From assembly GCF_000022145.1 (NCBI RefSeq), contig NC_011891.1, positions 930,001 to 994,000 of the forward strand: DNA of 64,000 bases, given 5' to 3'. The DNA comes from Anaeromyxobacter dehalogenans 2CP-1 (GTDB taxonomy: Bacteria > Myxococcota > Myxococcia > Myxococcales > Anaeromyxobacteraceae). Under the pieces are notes generated by a model that made no database searches, was not told the origin of the DNA, and worked only from the letters and a program-made list of their open reading frames with translations. This document shows positions 1-64,000 of the stretch, in pieces; the stretch's first letter is position 1; each line of letters starts with the position of its first letter. Made by a program: the position numbers and the translations under genes.

Positions 1-1
1 G

Positions 2-421
2 GCCCGCGCCGAGGCCGAGCGCGACCGGCGCCGCGCGCTCGCCTCGAAGTCGCTGCTCGTGCTCTCCACCGCGCACGACGGCCTCGCCGAGTGGATGGTC
101 GCCGGGATCGCGCTCCAGCGCATCCTGCTGCGCGCCACCGCGGCGGGCCTCACCGCCGCCTTCTTCAACCAGCCGATCGAGCAGGACGCGCTGCGCGGGC
201 CGCTCCGCGAGGCGGTGGGCGATCCGGGCATGCCGCAGCTCCTGCTGCGGCTCGGCTACGGGCCGGAGGTGCGGCCCACGCCGCGCCGGAGCGTGGACGA
301 GGTGCTGCGGCGCCTCGACGCCGCCGCGCGCCCGGCGCCGCTCGTGCTCCGTCGCGCGCCGCCCATGTCACCGATGGTGGATCCGGCGGCGGCCGCGATC
401 GCTCCGGGGCCTCCGGCGTAG
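2..421 (+). CDS. Acg-family FMN nitroreductase-like protein, C-terminal part
   Basis: The frame is open from the first bases of the window, so only about 139 C-terminal residues are present and the true start lies upstream. It contains the dyad of a nitroreductase-like fold: a hydrophobic helix ending in the AFFNQPIEQ segment, and a tail with QLLLRLGYG followed by PTPRRSVDEVL. That tail is typical of the Acg-type (Rv2032-like) putative FMN-binding proteins, many of which are stress- or hypoxia-induced. The enzymatic activity of the family is unclear. The gene is followed by a strong terminator. The family call rests on the tail motif alone; the flavin-binding N-terminus is outside the window. 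Confidence 0.6.
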   Translation, partial: ARAEAERDRRRALASKSLLVLSTAHDGLAEWMVAGIALQRILLRATAAGLTAAFFNQPIEQDALRGPLREAVGDPGMPQLLLRLGYGPEVRPTPRRSVDEVLRRLDAAARPAPLVLRRAPPMSPMVDPAAAAIAPGPPA

Positions 422-463
422 CAGGGCTGGCGGCGGGCGGGCCGCGCGGGTGCGTCCGCCGCT

Positions 464-512
464 CCCCCTCCTCCCGCACCAGGGAGCGGGAGGAGGGGGT
501 CTTTCCTCTTCA
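464..512 (+). terminator. Rho-independent terminator after the nitroreductase gene
   Basis: A perfect 14-bp stem (464-477 paired with 486-499) with an 8-base loop is followed by a pyrimidine run, TCTTTCCTCTTC. It lies 43 bases after the stop of the plus-strand gene and before the convergent methyltransferase stop at 510. The T-rich side indicates plus-strand termination. Confidence 0.75.
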
Positions 513-1670
513 GTCCCGGCCTCGGCCCCGGCGCAGCCGGTGGAGCCGCGTCACCTCGGCGGCGCGCGCCGCGTGCAGCGGGTCGGCGCGGTCGCGCGAG
601 CGCGGGTGTGCCGGGCGCGCCTCGCGGACGTCCACCCCCTCGAGCCCGGCCGCGCGCGCCAGCCGCTCGACCTCGCCCGGCGGGCGGAGCCCGAGCCGCT
701 CGGCCAGGTCGGAGAGGACGATCCACGCCTCGCCGCCGGGGGCGAGGTGCGCCGGGAGCCCGCGCACCAGCCGCTCGAGGAACGCGCCGCCCGGATCGTA
801 GACCGCCCGCTCGAGCGGGCCGCGCGCCGGGCCCGGGATCCAGGGCGGGTTGCACACGATCACGTCCGCCAGGCCCTCCGGGAACAGGTCCGCCTCCACC
901 ACCTCGACCTGTCCGGCCAGCCCGAGCCGGGCCGCGTTCTCCCGGGCGCAGGCCACCGCGCGCGGCTCGAGGTCGGTGGCGATCACCCGGGCGCCCGCCC
1001 GGGCCAGCACCAGCGCGAGCACCCCGGTGCCGGTCCCGACGTCGAAGGCGCGCTTGCCGTCCAGCGGCCGCTCCTTGGCCGCGGCGCCGACCAGGTCCAC
1101 GTACTCGCCCCGGATGGGTGCGTACACTCCGTGAAACGGGTGCACCCGCGCCCCGAGCGCCGGGACCTCCACCCCGCGCCGCCGCCACTCGTGCGCGGCG
1201 ACCAGCCCGAGCAGCTCCCGCAGCGGCAGCAGCGCGGGCCCGTCCGGCGGCGGCCCCAGTCCCTCGGCGCAGGCCGCCGCCACGTCCGGCGCGCGCCGCA
1301 GGGCGATCCGCCACCCGGGCTCGACCGGCACGAGCAGCCGGGCCAGCACCTCGTGCTCGAGCCGCATCCGCTCCCGCTCCGCGCGGAAGGCCGCCCCCAG
1401 GCCTGCGCCCCTGGGCGCAGGGTGCTCGAGGCGCCGGCCCATGGCCGCGAGGAGCTGGCGGGCGTTGTGGTAGTCGCCGGCGTAGACCAGCCCCTCGCCG
1501 CGCCGCGCCCGGGCCAGCGCCTCGCCGGCGCGGGTGGCGTCGCCGGCCGGGCCGAGGCGGGCCGGCGGGGGCGCCGAGCCGGACGCCCAGCGCGCCCTGT
1601 GCTCCCCGGTGGCATCCCGCCACACCAGCTCCCGGGGCGGCGTCCCGGCGGTCGGTTCGGTGCGCGTCAT
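510..1670 (-). CDS. Class I SAM-dependent methyltransferase (HemK/RsmC-like)
   Basis: This 386-residue protein has a Rossmann methyltransferase core in its second half: FDVGTGTGVLAL (SAM glycine loop), ATDLEP (acidic end of strand 2), and NPPW. The NPPW tetrapeptide is the active-site signature of methyltransferases acting on planar amino groups: N6-adenine, N4-cytosine, or glutamine as in HemK/PrmC and RsmC. The first 170 residues are a separate, poorly conserved alpha-helical region that could bind substrate. The ATG at 1670 was chosen as the first start, and it faces the sucA promoter region divergently. The substrate (rRNA, protein or DNA) cannot be told from sequence. Confidence 0.75.
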   Translation of the reverse strand: MTRTEPTAGTPPRELVWRDATGEHRARWASGSAPPPARLGPAGDATRAGEALARARRGEGLVYAGDYHNARQLLAAMGRRLEHPAPRGAGLGAAFRAERERMRLEHEVLARLLVPVEPGWRIALRRAPDVAAACAEGLGPPPDGPALLPLRELLGLVAAHEWRRRGVEVPALGARVHPFHGVYAPIRGEYVDLVGAAAKERPLDGKRAFDVGTGTGVLALVLARAGARVIATDLEPRAVACARENAARLGLAGQVEVVEADLFPEGLADVIVCNPPWIPGPARGPLERAVYDPGGAFLERLVRGLPAHLAPGGEAWIVLSDLAERLGLRPPGEVERLARAAGLEGVDVREARPAHPRSRDRADPLHAARAAEVTRLHRLRRGRGRD

Positions 1671-1728
1671 CGGATCGCGTGCGGTTGAGCGGCCAGGCGG
1701 GGGGTGTCTGGATTAAGAAGAGCGCGCC

Positions 1729-4548
1729 ATGTCATCGCCGCCGGAACCCCAGGCGCTGCCCAGCGCGCCCAGCCTCTCCTTCGCCGAAGACCTCTACTAC
1801 GCGTGGCTCGCCGATCCCAGGTCGGTGGACGGATCCTGGCGCACGTATTTCGAGGGCTTGCCCGCCGCGCCGGGCGCCGCCCCCGCGCCCGCGTCCTTCC
1901 CCCGGCGCCGGCCGGATGGCGCCGCCGGCCCGCAGCCCTCGGCGGGCGCGGGCGGCGACGCGGCCTTCCAGGCGAAGGTGGACCGGCTGGTGCAGGCGTA
2001 CCGGGAGTACGGGCACCTCCGCGCCAACCTCGACCCGCTCGGCCTGGTCCGCCCCGCCGAGCCGTTCGCGCTCGACGCGTTCGGCCTCGGGCCGGCGGAC
2101 CTCGACCGGCCCTGCGCCGACGCGGACGGCCGCGGCGATCGCACGCTGCGCGACCTGGTGGCGAGGCTGGAGGAGACCTACTGCCGGACGCTGGGCGTCG
2201 AGCTCGCCCACATGCACGACCAGGACCTGCGCGGCTGGCTCGAGCAGCGGATGGAGCGCACCCGGAACCGGCTCTCGCTCGCGCCGGACGTGAAGAAGCT
2301 GCTGCTCCGCAAGATCGTCGAGGCGGAGAGCCTGGAGCAGTTCCTGGGGACGAAGTTCCTGGGCGCGAAGCGCTTCAGCGTGGAGGGCGCCGAGGGCTTC
2401 GTGGCGCTGCTCGAGTTCCTGGTCGACCGGGCCGTCGGCCACGGCGTCCGCAACGTGGTGATCGGCATGGCGCACCGCGGGCGCCTCAACGTGCTCGCGA
2501 ACGTGGTCGGCAAGCCGCTGCGCCAGATCTTCGCCGAGTTCCGCGACAACGCCATCGTCAACGCGACCGGCGGCGACGTGAAGTACCACCTCGGCCACTC
2601 GACCGACCGCGAGACGCCGGACGGCGTGCTGGTGCACCTGTCGCTCGCGTTCAACCCGAGCCACCTGGAGTGGATCGACACGGTGGTGCAGGGGCGCGTG
2701 CGCGCCAAGCAGGACCGCTACCACGACTTCGAGCGCGTCCGCTCCCTGCCGGTGCTGGTGCACGGGGACGCGGCGTTCGCCGGCCAGGGCATCGTGGCCG
2801 AGGCGCTCAACATGTCGCAGCTCGAGGCCTACGGCGTGGGCGGCACCATCCACGTCATCGTGAACAACCAGGTGGGCTTCACCACCTCGCCCCGCGACGC
2901 GCGCTCCACCACCTACTGCACCGGCCCGGCCCGGATGCTCCAGATCCCCATCATCCACGTGAACGGGGAGGACCTGGAGGCGGTGGCGCAGGCGGTGCTG
3001 CTCGCCGCCGACTTCCGCCAGCGCTTCCACCGCGACGTGGTCATCGACCTGTGGGCCTACCGCCGCCACGGGCACAACGAGGGCGACGAGCCGTCGTTCA
3101 CGCAGCCGGTGATGTACCGCGCCATCTCGAAGCGCCCCACGCTCCGGCAGCTCTACGCCGAGGCGCTGGAGCGCGAGGGCTCGGTCACGCGGGCCGAGGT
3201 GGACGCGATGGCGGCCGAGTACCGCGCCCGCCTCGACGCGGCCTACCAGGCGTCGGCGCAGATCGCGGTGCAGCCGGGCGCGCAGGAGGCGGGCGGCTTC
3301 TGGGCCGGCATCAAGGGCGGCGCGATCACCGGCCCGGAGCCGGAGACCGCGGTGGCCGAGGCGGTGCTCGCCCAGGCCGCGGCCGGGCTCACCCAGGTGC
3401 CGCAGGGCTTCCACGTGCACCCGAAGCTCGCGAAGGTCCTCGAGGCGCGCGCCGAGATGGGCCGGGGCGCGCGGCCGCTGGACTGGGCCACCGCCGAGGC
3501 GCTCGCGTTCGCCACGCTGGCGCTGGAGGGCCGCCGCGTGCGCCTGGTCGGCCAGGACAGCCGCCGCGGCACGTTCAGCCACCGCCACGCGGTGCTGTAC
3601 GACCACCAGACCGGCACGCCCTACTCGCCGCTCGCGCACCTGCGCGAGGGGCAGGGCGCGGTGGAGATCCGCGACAGCCTCCTCTCCGAGGCCGCCGCGC
3701 TCGGCTACGAGTACGGCTACAGCCTGGAGATGCCGGACGCGCTGACGCTGTGGGAGGCGCAGTTCGGCGACTTCGTGAACGCGGCGCAGGTGATCATCGA
3801 CCAGTTCCTCTCGTCGGGCGAGGCGAAGTGGAACCGGCTCTCCGGCCTCGCGCTGCTCCTGCCCCACGGCATGGAGGGGCAGGGGCCGGAGCACTCCTCG
3901 GCGCGGCTGGAGCGCTTCCTCGAGCTGTCGGTGGACGACAACTGGTACGTGGTGAACGTCACCACGCCCGCGCAGTACTTCCACGCGCTGCGACGCCAGG
4001 TGTACTCGCCCTGGCGCAAGCCGCTGGTGGTCATGTCGCCGAAGAGCCTGCTGCGGCACCCGAAGGCCGTGTCGCCGCTCGGCGAGCTCGCCGAGGCGCG
4101 CTTCCGCCCGGTGATCGCGGATCCCGTCGCAGACCCGAGCGAGATCACCCGCGTGGTGCTGTGCTCGGGCAAGCTCTACTTCGACCTCGCGGCCGCCCGC
4201 GAGGCGCAGGGCGCGCGGCACGTGGCGCTGATCCGGCTGGAGCAGCTCTACCCGCTGCACGCGGACGACATCCTCGACGCCATCGCCGCGTTCCAGCCCG
4301 GCGCCGAGATGGTCTGGGCGCAGGAGGAGCCGTCCAACATGGGCGCCTGGGACTACGTGGACCTGCACCTCTCGCCGCGGCTGCCGTCGCGGCTCGACCT
4401 CGTCTCCCGCCCGCCGTCGGCCAGCCCGGCGTCCGGCTCCGCCACGCGCCACAAGCTGGAGCAGCAGCAGCTCGTGGCCGAGGCGCTCGGGGACCCCGTC
4501 CCCCGCATCCACCGCACCGACACGCGCGCCGCCGCGCACGAGCACTGA
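1729..4548 (+). CDS. sucA: 2-oxoglutarate dehydrogenase E1 component
   Basis: SucA (939 residues) decarboxylates 2-oxoglutarate with thiamine diphosphate and passes the succinyl group to the E2 lipoyl arm in the TCA cycle. The N-terminus has the short motif FAEDLYYAWL, which in the family helps bind E2. The ThDP/Mg region GDAAFAGQG...NNQVGFTTSP and the loop YRRHGHNEGDEPSFTQP are the classic E1o signatures. The length matches the family (about 930). The ATG at 1729 has only a weak AAGAAG ribosome site. sucB follows after 18 bases, so the two are cotranscribed. No dihydrolipoyl dehydrogenase (E3) gene follows, so E3 must be encoded elsewhere. Confidence 0.97.
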   Translation: MSSPPEPQALPSAPSLSFAEDLYYAWLADPRSVDGSWRTYFEGLPAAPGAAPAPASFPRRRPDGAAGPQPSAGAGGDAAFQAKVDRLVQAYREYGHLRANLDPLGLVRPAEPFALDAFGLGPADLDRPCADADGRGDRTLRDLVARLEETYCRTLGVELAHMHDQDLRGWLEQRMERTRNRLSLAPDVKKLLLRKIVEAESLEQFLGTKFLGAKRFSVEGAEGFVALLEFLVDRAVGHGVRNVVIGMAHRGRLNVLANVVGKPLRQIFAEFRDNAIVNATGGDVKYHLGHSTDRETPDGVLVHLSLAFNPSHLEWIDTVVQGRVRAKQDRYHDFERVRSLPVLVHGDAAFAGQGIVAEALNMSQLEAYGVGGTIHVIVNNQVGFTTSPRDARSTTYCTGPARMLQIPIIHVNGEDLEAVAQAVLLAADFRQRFHRDVVIDLWAYRRHGHNEGDEPSFTQPVMYRAISKRPTLRQLYAEALEREGSVTRAEVDAMAAEYRARLDAAYQASAQIAVQPGAQEAGGFWAGIKGGAITGPEPETAVAEAVLAQAAAGLTQVPQGFHVHPKLAKVLEARAEMGRGARPLDWATAEALAFATLALEGRRVRLVGQDSRRGTFSHRHAVLYDHQTGTPYSPLAHLREGQGAVEIRDSLLSEAAALGYEYGYSLEMPDALTLWEAQFGDFVNAAQVIIDQFLSSGEAKWNRLSGLALLLPHGMEGQGPEHSSARLERFLELSVDDNWYVVNVTTPAQYFHALRRQVYSPWRKPLVVMSPKSLLRHPKAVSPLGELAEARFRPVIADPVADPSEITRVVLCSGKLYFDLAAAREAQGARHVALIRLEQLYPLHADDILDAIAAFQPGAEMVWAQEEPSNMGAWDYVDLHLSPRLPSRLDLVSRPPSASPASGSATRHKLEQQQLVAEALGDPVPRIHRTDTRAAAHEH

Positions 4549-4566
4549 TCCACCCGGAAGAACACC

Positions 4567-5880
4567 ATGTCCATCCAGCTCAAGGTCCCGAACATCGGCG
4601 AATCCGTGCAGACGGCCACCATCGGCACGTGGCTCAAGAAGGAGGGCGAGCCGGTCCAGGCCGACGAGCCCGTGGTGGAGGTGGAGAGCGAGAAGGCCAC
4701 CGTGGCGGTCCCGGCGCCCGCCGCCGGCGTGCTGCGGAAGGTGCTCCGGCAGTCGGGCGAGACCGTCGCCATCGGCGAGGTGATCGCCGAGCTGGACGAG
4801 GGCGGCGCCGCCCAGGCCGCGGGGGCCTCGCCGTTCGGCTCCGGCCCGGTGCCCGGCGGCACCGTCCCCGCCGCCCGCGGCGACGGCGCCCCGGCGCCGG
4901 CCCCGGCTCCCGCCATCGCACCTGTCGCTTCCGCACCGGCCCGGGCCGCCGCCGCGGCGCCCGCGCCCGCCGCGCCGCCGGCGGCCCCGCCCGCGCCTGC
5001 CGCCGCCGCCGGGTTCCGAGCGTCGCCCTCGGCGCGCCGCAGGATGGCCGAGCTGGGCGTGACGGCCGGGCAGGTGGAGGCGATCGCCACCGGCGGCCAG
5101 ATCCGCAGGGACGACGTGGCCCGCGCGCTCGAGGCGCGCCCGGCCGCCCCCGCACCCGCGGCCCCGGCCGTGGCTGGCCCGCGCGAGCGCGTGGTCGCGA
5201 TGACCCCCCTGCGCCGCACCGTGGCGCGCCGGCTGGTCGAGGCGCAGCACACCGCGGCGCTGCTCACCACCTTCAACGAGGTGGACATGTCGCGCGTGCT
5301 CGCGCTCCGCGAGCAGCACGGCGAGGCGTTCCTGAAGCGCCACGGCGTGAAGCTCGGCTTCATGTCGTTCTTCGTGAAGGCGTCCATCGAGGCGCTGCGC
5401 GCCTACCCGGGCGTGAACGGCGAGATCCGCGGCGACAGCATCGTCTACAAGGACCACTACGACGTCGGCGTGGCGGTGGGCGGCGGCAAGGGCCTGGTGG
5501 TCCCGGTGATCCGCGACGCGGACGCGCTCTCCTTCGCCGAGGTCGAGGCGACCATCGGCGAGCTGGCGAAGAAGGCGAAGGAGAACCGCATCACCATGGA
5601 GGACCTCGCCGGCGGCACGTTCACCATCTCGAACGGCGGCATCTACGGTTCGATGCTCTCGACGCCCATCATCAACCCGCCGCAGTCGGGCATCCTCGGC
5701 CTGCACAAGATCCAGAAGCGCGCGGTGGTGGACGCCGACGACCAGGTGGTGGTCCGCCCGATGATGTACCTGGCGCTCTCGTACGATCACCGGCTGGTGG
5801 ACGGCCGCGAGGCGGTCTCCTTCCTCGTGAAGGTGAAGGAGTGCATCGAGGATCCGGAGCGGATGCTGCTGGAGGTCTGA
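4567..5880 (+). CDS. sucB: Dihydrolipoamide succinyltransferase (E2)
   Basis: E2 (437 residues) has three parts. There is one lipoyl domain (about 1-78) with the lipoylated lysine K43 in VESEKATV. A peripheral-subunit-binding domain that docks E3 spans about 150-193 ([15 protein letters not shown]). The C-terminal acyltransferase domain has the catalytic SYDHRLVDG motif, with H408 and D412. Two Ala/Pro-rich linkers, typical of swinging-arm E2 proteins, separate the domains. It follows sucA in the same operon. The VESEK lipoyl context and the partner E1o favour succinyltransferase over acetyltransferase. Confidence 0.95.
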
Positions 5881-5888
5881 CGCGGCGC

Positions 5889-5917
5889 GCCGGGCTTCAC
5901 CCACCGTAGAGCCCGGC
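5889..5917. terminator. Hairpin at the convergent sucB / DUF72 junction
   Basis: An 8-bp perfect stem (5889-5896 with 5910-5917) sits just after the sucB stop and includes the last codons of the opposing gene. There is no T-run, so intrinsic termination is only possible, not shown. Confidence 0.35.
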
Positions 5918-6646
5918 CTCCGGCGCGGGGCGGCCCTGGCCGACGAGGTCGAGCAGCGCGAGCGCGTCGCGCACGGCGTCGCCGCGCAGGTCGTTGTTGA
6001 AGTAGACCCACGCGGCGCGCCCGCGCGCCGACCAGCCGAGCAGGTCGCGCGCCACCGGCGCCAGGGCCTCGCGCCCGTAGCGGCCGTGGTACCTGCCGGT
6101 GGTGCCGTGGAAGCGCAGGTACCGCCAGCCGCCGGTCGGGCGCGGGGGTGGGCGCGGGAGGAGGTCGTGCTCGCAGAACGCGGCGCCGTGCGCGTCCAGC
6201 ACCGCGCAGGCCTCGTCCACGTACCAGCGCGCGTCCCGCACCTCCAGCGCGTGCCGCCCGGGCGGCAGGCGCGAGAGGAAGCGGTCCAGGCGCTCCAGGT
6301 CCGGCTTCATGCCGGGCGGGAGCTGCCACAGGACCGGCCCGAGCTTCGGCCCGAGCGGCGCGAGCGGCACGAAGAAGCGGTCCAGGCCGCGCTCGGTGTC
6401 GAGCAGCCGCTTCATGTGCGTGAGGTAGCGCGAGCCCTTCACGGCGAAGCGGAACCGGGCCGGCACCACCGCCCGCCAGCGCGCCGCCGCCTCGGCGGTG
6501 GGGAGCCGGTAGAACGTGGCGTTCAGCTCGACCGTGTCGAACAGGGCGGCGTAGCGCGGGAGCCAGGCGCGGGCGGGGAGGTCGTCCGGGTAGAGCACGC
6601 CGCGCCAGTGGCGGTACTGGAAGCCGCTCGTCCCGACCCGGATCAC
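5897..6646 (-). CDS. DUF72 family protein (YecE-like)
   Basis: This 249-residue protein starts with VIRVGTSGFQYRHWRGVLYP, the hallmark N-terminus of the DUF72 TIM-barrel family, and continues with VELNATFYRLP and FRFAVKGSRYLTHMKRL. The biochemical function of the family is not established. The GTG start at 6646-6644 overlaps the stop of the ligase gene in a GTGA arrangement, so translation is coupled to ligD. That association suggests a DNA or nucleic-acid role, but this is inference only. The C-terminal VYFNND motif, also conserved in the family, is present. Confidence 0.9.
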   Translation of the reverse strand: MIRVGTSGFQYRHWRGVLYPDDLPARAWLPRYAALFDTVELNATFYRLPTAEAAARWRAVVPARFRFAVKGSRYLTHMKRLLDTERGLDRFFVPLAPLGPKLGPVLWQLPPGMKPDLERLDRFLSRLPPGRHALEVRDARWYVDEACAVLDAHGAAFCEHDLLPRPPPRPTGGWRYLRFHGTTGRYHGRYGREALAPVARDLLGWSARGRAAWVYFNNDLRGDAVRDALALLDLVGQGRPAPEAGLYGG

Positions 6647-8619
6647 CGCCGCCCCCCGCCCCGCGCCGGCTGGTCCACCGGCGCGGCGCCCACCGCGGCG
6701 AGGTGCGCGTCGCCGAGCGGCCGGGCGGCGCGCGCCCAGCCGGCCCACGGATCCGCGCCGAGCCGCGCCAGCCGCCGCGGGACGGTGCGCGCGTCCAGCC
6801 GCTCCGGCCGCAGCCGCGGGCCCAGCTCGTCCCAGGCCACCGGCACCGAGGCCGGCGCGCCCGGCCGCGCGCGCAGCGAGAACGCGGCCACCGAGGTGTT
6901 GGTCCGGTTGTTCCGCAGGTAGTCGAGGAGGATCTTCCGCTCGCGCCCGGCGCGCGCGAGCGCCACGGTGAACGCGCGCGGCTCGTGGCGCGCCACCGTG
7001 GCGGCGAGCCCGCGCGCGAACGCGAGGCAGTCCTCCCAGCGCCGGCGCGGCACCAGCGGCGTCACCACGTGCAGCCCCGCGCCGCCGGTGGTCTTCACGA
7101 ACGCGGCGAGGCCCAGCGCCTCCAGCGCCGAGCGCAGCAGCCGCGCCGCGCGCACCACCTCGCGCCACGGGACCTCCGGCCCCGGGTCGAGGTCGAGCAC
7201 GATCCGGTCCGGCTGCTCCAGCGCCTCCACGGTCGAGTTCCAGGTGTGCAGCTCGAGGACGTCCATCTGCACCAGCGCGAGCAGCGCGGCGCGGTCGTCG
7301 GCGATCAGGTACTCGCCCAGCTTGGTCTTCTCCTGGATGCGCACCCGCCGCACGGCGGGCGGCGCCCAGGTCTTCGAGTGCTTCATGAAGCGGCACTCGC
7401 CGGCGATGCCCTCCGGGCAGTGGAACAGGGTCAGCGGGCGGCCGCGCAGGTGCGGCACCATCGCGCCGGCCACCGCGTCGTAGTACCGGGCCACGTCGGC
7501 CTTGGTGAGCGCGGCCCGCCCGTCGCCCGGGAACACGGTGCGCTCCGGGTGCGAGAGCCGGACGCCGCCGATCACCACCTCGCCGGCTGCGCCCGCCGCC
7601 GCGCGGCGCCTGGCGCGACCCGCGGCCGCCGGCGCAGGCGCAGGCGCCGGTGGGACCGGCGGGGCCGGTGGCGCGCCGCCGGGGACCTCGCGCACCACGT
7701 CCGCGGCGCGCTTGTCCTCGCGCAGCCCCTGGAACGACGGATGCCGCACCTTCCCGTCGTCGGTCCACTCGGTGAACGCCACCTCGGCCACCAGCTCCGG
7801 CCGCACCCAGTGCGCGATCCGCCCGAGCGCGCCCGGCGGCCGGGGCGTGAACGGCGGGTCGGCGCGGCCCAGGCGATCGAGGCGCGCGCGCAGCGCCCGC
7901 GCCGACGCCTGCGTGAAGCCGGTGCCGACCTTCCCGGCGAAGCGCAGCGCGCCGCCCTCGTGGAAGCCCACCAGCAGCGCCCCGATGCCCTGGCGGCTGC
8001 CCTCGGGATCGGTGAACCCGCCGATCACCAGCTCCTGGCGGGCGAGGCACTTCGCCTTCGTCCAGGTGGTGTTCCGCCCGGGGCGGTACGGCGCGTCGGC
8101 GCGCTTCGAGACGATCCCCTCCAGGCCGAGGCGGCACGCCTCGCGGAGCACCTCGGCGCCCGGCGCCTCCACGTGCGGCGCGTACCGGAGCACGGCGCCG
8201 CGCGCGCCGAGGAGCCGGCGCAGCGCGTCCTTGCGCTCGAGCAGCGGCCGCCCGGACAGGTCCTCGCCGTCCAGCCAGAGCAGGTCGAACACGAAGTAGG
8301 CGAGCGAGCGGCGGCCCCCGGAGAACGCCTGCTGGAGCGCCTGGAAGCTGGTCCGGCCGCCGGGCAGCACCGCCGCCACCTCGCCGTCGAGGAGCGCGCT
8401 CCGCGCCGCCAGCGCCTCGGCGGCCTGCGCCACCTCGGGGAACTGCGCGGTCCAGTCGTTGCCCCGCCGGCTCCACAGCGTGGCGCGCCCGCCCTCCAGC
8501 GAACAGCCGATCCGGTAGCCGTCGTACTTCGTCTCGTGGACCCAGCCGTCCCCCGCCGGCGGGGTCGCGACGAGCGTCGCGAGCTGGGCGCGGTAGATCG
8601 GGACGGGCGCGCGGGCCAC
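6643..8619 (-). CDS. ligD: ATP-dependent DNA ligase D (ligase plus polymerase domains)
   Basis: LigD repairs double-strand breaks by bacterial non-homologous end joining together with Ku. The ATP-dependent ligase domain comes first; its adenylated lysine is K31 in HETKYDGYR if the GTG at 8619 is used. An OB-fold part follows, then an Ala/Pro-rich linker. The primase-polymerase domain is last, with the metal-binding LDLDPGPE motif and the GGAGLHVVTP loop. The 3'-phosphoesterase domain found in Mycobacterium and Pseudomonas LigD is absent. An in-frame ATG at 8694 would add 25 Arg/Gly-rich residues unlike the family, so GTG was preferred. No Ku gene is in this window. The DUF72 gene overlaps its 3' end. 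Confidence 0.92.
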   Translation of the reverse strand: MARAPVPIYRAQLATLVATPPAGDGWVHETKYDGYRIGCSLEGGRATLWSRRGNDWTAQFPEVAQAAEALAARSALLDGEVAAVLPGGRTSFQALQQAFSGGRRSLAYFVFDLLWLDGEDLSGRPLLERKDALRRLLGARGAVLRYAPHVEAPGAEVLREACRLGLEGIVSKRADAPYRPGRNTTWTKAKCLARQELVIGGFTDPEGSRQGIGALLVGFHEGGALRFAGKVGTGFTQASARALRARLDRLGRADPPFTPRPPGALGRIAHWVRPELVAEVAFTEWTDDGKVRHPSFQGLREDKRAADVVREVPGGAPPAPPVPPAPAPAPAAAGRARRRAAAGAAGEVVIGGVRLSHPERTVFPGDGRAALTKADVARYYDAVAGAMVPHLRGRPLTLFHCPEGIAGECRFMKHSKTWAPPAVRRVRIQEKTKLGEYLIADDRAALLALVQMDVLELHTWNSTVEALEQPDRIVLDLDPGPEVPWREVVRAARLLRSALEALGLAAFVKTTGGAGLHVVTPLVPRRRWEDCLAFARGLAATVARHEPRAFTVALARAGRERKILLDYLRNNRTNTSVAAFSLRARPGAPASVPVAWDELGPRLRPERLDARTVPRRLARLGADPWAGWARAARPLGDAHLAAVGAAPVDQPARGGGRR

Positions 8620-8721
8620 GCGGGAAAGCTCACCACCCCCGGCGTGGCGGGGCAAGCGGCGCCCCCGGCGGGCGCCGGCGGGGCAGGCCGGCATCCAGGG
8701 GCGCGCCGCCGCGGCGGAGCG

Positions 8722-9291
8722 TCAGCCGTCGACCGGGCTGAGGTAGGTGATGGCGATGAGCGCCAGCCCGAGCTGAGGCATGACCGGCTGGTCGAGGTCG
8801 GCCGCCTCGCCGCGCAGCCGCACGCCGGGCTGGGCCCGGGCCTCCTCCACGCGGCAGTCGATCAGGTTGCCGTTGAACCGGCAGACCTTGCCGCCGGGGT
8901 TGGGAAGGCCGGGGCCGGGCCGGAAGCGCAGGCGGATCTTGAGGTCGCCGAGGTTCCCGAGCACCGCCAGCTCCTTGCCCCAGCGGAGAAAGTGCAGGTC
9001 CGCGCCGGGAGCGGTCAGACGGCCGTCGGCCCCCGGCTTCAGGATGTAGTTGCGGCCGACCAGCGTGCCGGCCCAGGTGCCGTCCGGCCGCCGCGTCATG
9101 TTCACCCGCGGTCCCACCACGCGCCAGGCGTTGAACGAGGTGCTCTCTCCCCGGGTCTGGATCTCGCCGGTGGGCACGTACTCCTCCGGCGGCTCGCCGG
9201 GCGGCGTCGCGGAGAGCGAGAGCGGCTGGGTGGACGCGCCGGCGCAGGAGAGCGCGAGCGCGGCGGCGGCGGCTGCGACGGGTGGGCGCAT
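8722..9291 (-). CDS. Predicted lipoprotein, tandem paralogue A
   Basis: This is a 189-residue protein of unknown function. A short hydrophobic signal ends in an ALSC lipobox (Cys16), so it should be lipid-anchored in the cell envelope. The core carries TRGESTSFNAW, WAGTLVGRNYILKPG and PVMPQLGLAL, all repeated in the neighbouring gene at 9384-9986. Two further cysteines (in KVCRFNGNLIDCR) are conserved between the two copies and could form a disulfide. I do not recognise the family. It lies 91 bases downstream of its paralogue on the same strand. Confidence 0.75.
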   Translation of the reverse strand: MRPPVAAAAAALALSCAGASTQPLSLSATPPGEPPEEYVPTGEIQTRGESTSFNAWRVVGPRVNMTRRPDGTWAGTLVGRNYILKPGADGRLTAPGADLHFLRWGKELAVLGNLGDLKIRLRFRPGPGLPNPGGKVCRFNGNLIDCRVEEARAQPGVRLRGEAADLDQPVMPQLGLALIAITYLSPVDG

Positions 9292-9383
9292 GCCCCCGAG
9301 CTTACCTCGCCGGTTTCACTCCGCGGAAGCCCGCCCGCCGGATCGGCGGCGGCGTGGCGCAGCCGCCGCCGCGCGGACGTGCG

Positions 9384-9986
9384 CTACGGGTTCGGGTCGC
9401 GGACCTGGAGGTGCTCCGACGGCGCGCTGACGCCCTCGATGTACATGATCGAGAGCAGCGCCAGGCCGAGCTGCGGCATCACCGGCGCGTCCAGGTTCGC
9501 GGCCTCGCCGTGCAGCCGGATGCCGGGCATCTCGCGCGACTCCTTCTCGCGGCAGTCCACCAGGTTCCCGCGGAACTGGCACGTCTTGCCGCGCACCGTG
9601 GGGACCCCGGGGCCCGGGTGGAAGCGCACGCGCACGCGCAGGTCGCCGAGGTTCCCGAGCACGGCGAGCTCCTCGCCCCACCGCACGAAGTGCAGGTCCG
9701 CGCCCGGCGCGGTCAGGCTGCCGTCGGCGCCCGGCTTCAGGATGTAGTTGCGGCCGACCAGCGTCCCGGCCCAGCTCCCGTCGGCGCGGCGGCTCATCTG
9801 CACCCGCGGGCCCACCACCTGCCAGGCGTTGAACGAGGTGCTCTCGCCCCGGGTCAGCACCTCGCCGGTGGGCGCGTAGTCCGCCGGGATGGTGCCCGCG
9901 GGGAGCGGCGAGAGGGGGAGCGGCTTCGTGCCCATGCCCGCGCAGGAGAGCGCGAGGAGGGCGGCGGCGGGCAGGTAGGTGCGCAT
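9384..9986 (-). CDS. Predicted lipoprotein, tandem paralogue B
   Basis: This 200-residue lipoprotein has an ALSC lipobox with Cys15. It aligns end to end with the protein at 8722-9291, and by eye well over half of the core positions are identical. Shared blocks include GESTSFNAW, WAGTLVGRNYILKPGADG, APGADLHF and MPQLGLAL. It differs by a longer C-terminal tail (about 14 residues) and a different signal sequence. Function is unknown. The pair most likely arose by local duplication; divergence is spread over the whole length, so the duplication is not very recent. Confidence 0.75.
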   Translation of the reverse strand: MRTYLPAAALLALSCAGMGTKPLPLSPLPAGTIPADYAPTGEVLTRGESTSFNAWQVVGPRVQMSRRADGSWAGTLVGRNYILKPGADGSLTAPGADLHFVRWGEELAVLGNLGDLRVRVRFHPGPGVPTVRGKTCQFRGNLVDCREKESREMPGIRLHGEAANLDAPVMPQLGLALLSIMYIEGVSAPSEHLQVRDPNP

Positions 9987-10061
9987 GCGGCGGAGCTTAC
10001 CGCGGCGTTTTCACCGAGGGGAAGGGGCCCGCCCGGTCGGACCGGGCCCCTGGCCGCGAGC

Positions 10062-12644
10062 TCAGCGCCGCCGCGGGGCCGGCGGCGCGGCGGTCCGCGG
10101 GTCCTCGGGCCAGGCGTGGCGCGGGTAGCGCCGCGAGAGCTCGCGCCGGAGCGCCGGGTAGTGGCGATCCCAGAAGCCGGCCAGATCGGTGGTGACCTGC
10201 ACGGCGCGCTGGTTCGGCGCGAGCAGGTGCAGGACCAGCGGGACGCGTCCCCCCGCCGCGGCGGGCCCCTGCGCGAGGCCGAAGAAGTCCTGCAGGCGGC
10301 TCTCGATCCAGGGCGGCTTGCCGGCCTCGTAGTGGATCCGGACGGTCCGCCCGCCCGGCAGCGTCACCCGCTCCGGCGCCAGCCGCTCCAGCGTCGCGCG
10401 CGCCCGCGGCTCGAGCCGGCCGAGCAGCGCGCCGGGGAGATCCGCCTCGCGCAGCTCCGCGAAGCTCCGCCGGCCGCGCGCCGCCTCGCGCAGCGCGGCG
10501 GCCAGCTCCGCCTCGCCCGGCGCGGCCAGGCCCGCCTCCGGCGCGTGCTCCGCCGCGAACGCCATCCGCGCCACCAGCGCGTCGAGCGCCCCCTCCGGCG
10601 CGAACGCCCGCGCCCCGCGCGCCAGCGCCTGCGCGGCGAGCGCGTCCGCGATCGCGTCGGGATCCGGCCGCGCCGCGCGCGCCTCCTCCAGCACGAGCTC
10701 GCGGTAGAGCAGCCGCTCCGCCACCTCGACGCGCTCGGCCTGGGCGTTCCACTGGACCGCCTCGTCGTAGCGGAGCGCCTCCGGGAACAGGTCGAGCAGC
10801 AGCTCCTGCGTCACCGCGCTGGCGAGCCGCACCCGCGCCTCGGCCGCCCGCGCGCCCGGCGCGCGCCGGTCGCCCCGCCGCGCCTCCGCGTCCACCGCCA
10901 CGAGCAGCGGTGCCTCGCGCACCACGCTGGCCGGGTCGAGCCGGGCGCTCCCGCCGCCGACCAGCACCACCTCGTCCGAGCCCGGCGCGCGCCGGCGCGC
11001 CACGCGGTCCGGGTAGGCGGCCAGCGTGGCGCGCAGCAGCGCCGCCTCGCGGGCCGGCGCGTCGCCGGGGGCGGGCGCTGGGACGGCGCGCGGCAGCGAC
11101 CGGGCCAGCCGCTGGAGCTGGCGGCGGCTCCGCTCCACCGCCTGCGCCGCGCCCGGGCTCACGCCCATGCGCCGCAGCCGGTCGGGATCGAAGCGCGCCC
11201 GGGCCGCCTCCTCGAACGCCTGCGCCAGCTCGAGGAGGTCGGACGGGCCGGTGGGCGGGAGCGCCGACCCCTCCAGCGCGCGGCGCTCGCGCAGGTCGCG
11301 CTCGCCGAGCAGCGCCGCGAGCAGGGCGCCGTCGTCCGGCACGCCGCGCGCGGCCGCCTCCACCAGCAGCCGCCCGAGCCGCGGGTGGAGCGGGAAGCGG
11401 AGCATGGCGCGGCCGGCCGCGGTGGGCGCGCCGGCGGCGTCCACCGCGCCGAGGTCCGCGAGCAGCGCGCGCGCCGCCTCGAGCGCGGGCGCGGGCGGCG
11501 GCTCCAGCCACTCGAGGTCCGCGGCCGCCCCGAGGCCGGCCAGCGCCAGCAGCGTCTCCGACAGGTCCTCGCGCAGGACCTCCGGGACCTCGAACTCCGG
11601 CCGGGCGTCGTGGTCGTGCCGCGTGTAGAGCCGCACCGCGCGCCCGGGCCGCGTGCGGCCGGCGCGCCCGGCCCGCTGCGCCGCCGACGCGCGGCTGATC
11701 TTCTTCACCTCCAGCGTGGGCAGGCCGGACCAGGGCGAGTGCGAGGCGATGCGGGCCAGGCCCGAGTCCACCACCGCCACCACGCCGTCGATGGTGATCG
11801 AGGTCTCGGCCACGTTGGTGGAGAGGATCACCTTCGGGCGCGGCCCGGGCCGGACGGCGCGATCCTGCTCGTCCGGCGGCAGGTCGCCGTGCAGCGGCAG
11901 CACGTCCACGCCGGCGGTCGCGGCCCAGGCGGCGAGCGCCTCGCGCGCGCGCCGGATCTCGGCCGCGCCGGGCAGGAACACGAGCACGTCCCCGTCGATC
12001 CCCTCGCGGTGCAGCCGTCGCACCGCCCGCGCCACCCGCTCCTCCAGCCGCAGGTCCGGCGCGGCCGCCTCCTCGGGCGAGAGGTGCTCCACCGCGACCT
12101 CGAAGCGCCGACCCTCGGAGCGGAGCGCCGGCGCGCCCAGGAACGCCGCCACCGGGCCAGCGTCGAGCGTCGCCGACATGGCCACCAGCTTCAGGTCGGG
12201 GCGGGAGGTGCGCTGCAGCCGCCGCAGGAACGCGAGCGCCAGGTCGCCCTGCAGGTGCCGCTCGTGCAGCTCGTCGAGGACCACCGCGCCCACGCCGGGG
12301 AGCGCGGGCTCGGAGAGGAGCCGCCGGGTGAGCAGCCCCTCGGTCACGTAGCGGATGCGGGTGCGGGGGCCGGCCACCTCGTCGAAGCGCACCTGGTAGC
12401 CGACCGTCTCGCCCGGCCGCTCGCCCAGCTCCTCTGCCACCCGCCGGGCGGCCATGCGGGCCGCGAGCCGGCGGGGCTCGAGCACCACCACCTCGCCCGC
12501 GCCGGCCAGCCCGGCCTCGTGCACCGCGCGCGGCACGCGGGTGGTCTTCCCCGCGCCGGGAGGCGCCTCGATCACGAGCGACGGCCCGGCGCGGAGCGCC
12601 GCGATCACCTCGGGGAGGAGCGGGTCGATGGGGAGCGGCTGCAC
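10062..12644 (-). CDS. hrpB: ATP-dependent helicase HrpB
   Basis: This 860-residue DEAH-type superfamily 2 helicase has Walker A APPGAGKTTR (K33), a DELH Walker B in VVLDELHERHLQGD, the SATLDAG coupling motif, and motif VI in the QRAGRAGRTRPG block. The helicase core is followed by the HA2 and OB-like domains and the long C-terminal region specific to HrpB (KPPWIESRLQDFFG). HrpB proteins are about 810-860 residues long. The physiological role in bacteria is poorly defined, probably RNA remodelling. The gene is monocistronic here; the sequence before its ATG holds the divergent hsp20 promoter region. Confidence 0.93.
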   Translation of the reverse strand: MQPLPIDPLLPEVIAALRAGPSLVIEAPPGAGKTTRVPRAVHEAGLAGAGEVVVLEPRRLAARMAARRVAEELGERPGETVGYQVRFDEVAGPRTRIRYVTEGLLTRRLLSEPALPGVGAVVLDELHERHLQGDLALAFLRRLQRTSRPDLKLVAMSATLDAGPVAAFLGAPALRSEGRRFEVAVEHLSPEEAAAPDLRLEERVARAVRRLHREGIDGDVLVFLPGAAEIRRAREALAAWAATAGVDVLPLHGDLPPDEQDRAVRPGPRPKVILSTNVAETSITIDGVVAVVDSGLARIASHSPWSGLPTLEVKKISRASAAQRAGRAGRTRPGRAVRLYTRHDHDARPEFEVPEVLREDLSETLLALAGLGAAADLEWLEPPPAPALEAARALLADLGAVDAAGAPTAAGRAMLRFPLHPRLGRLLVEAAARGVPDDGALLAALLGERDLRERRALEGSALPPTGPSDLLELAQAFEEAARARFDPDRLRRMGVSPGAAQAVERSRRQLQRLARSLPRAVPAPAPGDAPAREAALLRATLAAYPDRVARRRAPGSDEVVLVGGGSARLDPASVVREAPLLVAVDAEARRGDRRAPGARAAEARVRLASAVTQELLLDLFPEALRYDEAVQWNAQAERVEVAERLLYRELVLEEARAARPDPDAIADALAAQALARGARAFAPEGALDALVARMAFAAEHAPEAGLAAPGEAELAAALREAARGRRSFAELREADLPGALLGRLEPRARATLERLAPERVTLPGGRTVRIHYEAGKPPWIESRLQDFFGLAQGPAAAGGRVPLVLHLLAPNQRAVQVTTDLAGFWDRHYPALRRELSRRYPRHAWPEDPRTAAPPAPRRR

Positions 12645-12705
12645 CGGCCCCTTCTAACCCGGCGCGGGGAGGAGGAGAACCGTTCCGGGGGCGCAGGGGG
12701 CGCGC

Positions 12706-12733
12706 TTGACAGCTCCCGGCGCGGACCTACGTG
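12706..12733 (+). promoter_or_regulatory. Putative sigma-70-like promoter of hsp20
   Basis: A perfect TTGACA (12706-12711) is followed after 16 bases by TACGTG (12728-12733), a weak -10 match. It leaves a leader of about 115 bases before the ATG at 12855. The perfect -35 in GC-rich DNA is notable; a heat-shock sigma promoter cannot be excluded. Confidence 0.4.
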
Positions 12734-12854
12734 GATGGGCGAGGGCGCGAGGCGGCGCACCGAGTTCCGAGCCCCGCCGCCGCACGCCCGGGCCATCCCG
12801 ACCACCCCGTACCAGCGCGCGGCCGCGATCCGTCCGCGCGAGGAGGACACGACC

Positions 12855-13285
12855 ATGCTGACCCTGCTCAGGAACACCGATCCCGGCTTCGCCGCGCTCT
12901 CTGCCGAGGTGAGCCGGCTCATGAACGACATCACCCAGCCGGGCGCCCGGGGCTACGGCCTGGCGCCCAGCGCGGACATCGTCGAGACCGAGGCCGGCTT
13001 CCAGGTGGTGCTCGATCTGCCGGGCCTCGACCCGGCGGCCATCAAGCTCGACATCGAGAACGACACGCTCACCGTGCAGGCCGACCGCAAGCAGCCCGCG
13101 CTCGCCGACGGCGCGAACCTGCACCGGAGCGAGCGCCGCTTCGGCACCTCTTCCGGGCGTTCACGCTCCCGAAGACGGTGGACGGCGCGCGCGTCGAGGC
13201 ACGCTACGACGCCGGCGTCCTGGCCGTCACGCTGCCGAAGCGCGACGAGGCGAAGCCGCGGACCATCGCGGTCCAGGTGAAGTAG
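12855..13285 (+). pseudogene. Small heat-shock protein Hsp20, frameshifted
   Basis: The first 98 codons, from the ATG at 12855, encode an alpha-crystallin type protein (SADIVETEAGFQVVLDLPGLDP, DNDTLTVQADRK-like strand, HRSERRFG). Just after that motif, at about 13149-13151, the frame is lost. The expected continuation, FRAFTLPKTVDGARVEARYDAGVLAVTLPK, is in the frame one base back and runs to the stop at 13285. One nucleotide missing from the codon after ACC (13146-13148) explains everything. The restored protein would be about 143 residues, normal for the family. There is a good ribosome site (GAGGAGG, 9 bases upstream). It is either a recent loss of function or a sequencing error. Confidence 0.85.
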
Positions 13286-13314
13286 CGCCGCGTCATCTCG
13301 ATCGGATGATGCAC

Positions 13315-13357
13315 GAAGCCCCTGCCGTCGCGACGACGGCAGGGGCTTCCTTCTGAC
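13315..13357 (+). terminator. Strong intrinsic terminator after hsp20
   Basis: A 16-bp perfect stem (13315-13330 with 13334-13349) with a 3-base loop is followed by CTTCT. It lies 30 bases after the hsp20 stop. The preservation of a full terminator fits a gene that was functional until recently. Confidence 0.75.
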
Positions 13358-13508
13358 GGGGCGGCGCCCCGCCTCACGGAGCGGAGCTCCGCGGGGCCCC
13401 ACCCTGCTCGCCGGGTCCCCTGCGCAGCCGCGGGCGGCTTCGCCGCGCGCGCGGCGGCGCCCCGGCGGCTCGCTTCGCTCGCGTGCGATCCACGGATCGC
13501 GAGCTGCG

Positions 13509-15791
<2,283 letters not shown>

Positions 15792-15793
15792 CG

Positions 15794-16120
15794 CTACTCC
15801 GGCTCGATCGTCACGAGCAGCGGGTATTCCGCCTCGCGCGCCAGGTCCATCGTCTTCCGCGCCTTCGTCTCGGCGATCTCGTAGGGATAGATACCGGCGA
15901 CCCCCACCCCGTGCATGTGAACGTGGAGCATGATCCGGTGGGCGGACTCCGGGTCGTGGTTGAAGACCGTCATGAGGACGAAATCCACGAACTCCTGCGT
16001 CGTGTAATGGTCGTTGTGCAGCAGTACCCTGTACAGCGGCGGGCGCTTCGTCTCCCGCTCCGCGCGCGTCTTGGGGACGACGACCTCCGTATCGCCCCCG
16101 GGACGGGTTCGTTCAGCCAT
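15794..16120 (-). CDS. clpS: ATP-dependent Clp protease adaptor ClpS
   Basis: ClpS (108 residues) binds N-terminal destabilising residues and delivers those proteins to ClpA. The N-terminus is a flexible charged tail. The core has YRVLLHNDHYTTQEFVDFVL (the substrate pocket), HVHMHGVGVAGIYPYEIAETK and the final strand PLLVTIEPE, all diagnostic of ClpS. The length is typical of the family. It is the first gene of the clpS-clpA operon. An aat gene, which makes ClpS substrates, lies 2 kb away. Confidence 0.96.
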   Translation of the reverse strand: MAERTRPGGDTEVVVPKTRAERETKRPPLYRVLLHNDHYTTQEFVDFVLMTVFNHDPESAHRIMLHVHMHGVGVAGIYPYEIAETKARKTMDLAREAEYPLLVTIEPE

Positions 16121-16250
16121 GGCCGTCCATTCTAATGCGTCCGGCGGACCCGGCGCGCACCCGCAGGCCCCCTGCGCGCGGACCCGGGGCTCCCCCGCAG
16201 GACCGAGCCGGCTGCTCGCCTTCTTCCCCGGCCTCGCCTAGAGGTGGGGA

Positions 16251-18212
16251 ATGCACGCCTTCCTCCTCGCATGCCTCGTCGCGGCCGGCGCCGTGGCCGC
16301 CCCGCTCGACCTCGCCCCGGTCCCGGGCCGCCCCAACCTGCTCCAGCTCGGCGTCCCCGAGGTCCCCCCGGAGGTGTCCGCCCGCCTCGAGCAGTACGAG
16401 AACGCGCGCGCCGCGGTCCTCCGCGACGTGTCGCCGGACGGCCGGGCCATGCTGGTGACCACGCGGTTCGGCAGCACCGCCCAGCTCCACCTCGTGCTGG
16501 CGCCGCTGGGCATGCGCGAGCAGCTCACGTTCGGCGACGAGCCGGTGTCCGACGCCGCGTTCCTGCCGGGCCGGCCGGAGCGACTGCTCTACCTGCAGGA
16601 CAAGGGCGGCGGCGAGTTCTTCCAGCTCTACGGCCTGGACCGGCGCACCGGCCGCTCGGAGCTGCTCACCGACGGCCGGAGCCGCCACTCGGACCTGGTG
16701 GTCTCGCCGGACGGCCGGCGCCTCGCGTACTCGGGGACGGGCCGCAACGGCAAGGACGCGGACGTGTACGTGGCCGAGGCCGACCGGCCCGGCGCCGCGC
16801 GGCGCGTGGTGGAGGCGGAGGGGAGCTGGTCGGCGCTCGACTTCTCGCGCGACGGGCGCCGGCTGCTGGTCCGCCGGTACCGCGCCGCCTCCGACGCCGA
16901 CCTCGAGCTGGTGGACCTCGCGACCGGCGCGCGGACGCCGCTGCTCGCCGGCAAGGGCTCGGTGGGCGGGGCCGCGTTCTCCGCGGACGGGAGGTACGCG
17001 TACGCCATCACCGACCGCGGCGCCGGGCACGCGGCGCTGGTCCGCGTGGACCTCGCGCAGCCGGAGGCCGCGCCGCGTCCGGTCGCGCCCGGGGTGGCCT
17101 GGGACGTCGAGCAGGTGGTGGTGGCGCGCGACGGCACCGTGGCCTTCACCGCCGACGCGGACGGCGTCTCGCTGCTCCACGTGGTGGACCCGCGCACCGG
17201 CCGGCTGCGCGGCGTGGCGCTCCCGGGCCGGGGCGTCGCGACGCTCCGGTTCCCCTCCGGGCGGAGCGACCTCCTCGCGGTCGGGCTGGTGAGCGCCACC
17301 TCGCCCTGGGACGCCTGGACGGTCGAGCTCCGCGGCGGGAAGGCGGTGCGCTGGACGCGCTCGGAGGTGGGCGGGCTCGATCCGGCCGGGTTCGTGGAGC
17401 CGGAGCGGGTCCGCTACCCGAGCGCCGGCGGCGCGGAGGTGCCGGCGCTCCTGTACCGGCCGCGCGGCGGCGGACGGGTCCCGGTGGTCGTGAACTGGCA
17501 TGGCGGCCCCGAGAGCCAGCACCGGCCGGCGTTCAGCCCCATGGTGCAGTTCCTGGTGGCGGAGCTGGGCGTGGCGGTGCTCCAGCCGAACGTGCGCGGC
17601 TCCGCCGGCTACGGGAAGGACTGGCTCGCGCTCGACGACGGGGTGCGCCGCGAGGAGGCGCTGAAGGACGTCCCGGCCACGTTCCAGTTCATCGCCTCGA
17701 GGCCCGACCTCGACGCCTCGCGCGCGGTGGTGTGGGGCGGCTCCTACGGCGGCTATATGGTGCTCGCGACGCTCACGCTGTTCCCGGGCCTGGCGAGCGC
17801 CGGCGTGGACGTGGTGGGCATCTCCTCGCTGCCGAGCTTCCTCGAGAGCACCCAGGCGTACCGGCGCGACCTGCGCCGCGCCGAGTACGGCGACGAGCGC
17901 GTGCCGGAGGTGCGCGCGGTCCAGGAGCGGATCTCGCCGCTGGGCCGGGCCGGGGCCATCCGCGTGCCGCTGCTCGTCATCCAGGGCGCGAACGACCCGC
18001 GCGTCCCGCGCTCCGAGGCCGAGCAGATCGTCCGGGCGGTCCGCGCGAACGGGCAGGAGGTCTGGTACCTCGTCGCGCTCGACGAGGGGCACGGCTTCAA
18101 GAAGAAGGAGAACCGCGACCACGCCGACGCGGTCACGGTGGCGTTCCTGCAGCGGATGCTGGCCGGCGCGCCCCCCGCCGCGCAGCAGCGCGGCGCCGCC
18201 TCGGCACGCTGA
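16251..18212 (+). CDS. Secreted S9 family prolyl oligopeptidase-like peptidase
   Basis: This 653-residue protein has a cleavable signal peptide (MHAFLLACLVAAGAVAA), so it should act in the periplasm or outside. The N-terminal two thirds are a beta-propeller of WD/TolB-like blades (VSPDGRRLAYS, FSRDGRRLLV, FSADGRYAYA). The C-terminal alpha/beta hydrolase has the catalytic triad Ser498 (GGSYGG), Asp582 (GANDPRVP) and His614 (DEGHGF). This is the arrangement of S9 dipeptidyl peptidase IV/acylaminoacyl peptidase-like enzymes, which cleave short peptides. It is divergent from clpS and convergent with aat. Peptide specificity cannot be read from sequence. Confidence 0.9.
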   Translation: MHAFLLACLVAAGAVAAPLDLAPVPGRPNLLQLGVPEVPPEVSARLEQYENARAAVLRDVSPDGRAMLVTTRFGSTAQLHLVLAPLGMREQLTFGDEPVSDAAFLPGRPERLLYLQDKGGGEFFQLYGLDRRTGRSELLTDGRSRHSDLVVSPDGRRLAYSGTGRNGKDADVYVAEADRPGAARRVVEAEGSWSALDFSRDGRRLLVRRYRAASDADLELVDLATGARTPLLAGKGSVGGAAFSADGRYAYAITDRGAGHAALVRVDLAQPEAAPRPVAPGVAWDVEQVVVARDGTVAFTADADGVSLLHVVDPRTGRLRGVALPGRGVATLRFPSGRSDLLAVGLVSATSPWDAWTVELRGGKAVRWTRSEVGGLDPAGFVEPERVRYPSAGGAEVPALLYRPRGGGRVPVVVNWHGGPESQHRPAFSPMVQFLVAELGVAVLQPNVRGSAGYGKDWLALDDGVRREEALKDVPATFQFIASRPDLDASRAVVWGGSYGGYMVLATLTLFPGLASAGVDVVGISSLPSFLESTQAYRRDLRRAEYGDERVPEVRAVQERISPLGRAGAIRVPLLVIQGANDPRVPRSEAEQIVRAVRANGQEVWYLVALDEGHGFKKKENRDHADAVTVAFLQRMLAGAPPAAQQRGAASAR

Positions 18213-18233
18213 GGCCAACGTCCGGCGCGCCGA

Positions 18234-18935
18234 CTAGCTCGGCGGGCCCGCTCCGCCGAGCTGCCACCGCCCGCGCAGCGTGGGCTGCTCCAGCGCGCGG
18301 GCGAGCCGGGCCAGGAACTCGGCGCGCGGGATCTCGCGCGCGCCGAAGCGGACCAGGTGCTCGGTGCGGACCTGGCAGTCCACCAGCTCGACGCCCGCCG
18401 ACCGGAGCCACTCGACGGAGCGCACGAACGCGACCTTGGACGCGTCCGGCGCGTCGGCGAACATGGACTCGCCGAAGAACGCCGCGCCCAGCGAGACGCC
18501 GTACAGCCCGCCGGCGAGCGCGTCGCCCTCCCACGCCTCGAAGGAGTGGGCGACGCCCAGGCGGTGCAGGCGCACGTACGCGTCCACCATCTCGCCGGTG
18601 ATCCAGGTGCCCTGCTGGCCGGGGCGGTCCCGCTCGGCGCAGCGGCGGATGACCCGCTCGAACGCCTCGTCGGCGCTGACGCGGTAGGCGCCGCGCCGCA
18701 GCGTCCGCTGCAGCGAGCGGGGCACGTGCAGCGCGGCGGGGTCGAGCACCAGCCGCGGATCCGGCGACCACCAGAGGATGGGGCTCTCCGCGTCGAACCA
18801 GGGGAAGATCCCCTCGGCATAGGCGGTGAGGAGCCGCTCCGGCTCGAGGTCGCCGCCCACCGCCAGCAGCCCGTCGGGCTCGGCGAGCGCGGGGTCCGGG
18901 AACGCGGGCTCGCGGGGCAGGCGGAAGATGGGCAC
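18234..18935 (-). CDS. aat: Leucyl/phenylalanyl-tRNA-protein transferase
   Basis: Aat (233 residues) transfers Leu or Phe from tRNA to proteins with N-terminal Arg or Lys, creating ClpS-recognised N-degrons. The sequence has the family signatures FPDPALAEPDGLLAVGGDL, YAEGIFPWF, ILWWSPDPR, GTWITGEMVDAY, GGLYGVSLGAAFFGESMF and VDCQVRTEHL. The length is normal. It lies just beyond the S9 peptidase and close to clpS-clpA, so the N-degron machinery is clustered. The C-terminus converges on the peptidase stop with 21 bases between. Confidence 0.96.
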   Translation of the reverse strand: MPIFRLPREPAFPDPALAEPDGLLAVGGDLEPERLLTAYAEGIFPWFDAESPILWWSPDPRLVLDPAALHVPRSLQRTLRRGAYRVSADEAFERVIRRCAERDRPGQQGTWITGEMVDAYVRLHRLGVAHSFEAWEGDALAGGLYGVSLGAAFFGESMFADAPDASKVAFVRSVEWLRSAGVELVDCQVRTEHLVRFGAREIPRAEFLARLARALEQPTLRGRWQLGGAGPPS

Positions 18936-18952
18936 GCCGGGATTGTAAGCGA

Positions 18953-18983
18953 GCCGCGGCCCCGCGTGCGCCGGGGCCGCGGC
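18953..18983 (-). terminator. Hairpin downstream of the Ser/Pro-rich protein gene
   Basis: A 12-bp perfect GC stem (18953-18964 with 18972-18983) with a 7-base loop lies between the stop of the gene at 19003 and the start of aat. On the minus strand it is followed by TCGCTTACA, which has only few T residues, so termination strength is uncertain. Confidence 0.45.
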
Positions 18984-19002
18984 GCCGGCGCGCCGCGCGC
19001 CG

Positions 19003-19770
19003 TCAGAACCGGCCGGAGAACGCGACCGTGGGCGCCGTCCTGATCACCGGATCGCGCGCCGGGCTCCCAAGCCCGTCGAACGCCACCGGGCGGCGCACCT
19101 CGCTGTCCTCGCGCGCGTCCAGGGTGGCGTGGACCGCGCCGAACGCGGCGCCGACGATGATGCCGATCCCGGCCCCCATCGACAGGTCCCGCTCCCAGTG
19201 GTCCCAGTCGTTCACGAGCGCCACGCCGGTGCCGACCAGGAGTCCGCCCACGCCGCCGTACGCGGCGTCGGTGACGATGGTGGCGAGCGGATTCCGGCGC
19301 TCGCGGGTGTACCGGTCCACCACCACCGGGCTGCCGTACGCGGGCGGCGGGTTCACCACGGTGGTGCTGGGCGGCTGGTCGCCGGAGCCGGTCCCCTGCG
19401 GCGGGTTCACGACCACCTGCTGCGACGCCGCCCCGCCGGGCGTGTTGTTGCCCGAGGTCGCGGAAGAAGACGACGACGGGGCCGCGCCAGAGCTCGCCGA
19501 GGATGGCGCGGACGACGGCGCCGACGACGGCGCCGACGACGAGGGCGCCACCCCGGTCCCGCTCGCCGCCGGCGGCGGGGCGGGCTGCGCCTGCGCCGGT
19601 GGCGGGCTCGCCTGCTGCGGCGGTGGGTAGGCCGGCTGGGACGGTGGGTAGGTCTGCTGCGGCGGCGGCGGCGGGTAGTACGGCGGCGGCTGCTGCTGCG
19701 GCGCCTGCGCGCCGGCCGCGCCGGACGCCAGCACCGCGACGACGATCGCCGATCCCCTGTCGAGCCTCAT
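19003..19770 (-). CDS. Hypothetical secreted Pro/Ser-rich protein
   Basis: This is a 255-residue protein of unknown function. A signal-like N-terminus (SAIVVAVLASGAAGAQA) is followed by about 50 residues of Pro/Gln/Tyr-rich sequence. A Ser/Ala-rich stretch with three tandem SSAP units comes next (about 78-92). The C-terminal half is more ordered and contains two glycine-rich hydrophobic stretches (GGVGGLLVGTGVALV and GAGIGIIVGAAFGAV), possibly membrane-inserted glycine-zipper helices. The low-complexity half looks like a wall-spanning linker. Its neighbours do not indicate a role. The gene could be an envelope or outer-membrane associated protein. Confidence 0.6.
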   Translation of the reverse strand: MRLDRGSAIVVAVLASGAAGAQAPQQQPPPYYPPPPPQQTYPPSQPAYPPPQQASPPPAQAQPAPPPAASGTGVAPSSSAPSSAPSSAPSSASSGAAPSSSSSATSGNNTPGGAASQQVVVNPPQGTGSGDQPPSTTVVNPPPAYGSPVVVDRYTRERRNPLATIVTDAAYGGVGGLLVGTGVALVNDWDHWERDLSMGAGIGIIVGAAFGAVHATLDAREDSEVRRPVAFDGLGSPARDPVIRTAPTVAFSGRF

Positions 19771-19923
19771 ACATCCCCCTCGGGCGCTCGGAGCGCCGCG
19801 TACCCCAAAGCTGGGGCCTGGCCCCGCCGAGGCGCAAACCGGAAGGGGCGGTCGGGGGAGGGCAACCTGAGCCGGGCGCCTCCCGGTCGGCGAGCGGAGC
19901 GCGCCGCCGGGGCGGCGCGTGCT

Positions 19924-20802
19924 TCAGGAGTGCAGCTCGACGAACTTCTTGATCGCCTGGCGCACGGACGCCTGCACCTTCGCCGGCACCTCGGGCATCG
20001 GCGCGGCCTTGCAGAGCGCCAGGGTGCGCTGGAGGGAGTCGCAGCGCGACTGGCACGCCGGGCAGCCTGCCAGGTGCTTCTCCATGTCGGCGCACACGTT
20101 CGCGCTGATCTCGCCCTCGAGGTGGCGGGAGAAGAGCTGGACGATGTCCGGGCAGGTGACGTCGGGACCGGACGGCGCGGCCGGTCGCGCCGCGGGCGCG
20201 GCCTCAGGCGCGGCCGCGGCCGGGGCCTCCGGGATCCCGAGGAGCGGCACCAGCGCCTCGCGCACGGCCACGCGGGCCCGGTGGAGCCGGCTCTTCACCG
20301 CCTCCACGCTCAGGCCCATCACCTCGGCGACCTCGGGGGCGGAGAGCCCCTCGACGTCCCGCAGCACCAGCACCTCGCGGTACATGGGGTCGAGGCGCCC
20401 GATGGCGGTCTCCAGGGCCTGCTCGATCTGGCGCCCGGCGAGCGACTCGTCCGGCGTGCGCCCGGGGTCCGCGACCTGCCGCGCCTCGGCCCCCGGCTCG
20501 CGCTGGTCGAGGGAGGTCTCCTCGGCCGGCGCGAACTTCGAGCGGCGGCGCTTCTTGATGCAGAAGCTCCGGGCGATCGTGTACATCCACGTCGAGACCG
20601 ACGACGCGCCGCGGAAGTCCTTCACCGTGCGTGCGGCCGCGAGCAGCGTCTCCTGGAGGATGTCCTTCGCGTCCTCCGGATCCCGGCACATCTTCAGGCC
20701 GAAGCGGTAGACGCGCCGCTGGTGGCGCGTGAGCAGCTCGTCGAGCGCACGGCGGTCGCCGGTCCGGGCGCGGTCGATCAGGGTGGCGTCGCTGGTTTCC
20801 AT
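19924..20802 (-). CDS. ECF sigma factor with fused C-terminal zinc-finger (anti-sigma-like) domain
   Basis: This 292-residue protein has sigma region 2 at about 5-75 (CRDPEDAKDILQETLLAA, FRGASSVSTWMYTIA) and region 4 at about 115-170 (LDPMYREVLVLRDVEGLSAPEVAEVMGLS). A Pro/Ala-rich linker (about 175-205) leads to a zf-HC2-type zinc-binding motif, HLAGCPACQSRC, usually found in separate anti-sigma proteins. The ATG at 20802 was chosen over the longer frame to 20880 because it is preceded by GGGAG at good spacing and by the usual start of region 2. No anti-sigma gene adjoins it. It is divergent from the respiratory operon and may regulate it, but that is inference. Confidence 0.88.
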   Translation of the reverse strand: METSDATLIDRARTGDRRALDELLTRHQRRVYRFGLKMCRDPEDAKDILQETLLAAARTVKDFRGASSVSTWMYTIARSFCIKKRRRSKFAPAEETSLDQREPGAEARQVADPGRTPDESLAGRQIEQALETAIGRLDPMYREVLVLRDVEGLSAPEVAEVMGLSVEAVKSRLHRARVAVREALVPLLGIPEAPAAAAPEAAPAARPAAPSGPDVTCPDIVQLFSRHLEGEISANVCADMEKHLAGCPACQSRCDSLQRTLALCKAAPMPEVPAKVQASVRQAIKKFVELHS

Positions 20803-21084
20803 GGTGTCTCCCGTCCTTCCTAGTCCACCCGCGATCCCCTCACAAGCGCGCGGTCGTCGCGGGTCCGGTCCGGCCTCCATTCACTGAGCGTGATGCGCAC
20901 CCGGCGTGCTCGACCGGCGGGGGCGCCGGGCACCGAGGGCGGAGCGGGTTTAGGGGGCAGGCAAGCGACTCGCCCCTTCAGAGACCTTCCGCCAGTGGGT
21001 GGCGCCGAACAGTTTACGCCCCGGCGCGGGCCCCGGAACGTGGTGCAGCAGGACACGTCTGCCTCGGGGTGCGCGACCCACTCG

Positions 21085-21735
21085 ATGAGCGCACTGTTCA
21101 CGCCGAGATCCAACGCTCTCTTCCGCCTCGTCCTCGTCCTCCTGATCGCCGGCGCCGGCGGGACGGTCGCCGCGTTCATGGTGTACTGGCGCGTGCCGTA
21201 CGGCACCGGCCAGCAGGAACAGGTGGCGCAGCCGGTCCAGTTCGACCACCGGCACCACGTCCAGGACGACCTGATCGACTGCCGGTACTGCCACAGCACG
21301 GTGGACCGCGCGGCGAGCGCGGGCATCCCCTCCACCGAGCTCTGCCTGAACTGCCACGCGCAGGTCTGGAACAAGAGCCCGCTGCTCGACGTGGTCCGCG
21401 CGAGCTGGTTCGCGAACGAGCCCATCCGCTGGATGCGCGTCCACAAGCTGCCGGACTTCGTCTACTTCAACCACTCCATCCACGTGAACAAGGGCGTCGG
21501 CTGCGTCGAGTGCCACGGCCGCGTGGACCAGATGGCCGCCATCGAGCAGGTGCAGCCGCTGACGATGGGCTGGTGCCTCGACTGCCACCGCAACCCGTAT
21601 CCCCGCCTCCGCCCGCCGGAGGAGGTCACCAACATGGCCTGGAAGCCGGACGGTGACCCCGCCGCGATCGGGAGGGAGATCGCGAAGAAGTACGACGTCA
21701 AACCGCGCACGAGCTGCTACACATGCCATCGCTAG
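21085..21735 (+). CDS. actA: Alternative Complex III subunit A, pentaheme cytochrome c
   Basis: ActA (216 residues) is the multiheme electron-transfer subunit of Alternative Complex III, a quinol:electron-acceptor oxidoreductase that replaces the bc1 complex. An N-terminal anchor helix (about 11-34) precedes five CxxCH heme sites: CRYCH, CLNCH, CVECH, CLDCH and CYTCH. The ATG at 21085 starts the family-typical N-terminus; upstream in-frame codons give a low-complexity extension. It is the first gene of a 12-gene operon. The 282 bases before it hold the divergent promoter with the sigma factor gene, where I see no convincing consensus. Confidence 0.92.
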   Translation: MSALFTPRSNALFRLVLVLLIAGAGGTVAAFMVYWRVPYGTGQQEQVAQPVQFDHRHHVQDDLIDCRYCHSTVDRAASAGIPSTELCLNCHAQVWNKSPLLDVVRASWFANEPIRWMRVHKLPDFVYFNHSIHVNKGVGCVECHGRVDQMAAIEQVQPLTMGWCLDCHRNPYPRLRPPEEVTNMAWKPDGDPAAIGREIAKKYDVKPRTSCYTCHR

Positions 21736-24680
21736 GGCTTCCCATCTACGGACAGAAGCAGGGTGCGGGTCTCGACGCGCGCCGCTGGCGCAGCGTCGAG
21801 GAGGCCGCCGAGGCCAGGGAGGTGCCGCCGGGCGAGTTCCCGGACGACGCCGCCGCGGTCCCGGAGGGCTTCACGCGCCGCGGGTTCCTCCAGGTGCTCG
21901 GCGCCTCGGTGGCGCTGGCGGGCCTGGAGGCCTGCAAGCCGCCGCGCGAGAACGTGGTCTCGTACGTACGGCCGCCGGCCGGCGTGACCCCGAGCCTCCC
22001 GAGCGCCTACGCCACCGTCGCGTCGCGCGGCGGGTACGCGGTGGGCGTGGTGGTCACCAGCCACGAGGGCCGGCCCACCAAGATCGAGGGCAACCGCGAG
22101 CACCCGTCGAGCCGCGGCGGGAGCGACGCCATGCTGCAGGCGTCGATCCTCGACCTCTACGACCCGCGCCGGCTGAAGGGCTTCACCCGCGCCGGCCGCC
22201 CGCTCGGGTTCGCCACGCTGCTGCGCGAGGTCTCGGCGCTGGCCCGGTCGCACGCGCAGGACGGCGGGGCGCGGCTGCGCTTCCTGGTCGAGCCGACCAG
22301 CTCGCCGGCGGTCGCCGACCTCCGCCGGCGGATCCTGGAGCGCTTCCCGCGCGCCCGCTTCGACGCGTGGGCGCCGGTGGGCGCCGACGCGGGGCGCGCC
22401 GGCGCGGCGATCGCGTTCGGCAAGCCGCTCGACGCCGCGGCCTCCCTCGCCGACGCGGACGTGATCCTCTCGCTCGAGTCGGACTTCCTCGCGCTCGAGG
22501 GCGACAGCCTGCGCCTGGCGCGCGAGTTCGGCGCGCGGCGCACCGCCGAGCGGATGAACCGGCTCTACGTGGCCGAGTCGGCCTACACCGTGACCGGCGG
22601 CGCCGCCGACCACCGCTTCCGGATGCGCTCCGCCGACGTGCTCGGGTTCGGGCGCGCGGTCGCCGCGGAGCTCGCCGCGAAGCACGGCCTCGCCCAGCTC
22701 GCGCCGCTCGGCGCGCCGGCCGGGGGCGAGCGCGCGAAGGCGGCCGCGGCGGTCGCGGCCGACCTGGCCCGGGCGCGGGGCCGCTCGGCGGTGCTCGCCG
22801 GCGACCGGCAGCCCGCGGCGGTGCACGCGCTCGCGGCGGCGCTGAACGGCGCGCTCGGCAACGCCGGCAAGACGGTCGCGTACCGCCCCACCGCGCTGCT
22901 CGATCCGGCCGCCGGGCCGGACCGGCTCCGCGCGCTCGCCGGCGAGCTCGAGGCGGGCAAGGTGGACGCGCTGGTGGTGACGGCCTGGAACCCGGCGCAC
23001 ACCGCGCCGGCCGACGTGCCGCTCCGCAAGCTGCTCCCGAAGGCGAAGGACACGATCGCGCTCGCGCTCCGCGAGGACGACACGGTCCGGCTCGCGACCT
23101 GGAAGATCGCGGCCACCCACCCGCTGGAGGCCTGGGGCGACCTGCGCGCCGCGGACGGCACCGCCTCCATCCAGCAGCCGCTCATCGCGCCGCTGCACGA
23201 GTCGCTGAGCGAGCTCGAGCTGCTCGCGGCGTTCCTCGACGAGGGGGACCACGGCACCTGGCGCATCGTGCGCGAGGGCTGGCGGCGCCGCGCCGGCGAG
23301 GCCGGGTTCGACGGCCGCTGGGACGGCTGGCTCGCCGCGGGCGTGGTCGCGGGCAGCGCGGTGCCGCCCGAGCCCGCGCAGGCGGACCTGGCCCGGGTCG
23401 CGGAGGCGGTGCGCGCGGTGGCCGCGCCGGGCGCCTCGCTCGAGCTCGGCTTCGCCGCCGACTACAAGGTGCTCGACGGGCGCTTCCTCGAGAACGCCTG
23501 GCTGCAGGAGTACCCGCACCCGATCACCAAGCTGACCTGGGACAACGCGGCGCAGCTCTCGGCCGCGACCGCGAAGCAGCTCGGCGTCGAGTCGGGTGAC
23601 CTCGTCGAGCTGTCGTGGCGGGGCCGCACGCTCACCGCGCCGGCTCTGGTGGTCCCGGGCCACGCCGACGGCTCGGTGCTGCTCACGCTCGGCTACGGGC
23701 AGGCGCTGTCCGGGCCGGTGGGGAAGGGCGTGGGCCACGACGCCTACGCGCTCCGCACCTCCGACGCGCCCTGGTTCGGCGCCGGCGTGGAGGTCCGCAA
23801 GACCGGGAAGCGGCACCCGCTCGCGACGACGCAGGAGCACTTCTCGATGCAGGGCCGGGCCATCGCGCTCGCGCTCGACGCGCCGGAGCTCGCCCACGCG
23901 AAGCACGAGCTGGACGAGCACCGCGGCCCGCAGGCCACCATCCACGAGCCGGTGGACTACTCGAAGAACGAGTACCGCTGGGGCATGGCCATCGACCTCT
24001 CGCGCTGCATCGGCTGCGGCGCGTGCACGGTCGCCTGCCAGGCCGAGAACAACATCCCGGTGGTCGGCAAGGAGCAGGTGCTCCGCAGCCGCGAGATGCA
24101 CTGGCTGCGGGTGGACCGCTACTTCGAGGGCCCGGTCGAGGATCCCGCCTCCGTCTCCCAGCCGCTCGCGTGCGTGCACTGCGAGGCGGCGCCCTGCGAG
24201 TACGTGTGCCCGGTGAACGCCACCGTGCACTCGGAGGAGGGCCTGAACGAGATGGTCTACAACCGGTGCGTCGGGACCCGGTACTGCTCCAACAACTGCC
24301 CGTACAAGGTGCGCCGCTTCAACTGGCTCGACTGGCACGGGACGCTCGAGCCGACCGAGAAGATGGTGCACAACCCCGACGTCACGGTCCGCGCGCGCGG
24401 CGTGATGGAGAAGTGCACCTACTGCACGCAGCGCATCGAGCACGCGCGCATCGACGCGCGCTCGAGCGGCCGGAAGATCGGCGGCGACGAGGTGGTCTCC
24501 GCCTGCCAGCAGGCCTGCCCCACCGAGGCGATCGTCTTCGGCAACCTGAACGACCCCGGCTCGGCCGTGTCGAAGCGGCACGCGGACGCCCGCCGCTACG
24601 ACCTGCTGCACGAGCTCGGCACCCGGCCGCGCACCGCCTACCTCGTCAAGCTCCGCAACCCGAACCCCGACCTCGCATGA
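21723..24680 (+). CDS. actB: Alternative Complex III subunit B, molybdopterin-like plus Fe-S protein
   Basis: ActB (985 residues) carries a twin-arginine motif [11 protein letters not shown] (R52, R53) for Tat export, preceded by the about 50-residue N-terminal extension typical of the subunit. Residues about 70-720 resemble molybdopterin oxidoreductases, but family members lack the cofactor. The C-terminal quarter is a ferredoxin-type domain with [35 protein letters not shown] and CTYC...CQQAC motifs for Fe-S clusters. The B1 and B2 parts are fused, as in Rhodothermus and Flavobacterium. It overlaps actA by 13 bases and actC by 4. Confidence 0.93.
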
Positions 24681-26113
24681 CCACCGCGACCAAGACGATC
24701 GAGCGCGTCGATCCGCTCGAGACCTCGCCCGTGCTGGTCGGCCGCCCCGACGACCGGGCGCTGACCGAGAGCCTGCTCGAGCCGGTGCTGGGGCCCACGA
24801 AGAAGGGCTGGCTGGTGATGCTCGTCCTGTTCGGCGGCGGGATGGCCTTCTGGCTCCTGTCGCTCTACATGACCCTGTTCGTCGGCATCGGGGTGTGGGG
24901 CAACAACATCCCGGTCGCCTGGGCCTACGACATCACCAACTTCGTCTGGTGGATCGGCATCGGCCACGCCGGCACGCTGATCAGCGCGATCCTGCTGCTG
25001 TTCCAGCAGAAGTGGCGCACCTCCATCAACCGCTTCGCGGAGGCGATGACGCTGTTCGCGGTGGCGATGGCCGGCGCGTACCCGGTCATCCACCTCGGGC
25101 GCCCCTGGCTGTTCTGGTGGCTCATCCCGTACCCCGCCACCACCCAGATCTGGCCGAACTTCAAGAGCGCGCTCCCCTGGGACGTGTTCGCGATCTCGAC
25201 CTACGCGACCGTCTCCTTCCTGTTCTGGTACCTCGGGCTCATCCCCGACCTCGCCACCCTGCGCGACGCGGCGAAGACCCGGGCGCAGCGCGTCGTCTAC
25301 GGGATCATGTCCTTCGGCTGGCGGGGCTCGGCGCGGCACTGGCAGCACTGGCGCATCGGCTACCTGCTCATGGCCGGCCTGTCCACGCCGCTGGTGGTGT
25401 CGGTGCACACCATCGTGTCGTTCGACTTCGCCATCTCGCAGCTGCCGGGCTGGCACACCACCATCTTCCCGCCGTACTTCGTGGCCGGCGCCATCTTCAG
25501 CGGCTTCGCGATGGTGATGACGCTGATGATCCCGGCGCGGAAGGTGTTCAAGTTCGAGCACGTCGTCACCGCGCGCCACCTCGACAACATGGCGAAGGTG
25601 ATCCTCGCGACCGGCCTGATGGTCACCTACGGCTACGTGATGGAGTGGTTCATCGCGTGGTACTCGGGCAACGACGCCGAGTGGTTCGCCTTCTACAACC
25701 GCGTCGTCGGCGACTACAAGCTGGTGTACGCGATGCAGATCTTCTGCAACGTGGTGGCGCCCCAGGTGTTCTGGGTGCCGGCGCTGCGGCGGAACGTGAT
25801 GGTGCTGTTCCTCGTCTCCGTGCTGGTGAACTTCGGCATGTGGGCGGAGCGCTTCGTCATCATCGCGGTGACGCTCACCCGCGACTTCGTCCCCGGCTCC
25901 TGGGCGAACTACACGCCGACGTGGGTCGACTGGGGCCTGCTGTTCGGGTCGATCTCCACCTTCTCCGTCCTGTTCCTCCTGTTCCTGCGCTTCCTGCCGG
26001 CCATCCCCATCTCCGAGGTGAAGGAGCTCCGCCGCGAGCTGGAGCACCAGGATCACCACGCCGCGCAGGGCGGGCAGGCCGTGGCGCAGGGCGCGCACGC
26101 GGAGCGGGCATGA
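24677..26113 (+). CDS. actC: Alternative Complex III subunit C, NrfD-type membrane protein
   Basis: ActC (478 residues) is one of the two NrfD-like quinol-interacting membrane subunits of Alternative Complex III. About ten hydrophobic segments are visible from [20 protein letters not shown] to [14 protein letters not shown]. The family-typical [12 protein letters not shown] and [15 protein letters not shown] segments are present. A His-rich cytoplasmic tail ends the protein. The start ATG overlaps the actB stop in an ATGA arrangement. It probably forms the quinol site with ActF, as in known cryo-EM structures of the complex. Confidence 0.92.
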
Positions 26114-26637
26114 AGACGTACGTCCTGGGAGAGTTCGGCGCGGAGGCCGCGCTCCTCGACGCGGCGCGCACGCTGCGCGCGCGCGGCGGGGCCACCCTCG
26201 ACCTCCACTCACCGTACCCGCTGCACGGCGCCGAGGAGGCGCTGGGCCTTCGCAGGTCCACCGTGCCGCTCGTGGCGCTGGTGGCCGGGATCACCGGCGC
26301 CGTCTCCGGGTACCTGCTGCAGTGGTACACGGTCGGCTACGACTGGCCGCTCAACGTGGGCAACCGGCCGCCGCACAGCGCGCCGGCGTTCATCCCGGTC
26401 ACGTTCGAGCTCGGCGTGCTGTTCTCCGCGCTGAGCATCTTCGTCGGCCTGCTCGCCGTCTACTTCGGCTTCCCGCGCGTCCACCACCCGGTGTTCGAGG
26501 TGGAGGCGTTCCGCTCCGCCAGCATCGACGGCCTGTGGCTCTCGGCCGAGGTGGAGGCCGGCGACGCCGACGCGGTCGCGGCGGAGCTGCGCCGGCTCGG
26601 CGCGCGCCTGGTCTCGGTCGTCCCGGAGGGGAAGTGA
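26110..26637 (+). CDS. actD: Alternative Complex III subunit D
   Basis: ActD (175 residues, DUF3341 type) is a membrane subunit with two transmembrane helices (about 56-78 and 104-125) linked by the [19 protein letters not shown] loop, which is conserved in the family. A short cytoplasmic N-terminal domain ([19 protein letters not shown]) and a C-terminal domain (about 130-175) flank them. The start overlaps actC in ATGA. It has no cofactor motif and is structural in known complexes. Confidence 0.9.
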
Positions 26638-26638
26638 G

Positions 26639-27211
26639 ATGACCCGCCGCCTCGCCCTCTTCCTGCCGCTCCTCGCGCTGACCGCCTGCCCGCGGCTCGA
26701 CCCGATGCAGCGCCAGCAGAAGTACAAGGCCTACCAGTCCAGCGAGTACTACGCGAACGGCCTCGCCATGCGGCACCCGCCCGCCGGCACGGTGCCGTAC
26801 GGCCCCCGGCTCGACCCGGCGGTCGCGACCGGCCGCGGTCCCGACGGCCGCCCGGTGCAGCTCATGCCGGTGCCGGTGGACGCGAAGCTGCTCGCGCGCG
26901 GGCGCCAGCGGTTCGACGTGAGCTGCGCGGTGTGCCACGGCGTGCTCGGCGACGGCGAGAGCCAGGTCGCGATGAACATGTCGCTGCGCCGGCCGCCCTC
27001 GCTGCACCTCTACCGCGATCGCCCGGACGGCTACATCTACCAGGTGATCACCGAGGGCTTCGGGCTCATGCCCTCGTACGCCGCCGAGATCCCGGTGCAG
27101 GACCGCTGGGCGATCGTGGCGTACGTGCGCGCCCTCCAGCTCAGCCAGAACGCATCGCTCGACCAGGTGCCCCCCGACGCCCGCGAGCAGCTCCAGAAGG
27201 AGGGGCGATGA
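26639..27211 (+). CDS. actE: Alternative Complex III subunit E, monoheme cytochrome c lipoprotein
   Basis: ActE (190 residues) has a signal peptide with an LTAC lipobox (Cys17), so it is lipid-anchored on the outer face of the inner membrane. One heme c site, CAVCHG, is present at about residue 98; a distal Met ligand is likely in GLMPSYA. It accepts electrons from ActA/B and hands them to the caa3 oxidase. Only one base separates it from the actD stop, so translation is coupled. Confidence 0.91.
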   Translation: MTRRLALFLPLLALTACPRLDPMQRQQKYKAYQSSEYYANGLAMRHPPAGTVPYGPRLDPAVATGRGPDGRPVQLMPVPVDAKLLARGRQRFDVSCAVCHGVLGDGESQVAMNMSLRRPPSLHLYRDRPDGYIYQVITEGFGLMPSYAAEIPVQDRWAIVAYVRALQLSQNASLDQVPPDAREQLQKEGR

Positions 27212-28392
27212 CCCTCACCCCGTACCTGGGCGGCCGGCGCCTCATGACGATCGCCGCCGCCGCCGGCGCCGCGGGCCTCGCCGTCACCGCGCTCGGCGCG
27301 GCGGTCGGCGATCCGCGCCGCGCGCTCTACGCCTACCTCGTCGCGTTCGTCTACTGGCTGGGCCTGGCGCTCGGCGCGCTCATCCTGCTCGGCGCGCTGC
27401 ACGCGTCGAACGCGCGCTGGCCGGTGGTCCTGCGCCGCTTCCTCGAGCACCTCCCGGCGGTGATCCCGCTGTTCGTGGTGCTGTTCATCCCCATCCTGCT
27501 CGGCCGCGGCCACCTGTTCCCGTGGGTGGACCCGCACGGCCTGCAGGGCGAGGTCCTCCACGCGGTCGAGCACAAGAAGCCCTACCTCAACGTGCCGTTC
27601 TTCGTGATCCGGGCCGCGATCTACTTCGCCTGCTGGATCGGGGTCGCGCACCTGCTCCGGGCCTGGTCGCTCCGCCAGGACGAGGTCGGCGGGCACGACC
27701 TGACCCGGCGCCAGCGCGCGCTCGGGGCGGGCTCGCTGCCGTTCGTGGCGCTCACGCTCACGTTCGCGGCGTTCGACTGGATGATGTCGCTCGACCCGCG
27801 CTTCTTCTCGACCATCTTCGGCGTGTACTGGTTCGCCGGCAGCTTCGTCGGCGCGTTCGCGGTGGTCATCATCGCCGCCAACGCCACGCGGCTCGATCCG
27901 AACCAGTTCGGCGCGCACATGAACACCGAGCACTTCCACTCGCTCGGCAAGTTCCTGCTCGCGTTCACCGCGTTCTGGGCCTACGTCGCGTTCTCGCAGT
28001 TCATGCTGATCTGGATCGCGAACGTGCCGGAGGAGGTGCCCTGGTACATCCTCCGCATCGAGGGCGGGTGGAAGGCGGTGGGCGTCTTCCTCGCGCTGTT
28101 CCACTTCCTGGTGCCGTTCTTCCTGCTGATGAACCGCGCCATCACCCGCAACCCGGGCCGGCTGGCGAAGGTCGCGGTCTGGATCCTGTTCGTCCACTGG
28201 ATCGACCTCTACTGGCTGCTGATGCCCCACCTCGACCCGGGCGGCCCGCGGCCGTCGCTGTGGGACCTCTCCGCCTTCGTGGGCGTGGGCGGCGTCACCG
28301 TGGCGTTCGCGCTGGCCCGCATGCGCGGCACGGTGGCGGTCCCGGTCCGCGATCCCTACCTCGAGGACTCGCTGAGGTACCTGCCGCAATGA
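27208..28392 (+). CDS. actF: Alternative Complex III subunit F, NrfD-type membrane protein
   Basis: ActF (394 residues) is the second NrfD-like integral membrane subunit, paired with ActC. About ten hydrophobic segments run from AAAAGAAGLAVTALGAAV to SAFVGVGGVTVAFALA. Conserved family blocks FDWMMSLDPRFFSTIFGVYWF, HFHSLGKFLLAFTAFWAYVAFSQF and HWIDLYWL are present. The start overlaps actE in ATGA. It may contribute the proton path of the complex. Confidence 0.92.
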   Translation: MTLTPYLGGRRLMTIAAAAGAAGLAVTALGAAVGDPRRALYAYLVAFVYWLGLALGALILLGALHASNARWPVVLRRFLEHLPAVIPLFVVLFIPILLGRGHLFPWVDPHGLQGEVLHAVEHKKPYLNVPFFVIRAAIYFACWIGVAHLLRAWSLRQDEVGGHDLTRRQRALGAGSLPFVALTLTFAAFDWMMSLDPRFFSTIFGVYWFAGSFVGAFAVVIIAANATRLDPNQFGAHMNTEHFHSLGKFLLAFTAFWAYVAFSQFMLIWIANVPEEVPWYILRIEGGWKAVGVFLALFHFLVPFFLLMNRAITRNPGRLAKVAVWILFVHWIDLYWLLMPHLDPGGPRPSLWDLSAFVGVGGVTVAFALARMRGTVAVPVRDPYLEDSLRYLPQ

Positions 28393-28826
28393 GCGACCAC
28401 GTCGAACACGCCCACGGGGTCCGGTCCGAGGAGGACCGGATCGACACCGGCAAGATCATCGCGGTCGGCGTGGCCGCGCTGGTGCTCTTCTTCATCGGCT
28501 CCTACGCCGCCATCGCCTACCTGCGGGACGTCCGCGCCTCGCGCGAGGCGCCGCCCATCCCGGCGGAGATCGGCCAGAACAAGATCGGCATGGTGGAGCA
28601 GCAGCTGTTCGAGCTCTCCGTGCGCGGCGAGCGCGATCGCGCCGCGCGCCGCGAGCGGCTCGCGTCGTACGGCTGGGTGGACCGGGGCGCCGGCGTGGTG
28701 CACCTGCCCATCGACCGCGCCATGGACCTGGTGGTCCAGGGGATCCGCCCCATGCCCGCGCCGCCGGTGGAGCCGGTGCCGTCGCAGGCGCCCGACCTCG
28801 GGCCGGGCCCGGGAGGCCAGCCGTGA
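28389..28826 (+). CDS. Small single-helix membrane protein in the act operon
   Basis: This 145-residue protein has no named family that I recognise. One transmembrane helix (about 23-45, IIAVGVAALVLFFIGSYAAIAYL) follows a charged N-terminus, and the rest is predicted periplasmic. The C-terminal part contains YGWVDRGAGVVHLPIDRAMDLVV and a Pro-rich tail. The motif W-x-D-x5-V-x-I-P-I-x-R-A-M resembles that of small proteins linked to respiratory oxidases. It overlaps actF and sco by 4 bases each, which argues for an accessory or assembly role in the oxidase chain. Confidence 0.7.
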   Translation: MSDHVEHAHGVRSEEDRIDTGKIIAVGVAALVLFFIGSYAAIAYLRDVRASREAPPIPAEIGQNKIGMVEQQLFELSVRGERDRAARRERLASYGWVDRGAGVVHLPIDRAMDLVVQGIRPMPAPPVEPVPSQAPDLGPGPGGQP

Positions 28827-29698
28827 CGCGCGCGATGCTCCGGCGCGCCGGGGCCGGCCTGGCGCTCGCGGCCGCCGCGGCGCTCGCCGCGCCTGCGCCG
28901 GCGGCCGCCCAGTTCTGGCGCCAGCGCGAGGGGGGCGCGGGCCCGTCGCCGGACGTGCCGCCGGTCGCCCTCGAGGACGTCCGCGTCGAGGAGAAGCTCG
29001 GCGCGGCGGTCCCGCTCGACGTGTCCTTCACCGACTGGAAGGGCCAGCCCTTCTCGCTGCGCCAGGCGTTCGACGGCAAGAAGCCGGTGGTGGTCGCGCT
29101 CGTCTACTACGACTGCCCCATGCTGTGCGGGCTCATCCTCTCGGGCATGGGCAAGGCCATGCGCGAGAACGGGCTCGAGCTGGGCCGGGACTACCAGGCG
29201 GTCACCATCTCCTTCGATCCGGAGGAGGGGCCGGCGCTCGCCGCCGAGCGGCGCCGCGGCTACCTGCAGTCGATGGGCCGCTCCGACGCGGGGACCGACT
29301 GGCCGTTCCTGGTCGGCACGGCGGAGGCGTCGCGCCAGATCTCCGACGCGGTCGGCTTCTACTACAAGAAGGACCCGGCCTCCGGCGAGTGGGCCCACCA
29401 GGCGGCGATCTTCGTCATCACGCCCGACGGGAAGGTCTCTCGCTACCTGTACGGCATCGACTACCCGCCCAAGGACTTCCGGCTGTCGGTCGTCGAGGCC
29501 GCCAGCGGCAAGGTCGGCACCAGCTTCGATCGACTCCTCCTCACCTGCTACCGGTACGACCCCGCCTCGCGGAAGTACGAGCCGTACGCGTTCGGCATCG
29601 TGCGCGCCGGCGCGGCCGTGGTGCTGGTGGCCCTCACCGGCCTGATCGCCGCGCTGGTCTGGCGCGAGCGGCGGGCCAAGGCGAGGCAGACGGCATGA
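28823..29698 (+). CDS. sco: SCO1/SenC-type copper chaperone
   Basis: This 291-residue thioredoxin-fold protein helps to build the CuA centre of cytochrome oxidase. A signal peptide (about 1-29) is followed by the copper motif CPMLC (about residue 97-101) and the third ligand in HQAAIFVITPDG. A C-terminal transmembrane helix (AGAAVVLVALTGLIAALVW) is present, which is unusual because most Sco proteins are anchored only at the N-terminus. The GTG start at 28823 overlaps the previous stop in GTGA. It lies directly before coxB, which carries CuA. Confidence 0.88.
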   Translation: MTRAMLRRAGAGLALAAAAALAAPAPAAAQFWRQREGGAGPSPDVPPVALEDVRVEEKLGAAVPLDVSFTDWKGQPFSLRQAFDGKKPVVVALVYYDCPMLCGLILSGMGKAMRENGLELGRDYQAVTISFDPEEGPALAAERRRGYLQSMGRSDAGTDWPFLVGTAEASRQISDAVGFYYKKDPASGEWAHQAAIFVITPDGKVSRYLYGIDYPPKDFRLSVVEAASGKVGTSFDRLLLTCYRYDPASRKYEPYAFGIVRAGAAVVLVALTGLIAALVWRERRAKARQTA

Positions 29699-30724
29699 AC
29701 GACCTCCTGCGAAGAATGCTGTTCCTCCCGGACCAGGCGAGCGACTACGCGCGCCAGGTGGACGGGCTCCACTACTTCGTCATCATCACCACCATGCTCG
29801 CGGCGGCGGGCGTGTTCGCCACCGCGATCTACTTCTTCGTGCGGTACCGGCGCCGGGCGGACACCGACGTCACCCCGCGCGTCGAGCCGAAGGCCATCCA
29901 CGAGGTCATCTTCGTGGGGCTGCCGCTGGCGTTCTTCCTGGTGTGGTTCGCGATCGGCTTCCCGCAGTTCGCGAAGCTGCAGACGCCGCCCAAGGACGCG
30001 ATGGACGTCTACGTCCAGGGCAAGAAGTGGATGTGGAAGTTCGCGTACCCGGGCGGCCCGAACTCGGTGGACGTGCTGCGCGTCCCCGCCGGCCGGCCGG
30101 TGCGGCTGCTCATCACCTCGCGCGACGTGATCCACTCGTTCTACGTGCCGGCGCTCCGGGTGAAGCAGGACGCGCTCCCGGGCCGCTACACGCAGACGTG
30201 GTTCAACGCCGACCGGCCGGGCCGCTACGAGATCTTCTGCGCCGAGTACTGCGGCCTCGCGCACTCCGGGATGATCGGCGAGCTGGTGGTGATGCCGGCG
30301 GAGGAGTTCGATCAGTGGCTCGCCACGCAGGGGCGCGGGGTGGCGGGGTCGCAGGACGGCACGCCCGTCCCCGGCGAGCCGGTGCGCCCGGCCTCCAACG
30401 TCATCGAGGAGGGGCGGCGGCTGGCCAGCGAGCAGGGCTGCCTGAAGTGCCACTCGGTGGACGGCACGCGGCACATCGGGCCGACCTGGGTGGACCTCTA
30501 CGAGCGGAACGAGAAGCTCCAGAGCGGGAAGAGCGTGCAGGCCGACGAGGGGTATCTCACCAAGTCGATGATGGATCCCGCCGCGGACATCGTGGCGGGC
30601 TACCAGAACGTGATGCCGACCTACCAGGGCAAGCTCGCACCGCCCGAGGCGGCGGCCATCGTCGAGTTCATCAAGTCCTTGAAGACCCCGGCGGTCCAGA
30701 GCGGTCCGTCGGAGGGCCCGGTCT

Positions 30725-30747
<23 letters not shown>
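29695..30747 (+). CDS. coxB: Cytochrome c oxidase subunit II with fused cytochrome c domain (caa3)
   Basis: Subunit II (350 residues) has two N-terminal transmembrane helices, then the cupredoxin CuA domain with HSFYVPALR and the CAEYCGLAHSGM ligand set. A C-terminal cytochrome c domain follows, with CLKCHSVDG (about residue 250) and Met ligand in VMPTYQG. The fusion defines a caa3-type oxidase and replaces soluble cytochrome c. The ATG at 29695 overlaps the sco stop in ATGA. Its end overlaps coxA by 23 bases. Confidence 0.95.
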
Positions 30748-32378
<1,631 letters not shown>

Positions 32379-32389
<11 letters not shown>

Positions 32390-33008
32390 CCCGCTCGCAC
32401 ACCATTTCGAGAACATCGAGAAGCAGTCGCACGCCGAGCGGCTCGGCATGTGGCTGTTCCTCGCCTCCGAGGTGCTGCTGTTCACCGCGCTGTTCGCGGC
32501 CTACGCGGTGTACCGGTACCTGTACTCGGACGCGTTCGCCGAGGCGAGCCGCGCCATCGAGACCTGGCTCGGCCTGGTCAACACCATCATCCTGGTGACC
32601 AGCTCGTTCACGGTCGCGCTCGGGCTGAACGAGGCGGTGAAGGGGAACGGCAAGAAGACCGGGCTGTGGTTCGCCGTGTCGGTCGCCTTCGCCGTCGCGT
32701 TCCTCGCGCTCAAGGCGGTCGAGTACAGCCACCACTTCCACGAGGGGCAGCTCCCGGGCCGCTACTACTCGTTCCAGGAGCTGCAGGCGCCGGGCGCGTC
32801 GCTGTTCTTCGCGCTCTACTTCCTCATCACCGGCCTGCACGGCGTCCACGTGATCGTCGGCATGACGATCCTGGCGGTGGTGGGCGTGAAGGCGGCGCGC
32901 GGGAAGTACACGGCGGCGTACCACACGCCGGTCGAGCTGGCCGGCCTGTACTGGCACCTCGTCGACCTCATCTGGATCTTCGTCTTCCCCCTCATCTACC
33001 TCGTGTAG
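32379..33008 (+). CDS. coxC: Cytochrome c oxidase subunit III
   Basis: Subunit III (209 residues) has five hydrophobic helices, as in bacterial subunits that lack the first two helices of mitochondrial COX3. The blocks RLGMWLFLASEVLLF, YFLITGLHGVHVIVG and YWHLVDLIWIFVFPLIYL are diagnostic. It stabilises the oxygen-reducing core. The start lies inside the end of coxA, an 11-base overlap. Confidence 0.94.
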
Positions 33009-33022
33009 GGAGCGACATCTCC

Positions 33023-33415
33023 ATGGCCGACACCCGACCGATCGCGCACGAGGAGCACCAGGCGACCCACCACGCGCACGGCATGCGCTACGTGGTGGTG
33101 TGGATCGCCCTGCTCGTGCTCACCGTCGTCACCTACGCCGCCTCGCGCGTCCACCTGCCCGGCGGCTGGCACGTGGCGGTGGCGCTGCTCATCGCCATCG
33201 CCAAGGGCGCGCTGGTGGCGCTGTTCTTCATGCACCTGTGGGATCAGCGGGGCGCGAACCGCCTCGTCTTCGTCACCTCGCTCGCGTTCGTGGCGCTGCT
33301 CATCGGGCTCACCATCCTCGACAACGCCACCCGCTTCCCGCTCGCGAACCCGCCCGGCAGCGCCGGCGCGCTGCCCTGGGGCGGCGCGGATCGCGATCCG
33401 CCGAAGCTGCCGTAG
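33023..33415 (+). CDS. coxD: Cytochrome c oxidase subunit IV
   Basis: This 130-residue protein has a His-rich N-terminus and three hydrophobic helices (YVVVWIALLVLTVVTY; VAVALLIAIAKGALVALFFMHLW; LVFVTSLAFVALLIGLTI). It matches the COX4_pro type small subunit with the conserved KGALVALFFMHLW stretch. It ends the operon, 14 bases after coxC. A hairpin follows. Confidence 0.88.
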   Translation: MADTRPIAHEEHQATHHAHGMRYVVVWIALLVLTVVTYAASRVHLPGGWHVAVALLIAIAKGALVALFFMHLWDQRGANRLVFVTSLAFVALLIGLTILDNATRFPLANPPGSAGALPWGGADRDPPKLP

Positions 33416-33444
33416 CCCGGGCCGCCGGCCCGCCCGACCCTCCC

Positions 33445-33480
33445 GCTCCCCGGTGGCCCCGCGCCGCCGGGGAGCTTCCG
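33445..33480 (+). terminator. Hairpin after the respiratory operon
   Basis: A 9-bp perfect stem (33445-33453 with 33467-33475) followed by TTCCG lies 29 bases after the coxD stop. The rest of the 250-base gap up to the next gene is unpatterned GC-rich sequence with a small GCAT/ATGC dyad near 33597-33609. I see no convincing promoter in it. Confidence 0.5.
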
Positions 33481-33664
33481 TCCCGGGGCCCGCCCGGCCG
33501 CCGGCGCGCCCGGCCCGCGCCCGGCGTCCGCCGCGCCCCCGGTCCGCATCCCGGGCGCTCCGCCCCGCGCCGCTCGCGATCCGGCCCGCGCGTTCGCATC
33601 TCTGATGCGGCGCCCCGCGGCGCGCCGGCCGCGGGGCCGCGCGACGGGGCGCGGGAGCCGCACC

Positions 33665-34051
33665 TTGCGAGCCATCGGTCACCGCACCTGGGCCATCCCG
33701 GAGGGCTACCTGCCGCCCCGTGGGCGGCCGGAGGACCGCGCGCTGGAGAGCCACGAGGCCGCCTGCGTGCTGAACGCCGGCGACGAGGACGCGCACCTCG
33801 AGCTCCGCGTGTTCTTCGCCGACCGCGAGCCGGCCGGACCGTACCGGCTCACCGTGGGCGCCCGCCGCACGCTGCACCTGCGGCTCGACGACCTGCGCGA
33901 CCCGGAGCCCATCCCGCGCGGCACCGACTACGCGACGGTGATCCGGTCCGACGTGCCGGTGGTGGTGCAGCACACCCGGCTCGACGCCCGCCGCGCGGAG
34001 AGCGCGCTCATGACGACGCTCGCGTGGGCGGCGGCGGAGGAGGGGGCATGA
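33665..34051 (+). CDS. Sensory rhodopsin transducer (ASRT) family protein
   Basis: This 128-residue protein (TTG start at 33665; an in-frame ATG at 33605 adds an Arg-rich extension unlike the family) contains IGHRTWAIPEGYLP, SHEAACVLN, FADREPAGPYRLTV, RRTLHLRLDD and VVVQHTRLD, all characteristic of the PF07100 family. The prototype binds Anabaena sensory rhodopsin, but homologues without rhodopsin are common and have a jellyroll-like fold. No rhodopsin gene is in this window. The stop overlaps the ThDP enzyme start in ATGA, so a metabolic partner role is more likely. Function is not established. Confidence 0.82.
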   Translation: MRAIGHRTWAIPEGYLPPRGRPEDRALESHEAACVLNAGDEDAHLELRVFFADREPAGPYRLTVGARRTLHLRLDDLRDPEPIPRGTDYATVIRSDVPVVVQHTRLDARRAESALMTTLAWAAAEEGA

Positions 34052-35829
34052 ACGTCGGCGAGTTCCTGCTGCGCCGGCTGGTGGAGTGGGGCGTCCGCCG
34101 GGTGTTCGGCTATCCGGGCGACGGGATCAACGGGATCCTGGGCGCGTTCCGGACCGTGGACGCGCTGCGCTTCACCCAGGTCCGCCACGAGGAGATGGCG
34201 GCGTTCATGGCCTGCGCGCACGCGAAGTTCACCGGCGAGGTGGGCGTGTGCCTGGCCACCTCGGGCCCCGGCGCCATCCACCTCCTGAACGGCCTGTACG
34301 ACGCGCGCATGGACCACCAGCCGGTGGTCGCGATCGTGGGCCAGACCGCGCGCGCCGCCATGGGCGGCTCCTACCAGCAGGAGGTGGACCTGCCCTCGCT
34401 GTTCAAGGACGTGGCGCACGAGTACGTGCAGACGCTGATGGTGCCGTCGCAGGCCCGTCACCTGGTCGACCGGGCCGTGCGCATCGCGCGGGCGGAGCGG
34501 ACCGTGACCGCGATCGTGGTGCCGAACGACGTGCAGGGCCTCGAGTACACGTCGCCCCCGCACGCCCACGCCACCGTCCACAGCGGGGTGGGCTGGGAGG
34601 CGCCGCGGGTGGTCCCGGCCGCCCGCGACCTGCGCCGCGCGGCGGAGGTGCTGAACGCGGGGCGGCGCGTGGCGATGCTGGTGGGCGCCGGCGCGCTCGG
34701 CGCGGCGCGCGAGGTCGCCGAGGTGGCCGACGTGCTCGGCGCCGGCGTCGCGAAGGCGCTGCTCGGCAAGGCGGTGCTGCCCGACGACCTGCCCTGGGTG
34801 ACCGGCGCCATCGGCCTGCTCGGCACCAAGCCCTCCTGGAACCTGATGAGCGGCTGCGACACGCTGCTGATGGTGGGCTCCTCGTTCCCGTACCCCGAGT
34901 TCCTGCCGAAGGAGGGGCAGGCGCGCGGCGTCCAGGTCGACCTCGACGGCCGGATGCTCTCCATCCGCTATCCCATGGAGGTGAACCTGGTGGGCGACGC
35001 CGCCGAGACGCTCCAGGCGCTGCGGCCGCTGCTGCGGCGCAAGGAGCACGGGTCCTGGCGCGAGAAGATCGAGTCCGACGTGCGCCGCTGGTGGAAGGTG
35101 CTGGAGGCGCGCGCCATGAACCCGGCCACGCCGGTGAACCCGCAGCGCGTCTTCTGGGAGCTGTCCCGGCGCCTGCCCGATCGCGCCATCCTCTCGGCCG
35201 ACTCCGGCTCGTCCGCGAACTGGTACGCGCGCGACGTGCGCGTGCGCGAGGGGATGCTGGCGTCGCTCTCCGGCAACCTCGCGACCATGGGACCGGCCGT
35301 CCCGTACGCGATCGCCGCCAAGTTCGCCTACCCGGACCGCGTGGCGGTGGCGCTGGCGGGCGACGGCGCCATGCAGATGAACGGGCTCGCCGAGCTGGCC
35401 ACCATCGCCCGCTACTGGCGCGAGTGGTCCGACCCGCGCCTGGTGGTCTTGGTGCTCGACAACGGCGACCTCAACCAGGTGACCTGGGAGCAGCGGGTGA
35501 TGGAGGGCGACCCGAAGCTCGAGGCGTCGCAGACGCTGCCGCCGGTGGACTACGCGGGCTTCGCTGCCTCGCTCGGCCTCGCGGCGGTGAAGGTCGAGCG
35601 GCCGGAGGAGATCGGGCCGGCCTGGGACCGGGCGTTCGCCGCCGACCGCCCGTGCCTGGTGCAGGCGCGGACGGATCCCAACGTGCCGCCGCTGCCGCCG
35701 CACATCACGCTGGAGCAGGCGAAGGGCTACCTCGAGGCGATCCTGAAGGGCGACCCGGAGCGCGGCGCCATGGTCGTGCGCTCGTGGCGCGACGCGCTGG
35801 AGGGCGTGCTGCCCCACCGGAAGGGCTGA
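34048..35829 (+). CDS. Thiamine diphosphate-dependent enzyme (pyruvate oxidase/acetolactate synthase-like)
   Basis: This 593-residue protein is a full ThDP enzyme of the POX/AHAS group. The pyrimidine-binding domain (about 1-180) has the catalytic Glu in RHEEM (E48). The middle FAD/Rossmann-type domain (about 200-340) is present. The PP domain has GDGAMQMNGLAELA and the NGDLNQVTWEQR stretch. The substrate is a 2-oxoacid, but the exact one cannot be assigned; it is closest to PoxB-like pyruvate-oxidising proteins of unknown specificity. It sits in a four-gene run and overlaps the genes on both sides or nearly so. Confidence 0.88.
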   Translation: MNVGEFLLRRLVEWGVRRVFGYPGDGINGILGAFRTVDALRFTQVRHEEMAAFMACAHAKFTGEVGVCLATSGPGAIHLLNGLYDARMDHQPVVAIVGQTARAAMGGSYQQEVDLPSLFKDVAHEYVQTLMVPSQARHLVDRAVRIARAERTVTAIVVPNDVQGLEYTSPPHAHATVHSGVGWEAPRVVPAARDLRRAAEVLNAGRRVAMLVGAGALGAAREVAEVADVLGAGVAKALLGKAVLPDDLPWVTGAIGLLGTKPSWNLMSGCDTLLMVGSSFPYPEFLPKEGQARGVQVDLDGRMLSIRYPMEVNLVGDAAETLQALRPLLRRKEHGSWREKIESDVRRWWKVLEARAMNPATPVNPQRVFWELSRRLPDRAILSADSGSSANWYARDVRVREGMLASLSGNLATMGPAVPYAIAAKFAYPDRVAVALAGDGAMQMNGLAELATIARYWREWSDPRLVVLVLDNGDLNQVTWEQRVMEGDPKLEASQTLPPVDYAGFAASLGLAAVKVERPEEIGPAWDRAFAADRPCLVQARTDPNVPPLPPHITLEQAKGYLEAILKGDPERGAMVVRSWRDALEGVLPHRKG

Positions 35830-35830
35830 C

Positions 35831-36928
35831 GTGGCGCGCGGCGAGGCCACCGTGGAGCGGGTGCACGCGGCCGCGTACCGCGTGCCCACCGACGCGCCCG
35901 AGTCGGACGGCACGCTGGCCTGGGACGCGACCACGCTGGTGGTGGCCGAGGTGGAGGGCGGCGGCGCGCGCGGGCTCGGCTACACCTACGCGGACGCGTC
36001 CGCCGCCGCGGTGGTGAACGGCCTGCTCTCCGAGGCGGTGCGGGGGGTGGACGCGCTCGACGCGCCCGCCGCGAGCCGCGCCATGCGCCGGGCGCTGCGC
36101 AACGCCGGGCCGGCCGGCGTCGGCGGCATGGCGCTCTCGGCGGTGGACGCGGCGCTCTGGGACCTCCACGCGCGGCTGCTGGGGGTGCCGCTCCTCGCGC
36201 TGCTGGGCCGTGCGCGGCCGGCCGTCCCGGCCTACGGGAGCGGCGGCTTCTGCTCGTACGCGCCGGAGCGCCTGCGCGAGCAGCTCGGCGGCTGGGCGGC
36301 GGCGGGCTTCCCGGCGGTGAAGATGAAGGTCGGGCGCGACCCGCGCGCCGACCGGGAGCGCGTGCGCGCGGCGCGGGAGGCGATCGGCGCGGCGGGGCTG
36401 TTCGTGGACGCGAACGGCGCCTACGGGCGCAAGCAGGCGCTGGCGCTCGCCGCGGCGTTCGCCGACGAGGGCGTCACCTGGCTCGAGGAGCCGGTGCCGT
36501 CCGACGACCTGGCCGGCCTGCGCCTCGTCCGCGAGCGCGCGCCCGCCGGGATGGACGTGGCCGCGGGCGAGTACGGGCACGACCCGGCCTACTTCCGCCG
36601 CATGCTCGAGGCGGGCGCCGTGGACGTGCTGCAGGCGGACGCGACCCGCTGCGGCGGGGTGACCGGCTTCCTGGCCGCGGCGGCGGTGGCGGCGGCGTTC
36701 GGTGTCCCGCTGTCGTCGCACTGCGCGCCCTCGCTCCACGCGACCCTGATGTGCGCGGTGGAGCGGGCCGCCCATGCGGAGTGGTTCCACGATCACGAGC
36801 GCATCGAGGCGCTGCTGCTCGAGGGCGCGCCGCGCCCGTCCGGTGGCGCGCTCGCGCCGGACCTCTCGCGCCCCGGCCTCGGCCTCGAGCTCCGCGCGCG
36901 CGACGCGGAGCGCTGGGCGGTGGCCTGA
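35831..36928 (+). CDS. Mandelate racemase/muconate lactonizing enzyme family protein
   Basis: This 365-residue enolase-superfamily enzyme abstracts a proton alpha to a carboxylate. The barrel has the KxK base (AVKMKVG), metal ligands Asp in VDANGAY, Glu in EEPVPSDD and Glu in AGEYG, and the His/Asp dyad (LQADATRCGG and SSHCAPSLH). This residue set is that of mandelate-racemase-subgroup members such as acid-sugar dehydratases. A GTG start at 35831 directly follows the ThDP gene. Substrate is unknown; a sugar acid or 2-hydroxyacid is suggested by its neighbours. Confidence 0.88.
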   Translation: MARGEATVERVHAAAYRVPTDAPESDGTLAWDATTLVVAEVEGGGARGLGYTYADASAAAVVNGLLSEAVRGVDALDAPAASRAMRRALRNAGPAGVGGMALSAVDAALWDLHARLLGVPLLALLGRARPAVPAYGSGGFCSYAPERLREQLGGWAAAGFPAVKMKVGRDPRADRERVRAAREAIGAAGLFVDANGAYGRKQALALAAAFADEGVTWLEEPVPSDDLAGLRLVRERAPAGMDVAAGEYGHDPAYFRRMLEAGAVDVLQADATRCGGVTGFLAAAAVAAAFGVPLSSHCAPSLHATLMCAVERAAHAEWFHDHERIEALLLEGAPRPSGGALAPDLSRPGLGLELRARDAERWAVA

Positions 36929-39900
36929 GGGGAGGGGCGATGGAGCAGCCGGAGGCGGGCGGGCGGTATCTCATCCCTGGGCTGGGCCGGTCGGCGGATC
37001 CGGCCGCGCGCCTGCGCGCCGAGCGCGAGCCGTACCGGCGCGGCGGGCCGTTCCCGGCGGAGGCGGCGCGGGCGCTGGCGAGCGATCTCGCGCGGGCGGT
37101 CGAGGGCGAGGTGCGCTTCGACGACGGCGCGCGCGCGCTGTACGCGACCGACGGGTCCAACTACCGGCAGGTGCCCATCGGCGTGGTGGTGCCGCGCAGC
37201 GTGGACGACGTCGTCGCCACGGTGGCCACCTGCCGCGCGCACGGGGCCCCGGTGCTCTCGCGCGGCGGCGGGACCAGCCTGGCGGGCCAGTGCTGCAACG
37301 TGGCGGTGGTGATGGACTTCTCGAAGTACGTGTCGCGCGTGCTGGAGGTCGACCCGGGGAATCGCCTGGCGCGCGTCGAGCCGGGGTGCGTGCTCGACGT
37401 GCTCCGCGCCGCGGCGGAGCGCCACCACCTCACGTTCGGCCCCGATCCGTCCACGCACGATCACTGCACGCTGGGCGGGATGATCGGGAACGACTCCTGC
37501 GGCGTGCACTCCATGATGGCGGGCCGGACCGCCGACAACGTGCGCCGGCTCGAGGTGCTCACCTCCGACGGCCTGCGCACCTGGGTGGGCGAGACCTCCG
37601 ACGCGGAGCGCGCGGCGGTGGTGCGGGCCGGCGGCCGGAAGGGGGCGCTCTACGCCGGCCTCGCGGCGCTGCGCGACCGGGTCGGGGACGAGGTGCGGGC
37701 GCGCTTCCCGCGCATCCCCCGGCGCGTGTCCGGCTACAACCTCGACGAGCTGCTGCCCGAGCGCGGCTTCCACCTGGCGCGCGCGCTCACCGGCAGCGAG
37801 GGCACGCTCGTCACCATCCTGCAGGCGGAGGTCCGGCTGGTGAACAGCCCGCCCGCGCGCGCGCTGCTCGTGCTCGGCTTCCCCGACGTGTTCGCCGCCG
37901 CCGACCGCGTCCCCGAGGTGGCGGCGCTCGGGCCCATCGGCCTGGAGGGGATCGACGAGCGGCTGGTGGAGGACATGCGCCGCAAGCGTCTCCACCCGGA
38001 GCGGCTGCGGCTGCTCCCGGACGGCCGCGGGTGGCTGCTGGTGGAGTTCGGCGGGGCCGACCGCGCCGAGGCCGAGGCGCGCGCGCGGCGCTGCATGGAC
38101 GCGCTCGGCGGCGGCCCGCGCGCCCCCGCGATGAAGCTCTACGACGACCCGGCGGAGGAGGCCATCGTCTGGAAGGTGAGGGAGTCCGGGCTGGGCGCCA
38201 CCGCGCGCGTGCCGGGGAGGCCGGACGCGTGGGAGGGGTGGGAGGACTCGGCCGTGGCGCCGGAGCGGCTCGGGGAGTACCTGCGGGCGCTGGACGGCCT
38301 GCTGCACGGGTTCGGCTACCACGGCGCGCTGTACGGCCACTTCGGCCAGGGCTGCGTCCACACCCGCATCGACTTCGACCTCACCACCGCGTCGGGCATC
38401 GCGCGCTACCGCGCCTTCGTGGAGGCCGCCGCCGACCTGGTGGTCTCGCTGGGCGGCTCGCTCTCGGGCGAGCACGGCGACGGCCAGTCGCGCGGCGAGC
38501 TGCTGGTGAAGATGTTCGGGCCGCGCCTGGTGGACGCGTTCCGCGACTTCAAGCGGCTCTGGGATCCCGGCTGGCGGATGAACCCGGGCAAGAAGATCGA
38601 CGCGTACCGGCTCGACGAGAACCTGCGGCTCGGGGCCGGGTACGTGGAGCTCCGGCCCCGCACCGCGTTCGCCTACCCGGAGGACCAGGGCAGCTTCGGC
38701 CGGGTGGCGGCGCGCTGCGTCGGGGTGGGCGAGTGCCGGCGGGACGAGGGCGGCGTGATGTGCCCGAGCTACCGGGTGACGCGCGAGGAGAAGCACTCCA
38801 CCCGCGGCCGGGCGCACCTGCTGCACGAGCTGATGCTGGGCGATCCGCTCCGCGGCGGCTGGCGCTCGCCCGAGGTCGCCGACGCGCTGCACCTGTGCCT
38901 CGCCTGCAAGGGGTGCAAGAGCGACTGCCCGATGAACGTGGACATGGCCACCTACAAGGCCGAGTTCCTGTCGCACCACTACCGCGGCCGGCTGCGGCCG
39001 CGCGCGGCCTACGCCATGGGCCTGGTGGCCTGGTGGGCCCGGGCGGCCTCGCTCGCGCCGGGCGTGGCGAACGCGCTCGCGCGCGCGCCGGGGCTCTCCG
39101 CGCTGGCGCGGCGCGCGGGCGGGATCGCCCCGGAGCGCGCGCTGCCCGCGTTCGCGCCGGTGACGTTCCGGCGCTGGTTCGCCCGCCGGCGGGCGGCGGC
39201 GCCGGGCGCGGCCGCCGGGCGCGGGCGCTCGGTGGTGCTGTTCCCGGACACGTTCACCGACTTCTTCCACCCGGAGATCGGCATCGCGGCGGTGGAGGTC
39301 CTGGAGGCCGCCGGCTGGCAGGTGCGCCTCCCGCGCCGGCGCCTCTGCTGCGGCCGCCCGCTCTACGACCACGGCATGCTCGACCTGGCGCGGCGGCTGC
39401 TCCGGCAGGATCTGGACGCGCTGGCGCCCGCCGCCGAGGCCGGGACGCCGGTGGTGGTGCTCGAGCCGAGCTGCGCGGCGGTGTTCCGCGACGAGCTGCC
39501 CAACCTGCTCCACGGGGACCGGCGCGCCGACGCGCTCGCCGGCCGGACGCGGCTCCTCTCCGAGCTGGTGGACGAGGCGGGCGACGCGTTCCCGGTGCCG
39601 CGGCTCGACCGCCGCGCGCTCGTGCAGGTGCACTGCCACCACCACGCGGTGATGGGCGAGGGGGCCGCGCGGCGGGTGCTCGCGCGCATGGGGCTCGACG
39701 CCGAGGTGCTCGACGCGGGCTGCTGCGGGATGGCGGGCTCGTTCGGCTTCGAGGCGGGCGACCGGTACCGCGTGTCGATGGCGGTGGGCGAGCGCGGGGT
39801 CCTGCCGGCGGTGCGGCGCGCCCCGGCGCAGGACCTGGTGCTCGCCGATGGGTTCTCCTGCCGGACGCAGATCGAGCAGGGCACCGGCCGCCGCGGGCTC

Positions 39901-40058
39901 CACCTGGCCGAGGCGCTGCGGCTCGCCGCGGAGCCCGGCGCCGCCGCGCTCGACGCGGAGGCGTGGGCGCGCGGCCGGCGGCCGCGGAGGGCGGCCCGCG
40001 ACGTCCTGCGCGAGGCGGCGCTGCTCGGCGCCGGCGCGGCCGCGCTCGCCGCGCTCGC

Positions 40059-40592
<534 letters not shown>

Positions 40593-40662
40593 GCTGCCGT
40601 CGTAGCCACGTGCCGCGCCCGCGGCAAGCGGGCGGGGGAGAACCCTGCGCCGCGCGGCCGCA

Positions 40663-40774
40663 GGTGCGCACCGGAGCACGGCCGCACGGAATGCGCGCCG
40701 GCCCGGGCCGGCCCCCGCGCCTGGCCCGGCGCGGGCCTGCCCGCGGAAAAGCACCGCCGGGCCGCGAAGGTGCG
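40663..40774. promoter_or_regulatory. GCACC/GGTGC motif cluster upstream of the NtrC-like gene
   Basis: The 291-base gap between the macro-domain gene and the regulator carries a 10-bp palindrome GGTGCGCACC (40663-40672) and an inverted pair GCACC (40751-40755) and GGTGC (40769-40773). These lie 80-190 bases upstream of the sigma-54-like promoter. The same core occurs upstream of ccs1. No other motif is evident in the gap. Confidence 0.3.
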
Positions 40775-40849
40775 GGCGGATGCGACGCTGCGCACGCAGC
40801 GTGCGGGCGGGCGGCGCGCAATTCGTGCACGCAAAGGCGGTTGATTCCC

Positions 40850-40865
40850 GGGTACGGGAGTTGCT
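40850..40865 (+). promoter_or_regulatory. Putative sigma-54 promoter of the degenerate NtrC-like gene
   Basis: The sequence GGGTACGGGAGTTGCT has GG (40851-40852), ten bases, then GC (40863-40864). It differs from TGGCACG-N4-TTGCW at two positions. The start site would be near 40875, leaving only about 9 bases before the ATG at 40884, with no clear ribosome site. Confidence 0.45.
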
Positions 40866-40883
40866 ATCCCCCGCCCCGGCAAG

Positions 40884-42284
40884 ATGAAGCGCGACCGCAT
40901 CCTCGTCATCGATGGCAACCCGCTCGACGGGGCCGGCCTCAGGGCCGCCCTGTGCGAGCGCGGCTTCGACGCGGTCGAGGCCGCCAGCGCGGAGCGCGCG
41001 CTCGGGCTCGTCCCGAGCTTCCAGCCCGCCGCGGTGCTGGCCGACGTGACGCTCCCCGGCTGCGAGGCCGGCGAGCTGGTCGGCCGCCTGCGCGAGCTCG
41101 GGTCCGACGCGGCGGTGGTGGTCGCGGCGCCGCACGACCGGCTGGAGGCGGCGGTCCAGGCGCTGCGCGCCGGGGCCGAGAGCTTCCTGGTCCGCCCGGT
41201 GGACGCCGGCCAGGCGCTGGTGGTGCTCCAGAAGGCGCTCGAGAAGCGCGGGCTGCGCCGCGATCGCGCCGAGCTGCGCGAGCGCGTCCGCGCGCGCGCC
41301 GCGCTGGTGGGCACCGCGCCGGAGATGCAGGGTGTGGTCGAGCTGGTGCGCCGCGTGGCGCCCACCAAGGCGACGGTCCTGGTGCTGGGCGAGTCTGGCA
41401 CCGGCAAGGAGCACGTCGCCCAGGCGCTGCACGAGGCCTCGCCCCGGCGCGACCGGCCGTTCGTGCGGGTCAACTGCGCGGCGCTCTCGGAGGCGCTGCT
41501 CGAGTCCGACCTCTTCGGCCACGAGCCGGGGGCGTTCGCCGACTCCGAGGAGCGCCACGTCGGCAAGCTGGAGCTCGCCGACGGCGGGACCCTGTACCTG
41601 CACGAGGTGGGGAGCCTGCCGCCGCCGGTCCAGGTGAAGCTGCTCCGGGTGCTCCAGCAGGGCGAGATGGAGCGGATGGGCGGCCGCGAGACGCTGCGGG
41701 TGGACGTGCGCGTGGTGGCGGGCGCGCAGCACGACCTCGCCGAGGAGGTCCGCGCCGGCCGGTTCCGCGACGACCTGTACTACCGGCTCAACGTGGTGGC
41801 GGTGGCGCTGCCCCCGCTGCGCGAGCGCAAGGGCGACATCCCCGCGCTGGTGAACCACTTCCTCGATGTGGCGGCCCGCACGCAGGGGAGCGAGGTCGTC
41901 GGCGTGACCCCGGGGACGCTCTCGGCGCTGTTCGCCTACGACTGGCCGGGCAACGTGCGCGAGCTGGCGAGCGTGGTCGAGCACGCGGTGTCGGTGGCGC
42001 GCGGGCGCGAGATCACCGCGGAGGACCTCTCGCCGGTGCTGCACGGCGCCCGCCCGGAGGAGAGCGGCGCCTCCGCCCTCATCCCCGGCGCCACGCTGTT
42101 CGAGATCGAGCGCGAGGCGATCCTGCGCACGCTCGAGCAGTGCGGCGGCTCGACCGCCCGCGCGGCGGAGGTGCTGGGCGTCTCGGTGCGGAAGATCCAG
42201 TACCGCCTGAAGGAGTACCGGAGCGGCGTCCCCGGACGCCGGCCCCCCGAGCTCGAGGACGCCTACGCCGAGGCGCACAAGTAG
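40884..42284 (+). CDS. Degenerate NtrC-type sigma-54 regulator (response regulator-AAA-Fis)
   Basis: This 466-residue protein has the NtrC layout: receiver (1-120), AAA+ domain (about 140-380) and Fis-type helix-turn-helix (about 410-450, [14 protein letters not shown]). The receiver keeps Asp54 but has LVIDGN for the paired acidic residues and Arg104 in place of the conserved Lys. In the AAA+ domain Walker A (GESGTGK, 169-175) is intact. The sigma-54-contacting GAFTGA loop reads GAFADS (216-221), Walker B has His240 for Asp (GTLYLHE), and sensor I reads AGAQ. It may not activate sigma-54 in the normal way. It converges with ccsA. Confidence 0.9.
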
Positions 42285-42329
42285 CGCGCCGCCGGCCCGA
42301 GCCCCGCTCCCTTCCCGCCCGCGGGCCCG

Positions 42330-42364
42330 AAAAAAAGACCGCCCGGCAGTGGTGTGCCGGGCGG
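42330..42364 (-). terminator. Intrinsic terminator of the ccs1-ccsA operon
   Basis: A perfect 10-bp stem (42339-42348 with 42355-42364) has a 6-base loop. On the minus strand it is followed by a run of seven T (A-run 42330-42336 on plus), so it terminates transcription coming from ccsA. It lies 43 bases after the ccsA stop. Confidence 0.85.
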
Positions 42365-42406
42365 CCCCGAGCGCGCGGGGGCGCGCGCTCTCCCTGGAGA
42401 TCGGTG

Positions 42407-43264
42407 CTACCCGGTGTAGACGTGCGCGCTCTCCTCGGCGGTGGGCAGCATGCTCATCCCGAGGTACGTGAACATCACCACCGCGAAGCCGAGGAGCACC
42501 AGCCACGCGGCGCGGTCGCCTCGCCAGCCGCGCACCTTGCGCAGGTGCAGGTAGGCCCCGTAGACGAGCCAGGTCACGAGCGACCAGTTCTCCTTCGGAT
42601 CCCACACCCAGAAGTCGCCCCAGGCGCTCTTCGCCCACACCGAGCCGACCAGCAGGCCGACCGTGAGCAGCACGAACCCGAAGCGGATGAGCTCGTAGGT
42701 CATCTGCTCGAGGTCGAGCGCCTTGCCGGTGAGGATGGTCCCGGCGCGCAGGGTGGTGAGCCGCTGCAGGAGCGGCACGCGCGGGGCGAGGAGCTGCACC
42801 GCGGCGAGCAGCGCCGCGAGCGCCACCGCCGCATAGCCCACGAAGTAGACCACCACGTGCGGCACGAACCAGGCGGACTGGAGCGCCGGCGGCAGCTTCA
42901 CGATCTCGGCGTCCCACTTGCCGAGCGCGTAGCCGAGCAGCGCCAGCGTGAGGAGCGCCGCGAGCGCGCCGAACACGCGGGTGCGGTAGAGCCGCTCGAA
43001 CGCGAGGTACACCACGCCGGTGGTGAACGCGAAGAACACCAGCGACTCGAACAGCGACTTGAACGGCGCGCGGCCCGCCTCGATCCAGCGCTCCACGATC
43101 AGGCCGGCGTTGAACGCCAGCGCGGCGCAGAGCAGCGCGGTCGCGGCGCGCCCGACCAGCGCGCGGGTGGAGCGCCAGGCGGCGGCGTAGAAGCCGGCCG
43201 CGGCCGCGTACAGCGCGCCGGTGGCCACGAAGAAGGGGTGCTCGGCGAGGATGTACTGGAGCAT
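42407..43264 (-). CDS. ccsA: System II cytochrome c maturation protein CcsA
   Basis: CcsA (285 residues) handles heme for attachment to c-type cytochromes. About eight hydrophobic helices are present. The WWD signature [18 protein letters not shown] (about 215-232) and the external conserved histidines are visible, e.g. in [10 protein letters not shown]. It lies 10 bases downstream of ccs1 and belongs to the same operon. The abundant c hemes predicted in the act/cox operon depend on this pair or an equivalent. Confidence 0.9.
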
Positions 43265-43274
43265 CGCGTTCTCC

Positions 43275-44903
43275 TCAGGCGGCCTGCGCGGGGGAGGTGG
43301 GGACGCCGGGCTGGGCGCGGCGGCGCGCCTTCAGGCGCGGCTCGACGTAGAACATGTACGCCACGCCCAGGCTGATGAGCGCGAACCCGGCGAACACCCA
43401 GGCCACCCCGGGGTCGTGCACCGCCTCCAGGCCGGAGTAGCTGGGATCCTGCGGGTTGTAGTTCACCTGGTAGAGCGTCCAGCCCGCGAACGTGACCGGC
43501 TCGTTCACCGCCACCACGGTGCGCAGCGACTCGTCGCCGCGCGTGGCGGTGACCGTCGAGAGGAACGCCTTCACCTCGCCGTCGCGGCGCTCGAAGACCA
43601 GCGCGTGATCGGCGTCGAGGAACAGCGCCTCGGGCCGGTCCGCGGCCATCACCTTCTCGGCCGCCGTGCCGTCGCGCACCGCCTCGAGCCGGACCACCGG
43701 GCGCTTCCACTCGGCCGACGCCGTGGCGGGCACCTGCGTCCGCTGCGCCTGCGGGACGAGCGCGCCGAGCCTCACCGCGCCCCCCGCGAGCGCGAGCCCC
43801 TCGGCGAGCGGGACCTCCGACTCGCCGTCGGCGGTGTGGACGACCACCTTCCGCTCCGCGCCGGAGACGAGGAACGCGGTGAGCGCGCCCGGCGGGGCGG
43901 CGGGGCGCTCCCAGCCGAACACCACCGCGGCGCGGCCGTCGGGGGTGGCGAGCCGCTCGCCCGGCAGCAGCCAGCGCGTCTGCCCCTCCAGCGTCGCCTG
44001 CAGCGCGGGCTGCCCGCCCGCCGCGACCGGCGCCACCTGGTCCTGCAGCGTGAAGTCGGGCCAGATCTCCTTCAGGCGGAACGTGTCGCCGCCGGGCAGG
44101 AGGTGGCGCTCGAGGTCCGGGTCGAAGCTCGCGGCGAGCTTCCACTGACGGTGCGTGCCGTGCTCGTCCCGGACCAGCTCCTGGCGGTAGTAGCCGACGC
44201 GGTACTCGGTCTCGTAGTTCACGAGGTCGAACCGATCGAGGCGCAGGTCGAAGCCGAGCGGCGCCGCGCCGCCGGTGCCCATCCCCGCCTTGGTGACGCG
44301 CACGTGGGTGGCCGTCTCGCCGCCCGCGTGCAGGTCGATGCGGCCGCGGATGGAGAGCGCGGCCGACGCGGCCGCACCGCCCAGCGAGGTGACGAGGCCG
44401 AGGTGGCACAGGAAGAAGCCGGCGTTGCGCGCGCGGAGCGGCCAGCGCTGCGCCGCGGACGCGATCACCGCCGCGCCGAACAGCGCCATGAGCCCCGCGA
44501 ACGGCAGGCCGTGGAAGACGTCGTCGAGGTGCAGGCCGAGGATCACCGGCGCGGCCGCGCCGTAGCGGAGCCGGTAGAACTCGGCCGGCTTGCCCTGCAG
44601 CACCAGCGTGCCGACGATGGCGAACACCGCCAGCGCCACCAGCAGCGTGGAGGTGAAGCGGAAGCCGGCGATGGTGGCGCGCAGCCGCCCGGGCGTGAGC
44701 AGGGCCACCGCGAGCACCACCGCGCCCGCGATGCCGCTCGCCACCACCAGCGTGAGCGCGCCCGGCGGGACCCAGACCTGGAGCAGCGCGCCGGCGAGCA
44801 GCGCGCCGGTGACGAGCAGCGCGGTGAGGCGCGCTTCCATCACGGCGGGCGCCTCGGCGGCGCCGGCGGGCCTGGGCGTGGGGCGGGTCGGGCTGTCGGT
44901 CAC
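43275..44903 (-). CDS. ccs1: System II cytochrome c maturation protein Ccs1/ResB
   Basis: Ccs1 (542 residues) works with CcsA to ligate heme in the periplasm. Three or four N-terminal helices lead to a large extracytoplasmic domain (about 170-480), then a C-terminal helix (AWVFAGFALISLGVAYMFYV). ResB features include RNAGFFLCHLGLVTSLGGA and TFAGWTLYQVNYNPQDPSYSGLEAVHDPG. The GTG at 44903 was chosen because GGAGG lies 5 bases upstream; in-frame codons further up give non-family sequence. A near-consensus sigma-54 promoter sits at 44940-44955 with a leader of about 26 bases. Confidence 0.88.
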   Translation of the reverse strand: MTDSPTRPTPRPAGAAEAPAVMEARLTALLVTGALLAGALLQVWVPPGALTLVVASGIAGAVVLAVALLTPGRLRATIAGFRFTSTLLVALAVFAIVGTLVLQGKPAEFYRLRYGAAAPVILGLHLDDVFHGLPFAGLMALFGAAVIASAAQRWPLRARNAGFFLCHLGLVTSLGGAAASAALSIRGRIDLHAGGETATHVRVTKAGMGTGGAAPLGFDLRLDRFDLVNYETEYRVGYYRQELVRDEHGTHRQWKLAASFDPDLERHLLPGGDTFRLKEIWPDFTLQDQVAPVAAGGQPALQATLEGQTRWLLPGERLATPDGRAAVVFGWERPAAPPGALTAFLVSGAERKVVVHTADGESEVPLAEGLALAGGAVRLGALVPQAQRTQVPATASAEWKRPVVRLEAVRDGTAAEKVMAADRPEALFLDADHALVFERRDGEVKAFLSTVTATRGDESLRTVVAVNEPVTFAGWTLYQVNYNPQDPSYSGLEAVHDPGVAWVFAGFALISLGVAYMFYVEPRLKARRRAQPGVPTSPAQAA

Positions 44904-45224
44904 TGGCACCTCCGATGCGGCCGTTCGACGCGCACCCTGAGCAATCGCCGTGCCCCGTCCGAAGCGGCCAACACCGCGGGATCGCGGGCAGACCCGGCCG
45001 TCCCGGCGGGTACGCACCGCAGGAAAAGCGACCTCGGCGTGGATCGGCGCAAACGGTGCGTGAGGGCGGGGGAGGCCGTCGCCCCGCCCTCGAGGACCGA
45101 ACCGGCGAGGGCTCGTGGCTCTTCCCGGCGGGCGGCGGGCGGCCGGCCCGGCTGCCGGATCGACCCGCACGGACGGTGCGAGGCCGCCTCCCGCCCGCGC
45201 CGGCACGCTCCTTACCTTTGGAGC
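44904..45224. other. Divergent intergenic region between ccs1 and the RskA-like gene
   Basis: This 321-base gap has the sigma-54 promoter near its left end. CGCACCG (45013-45019) and CGGTGCG (45054-45060) form an 8-bp inverted pair with the outer base, and CGGTGCG recurs at 45174-45180. They are 60-230 bases upstream of the -24 element, where activator sites usually lie. No obvious promoter for the plus-strand gene was found. Confidence 0.4.
44940..44955 (-). promoter_or_regulatory. Sigma-54 promoter of ccs1-ccsA
   Basis: Read on the minus strand the sequence is GGGCACGGCGATTGCT. It matches TGGCACG-N4-TTGCW at every position but the first. -24 GG is at 44954-44953, -12 GC at 44942-44941. The predicted start is about 44929, about 26 bases before the GTG at 44903, and the leader contains the GGAGG ribosome site. 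Confidence 0.7.
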
Positions 45225-45890
45225 ATGCCAAGCGACCGCATCGAGTTCGGGAGCGTCCTCGCGAAGGAGGGCTCCGACAAGAAGGTCTGGCTCATCGTGA
45301 TCCCGCTCATCGTCCTCGTGGCGGCGGGCGTGGTCTGGGCCGCCGCCACGGTGTCGAAGGCGGACACGTACCGCACCGAGGCCGAGCGCAGCCAGGCGCA
45401 GGTCTCGGAGCTGCAGAAGACCATCGAGGAGCGCGACAAGCTCCTCACCCAGGCGCGGGCCGACGAGGGGCTGCTCACCAGCTCGGGCCAGGCCGCCGCG
45501 CTCCTGTTCGCCGATCCCAAGGCCAAGGAGCCGACCGAGAGCGGCATCGTGGTGGCCATGCCCGACCAGAAGGCGGTGCGGGTCATCCTGTACGGGCTGG
45601 TCGCGCCGCCGCAGGGCGAGGAGTACGTGGTGGCGGCGCGGGCGAAGGACGGGACCCGCAAGCCGCTCGGCCGCGTGGTGCCGAGCGCGGACGGCAACGG
45701 CTTCCTGCTGGCGAAGGACGTCCCCGAGGGGACGGTGCGCGTGGACCTCGTGCTCGCGCAGGCGGGCGCGAAGGAGCTCGCCGAGGCGACGCCGCGGGTC
45801 TCGGCGCGCCACCCGACCTCCGCGAGCGAGCGCGGCATCCTGGTCGAGCAGCCGGCGGCGGCGGTGCAGGCGCGGCGCGGCCGGAGATGA
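45225..45890 (+). CDS. Membrane protein with anti-sigma-K-like extracytoplasmic domain
   Basis: This 221-residue protein has a short cytoplasmic N-terminus (about 1-21) and one transmembrane helix (VWLIVIPLIVLVAAGVVWAAA). A charged coiled-coil segment follows (about 48-75, ERSQAQVSELQKTIEERDKLL). The C-terminal domain has GIVVAMPDQKAVRVILYGLVAPPQGEEYVVAARAKDG, which resembles the RskA/anti-sigma-K C-terminal fold. It has no zinc-binding or sigma-binding N-terminal domain and no sigma factor beside it. The family assignment is tentative and function is unknown. Confidence 0.6.
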   Translation: MPSDRIEFGSVLAKEGSDKKVWLIVIPLIVLVAAGVVWAAATVSKADTYRTEAERSQAQVSELQKTIEERDKLLTQARADEGLLTSSGQAAALLFADPKAKEPTESGIVVAMPDQKAVRVILYGLVAPPQGEEYVVAARAKDGTRKPLGRVVPSADGNGFLLAKDVPEGTVRVDLVLAQAGAKELAEATPRVSARHPTSASERGILVEQPAAAVQARRGRR

Positions 45891-45896
45891 CCCCGC

Positions 45897-45918
45897 GGGC
45901 GGCCCCCGGCGGCCGCCC
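45897..45918. terminator. GC hairpin between convergent genes 45890 and 45924
   Basis: An 8-bp perfect GC stem (45897-45904 with 45911-45918) with a 6-base loop lies between the two stops. There is no T-run on either strand, so its role as a terminator is unproven. Confidence 0.3.
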
Positions 45919-45923
45919 CGCGA

Positions 45924-46949
45924 TCAGCCGAAGCGGGCCTCGCCGCCGGGCAGGTCGCGCATCACGCACTGCGCGGGCGCCTTGTCCGGGCGGACGCGCA
46001 GCAGGCGCGCGCCGTGGCGCAGGCGGCCGCCGGCCGCGTGCCGGTAGGCCACCTCCACCACCAGCTCCGGCCGGACCGGGATCCATTCGGTGGAGCGCCC
46101 GCGCGCCCAGCGCGACGGGCCGCCCGGCGCCTCGCCGGTGAACCCCGGCGCGCCCGGCGCCGCCAGCGGCTCGAGCAGCGCGGCGAACCGCTCGCGCTGC
46201 CGCGGCGCGAGCGTGACGTGCCCCACGTGGTGGAGGCGGCCGTCGGGGCCGTGCAGGCCGAGCAGCAGCGAGGCCGGTGGCCCGCCGCGCTGCCCGCGCC
46301 GGAACCCGCCCACCACCGCGTCCAGCGTCACCACCCGCTTCACCTTCACCATCGCGTCCCGCTCGCCGGACGCGTACGGCACGCCGAGGCGCTTCGCGAT
46401 CACGCCGTCGGTGCCGGACGGCGTCGCCAGCCAGGCCTCCGCGTCCGCGCGCCGCAGCGTCGCCGGCGACACGGAGAGCTCCGGCGGGAACCCGGGCGCC
46501 TCGCGCAGCAGCGCGGCGCGGCGCACCTCCAGCCGTGACTCCACCAGCCGCCGGCCGTCGCCGTCCACCAGGAGGTCGAAGGCCACGAGCCGCGCCGGGG
46601 TCTCCCGGGCGAGGCGCTGCACGCGGGACTCGGCCGGGTGGATCCGCTGCAGGAGCGCGTCGAAGGAGAGGGCCAGCCCGGAGGGCACCACGATCTCGCC
46701 GTCGAGCACGAGCCGCGGCGCGCGGAGCGAGCGCCCGGCGGCGACCAGCTCGGGGAAGTAGCGACCGAGCGGCTGGCCTGCCTTGGACTGCAGCACCACC
46801 TCGGCATCCTGCTTGAATAGAAGGCAGCGAAAGCCATCCCACTTCGGCTCGAACTGCCAGCCGTCGTCCGCCGGGAGCACGTCCGCGAGGCGCGCTTCCA
46901 TGGGCGGAAACGGCGGCAGCACGGGGAGATCGAGGGGTGGCCAGGCCAC
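45924..46949 (-). CDS. ligC: ATP-dependent DNA ligase, LigC type
   Basis: This 341-residue ligase (GTG start at 46949) begins with LDLPVLPPFPPMEA, as in mycobacterial LigC. The adenylation lysine is in EPKWDGFR (motif I). LVAFDLL (motif III-IV), GVIAKRLGVPYASGE (motif IV-like) and MVKVKRV (motif V) follow. The C-terminal OB domain ends in LLRVRPDKAPAQC. An ATG at 47060 would add 37 residues unlike any ligase N-terminus. LigC enzymes have been linked to repair of short gaps and backup end joining. Together with LigD the window encodes two ATP-dependent ligases. Confidence 0.9.
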   Translation of the reverse strand: MAWPPLDLPVLPPFPPMEARLADVLPADDGWQFEPKWDGFRCLLFKQDAEVVLQSKAGQPLGRYFPELVAAGRSLRAPRLVLDGEIVVPSGLALSFDALLQRIHPAESRVQRLARETPARLVAFDLLVDGDGRRLVESRLEVRRAALLREAPGFPPELSVSPATLRRADAEAWLATPSGTDGVIAKRLGVPYASGERDAMVKVKRVVTLDAVVGGFRRGQRGGPPASLLLGLHGPDGRLHHVGHVTLAPRQRERFAALLEPLAAPGAPGFTGEAPGGPSRWARGRSTEWIPVRPELVVEVAYRHAAGGRLRHGARLLRVRPDKAPAQCVMRDLPGGEARFG

Positions 46950-47313
46950 GGGAGCGCTCCCATCGACGTTGCAGCCCACAGCCTCCACGCGCAATCCGCT
47001 GCCCGCCGCGGCGGCACGCTGCACGATTACCGGGCGACCGCGTGCACGCTTTCCGTGCACCGCTGCCCGCGCGTCGCGCGCATCCCGAGTTTCACGCCCG
47101 CTGCCTTGACGCGCTCGTCCCGGCTCGGGGACACTCGCCGGTCCATGTCAGAGACGCGGTGCGCGCGCCGGCGGCTGCGGCGCGGCGCCAGGGGATCCCG
47201 GCGGGAAGGATCGCTCCCTGGCGCGTGGTCGATGCATCCCGAACATCCATCGAACGGCTCGACCGGCCACGGGCGCGTGCCGGGCTGGTGACGATTTTCC
47301 CGTACGACTGAAG
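46950..47313. other. Divergent intergenic region between ligC and gltB
   Basis: This 364-base gap holds a possible sigma-70-type promoter, TTGACG (47106-47111) and GACACT (47130-47135) with an 18-base spacer, on the plus strand. A pair of GTGCAC hexamers lies at 47042-47047 and 47055-47060. I see no sigma-54 element, which is relevant because gltBD is nitrogen-related in many bacteria. Confidence 0.3.
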
Positions 47314-51930
<4,617 letters not shown>

Positions 51931-51932
51931 AC

Positions 51933-53420
<1,488 letters not shown>

Positions 53421-53433
53421 CCCGGAGACGCGA

Positions 53434-53475
53434 GGTCCCGCCCGCCCCGGGAACGCGCCCGGGGTGGGCGGGGCC
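53434..53475. terminator. Strong hairpin at convergent gltD / lipoprotein junction
   Basis: An 18-bp stem, counting two G-T pairs (53434-53451 with 53458-53475), with a 6-base loop lies between the stops of gltD and the opposing gene. No T-run follows on either strand, so it may block transcription from both sides or stabilise mRNA 3' ends. Confidence 0.55.
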
Positions 53476-53492
53476 ACGCTCGCCGGCGGCGG

Positions 53493-54152
53493 CTACCGCG
53501 TCCCGGTCGATCCGCCCTGCACCTCGATGCGGATGGCCTGCGGCTGCCCACCCTGCTCCGAGTAGGACGCCCGGACCTGCGCGCCCTCCTTCACGTCGGA
53601 GATGGAGGCCCGCTTCCCGTCCTTCATCACCGGCGTGTCGGCGCCGACCTTCAGCTTCAGCTCCTGGCCGCCGGCCTGGTCGCGCAGCACCAGCTCCTGG
53701 CTGCTCGCGCTGACCACCTGCCCGGTGGCGGTCTTCTGCTCGCCCGCCTGGGCGGTCGCGCCCGCGGTGCCCGCGGCGCTGCCGGTGCCCGCCGCCTGCG
53801 CGGACTCGCGCCGCGCCTGCTCGGACTCGGCCGTCGCGGTCTGCGACTGCTGCTGCGCCGCCTGCTCGTGCTGCTGCGCCTCGCCGGTCTTCTGGCCGGC
53901 CTTCTGCTGCGCCTCCGCGAGCTTCTCCTGCGACTCGCGCACGTCCTTCTGCGCGTCGGCCGCCTCGTCGTGCCGCTTCGCGGCCTTCTTCGACTCGTCC
54001 GCCGCCTGCTCCTGGCTGCGCTCGGCCTGCCGCGACGCCGTGGCGCCCGGGGCGGAGCCCTGCTGCGTGCGATCACCCTTGTCCTGGCAGCCCGCGGTGA
54101 CGAGCAGCGCCGCAGCCCCGAGGGCCAGGCCCAATCCGCGACTCACGTCCAT
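53493..54152 (-). CDS. Coiled-coil lipoprotein with C-terminal beta domain
   Basis: This 219-residue protein has a lipobox VTAGC (Cys22). Residues about 40-130 are a Gln/Glu/Lys/Ala-rich helical region with heptad character (ESQEKLAEAQQKAGQ), i.e. a probable coiled coil resembling Lpp-like or YgiM-type spacers. The C-terminus (about 140-215) is predicted beta-rich, GQVVSASSQELVLRDQAG...VREGAQVRASYSEQGG-like, similar to small OB-like DUF5666 domains. The ATG at 54152 follows a GGGAGGGG ribosome site. It probably spans the periplasm from the envelope; function is unknown. Confidence 0.72.
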   Translation of the reverse strand: MDVSRGLGLALGAAALLVTAGCQDKGDRTQQGSAPGATASRQAERSQEQAADESKKAAKRHDEAADAQKDVRESQEKLAEAQQKAGQKTGEAQQHEQAAQQQSQTATAESEQARRESAQAAGTGSAAGTAGATAQAGEQKTATGQVVSASSQELVLRDQAGGQELKLKVGADTPVMKDGKRASISDVKEGAQVRASYSEQGGQPQAIRIEVQGGSTGTR

Positions 54153-54387
54153 GTCGTACCCCTCCCGGCGCCGTTGCTGGCACCGGCGCTCAAGAGCGGG
54201 ACGCGAGTGCGGAGGGCCCGGGCGGGCGCCCGCGCACGCGCGCACCGTGCGCCGCGCGCGCGGGCCGGAGGGGCAGGGCTCCCTCGACTGCGCGCCGCCT
54301 GGCCTCGCGGCGCTGCGCTCGGGATGGGCGCGTCCGATCCGCTCACCCCGAGCGCCGGCAGGCCGGAGGCTCGCCGGAGGCGAGGGC

Positions 54388-55749
54388 TCAGGCGTGCACG
54401 CGCCGCGGCGGCATCAGGTGACGCCAGCGGCTGCCCTCGTCGCGCGCCGCCCCCGGTCGCCGCGTGACGATCGGCAGGATGGCCGCGACGAGCAGCATGA
54501 CCGCGATCACCGGCAGCGCGCCGGAGAACGAGCCGGTGAGGTCCTTCACCCGCGCCACGAAGATGGGGCCGACGATGCCGCCCACGCCCCAGGCCAGGAG
54601 GATCCACCCGTAGTTCACGCCCATGTACTTCGTGCCAAAGTAGTCGGCGGTGAACGAGGGCATGGTGCCGAACCCGCCGCCGTAGTCGAGCAGGACGATC
54701 GCGAACAGGAGCGCGACCAGCGGCAGCGAGTGGACGCCGCCCACGGCGAAGAAGATGACGACCTGCGAGCCGTAGATGAGCAGGTAGGCGAGGTTGCGGC
54801 CGATGCGATCCGAGATCGCGCCCCAGAAGAAGCGGCCCAGGCCGTTGAACAGCGCGATGAAGCCGTAGACGGCCAGCGCGCTCTCGGGCGAGGCGCCGGT
54901 GAGCTCGCGCATGATGGGCACCGCGTTCGAGATGAACAGGATGCCGGCGGTGACGTTCAGGAACAGCATCGCCCAGAGCGCCCAGAACTGCGGCGTGCGC
55001 AGCGCCTCCGAGGGCGGGTAGTCGCGCGCCACGCGGACCGCGGGCGCGGCGGCGGGCGCGGGCGACGCCGCGGCGCCTGCGGCGGGCGCGGGCACCACCG
55101 CGGTCGGGTTGCGCATGGCCAGCGCGCAGATGCCGCCGACCACGGCGAACACCACCCCGGACCAGAGGAACGTCTGCATCACGGTCGAGATCGCGCCCGG
55201 CGACATGGCCGCGGCCGCGTCGCCCGCGTGCCGCGCCGCGAGGACCCGGCCGGCCTCGCGCGACGCCTCGGCGAAGGCGGCGACGTTCTTCAGCAGGTTG
55301 TTGTAGATGAACGCGCCCAGGCCGAAGCCCATCACCACCATGCCGGTCCCGAGACCGCGCTTGTCCGGGAACCACTTCGTCACCGCCGCGACCGGGGTCA
55401 CGTACCCGAGCCCCAGCCCCAGGCCGCCGATCACGCCGTACGTGGCGTAGATCCAGGGCGCCCCGAAGCGCGCCGTCCCCAGCCCGGCGAGCACGTTCCC
55501 GAGGCCCCACAGCACGATGCCCGTGACCGCCACCGGCCGCGGCCCGGAGCGGTCCTGCCAGCGGCCGCCCAGGATCGCGCCCACGCCCAGGAAGAAGATC
55601 GAGAGCGCGAACGCCCATGTGGTGGTGGTGCTGGACCAGCCGAACGCCGCGATGAGCGGCTGGGTGAACAGGCTCCACGAGTAGACGGTGCCGAGGCACG
55701 CCATGGTGATGGTGCCGGCCACCGCGATGAACCAGCGGTTCGACGTCAT
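54388..55749 (-). CDS. Oxalate/formate antiporter family MFS transporter
   Basis: This 453-residue protein has 12 transmembrane helices. The first half has the OFA-type SWSLFTQPL and GGRWQDRSGPR (loop 2-3 motif A variant), and the second half has FWGAISDRIGR. A longer cytoplasmic loop between helices 6 and 7 is Ala/Pro-rich. The OFA family exchanges formate, oxalate or related anions. Its place 51 bases after moaA at the end of the formate dehydrogenase operon argues for formate import. The ATG at 55749 gives the usual short N-terminus. Substrate is inferred, not shown. Confidence 0.82.
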   Translation of the reverse strand: MTSNRWFIAVAGTITMACLGTVYSWSLFTQPLIAAFGWSSTTTTWAFALSIFFLGVGAILGGRWQDRSGPRPVAVTGIVLWGLGNVLAGLGTARFGAPWIYATYGVIGGLGLGLGYVTPVAAVTKWFPDKRGLGTGMVVMGFGLGAFIYNNLLKNVAAFAEASREAGRVLAARHAGDAAAAMSPGAISTVMQTFLWSGVVFAVVGGICALAMRNPTAVVPAPAAGAAASPAPAAAPAVRVARDYPPSEALRTPQFWALWAMLFLNVTAGILFISNAVPIMRELTGASPESALAVYGFIALFNGLGRFFWGAISDRIGRNLAYLLIYGSQVVIFFAVGGVHSLPLVALLFAIVLLDYGGGFGTMPSFTADYFGTKYMGVNYGWILLAWGVGGIVGPIFVARVKDLTGSFSGALPVIAVMLLVAAILPIVTRRPGAARDEGSRWRHLMPPRRVHA

Positions 55750-55800
55750 GTCCCTCCCCCTTCCCCTCACCGGCGGCACGTCCTGCGCCGCCGGCCCCGA

Positions 55801-56797
<997 letters not shown>

Positions 56798-56814
<17 letters not shown>

Positions 56815-57997
56815 GCTCGGCGGTCTCCTTGCCCGTGGGATCGATGCCGGGAGGGGACGGCATGCGAGGGCGGGCCCCTTCCTTCCTAGCCAGCTCCGCC
56901 GCCCCGCGCCCGGCGCGCTGCATCTCGAAGGTCGCGTGTGGGTCACGGGCGGACGTCCGGCCCGCGGCCACCACCCCGAAGCGCAGCGCCAGGGTGCCCA
57001 GCAGGGCCAGCGCGCCCGACGCGGCGTGTCGTCGCCGCCACGCCCGCTCCGGCAGGAGGTCCACGATCGCCGAGGCGACGAGCAGGCTGCGGGCGGTGCG
57101 CAGCAGGAGCCCGCCCCGGCCGCGCCGGAGCGCCCGCTCGACCCGCGGCACGGCCCCGGCCTCGCGGTGCAGCGCGTGCGACAGGGCCAGCTCCGCCCCC
57201 TTCGCCACCAGCCCGAACCGGTGGGCCATCTCCCCGCCCGGCCCCGGCGTGCGCCACAGGTCGAACAGGCCGCCCGCGCTCACCGCCCCGGAGAACGCGA
57301 ACAGCACCGGCAGCGTGTTGCGGGTGGCCTGCCAGACCGGCACCGCCGTGTTGGCGAGGAGGACGCCGGTGTAGCCCACGAGCGGCAGCCCGAGCACCGC
57401 CGCGCCCGCGGCGGCGACGCCGGCGGAGCGCTCGAGCGCGCGCGGCGCCGCGACGAGCGCGGGCAGGGCGGCCGCGCCGGAGAGCGCGCCGAACCCGGTC
57501 AGCACCCAGGTGCCCATGTTCATGGGGGAGGTGGGCCGGAACACGCGCAGCATGTTGAGGAAGCGCGAGGGGCGGCCCAGGTCGCGGACGAGGAGCACCG
57601 CGCTCGCGGCGGCCCCGCCGGCCGCCACCAGCCGGCAGCGGCGCACCAGCGCGGCGGTGCCCTCGCCGCCCGCGATCGACGCCGCCGCGCCCAGCACCGC
57701 CGACGCGCCCGCCAGCCCGCCCACGAAGAAGTACGCCGGGATCTCCCAGCGCCACACCGGCTCCCTGAGCACCGGCTGGCCGTAGTAGCTCGGGCCCTCC
57801 GCCGCCGCGAGCGCCTCGGCGGGCAACTCCCCCCAGGCGCGCTCCCCCGGCCGGTCGTGGCCGGTGGCCGCCCCCTCCAGCTCGCGCACCTGCTGGCCCG
57901 AGCCCTCTCCCAGCAGCTCGCCCAGCCGCGGGTCCACGTTGCGCCCGTCGCGCGGGCGGGCCGACTCGCGGGCGGGATCCGTGCGGGTGCCCATCAT
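56798..57997 (-). CDS. NrfD-type membrane subunit of formate dehydrogenase
   Basis: This 399-residue integral membrane protein (about eight helices) belongs to the NrfD/PsrC family, which passes electrons to quinones. WEIPAYFFVGGLAGASAVLG and DLGRPSRFLNMLRVFRPTSPMNMGTW are the diagnostic blocks. A soluble N-terminal segment (about 1-85) and a C-terminal charged tail flank it. ATG 57997 overlaps the Fe-S gene stop by one base; a second ATG is three bases downstream. It replaces the cytochrome b subunit of E. coli Fdn. Confidence 0.86.
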
Positions 57998-58929
57998 CAC
58001 GCCCTCCTCGCCGAGAGCACCGCCCCGAGCGCCAGCGCCGCGAGCGACACCACCCCCGTGGCCATGGCGCGCCAGCTCGCCACGATCTTCGCGGTCGGCA
58101 CCACCGGATCCGGCGGGAGCCCGTACACCTCGGGCCGGTCGCAGAGCAGGAAGAACGCGTGCAGCCCCTCGGTCCCGGGCTGGCTCTCCGCGGTCTCGCC
58201 GTAGAGGCGGGCGTCGGCGACGCCGCGCGCGCGGAGCTGCTCGACCCGGTTCCGGGCCCGCTCGCGCAGGTCCGCGAGCGAGCCGAACTGGATCGAGGCG
58301 GTGGGGCAGGCCTTGGCGCAGGCCGGCACCATGCCGCCCTCGAGCCGGTCGTAGCAGAGCGTGCACTTCCAGGCGCGCCCGTCGTCCTCGCGCCGGTCCA
58401 CCACGCCGAACGGGCAGGCCGACACGCAGTAGCCGCAGCCGTTGCAGACGTCCGGCTGGATGTACACCGAGCCGAACTCGGTGCGGAGGATCGCGCCGGT
58501 GGGGCAGGCCTCCAGGCAGCCGGCGCGCTCGCAGTGCTTGCAGACGTCGCTCATCATCAGCCAGGAGAACTTCCCGAGCGCCTGCTGCGAGGGGCCGAGC
58601 GCGACCGGCACGTCGGCGAGGTGGGTGGGGGCGACGTCGTGGAGCAGCGACGTCGGCGCGGGCTGGCCGAGCGGCCGGAGCTCCGCGAACGCGCCCGCGC
58701 CCGCCTCGATCCCGTCGCGCGGGCTGCCCTGGCCGGGCAGCGGCTCGGTCCGCTCGACGAACGCGACGTGCCGCCAGGTGGACGCGCCCAGCGTGCCGGT
58801 GTTGTCGTAGCTCATCCCGGTCAGCGAGAAGCCGTCGTCGGGGAGCTGGTTCCACTGCTTGCACGCGACCTCGCAGGCCTTGCAGCCGATGCAGAGCGTC
58901 GTGTCGGTGAAGAACCCCATCTCCTGCAC
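57997..58929 (-). CDS. fdhB: Formate dehydrogenase Fe-S subunit
   Basis: This 310-residue protein relays electrons from the catalytic subunit. Four ferredoxin-type cysteine groups are seen: CIGCKACEVACKQWN, CKHCERAGCLEACP, CNGCGYCVSACPFG and CTLCYDR...CAKACP. A C-terminal hydrophobic helix (GVVSLAALALGAVLS) should anchor it. A GTG start at 58929 is used because AAGGAGG lies 5 bases upstream; the inner ATG at 58920 has the ribosome site inside its own codons. No Tat signal is visible. It lies 20 bases after fdhA. Confidence 0.93.
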   Translation of the reverse strand: MQEMGFFTDTTLCIGCKACEVACKQWNQLPDDGFSLTGMSYDNTGTLGASTWRHVAFVERTEPLPGQGSPRDGIEAGAGAFAELRPLGQPAPTSLLHDVAPTHLADVPVALGPSQQALGKFSWLMMSDVCKHCERAGCLEACPTGAILRTEFGSVYIQPDVCNGCGYCVSACPFGVVDRREDDGRAWKCTLCYDRLEGGMVPACAKACPTASIQFGSLADLRERARNRVEQLRARGVADARLYGETAESQPGTEGLHAFFLLCDRPEVYGLPPDPVVPTAKIVASWRAMATGVVSLAALALGAVLSARRA

Positions 58930-58949
58930 GGGACGCCTCCTTGCGGCGA

Positions 58950-61900
58950 TCAGCGGGGTTCGGGCGGCTCCACCGGCGGGCTGCGCTGCTTCGCGTGCAG
59001 GCCGGGGAGGTCGCGCGGTGCGTGGATCCGCGGCTCGGGCTCGCGCAGCGCCACGCCGTCGGTGACCGAGCGGCGGCCCTGCGAGTGGCGGCCGGGCCGG
59101 ATGGCGCCGGTGAGCGCCTTCGACTCCTGGATGCTGACGTTGGGATCCGCCACGAAGCCGATGAGCTCGTTCGCCGGATCGCCGGTCACCCGGCCCACGT
59201 AGCTCCAGTGGTAGGGCAGGCCGATGGTGTGCACCGTCCGGCCGCCCTTCACCCGGAGCGGGCGCACGCGGTCGGTGACCAGCACCCGGCACTCGATCTC
59301 GCCGCGCGCGGTGGTGATGGTGGCCCAGCCGCCGTTGCGCAGGCCGCGCTCGGCGGCGAGCTCGCGCGACACCTCGCAGAACATCTCCGGCTGCAGCTCG
59401 GACAGCCAGGACAGCCAGCGGCTCATCCCGCCGGCGGTGTGGTGCTCGGTGAGGCGGTAGGTGGTGAGGACGAACGGGAAGCGCGGGTCGCCCCAGGCGG
59501 CGTGGTACGGGTTGTCGCGGCGGTGCCACTCCATGCGCGCGGGGTTGCACTGCTGCGGGTAGAGCGGGTTCTCGAGGACCGACTCCTCCGGCTCGTAGTG
59601 CGTCGGGAACGGACCGTCGAGGAGGCCGGACGGCGCGAACAGCCAGCCCTTGCCGTCCGCCTGCATGATGAACGCGTCGTCGCCGGAGATGGCGGCGGTG
59701 CCGCGGGCCCCGGGCGGCGGGCGGTAGGAGGGCGGCCGGTCCTTGACGAAGTCCGGCACGTCGTAGCCGGTCCACTGCCGCTTGTCCTCGTCCCACCAGA
59801 CGTAGCGCTTCCGCTCGGACCAGGGCCGGCCCTCGGGATCCGCGGAGGTGCGGTTGTAGAGGATGCGGCGGTTGGCGGGCCAGGCCCAGCCCCAGTCCGG
59901 CGCCACCCAGTGCTGCTCGCGCTCGGGCCGGCGGCGCGCGGTCTGGTTCACCCCGTCCTTGAAGCACCCGGAGTAGATCCAGCAGCCGCACGCGGTGGAG
60001 CCGTCGTCCTTCAGCTCGGCGAACCCGGGCACCGGCTTGCCGTCCGCCACCGTGAACCCGTTCACCTCCTTCAGCACCGCCGCGGCGTCGGGGTCCTCCT
60101 GCGGGCCGCGGGTCGGGTAGTCCCAGGTCAGCGCCTGGATCGCCCGATCCTTCGGATCGCCCGACCCGGCGTAGAGCGCCTTGAGGCGCTTGCCGAGGTG
60201 GTAGGTGAAGTGCAGCTCGCTGCGGCAGTCGCCGCGCGGCTCCACCGCCCGGTGGTGCCACTGCAGCATGCGCTGCGTGTTCGTGAAGGAGCCGTCCTTC
60301 TCGGTGTGGGTGGCGGCCGGGAAGAAGAACACCTCGGTGCGGATCTCCTCCGGCCGCACCTCGCCGCGCGCGATCTCGGGGGCGGTGCGCCAGAACTCCG
60401 CCGTCTCGGTGAGCGTGAAGTCGCGCACCACCAGCCAGTCGAGCTCGCGCAGGCCCTTGCGGTGCAGGGCGCCGTGCATCGATCCGACGGTCGGGTTCTC
60501 GCCCATCACGAAGTAGCCCTTCAGCTTCCCGTCGGCCATCTCGGACACGGTCACCATGTGCGAGTGGTTGCCGGTGAGGCGCGGCAGGAGGTCGAACAGG
60601 AAGTCGTTCTCCGCGGTGGCGGCGGTGCCGAACCAGGCCTTGCACAGCGAGACCACGTACTTGCGGAACTCGCTCCACCAGTGCGTCGCGGAGGCGTTGT
60701 TGTTGACGTACTGGTCGAGGCCGCGGTCGGGCAGCGAGGCGTGCGGCATGGGCAGGTAGCCGGGCAGGATGTCGAACAGGGTCGGGATGTCGGTGGAGCC
60801 CTGGATGGACGCGTGGCCGCGCAGCGCCATGATCCCGCCGCCCGGCCGCCCGATGTTGCCGAGCAGCAGCTGCAGGATCGCCGCGGTGCGGATGTACTGC
60901 ACGCCCACGGTGTGCTGGGTCCAGCCCACCGCGTAGCAGAACGCGCCGGTGCGCTCGCGCCCGGAGTTCCGGCCCAGCGTCTCGGCGACCTTCAGGAAGA
61001 GCGCCTGCGGGATCCCGCAGGTCTCCTCGACCCGCTCCGGCGTGTAGCGGGCGAAGTGCTTCTTGAGGAGCTGGAACACGCAGCGCGGGTGCTGCAGCGT
61101 CGGGTCGGTCTCGCGCTCGAGCATCTTCGTGCCGCGCAGGTCGCTGCGGCCGGCGCCCTTCTCGCCGTACACGAGCTTGTGGCCTGCGGCCGGCACGACG
61201 CCGTCCACGCCCTGGTACTTCCAGGTCTCCCACGAGTAGCTGTTCGACTGCGCGTCGAAGCCGCTGAAGAAGCCCTCCAGCTCCTCGGTGTCGCGGAAGT
61301 TCTCGTCGATGATCGTCGAGGCGTTGGTGTACGCGAGCACGTACTCCTTGAACCAGAGGTCGTGCTCGAGCACGTGGTGGATGATCCCGCCCAGGAACGC
61401 GATGTCGCTGCCCGGTCGGATGGGGACGTGCAGGTCGGCCACCGCGCTGGTGCGGGTGAAGCGGGGATCCACGTGGATGACGGTGGCGCCCCGGTTCTTC
61501 GCCTCCATCACCCAGCGGAAGGCCACCGGGTGGCACTCGGCCATGTTCGACCCCTGCACGACGATCCAGTCGGAGTTCTGGAGGTCGCCGGGGAACGTGG
61601 TGGCGCCGCCGCGGCCGAACGAGATCCCCAGACCGGGGACCGTGGAGCTGTGTCAGATCCGCGCCTGGTTCTCCACCTGCACCACGCCGAGCGCGGTGAA
61701 GAGCTTCTTGAGCAGGTAGTTCTCCTCGTTGTCGAGCGTGGCGCCGCCGAGGTGGGCGATGCCGAGCGTGCGCCGCACCTGGTCGCCGTGGTGCTCGGCC
61801 CCCTCCTCCTCGATCCGCTCCTGCCACGTCTCGTCGCGCGCCTTCTTCACCCGCCGGGCGACCATCTCCATGGCCTGCTCGAGCGGCAGGGTCTCCCACG

Positions 61901-62240
61901 ACGTGCCGCCGGGCCGGCGGTAGAGCACCTGCTCGAGGCGGTGCGCGCCGGTCACGAGCTGGAACGTCGCCGCGCCCTTGGGGCAGAGGCAGCCCTGCGA
62001 GACCGGGGAGTCGGGGTCGCCCTCGATGTCGATGATCTTCTCGTCCTTCACGTAGACGAGCTGCCCGCAGCCGACCGCGCAGTACGGGCAGACGGACCGC
62101 GCCACGCGATCCGCCGACGCGGTGCGTGGCGCGAGCGAGCGCGTGCGCGGCGAGGCGGCCGTCGAGCCCAGGCCCGACGGATCGCGGTCGTGGAGCTGGC
62201 GGAGCACCGGCCAGTCCGAGAGGACGGGAAGCTTCGGCAT
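58950..62240 (-). CDS. fdhA: Selenocysteine formate dehydrogenase catalytic subunit
   Basis: This 1096-residue molybdopterin enzyme oxidises formate to CO2. An in-frame UGA at codon 196 (61655-61653) lies in NQARI-U-HSSTVPGLG, exactly where formate dehydrogenases carry selenocysteine, and the frame continues with typical sequence (SFGRGGATTF) to 58950. The 4Fe-4S motif CPYCAVGC...CLCPKG is at about 51-85. A hairpin after the UGA fits a bacterial SECIS. The N-terminus has no twin-arginine motif. Translated without recoding it appears as two broken genes. selA, selB, selC and selD are not in the window. Confidence 0.95.
61623..61655 (-). promoter_or_regulatory. bSECIS-like hairpin after the fdhA UGA
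   Basis: Read on the minus strand, GGTCCCC (61641-61635) pairs with GGGGATC (61629-61623), seven pairs including one G-T, closing a GGTCT loop. The loop begins 18 bases after the UGA. The GGU apical loop and spacing match what I recall of the E. coli fdhF SECIS, which SelB reads. Confidence 0.75.
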
Positions 62241-62314
62241 CGCAGGGATCTCCTGCGCTGAAGCTCCGTCTCGGCCGGTGCAGCGGCAACCGGCCCCGCG
62301 CCGCCAGGGCGCGT

Positions 62315-62491
62315 GCGCTCAGAGCGCGTGAATCCATCCCCGGACCGAGCCAGGCGGTCGAGACGCGAGCAGCGCGAGGCGCGACGACCGAGCATGCCCG
62401 TCGGCATGTGAGGGAGGAGCAACGACGCGATGCGACGCGGATCGGCCGCCGCGGCGACGGGAGGGGATGGGTTCACGTGCTCTCAGAGCGC
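62315..62491. repeat. Inverted-repeat element between fdhD and fdhA
   Basis: Left arm 62315-62341 and right arm 62463-62491 are inverted copies of each other, differing at a few bases and a 2-base indel. They enclose about 120 bases that contain a small CATGCC/GGCATG hairpin (62393-62408) and repeated CGCGA/GACGCG words. No coding potential is evident inside. It could be a small non-autonomous element or a folded RNA leader. Confidence 0.6.
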
Positions 62492-62497
62492 GTGCTC

Positions 62498-63364
62498 TCA
62501 GGGCCCGGTCAGCCCGAGGCGCTCGCCGTTCGCGTAGACGTTCATGCGCTCGCCGCGCACGAAGCCGCAGAGCGTCACGCCGGCGGCGCGGGCCAGGTCC
62601 ACGGCCAGGCTGGACGGCGCCGACACGCTCGCGATCACCGGCACGCCGGCCGCCGCGGCCTTCTGCACGATCTCGAAGCCGGCGCGCCCGCTCACCGCGA
62701 GCAGCGCCGGCGCGGGGCCGGCCGCGGCGCGCGGGCCGACGCGCCCCGCCCGCAGCGCGGCGCCGACCACCTTGTCCACCGCGTTGTGCCGCCCCACGTC
62801 CTCCGCGGACGCGATCGGCGCGCCGTCGCGGCCCACCAGCACCGCCGCGTGCAGCCCGCCGGTGCGCTCGAACACGGGCTGGCTGCGCGCCAGGATCTCC
62901 ATGCCGGCCGCGACGAGCGCCGGCGCGACCGGCTCGCCCGCCGGCAGCGGGTGGATCCGCTCCATGAGGTGGTCGATGCTCAGCCGGCCGCAGACGCCGC
63001 AGGCGGCGCTCACCGGGACGAACCGGCGGCCTTCCAGGATCCGCTCGGGGTCGATGCGCATGCCGGCCGCGGACCGGACGTCCATCACGTTGCCGTACCC
63101 CTCCTCGCCGGGCCGGCCGCAGTGGATGACCGTTCCCACGTCCTCGACGCCGGCGATGATGCCCTCGGCGAACAGGAAGCCGAGCGCCAGGTCGGCGTCG
63201 GCGCCGGGCGTCCGCATGGTCGTCGCGAGCCGGTCGCCGTCCACGCGGATCTCGAGCGGCTCCTCGACGGCGACGGCGTCGCGCACGGCGCCGCCGTTTC
63301 GCAGCACCGTCCGCTCCGCCACGGCGCCCGCCGGCGCGGCGGCGCGCCTGAGGGAGGTTTCCAT
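62498..63364 (-). CDS. fdhD: Formate dehydrogenase sulfurtransferase/accessory protein FdhD
   Basis: FdhD (288 residues) delivers sulfur to the molybdenum cofactor of formate dehydrogenase. The sulfur-carrying loop SAACGVCG has Cys122 and Cys125. RTPGADADLALGFLFAEGII, AEDVGRHNAVDKVVG and SGRAGFEIVQKAA are family blocks. The length is typical. It is the first gene of the formate module, 257 bases upstream of fdhA, with the inverted-repeat element between. Confidence 0.95.
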   Translation of the reverse strand: METSLRRAAAPAGAVAERTVLRNGGAVRDAVAVEEPLEIRVDGDRLATTMRTPGADADLALGFLFAEGIIAGVEDVGTVIHCGRPGEEGYGNVMDVRSAAGMRIDPERILEGRRFVPVSAACGVCGRLSIDHLMERIHPLPAGEPVAPALVAAGMEILARSQPVFERTGGLHAAVLVGRDGAPIASAEDVGRHNAVDKVVGAALRAGRVGPRAAAGPAPALLAVSGRAGFEIVQKAAAAGVPVIASVSAPSSLAVDLARAAGVTLCGFVRGERMNVYANGERLGLTGP

Positions 63365-63669
63365 GGCGGGAAGGTAACGGAGCGGCCGCCCGCGCGGGCG
63401 GAAAAGAGCGGAGGTGGGGCGCGCGCCGGGCGGTCCGGTCGCGCGCCCCGGGAGCTGCCGCCGTGACCCGGCAGCTCGCGAGCGAAGCTAATCGACCCGC
63501 GCCGCGGACGCAGCGGTCCGGGCGGGACGTTTCGGGTCCGTCACATCCGTCCTCCTGCCCGCTCCGTGAGCGGTGCTGCTCCGGTGGGCAGGCGGCGCCG
63601 CGCGGCCGCGCAAGCGCTGCGCGCGGGCGCGTCGTGCGCCCGTCGGAGAGCCCGCTTAAGCTAGACCGC
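63365..63669. other. Divergent intergenic region after fdhD
   Basis: This 305-base gap separates fdhD from the last gene. It contains a three-way-junction-like fold: CCTGCCC (63554-63560) pairs with GGGCAGG (63586-63592) and encloses GCTC/GAGC and CGG/CCG arms. I cannot match it to a known riboswitch. No clear promoter consensus was found. Confidence 0.3.
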
Positions 63670-64000
63670 TTGCGAGCGATCCCTGCCAGCCCGGCGCCCG
63701 TTCTCGAGGGCGACACGCTCACCGCGGCGGCGCGCGCCATCGTGGCCGAGGAGGAGGCGCTCCTCGCCACCGTGCAGCGGGCGCTCGCGGCCCGGCTCGC
63801 GCCGGCGCGCGGGGAGGGCGATCTGGTCGGGCGCCTGAGGGACCTGCGCGACGAGGCGCTGGAGGCGACGCCCAAGGACCTGCCCACGGTCTTCCAGGAG
63901 ATGGGCCTCCTGCGCGCGGTGATGGAGCGCGTCCGCCCCGACCAGCTCCCGGACCCCGCCGCGCCGTACTTCGCGCACCTGCGCGTGCACGAGGGCGGCG
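63670..64000 (+). CDS. Probable superfamily 1 DNA helicase (UvrD/HelD-like), N-terminus
   Basis: Only about 110 N-terminal residues are in the window; the gene continues past 64000. The segment ARAIVAEEEALLATVQRAL is an alpha-helical coil, and RLRDLRDEALEATPKDLPTVFQEMGLLRAV followed by PAAPYFAHLRV resembles the N-terminal arm of HelD/UvrD-type helicases. No Walker motif is reached. TTG at 63670 was chosen as start; GTG at 63634 in the same frame is an alternative, and neither has a good ribosome site. The assignment is a weak pattern match. Confidence 0.45.
   Translation, partial: MRAIPASPAPVLEGDTLTAAARAIVAEEEALLATVQRALAARLAPARGEGDLVGRLRDLRDEALEATPKDLPTVFQEMGLLRAVMERVRPDQLPDPAAPYFAHLRVHEGG

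Follow-up and report, generated by a model that had tools for sequence, protein, structure and literature searches.

An ECF sigma factor with a fused zinc-finger anti-sigma-like domain in Anaeromyxobacter and its predicted thiol and sulfur promoters

A gene of Anaeromyxobacter dehalogenans 2CP-1 encodes an ECF sigma factor that continues, in the same reading frame, into a zinc-finger anti-sigma-like domain. The locus raises two questions, namely whether this extra domain is an anti-sigma factor carried on the sigma chain, and which genes such a factor would serve, those beside it or others. The window is the whole stretch of DNA that was analysed, 64,000 nucleotides long; features of the locus and of the predicted regulon are collected in Table 1.

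An earlier note had described the open reading frame as a fusion, and its coordinates proved right: sigma2, sigma4 and zf-HC2 all score above their Pfam cut-offs in one frame, with 35.3 bits in hmmscan for zf-HC2 (residues 217–251) against a cut-off of 22.2. The CxxC motif of the note is present and is part of a larger, complete set, Cys-x25-His-x3-Cys-x2-Cys (C217, H243, C247, C250); further cysteines of the extension are C237, C254 and C264. The 292-aa sequence shows no visible transmembrane segment. The whole genome contains eight zf-HC2 matches, each with a match to sigma region 4 nearby, and the window's match alone is in frame with its own sigma factor. As the note had also stated, no separate anti-sigma gene is adjacent; the only zf-HC2 domain in the 64-kb window is the sigma factor's own.

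Table 1. Features of the sigma factor locus (window coordinates) and genes behind the predicted promoter motif GAAYC-N15/16-GGCTCYMA in the same genome
Feature	Position	Strand	Basis or remark
ECF sigma factor with C-terminal ZAS (zf-HC2) domain, 292 aa	19924..20802	-	ORF and Pfam
Sigma2 domain, residues 23–89 (Sigma70_r2)	20536..20736	-	Pfam; sigma-part cysteines C39 and C81 invariant (79/79 loci)
Sigma4 domain, residues 128–178 (Sigma70_r4_2)	20269..20421	-	Pfam
Pro/Ala-rich linker, length differing among relatives	20155..20247	-	Translation, alignment
ZAS domain, residues 217–251: C217, C237, H243, C247, C250	20050..20154	-	Pfam, alignment
C-terminal part of anti-sigma-like domain, C254 and C264	19927..20049	-	Collinear with separate 79-aa ZAS proteins
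Possible housekeeping-type promoter of sigma gene, TTGTGA-N17-TAGGAA	20817..20845	-	By eye, unscored
Intergenic region between sigma gene and actA (divergent); no GAAYC-N15/16-GGCTCYMA	20803..21084	.	Motif scan
ECF-like GGAAC-N16-CGTC site upstream of actA	21035..21059	+	Only in window, L039 and L040
Alternative complex III genes actA–F, small gene, sco (neighbour)	21085..29698	+	Putative target at most
cox2, cox1, cox3 of terminal oxidase (neighbour)	29716..33008	+	
Rhodanese gene (L152)	6 nt from motif to ATG		Read directly from ORFs
Methyltransferase gene	6 nt behind motif		Own genome
TlpA-like gene	38 nt behind motif		Own genome
DUF6132 gene	17 nt behind motif		Own genome
HesB-like gene (L156)	G000:C1:3975207 onward; 7 nt behind motif		In-frame TGA; read directly from ORFs
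29-aa ORF (L157)	11 nt behind motif		Own genome
Motif copy L158			Not followed by a gene in its direction; own genome
Thioredoxin reductase (TrxB) gene	41 nt behind motif		Above NCBIfam cut-off
OsmC gene	51 nt behind motif		Own genome

The extension was compared with known anti-sigma proteins by several routes. With the whole protein as the phmmer query, RsiW matches residues 216–285 (E 3.8e-5); a profile of the extension made from 13 sequences finds RsiW (1e-7) and then, weakly, 3hug_B (0.047) and RsrA (0.097). Six separate ZAS proteins of 77–86 aa, encoded behind other ECF genes in related genomes, align with the extension in hhalign at 97.8% over 74 collinear columns. AlphaFold models were poor (pTM 0.34 and 0.47), too weak to show docking. 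The model of the ZAS part alone had a pLDDT of 68.7 and no significant Foldseek match; Foldseek and VIA-align gave it weak helical matches only, with no ZAS chain among them. By its homology to soluble ZAS anti-sigma proteins (zf-HC2, RsiW), the C-terminal domain is well supported as a fused anti-sigma domain, and the anti-sigma-like nature claimed for it in the earlier note is upheld. Sigma factors paired with a 79-aa ZAS protein in Myxococcaceae were considered as the separate counterpart of the fusion and set aside, being a different ECF with the same type of inhibitor.

All 60 of the nearest genomes have a match to the protein at E < 1e-20, the distant ones often to the sigma part only. 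Of 120 class genomes, each at least 90% complete, 92 gave a match in a profile search, and many of these matches run unbroken over the full length. Among the relatives are Anaeromyxobacter sp. PSR-1 (97%) and A. soli (73%), further myxobacterial and deltaproteobacterial members and one Vicinamibacteria bin. Conservation was followed in 79 loci (the window, L039–L076, L110 and L113–L151); two fetched candidates, L077 and L078, lack the extension and were dropped. C217, C237, H243, C247, C250 and C264 are retained in 78 of the 79 loci and C254 in 75; HxxxCxxC occurs in 78, and the full pattern C-x(23,28)-HxxxCxxC in 77, the window included. The set persists down to about 36% identity. Its retention in 78/79 loci is not due to chance. 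Equivalents of C237 and C254 are absent from all six separate ZAS proteins aligned. The Pro/Ala linker noticed earlier is present in the window protein, long and Pro/Ala-rich as in Anaeromyxobacter generally; its variable length and near-absence in Myxococcaceae rule it out as a defining feature.

The genes around the fused sigma genes point to a function. Loci with the sigma gene divergent from the act operon are called act loci here, and neighbourhood counts cover 76 of the 79 loci, those that were indexed (L072, L076 and L138 left out). A gene of a sulfur or thiol family is found near the sigma gene in 38 of 62 non-act loci, against none of 20 random windows taken from genomes carrying the sigma gene; the other 24 non-act loci have none nearby. 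The families counted are the Blh-related metallo-beta-lactamase fold, YeeE/YedE-like, rhodanese, TauE, DsrE, SoxB-like, OsmC and DUF302; the names SQR-like, SoxB-like and Blh-like stand for matches below NCBIfam cut-offs, and one YeeE-like family scored below the Pfam cut-off. L162 looked DUF302-like at first but matches no Pfam family and was excluded from that class.

Upstream of these sulfur and thiol genes lies a promoter-like element, GAAYC-N15/16-GGCTCYMA. The form GAA[TC]C-N12..17-GGCTC has 143 matches in the 79 loci, 120 of them at a spacing of 15 or 16; the bipartite motif was picked by eye on the same loci in which it was then counted, and the loci are related, so that the counts are not independent. 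At spacing 15/16, the 120 matches fall in 1,030 kb from 66 non-act fused loci, and random windows totalling 336 kb contain 2; there are 0 in 199 kb across 12 fetched act loci, and none in the window between positions 5001 and 45000. Counts independent of the motif choice come from the window's own genome and the act-linked genomes only.

In the window's own genome, GAAYC-N15/16-GGCTCYMA has nine matches against two for a backwards control. The copies are scattered, with none at actA and none in the window; the short rhodanese and HesB-like genes (L152 and L156) behind two of them were missed by a codon-based gene finder. Seven family genomes (G000, G003, G005, G007, G009, G010 and G021) provide the strongest test, because act-linked genomes had no part in the motif choice: they contain 49 matches, 45 of which scored as intergenic. 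The genes behind them are rhodanese in six genomes, OsmC in four, DUF6132 or a homologue in four, TrxB in three (G000, G003 and G005), an FmdB-type zinc ribbon in three and a YHS/heavy-metal ATPase in three, with thioredoxins and methyltransferases besides; Pfam was run on a single representative per kind, and the rest were placed by blastp or by reading. Over the 17 genomes of family f1, the motif has 128 matches and the control 10.

Further observations bear on which factor reads the element. The residues of sigma regions 2 and 4 are nearly alike in act-linked and other members of the same family. Among 28 genomes without a match to the sigma factor, eight of them assigned by subtraction from two lists, the motif still has 64 matches against 24 for the control, so another sigma factor may use the element too. 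In ten Myxococcaceae loci (L122, L124, L127, L132, L133, L136, L139, L141, L145 and L067), the YeeE/SoxB/DsrE cluster also contains an ECF gene of another kind, which makes assignment of the motif to the fused sigma factor uncertain there; in most cases the gene after this additional ECF gene encodes c20, which matches no Pfam family and may be an anti-sigma factor in the membrane. From location and shared descent, we infer that the fused sigma factor reads GAAYC-N15/16-GGCTCYMA promoters.

Two kinds of gene behind the motif have features of their own. The HesB-like gene (L156, L165, L169 and L178) starts 7–8 nt behind the motif, and its reading frame continues past an in-frame TGA whose position is conserved (VGHG/VGRG-U-GG); the protein therefore looks like a selenoprotein. 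A short ORF of about 29 aa ending in PRMGVxT lies 5–11 nt behind the motif in two genomes (L157 and L198); its product may be a small membrane protein.

Most likely, the window protein is a sigma-R/RsrA-like switch made of one protein and responding to thiol stress or sulfane sulfur. In this model, the ZAS domain would be a former separate, soluble anti-sigma factor that now sits on the sigma chain. It would fold back on sigma2/sigma4 and keep the protein inactive as long as the Cys/His site is zinc-loaded and reduced; a thiol-reactive stress (disulfide stress, sulfane sulfur or a thiophilic metal) would modify the cysteines and open the clamp, and the freed sigma factor would transcribe, from GAAYC-N15/16-GGCTCYMA promoters, the genes for rhodanese, thioredoxin reductase, thioredoxin-like proteins, OsmC, the HesB-like protein and efflux. 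Oxidation-driven loss of zinc is described for soluble ZAS proteins in excerpts of PMC8999054. To the computed domain make-up, ZAS homology, conserved Cys/His residues and motif with its downstream genes, the model adds intramolecular inhibition, zinc binding and the identity of the signal, all three of which we infer. Redox or zinc switching, as the earlier note had proposed, would be in keeping with a domain rich in cysteines and with a predicted regulon of thiol and sulfur genes. Taken as a whole, a one-component ECF sigma factor with a built-in ZAS clamp, working as a thiol-stress switch on thiol and sulfur promoters, is a reasonably probable account.

A narrower version, put forward tentatively, is that reactive sulfur species act on the ZAS domain directly as the signal: the clamp would be freed when C237/C254 or the zinc ligands become persulfidated, and the sigma factor would be devoted to sulfane-sulfur homeostasis through a conserved myxobacterial regulon. 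That regulon would then comprise rhodanese, a Blh-like MBL dioxygenase, YeeE/YedE, TauE, OsmC, the thioredoxin system and the HesB-like selenoprotein. PerR provides a precedent, its zinc site being opened by sulfane sulfur according to excerpts of PMC9952342.

It is rather doubtful that the protein is instead a sensor of thiophilic metals or metalloids (Cu, Cd, Hg or As) in the manner of CorE, with the metal displacing zinc from the Cys-rich domain. The motif does stand before YHS/heavy-metal-binding P-type ATPase genes (L175, and L182 and L191 in relatives) and before RND/outer-membrane efflux and methyltransferase genes, and CorE of Myxococcus has a metal-sensing extension (excerpts of PMC8999054). 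Most targets, however, are rhodanese, thioredoxin, OsmC and persulfide-type genes and not metal genes, and the extension is ZAS by profile.

The genes next to the sigma gene suggest another answer, that the factor senses the redox state of the respiratory chain and regulates the divergent act/caa3 operon. The divergent position itself, reported in the earlier note, was verified (actA–F, sco and the cox genes; cox2 is named by position, the scanned stretch having no Pfam match). Of the first 40 loci searched, 12 have it (L039–L048, L050 and L051, with L045 and L046 showing it only in part), which makes 13 family loci with the window, or 13 of all 79 fused loci; actA lies within seven genes of the sigma gene in 14 of the 76 indexed loci, the additional one being L116, from another family. 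In the other 65 of 79, act genes are absent within seven genes or the locus could not be indexed. The GAAYC...GGCTC motif is missing from actA: at spacing 15/16 there are 0 copies in the 13 act loci, where the best intergenic matches have 3–4 mismatches. The GGAAC-N16-CGTC site at actA was tried as a conserved act promoter and rejected, as it is found in only 3 of the 13 act loci and is missing from the remaining 10. A tie to respiration is possible in some lineages given two arrangements: in L116 (G089) the sigma gene lies two genes upstream of the act operon in the same direction, and in L210 (G090) an extension-less paralogue stands beside a motif-bearing cytochrome c/COX2/COX1 operon. In a tree, act-linked loci need two label changes, which would allow a single gain together with a loss of the act linkage. 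Control of the adjacent operon is thus unlikely and, in this clade, unsupported; the act/caa3 genes look like bystanders of the sigma gene. The observation in the earlier note therefore stands, as does the part of its interpretation concerning a fused anti-sigma domain, and the part concerning act/caa3 control lacks support in this clade. The case cautions against reading a regulator's targets off its neighbouring operon.

Several further elements were seen around the divergent pair. TTG...TA pairs similar to the possible promoter of the sigma gene occur, by eye, before the sigma gene in several act-linked relatives. A block GAGACCTTCCG...TTTACGCCCC upstream of actA (window 20980–21035), common to several act-linked relatives, could be the true promoter of the act operon or a site for a regulator. 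Directly behind the oxidase genes is a gene of the Anabaena sensory rhodopsin transducer family (33605–34051).

Release of the sigma factor by cleavage or degradation of the extension, perhaps by ClpAP/ClpS, is also improbable. It would agree with Table 2 of PMC8999054, in the excerpts of which ECF270* is placed under proteolysis, and with the aat, clpS and clpA genes that follow the sigma gene in the window as well as in most act loci; yet the sequence has no visible transmembrane segment, and the clp neighbours are missing at non-act loci. Downstream of the sigma gene come first a Pro/Ser-rich protein, for which Pfam gave no match, and then aat. The clpA, clpS and aat genes are grouped just downstream of the sigma gene as an N-end-rule set (window 13509–18935), with a prolyl-oligopeptidase-like gene in between, an arrangement that most act-linked relatives retain.

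Some relatives have no anti-sigma part. In L201–L207, the sigma factor ends after region 4, its YeeE and symporter neighbours are those of L115/L121, and no ZAS gene follows; here, in the synteny of the fused genes, the anti-sigma part has apparently been lost. L208 and L209 encode an extension-less sigma factor beside a rhodanese gene, and L074 has lost the ZAS part, retaining the last helix. The built-in inhibitor can therefore be lost, and L201–L207 are natural comparisons for what it contributes. That the ZAS domain is a vestige or a mere stabiliser, with control through the amount of the factor, would suit these variants but is very unlikely given a Cys/His set retained in 78/79 loci down to about 36% identity.

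Among described ECF groups, the closest is ECF270. In excerpts of the review PMC8999054, ECF270 and ECF271 are described as regulated by ZAS proteins, some ECF270 members have a regulatory extension, and WP_011419852.1 of A. dehalogenans is listed under ECF270 with such an extension and with proteolysis proposed; these excerpts give neither targets nor mechanism for ECF270. Sigma2, sigma4 and a ZAS domain, which characterise ECF270, are all present in the window protein, whose regulation by the last would be expected. Set against ECF270 by the review's description only, the protein is very likely a member of that group and an orthologue of WP_011419852.1; identity with it is likely because the window protein is the only in-frame zf-HC2 fusion in the genome. 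ECF48, ECF52 and ECF53 (e.g., SCO4117) likewise have a zinc-finger anti-sigma-like domain fused behind sigma4, but they carry transmembrane helices (excerpts of PMC8999054), none of which is visible in the window protein. CorE (ECF238) of Myxococcus xanthus, in the same excerpts, is another myxobacterial ECF with a C-terminal regulatory extension, which responds to metal; the window extension is ZAS by Pfam and is likened to CorE by description alone.

Sigma-R/RsrA of Streptomyces, sigma-H/RshA and RpoE/ChrR also employ a soluble ZAS domain, and the domain of the window protein matches RsiW and, weakly, RsrA. In these pairs the anti-sigma factor is a separate protein, whereas here it is on the same chain; no separate anti-sigma gene of the sigma-R/RsrA type is present in the window, the domain being in frame with the sigma factor. 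Sigma-R has thioredoxin-reductase-type targets and a promoter type of its own. The predicted thioredoxin-reductase-type targets of the window sigma factor would resemble those of sigma-R, and its predicted promoter, GAAYC...GGCTC, would differ. In the open-access literature searched, with subscription papers outside it, no paper describes an ECF270 regulon or persulfide sensing by an ECF/ZAS pair. The fused sigma/ZAS architecture is already in print, and the regulon is newly predicted: the shared motif gives an orphan regulator a concrete, testable regulon, and the protein offers a compact model for a zinc anti-sigma domain acting in cis, next to the two-protein systems of the sigma-R/RsrA kind.
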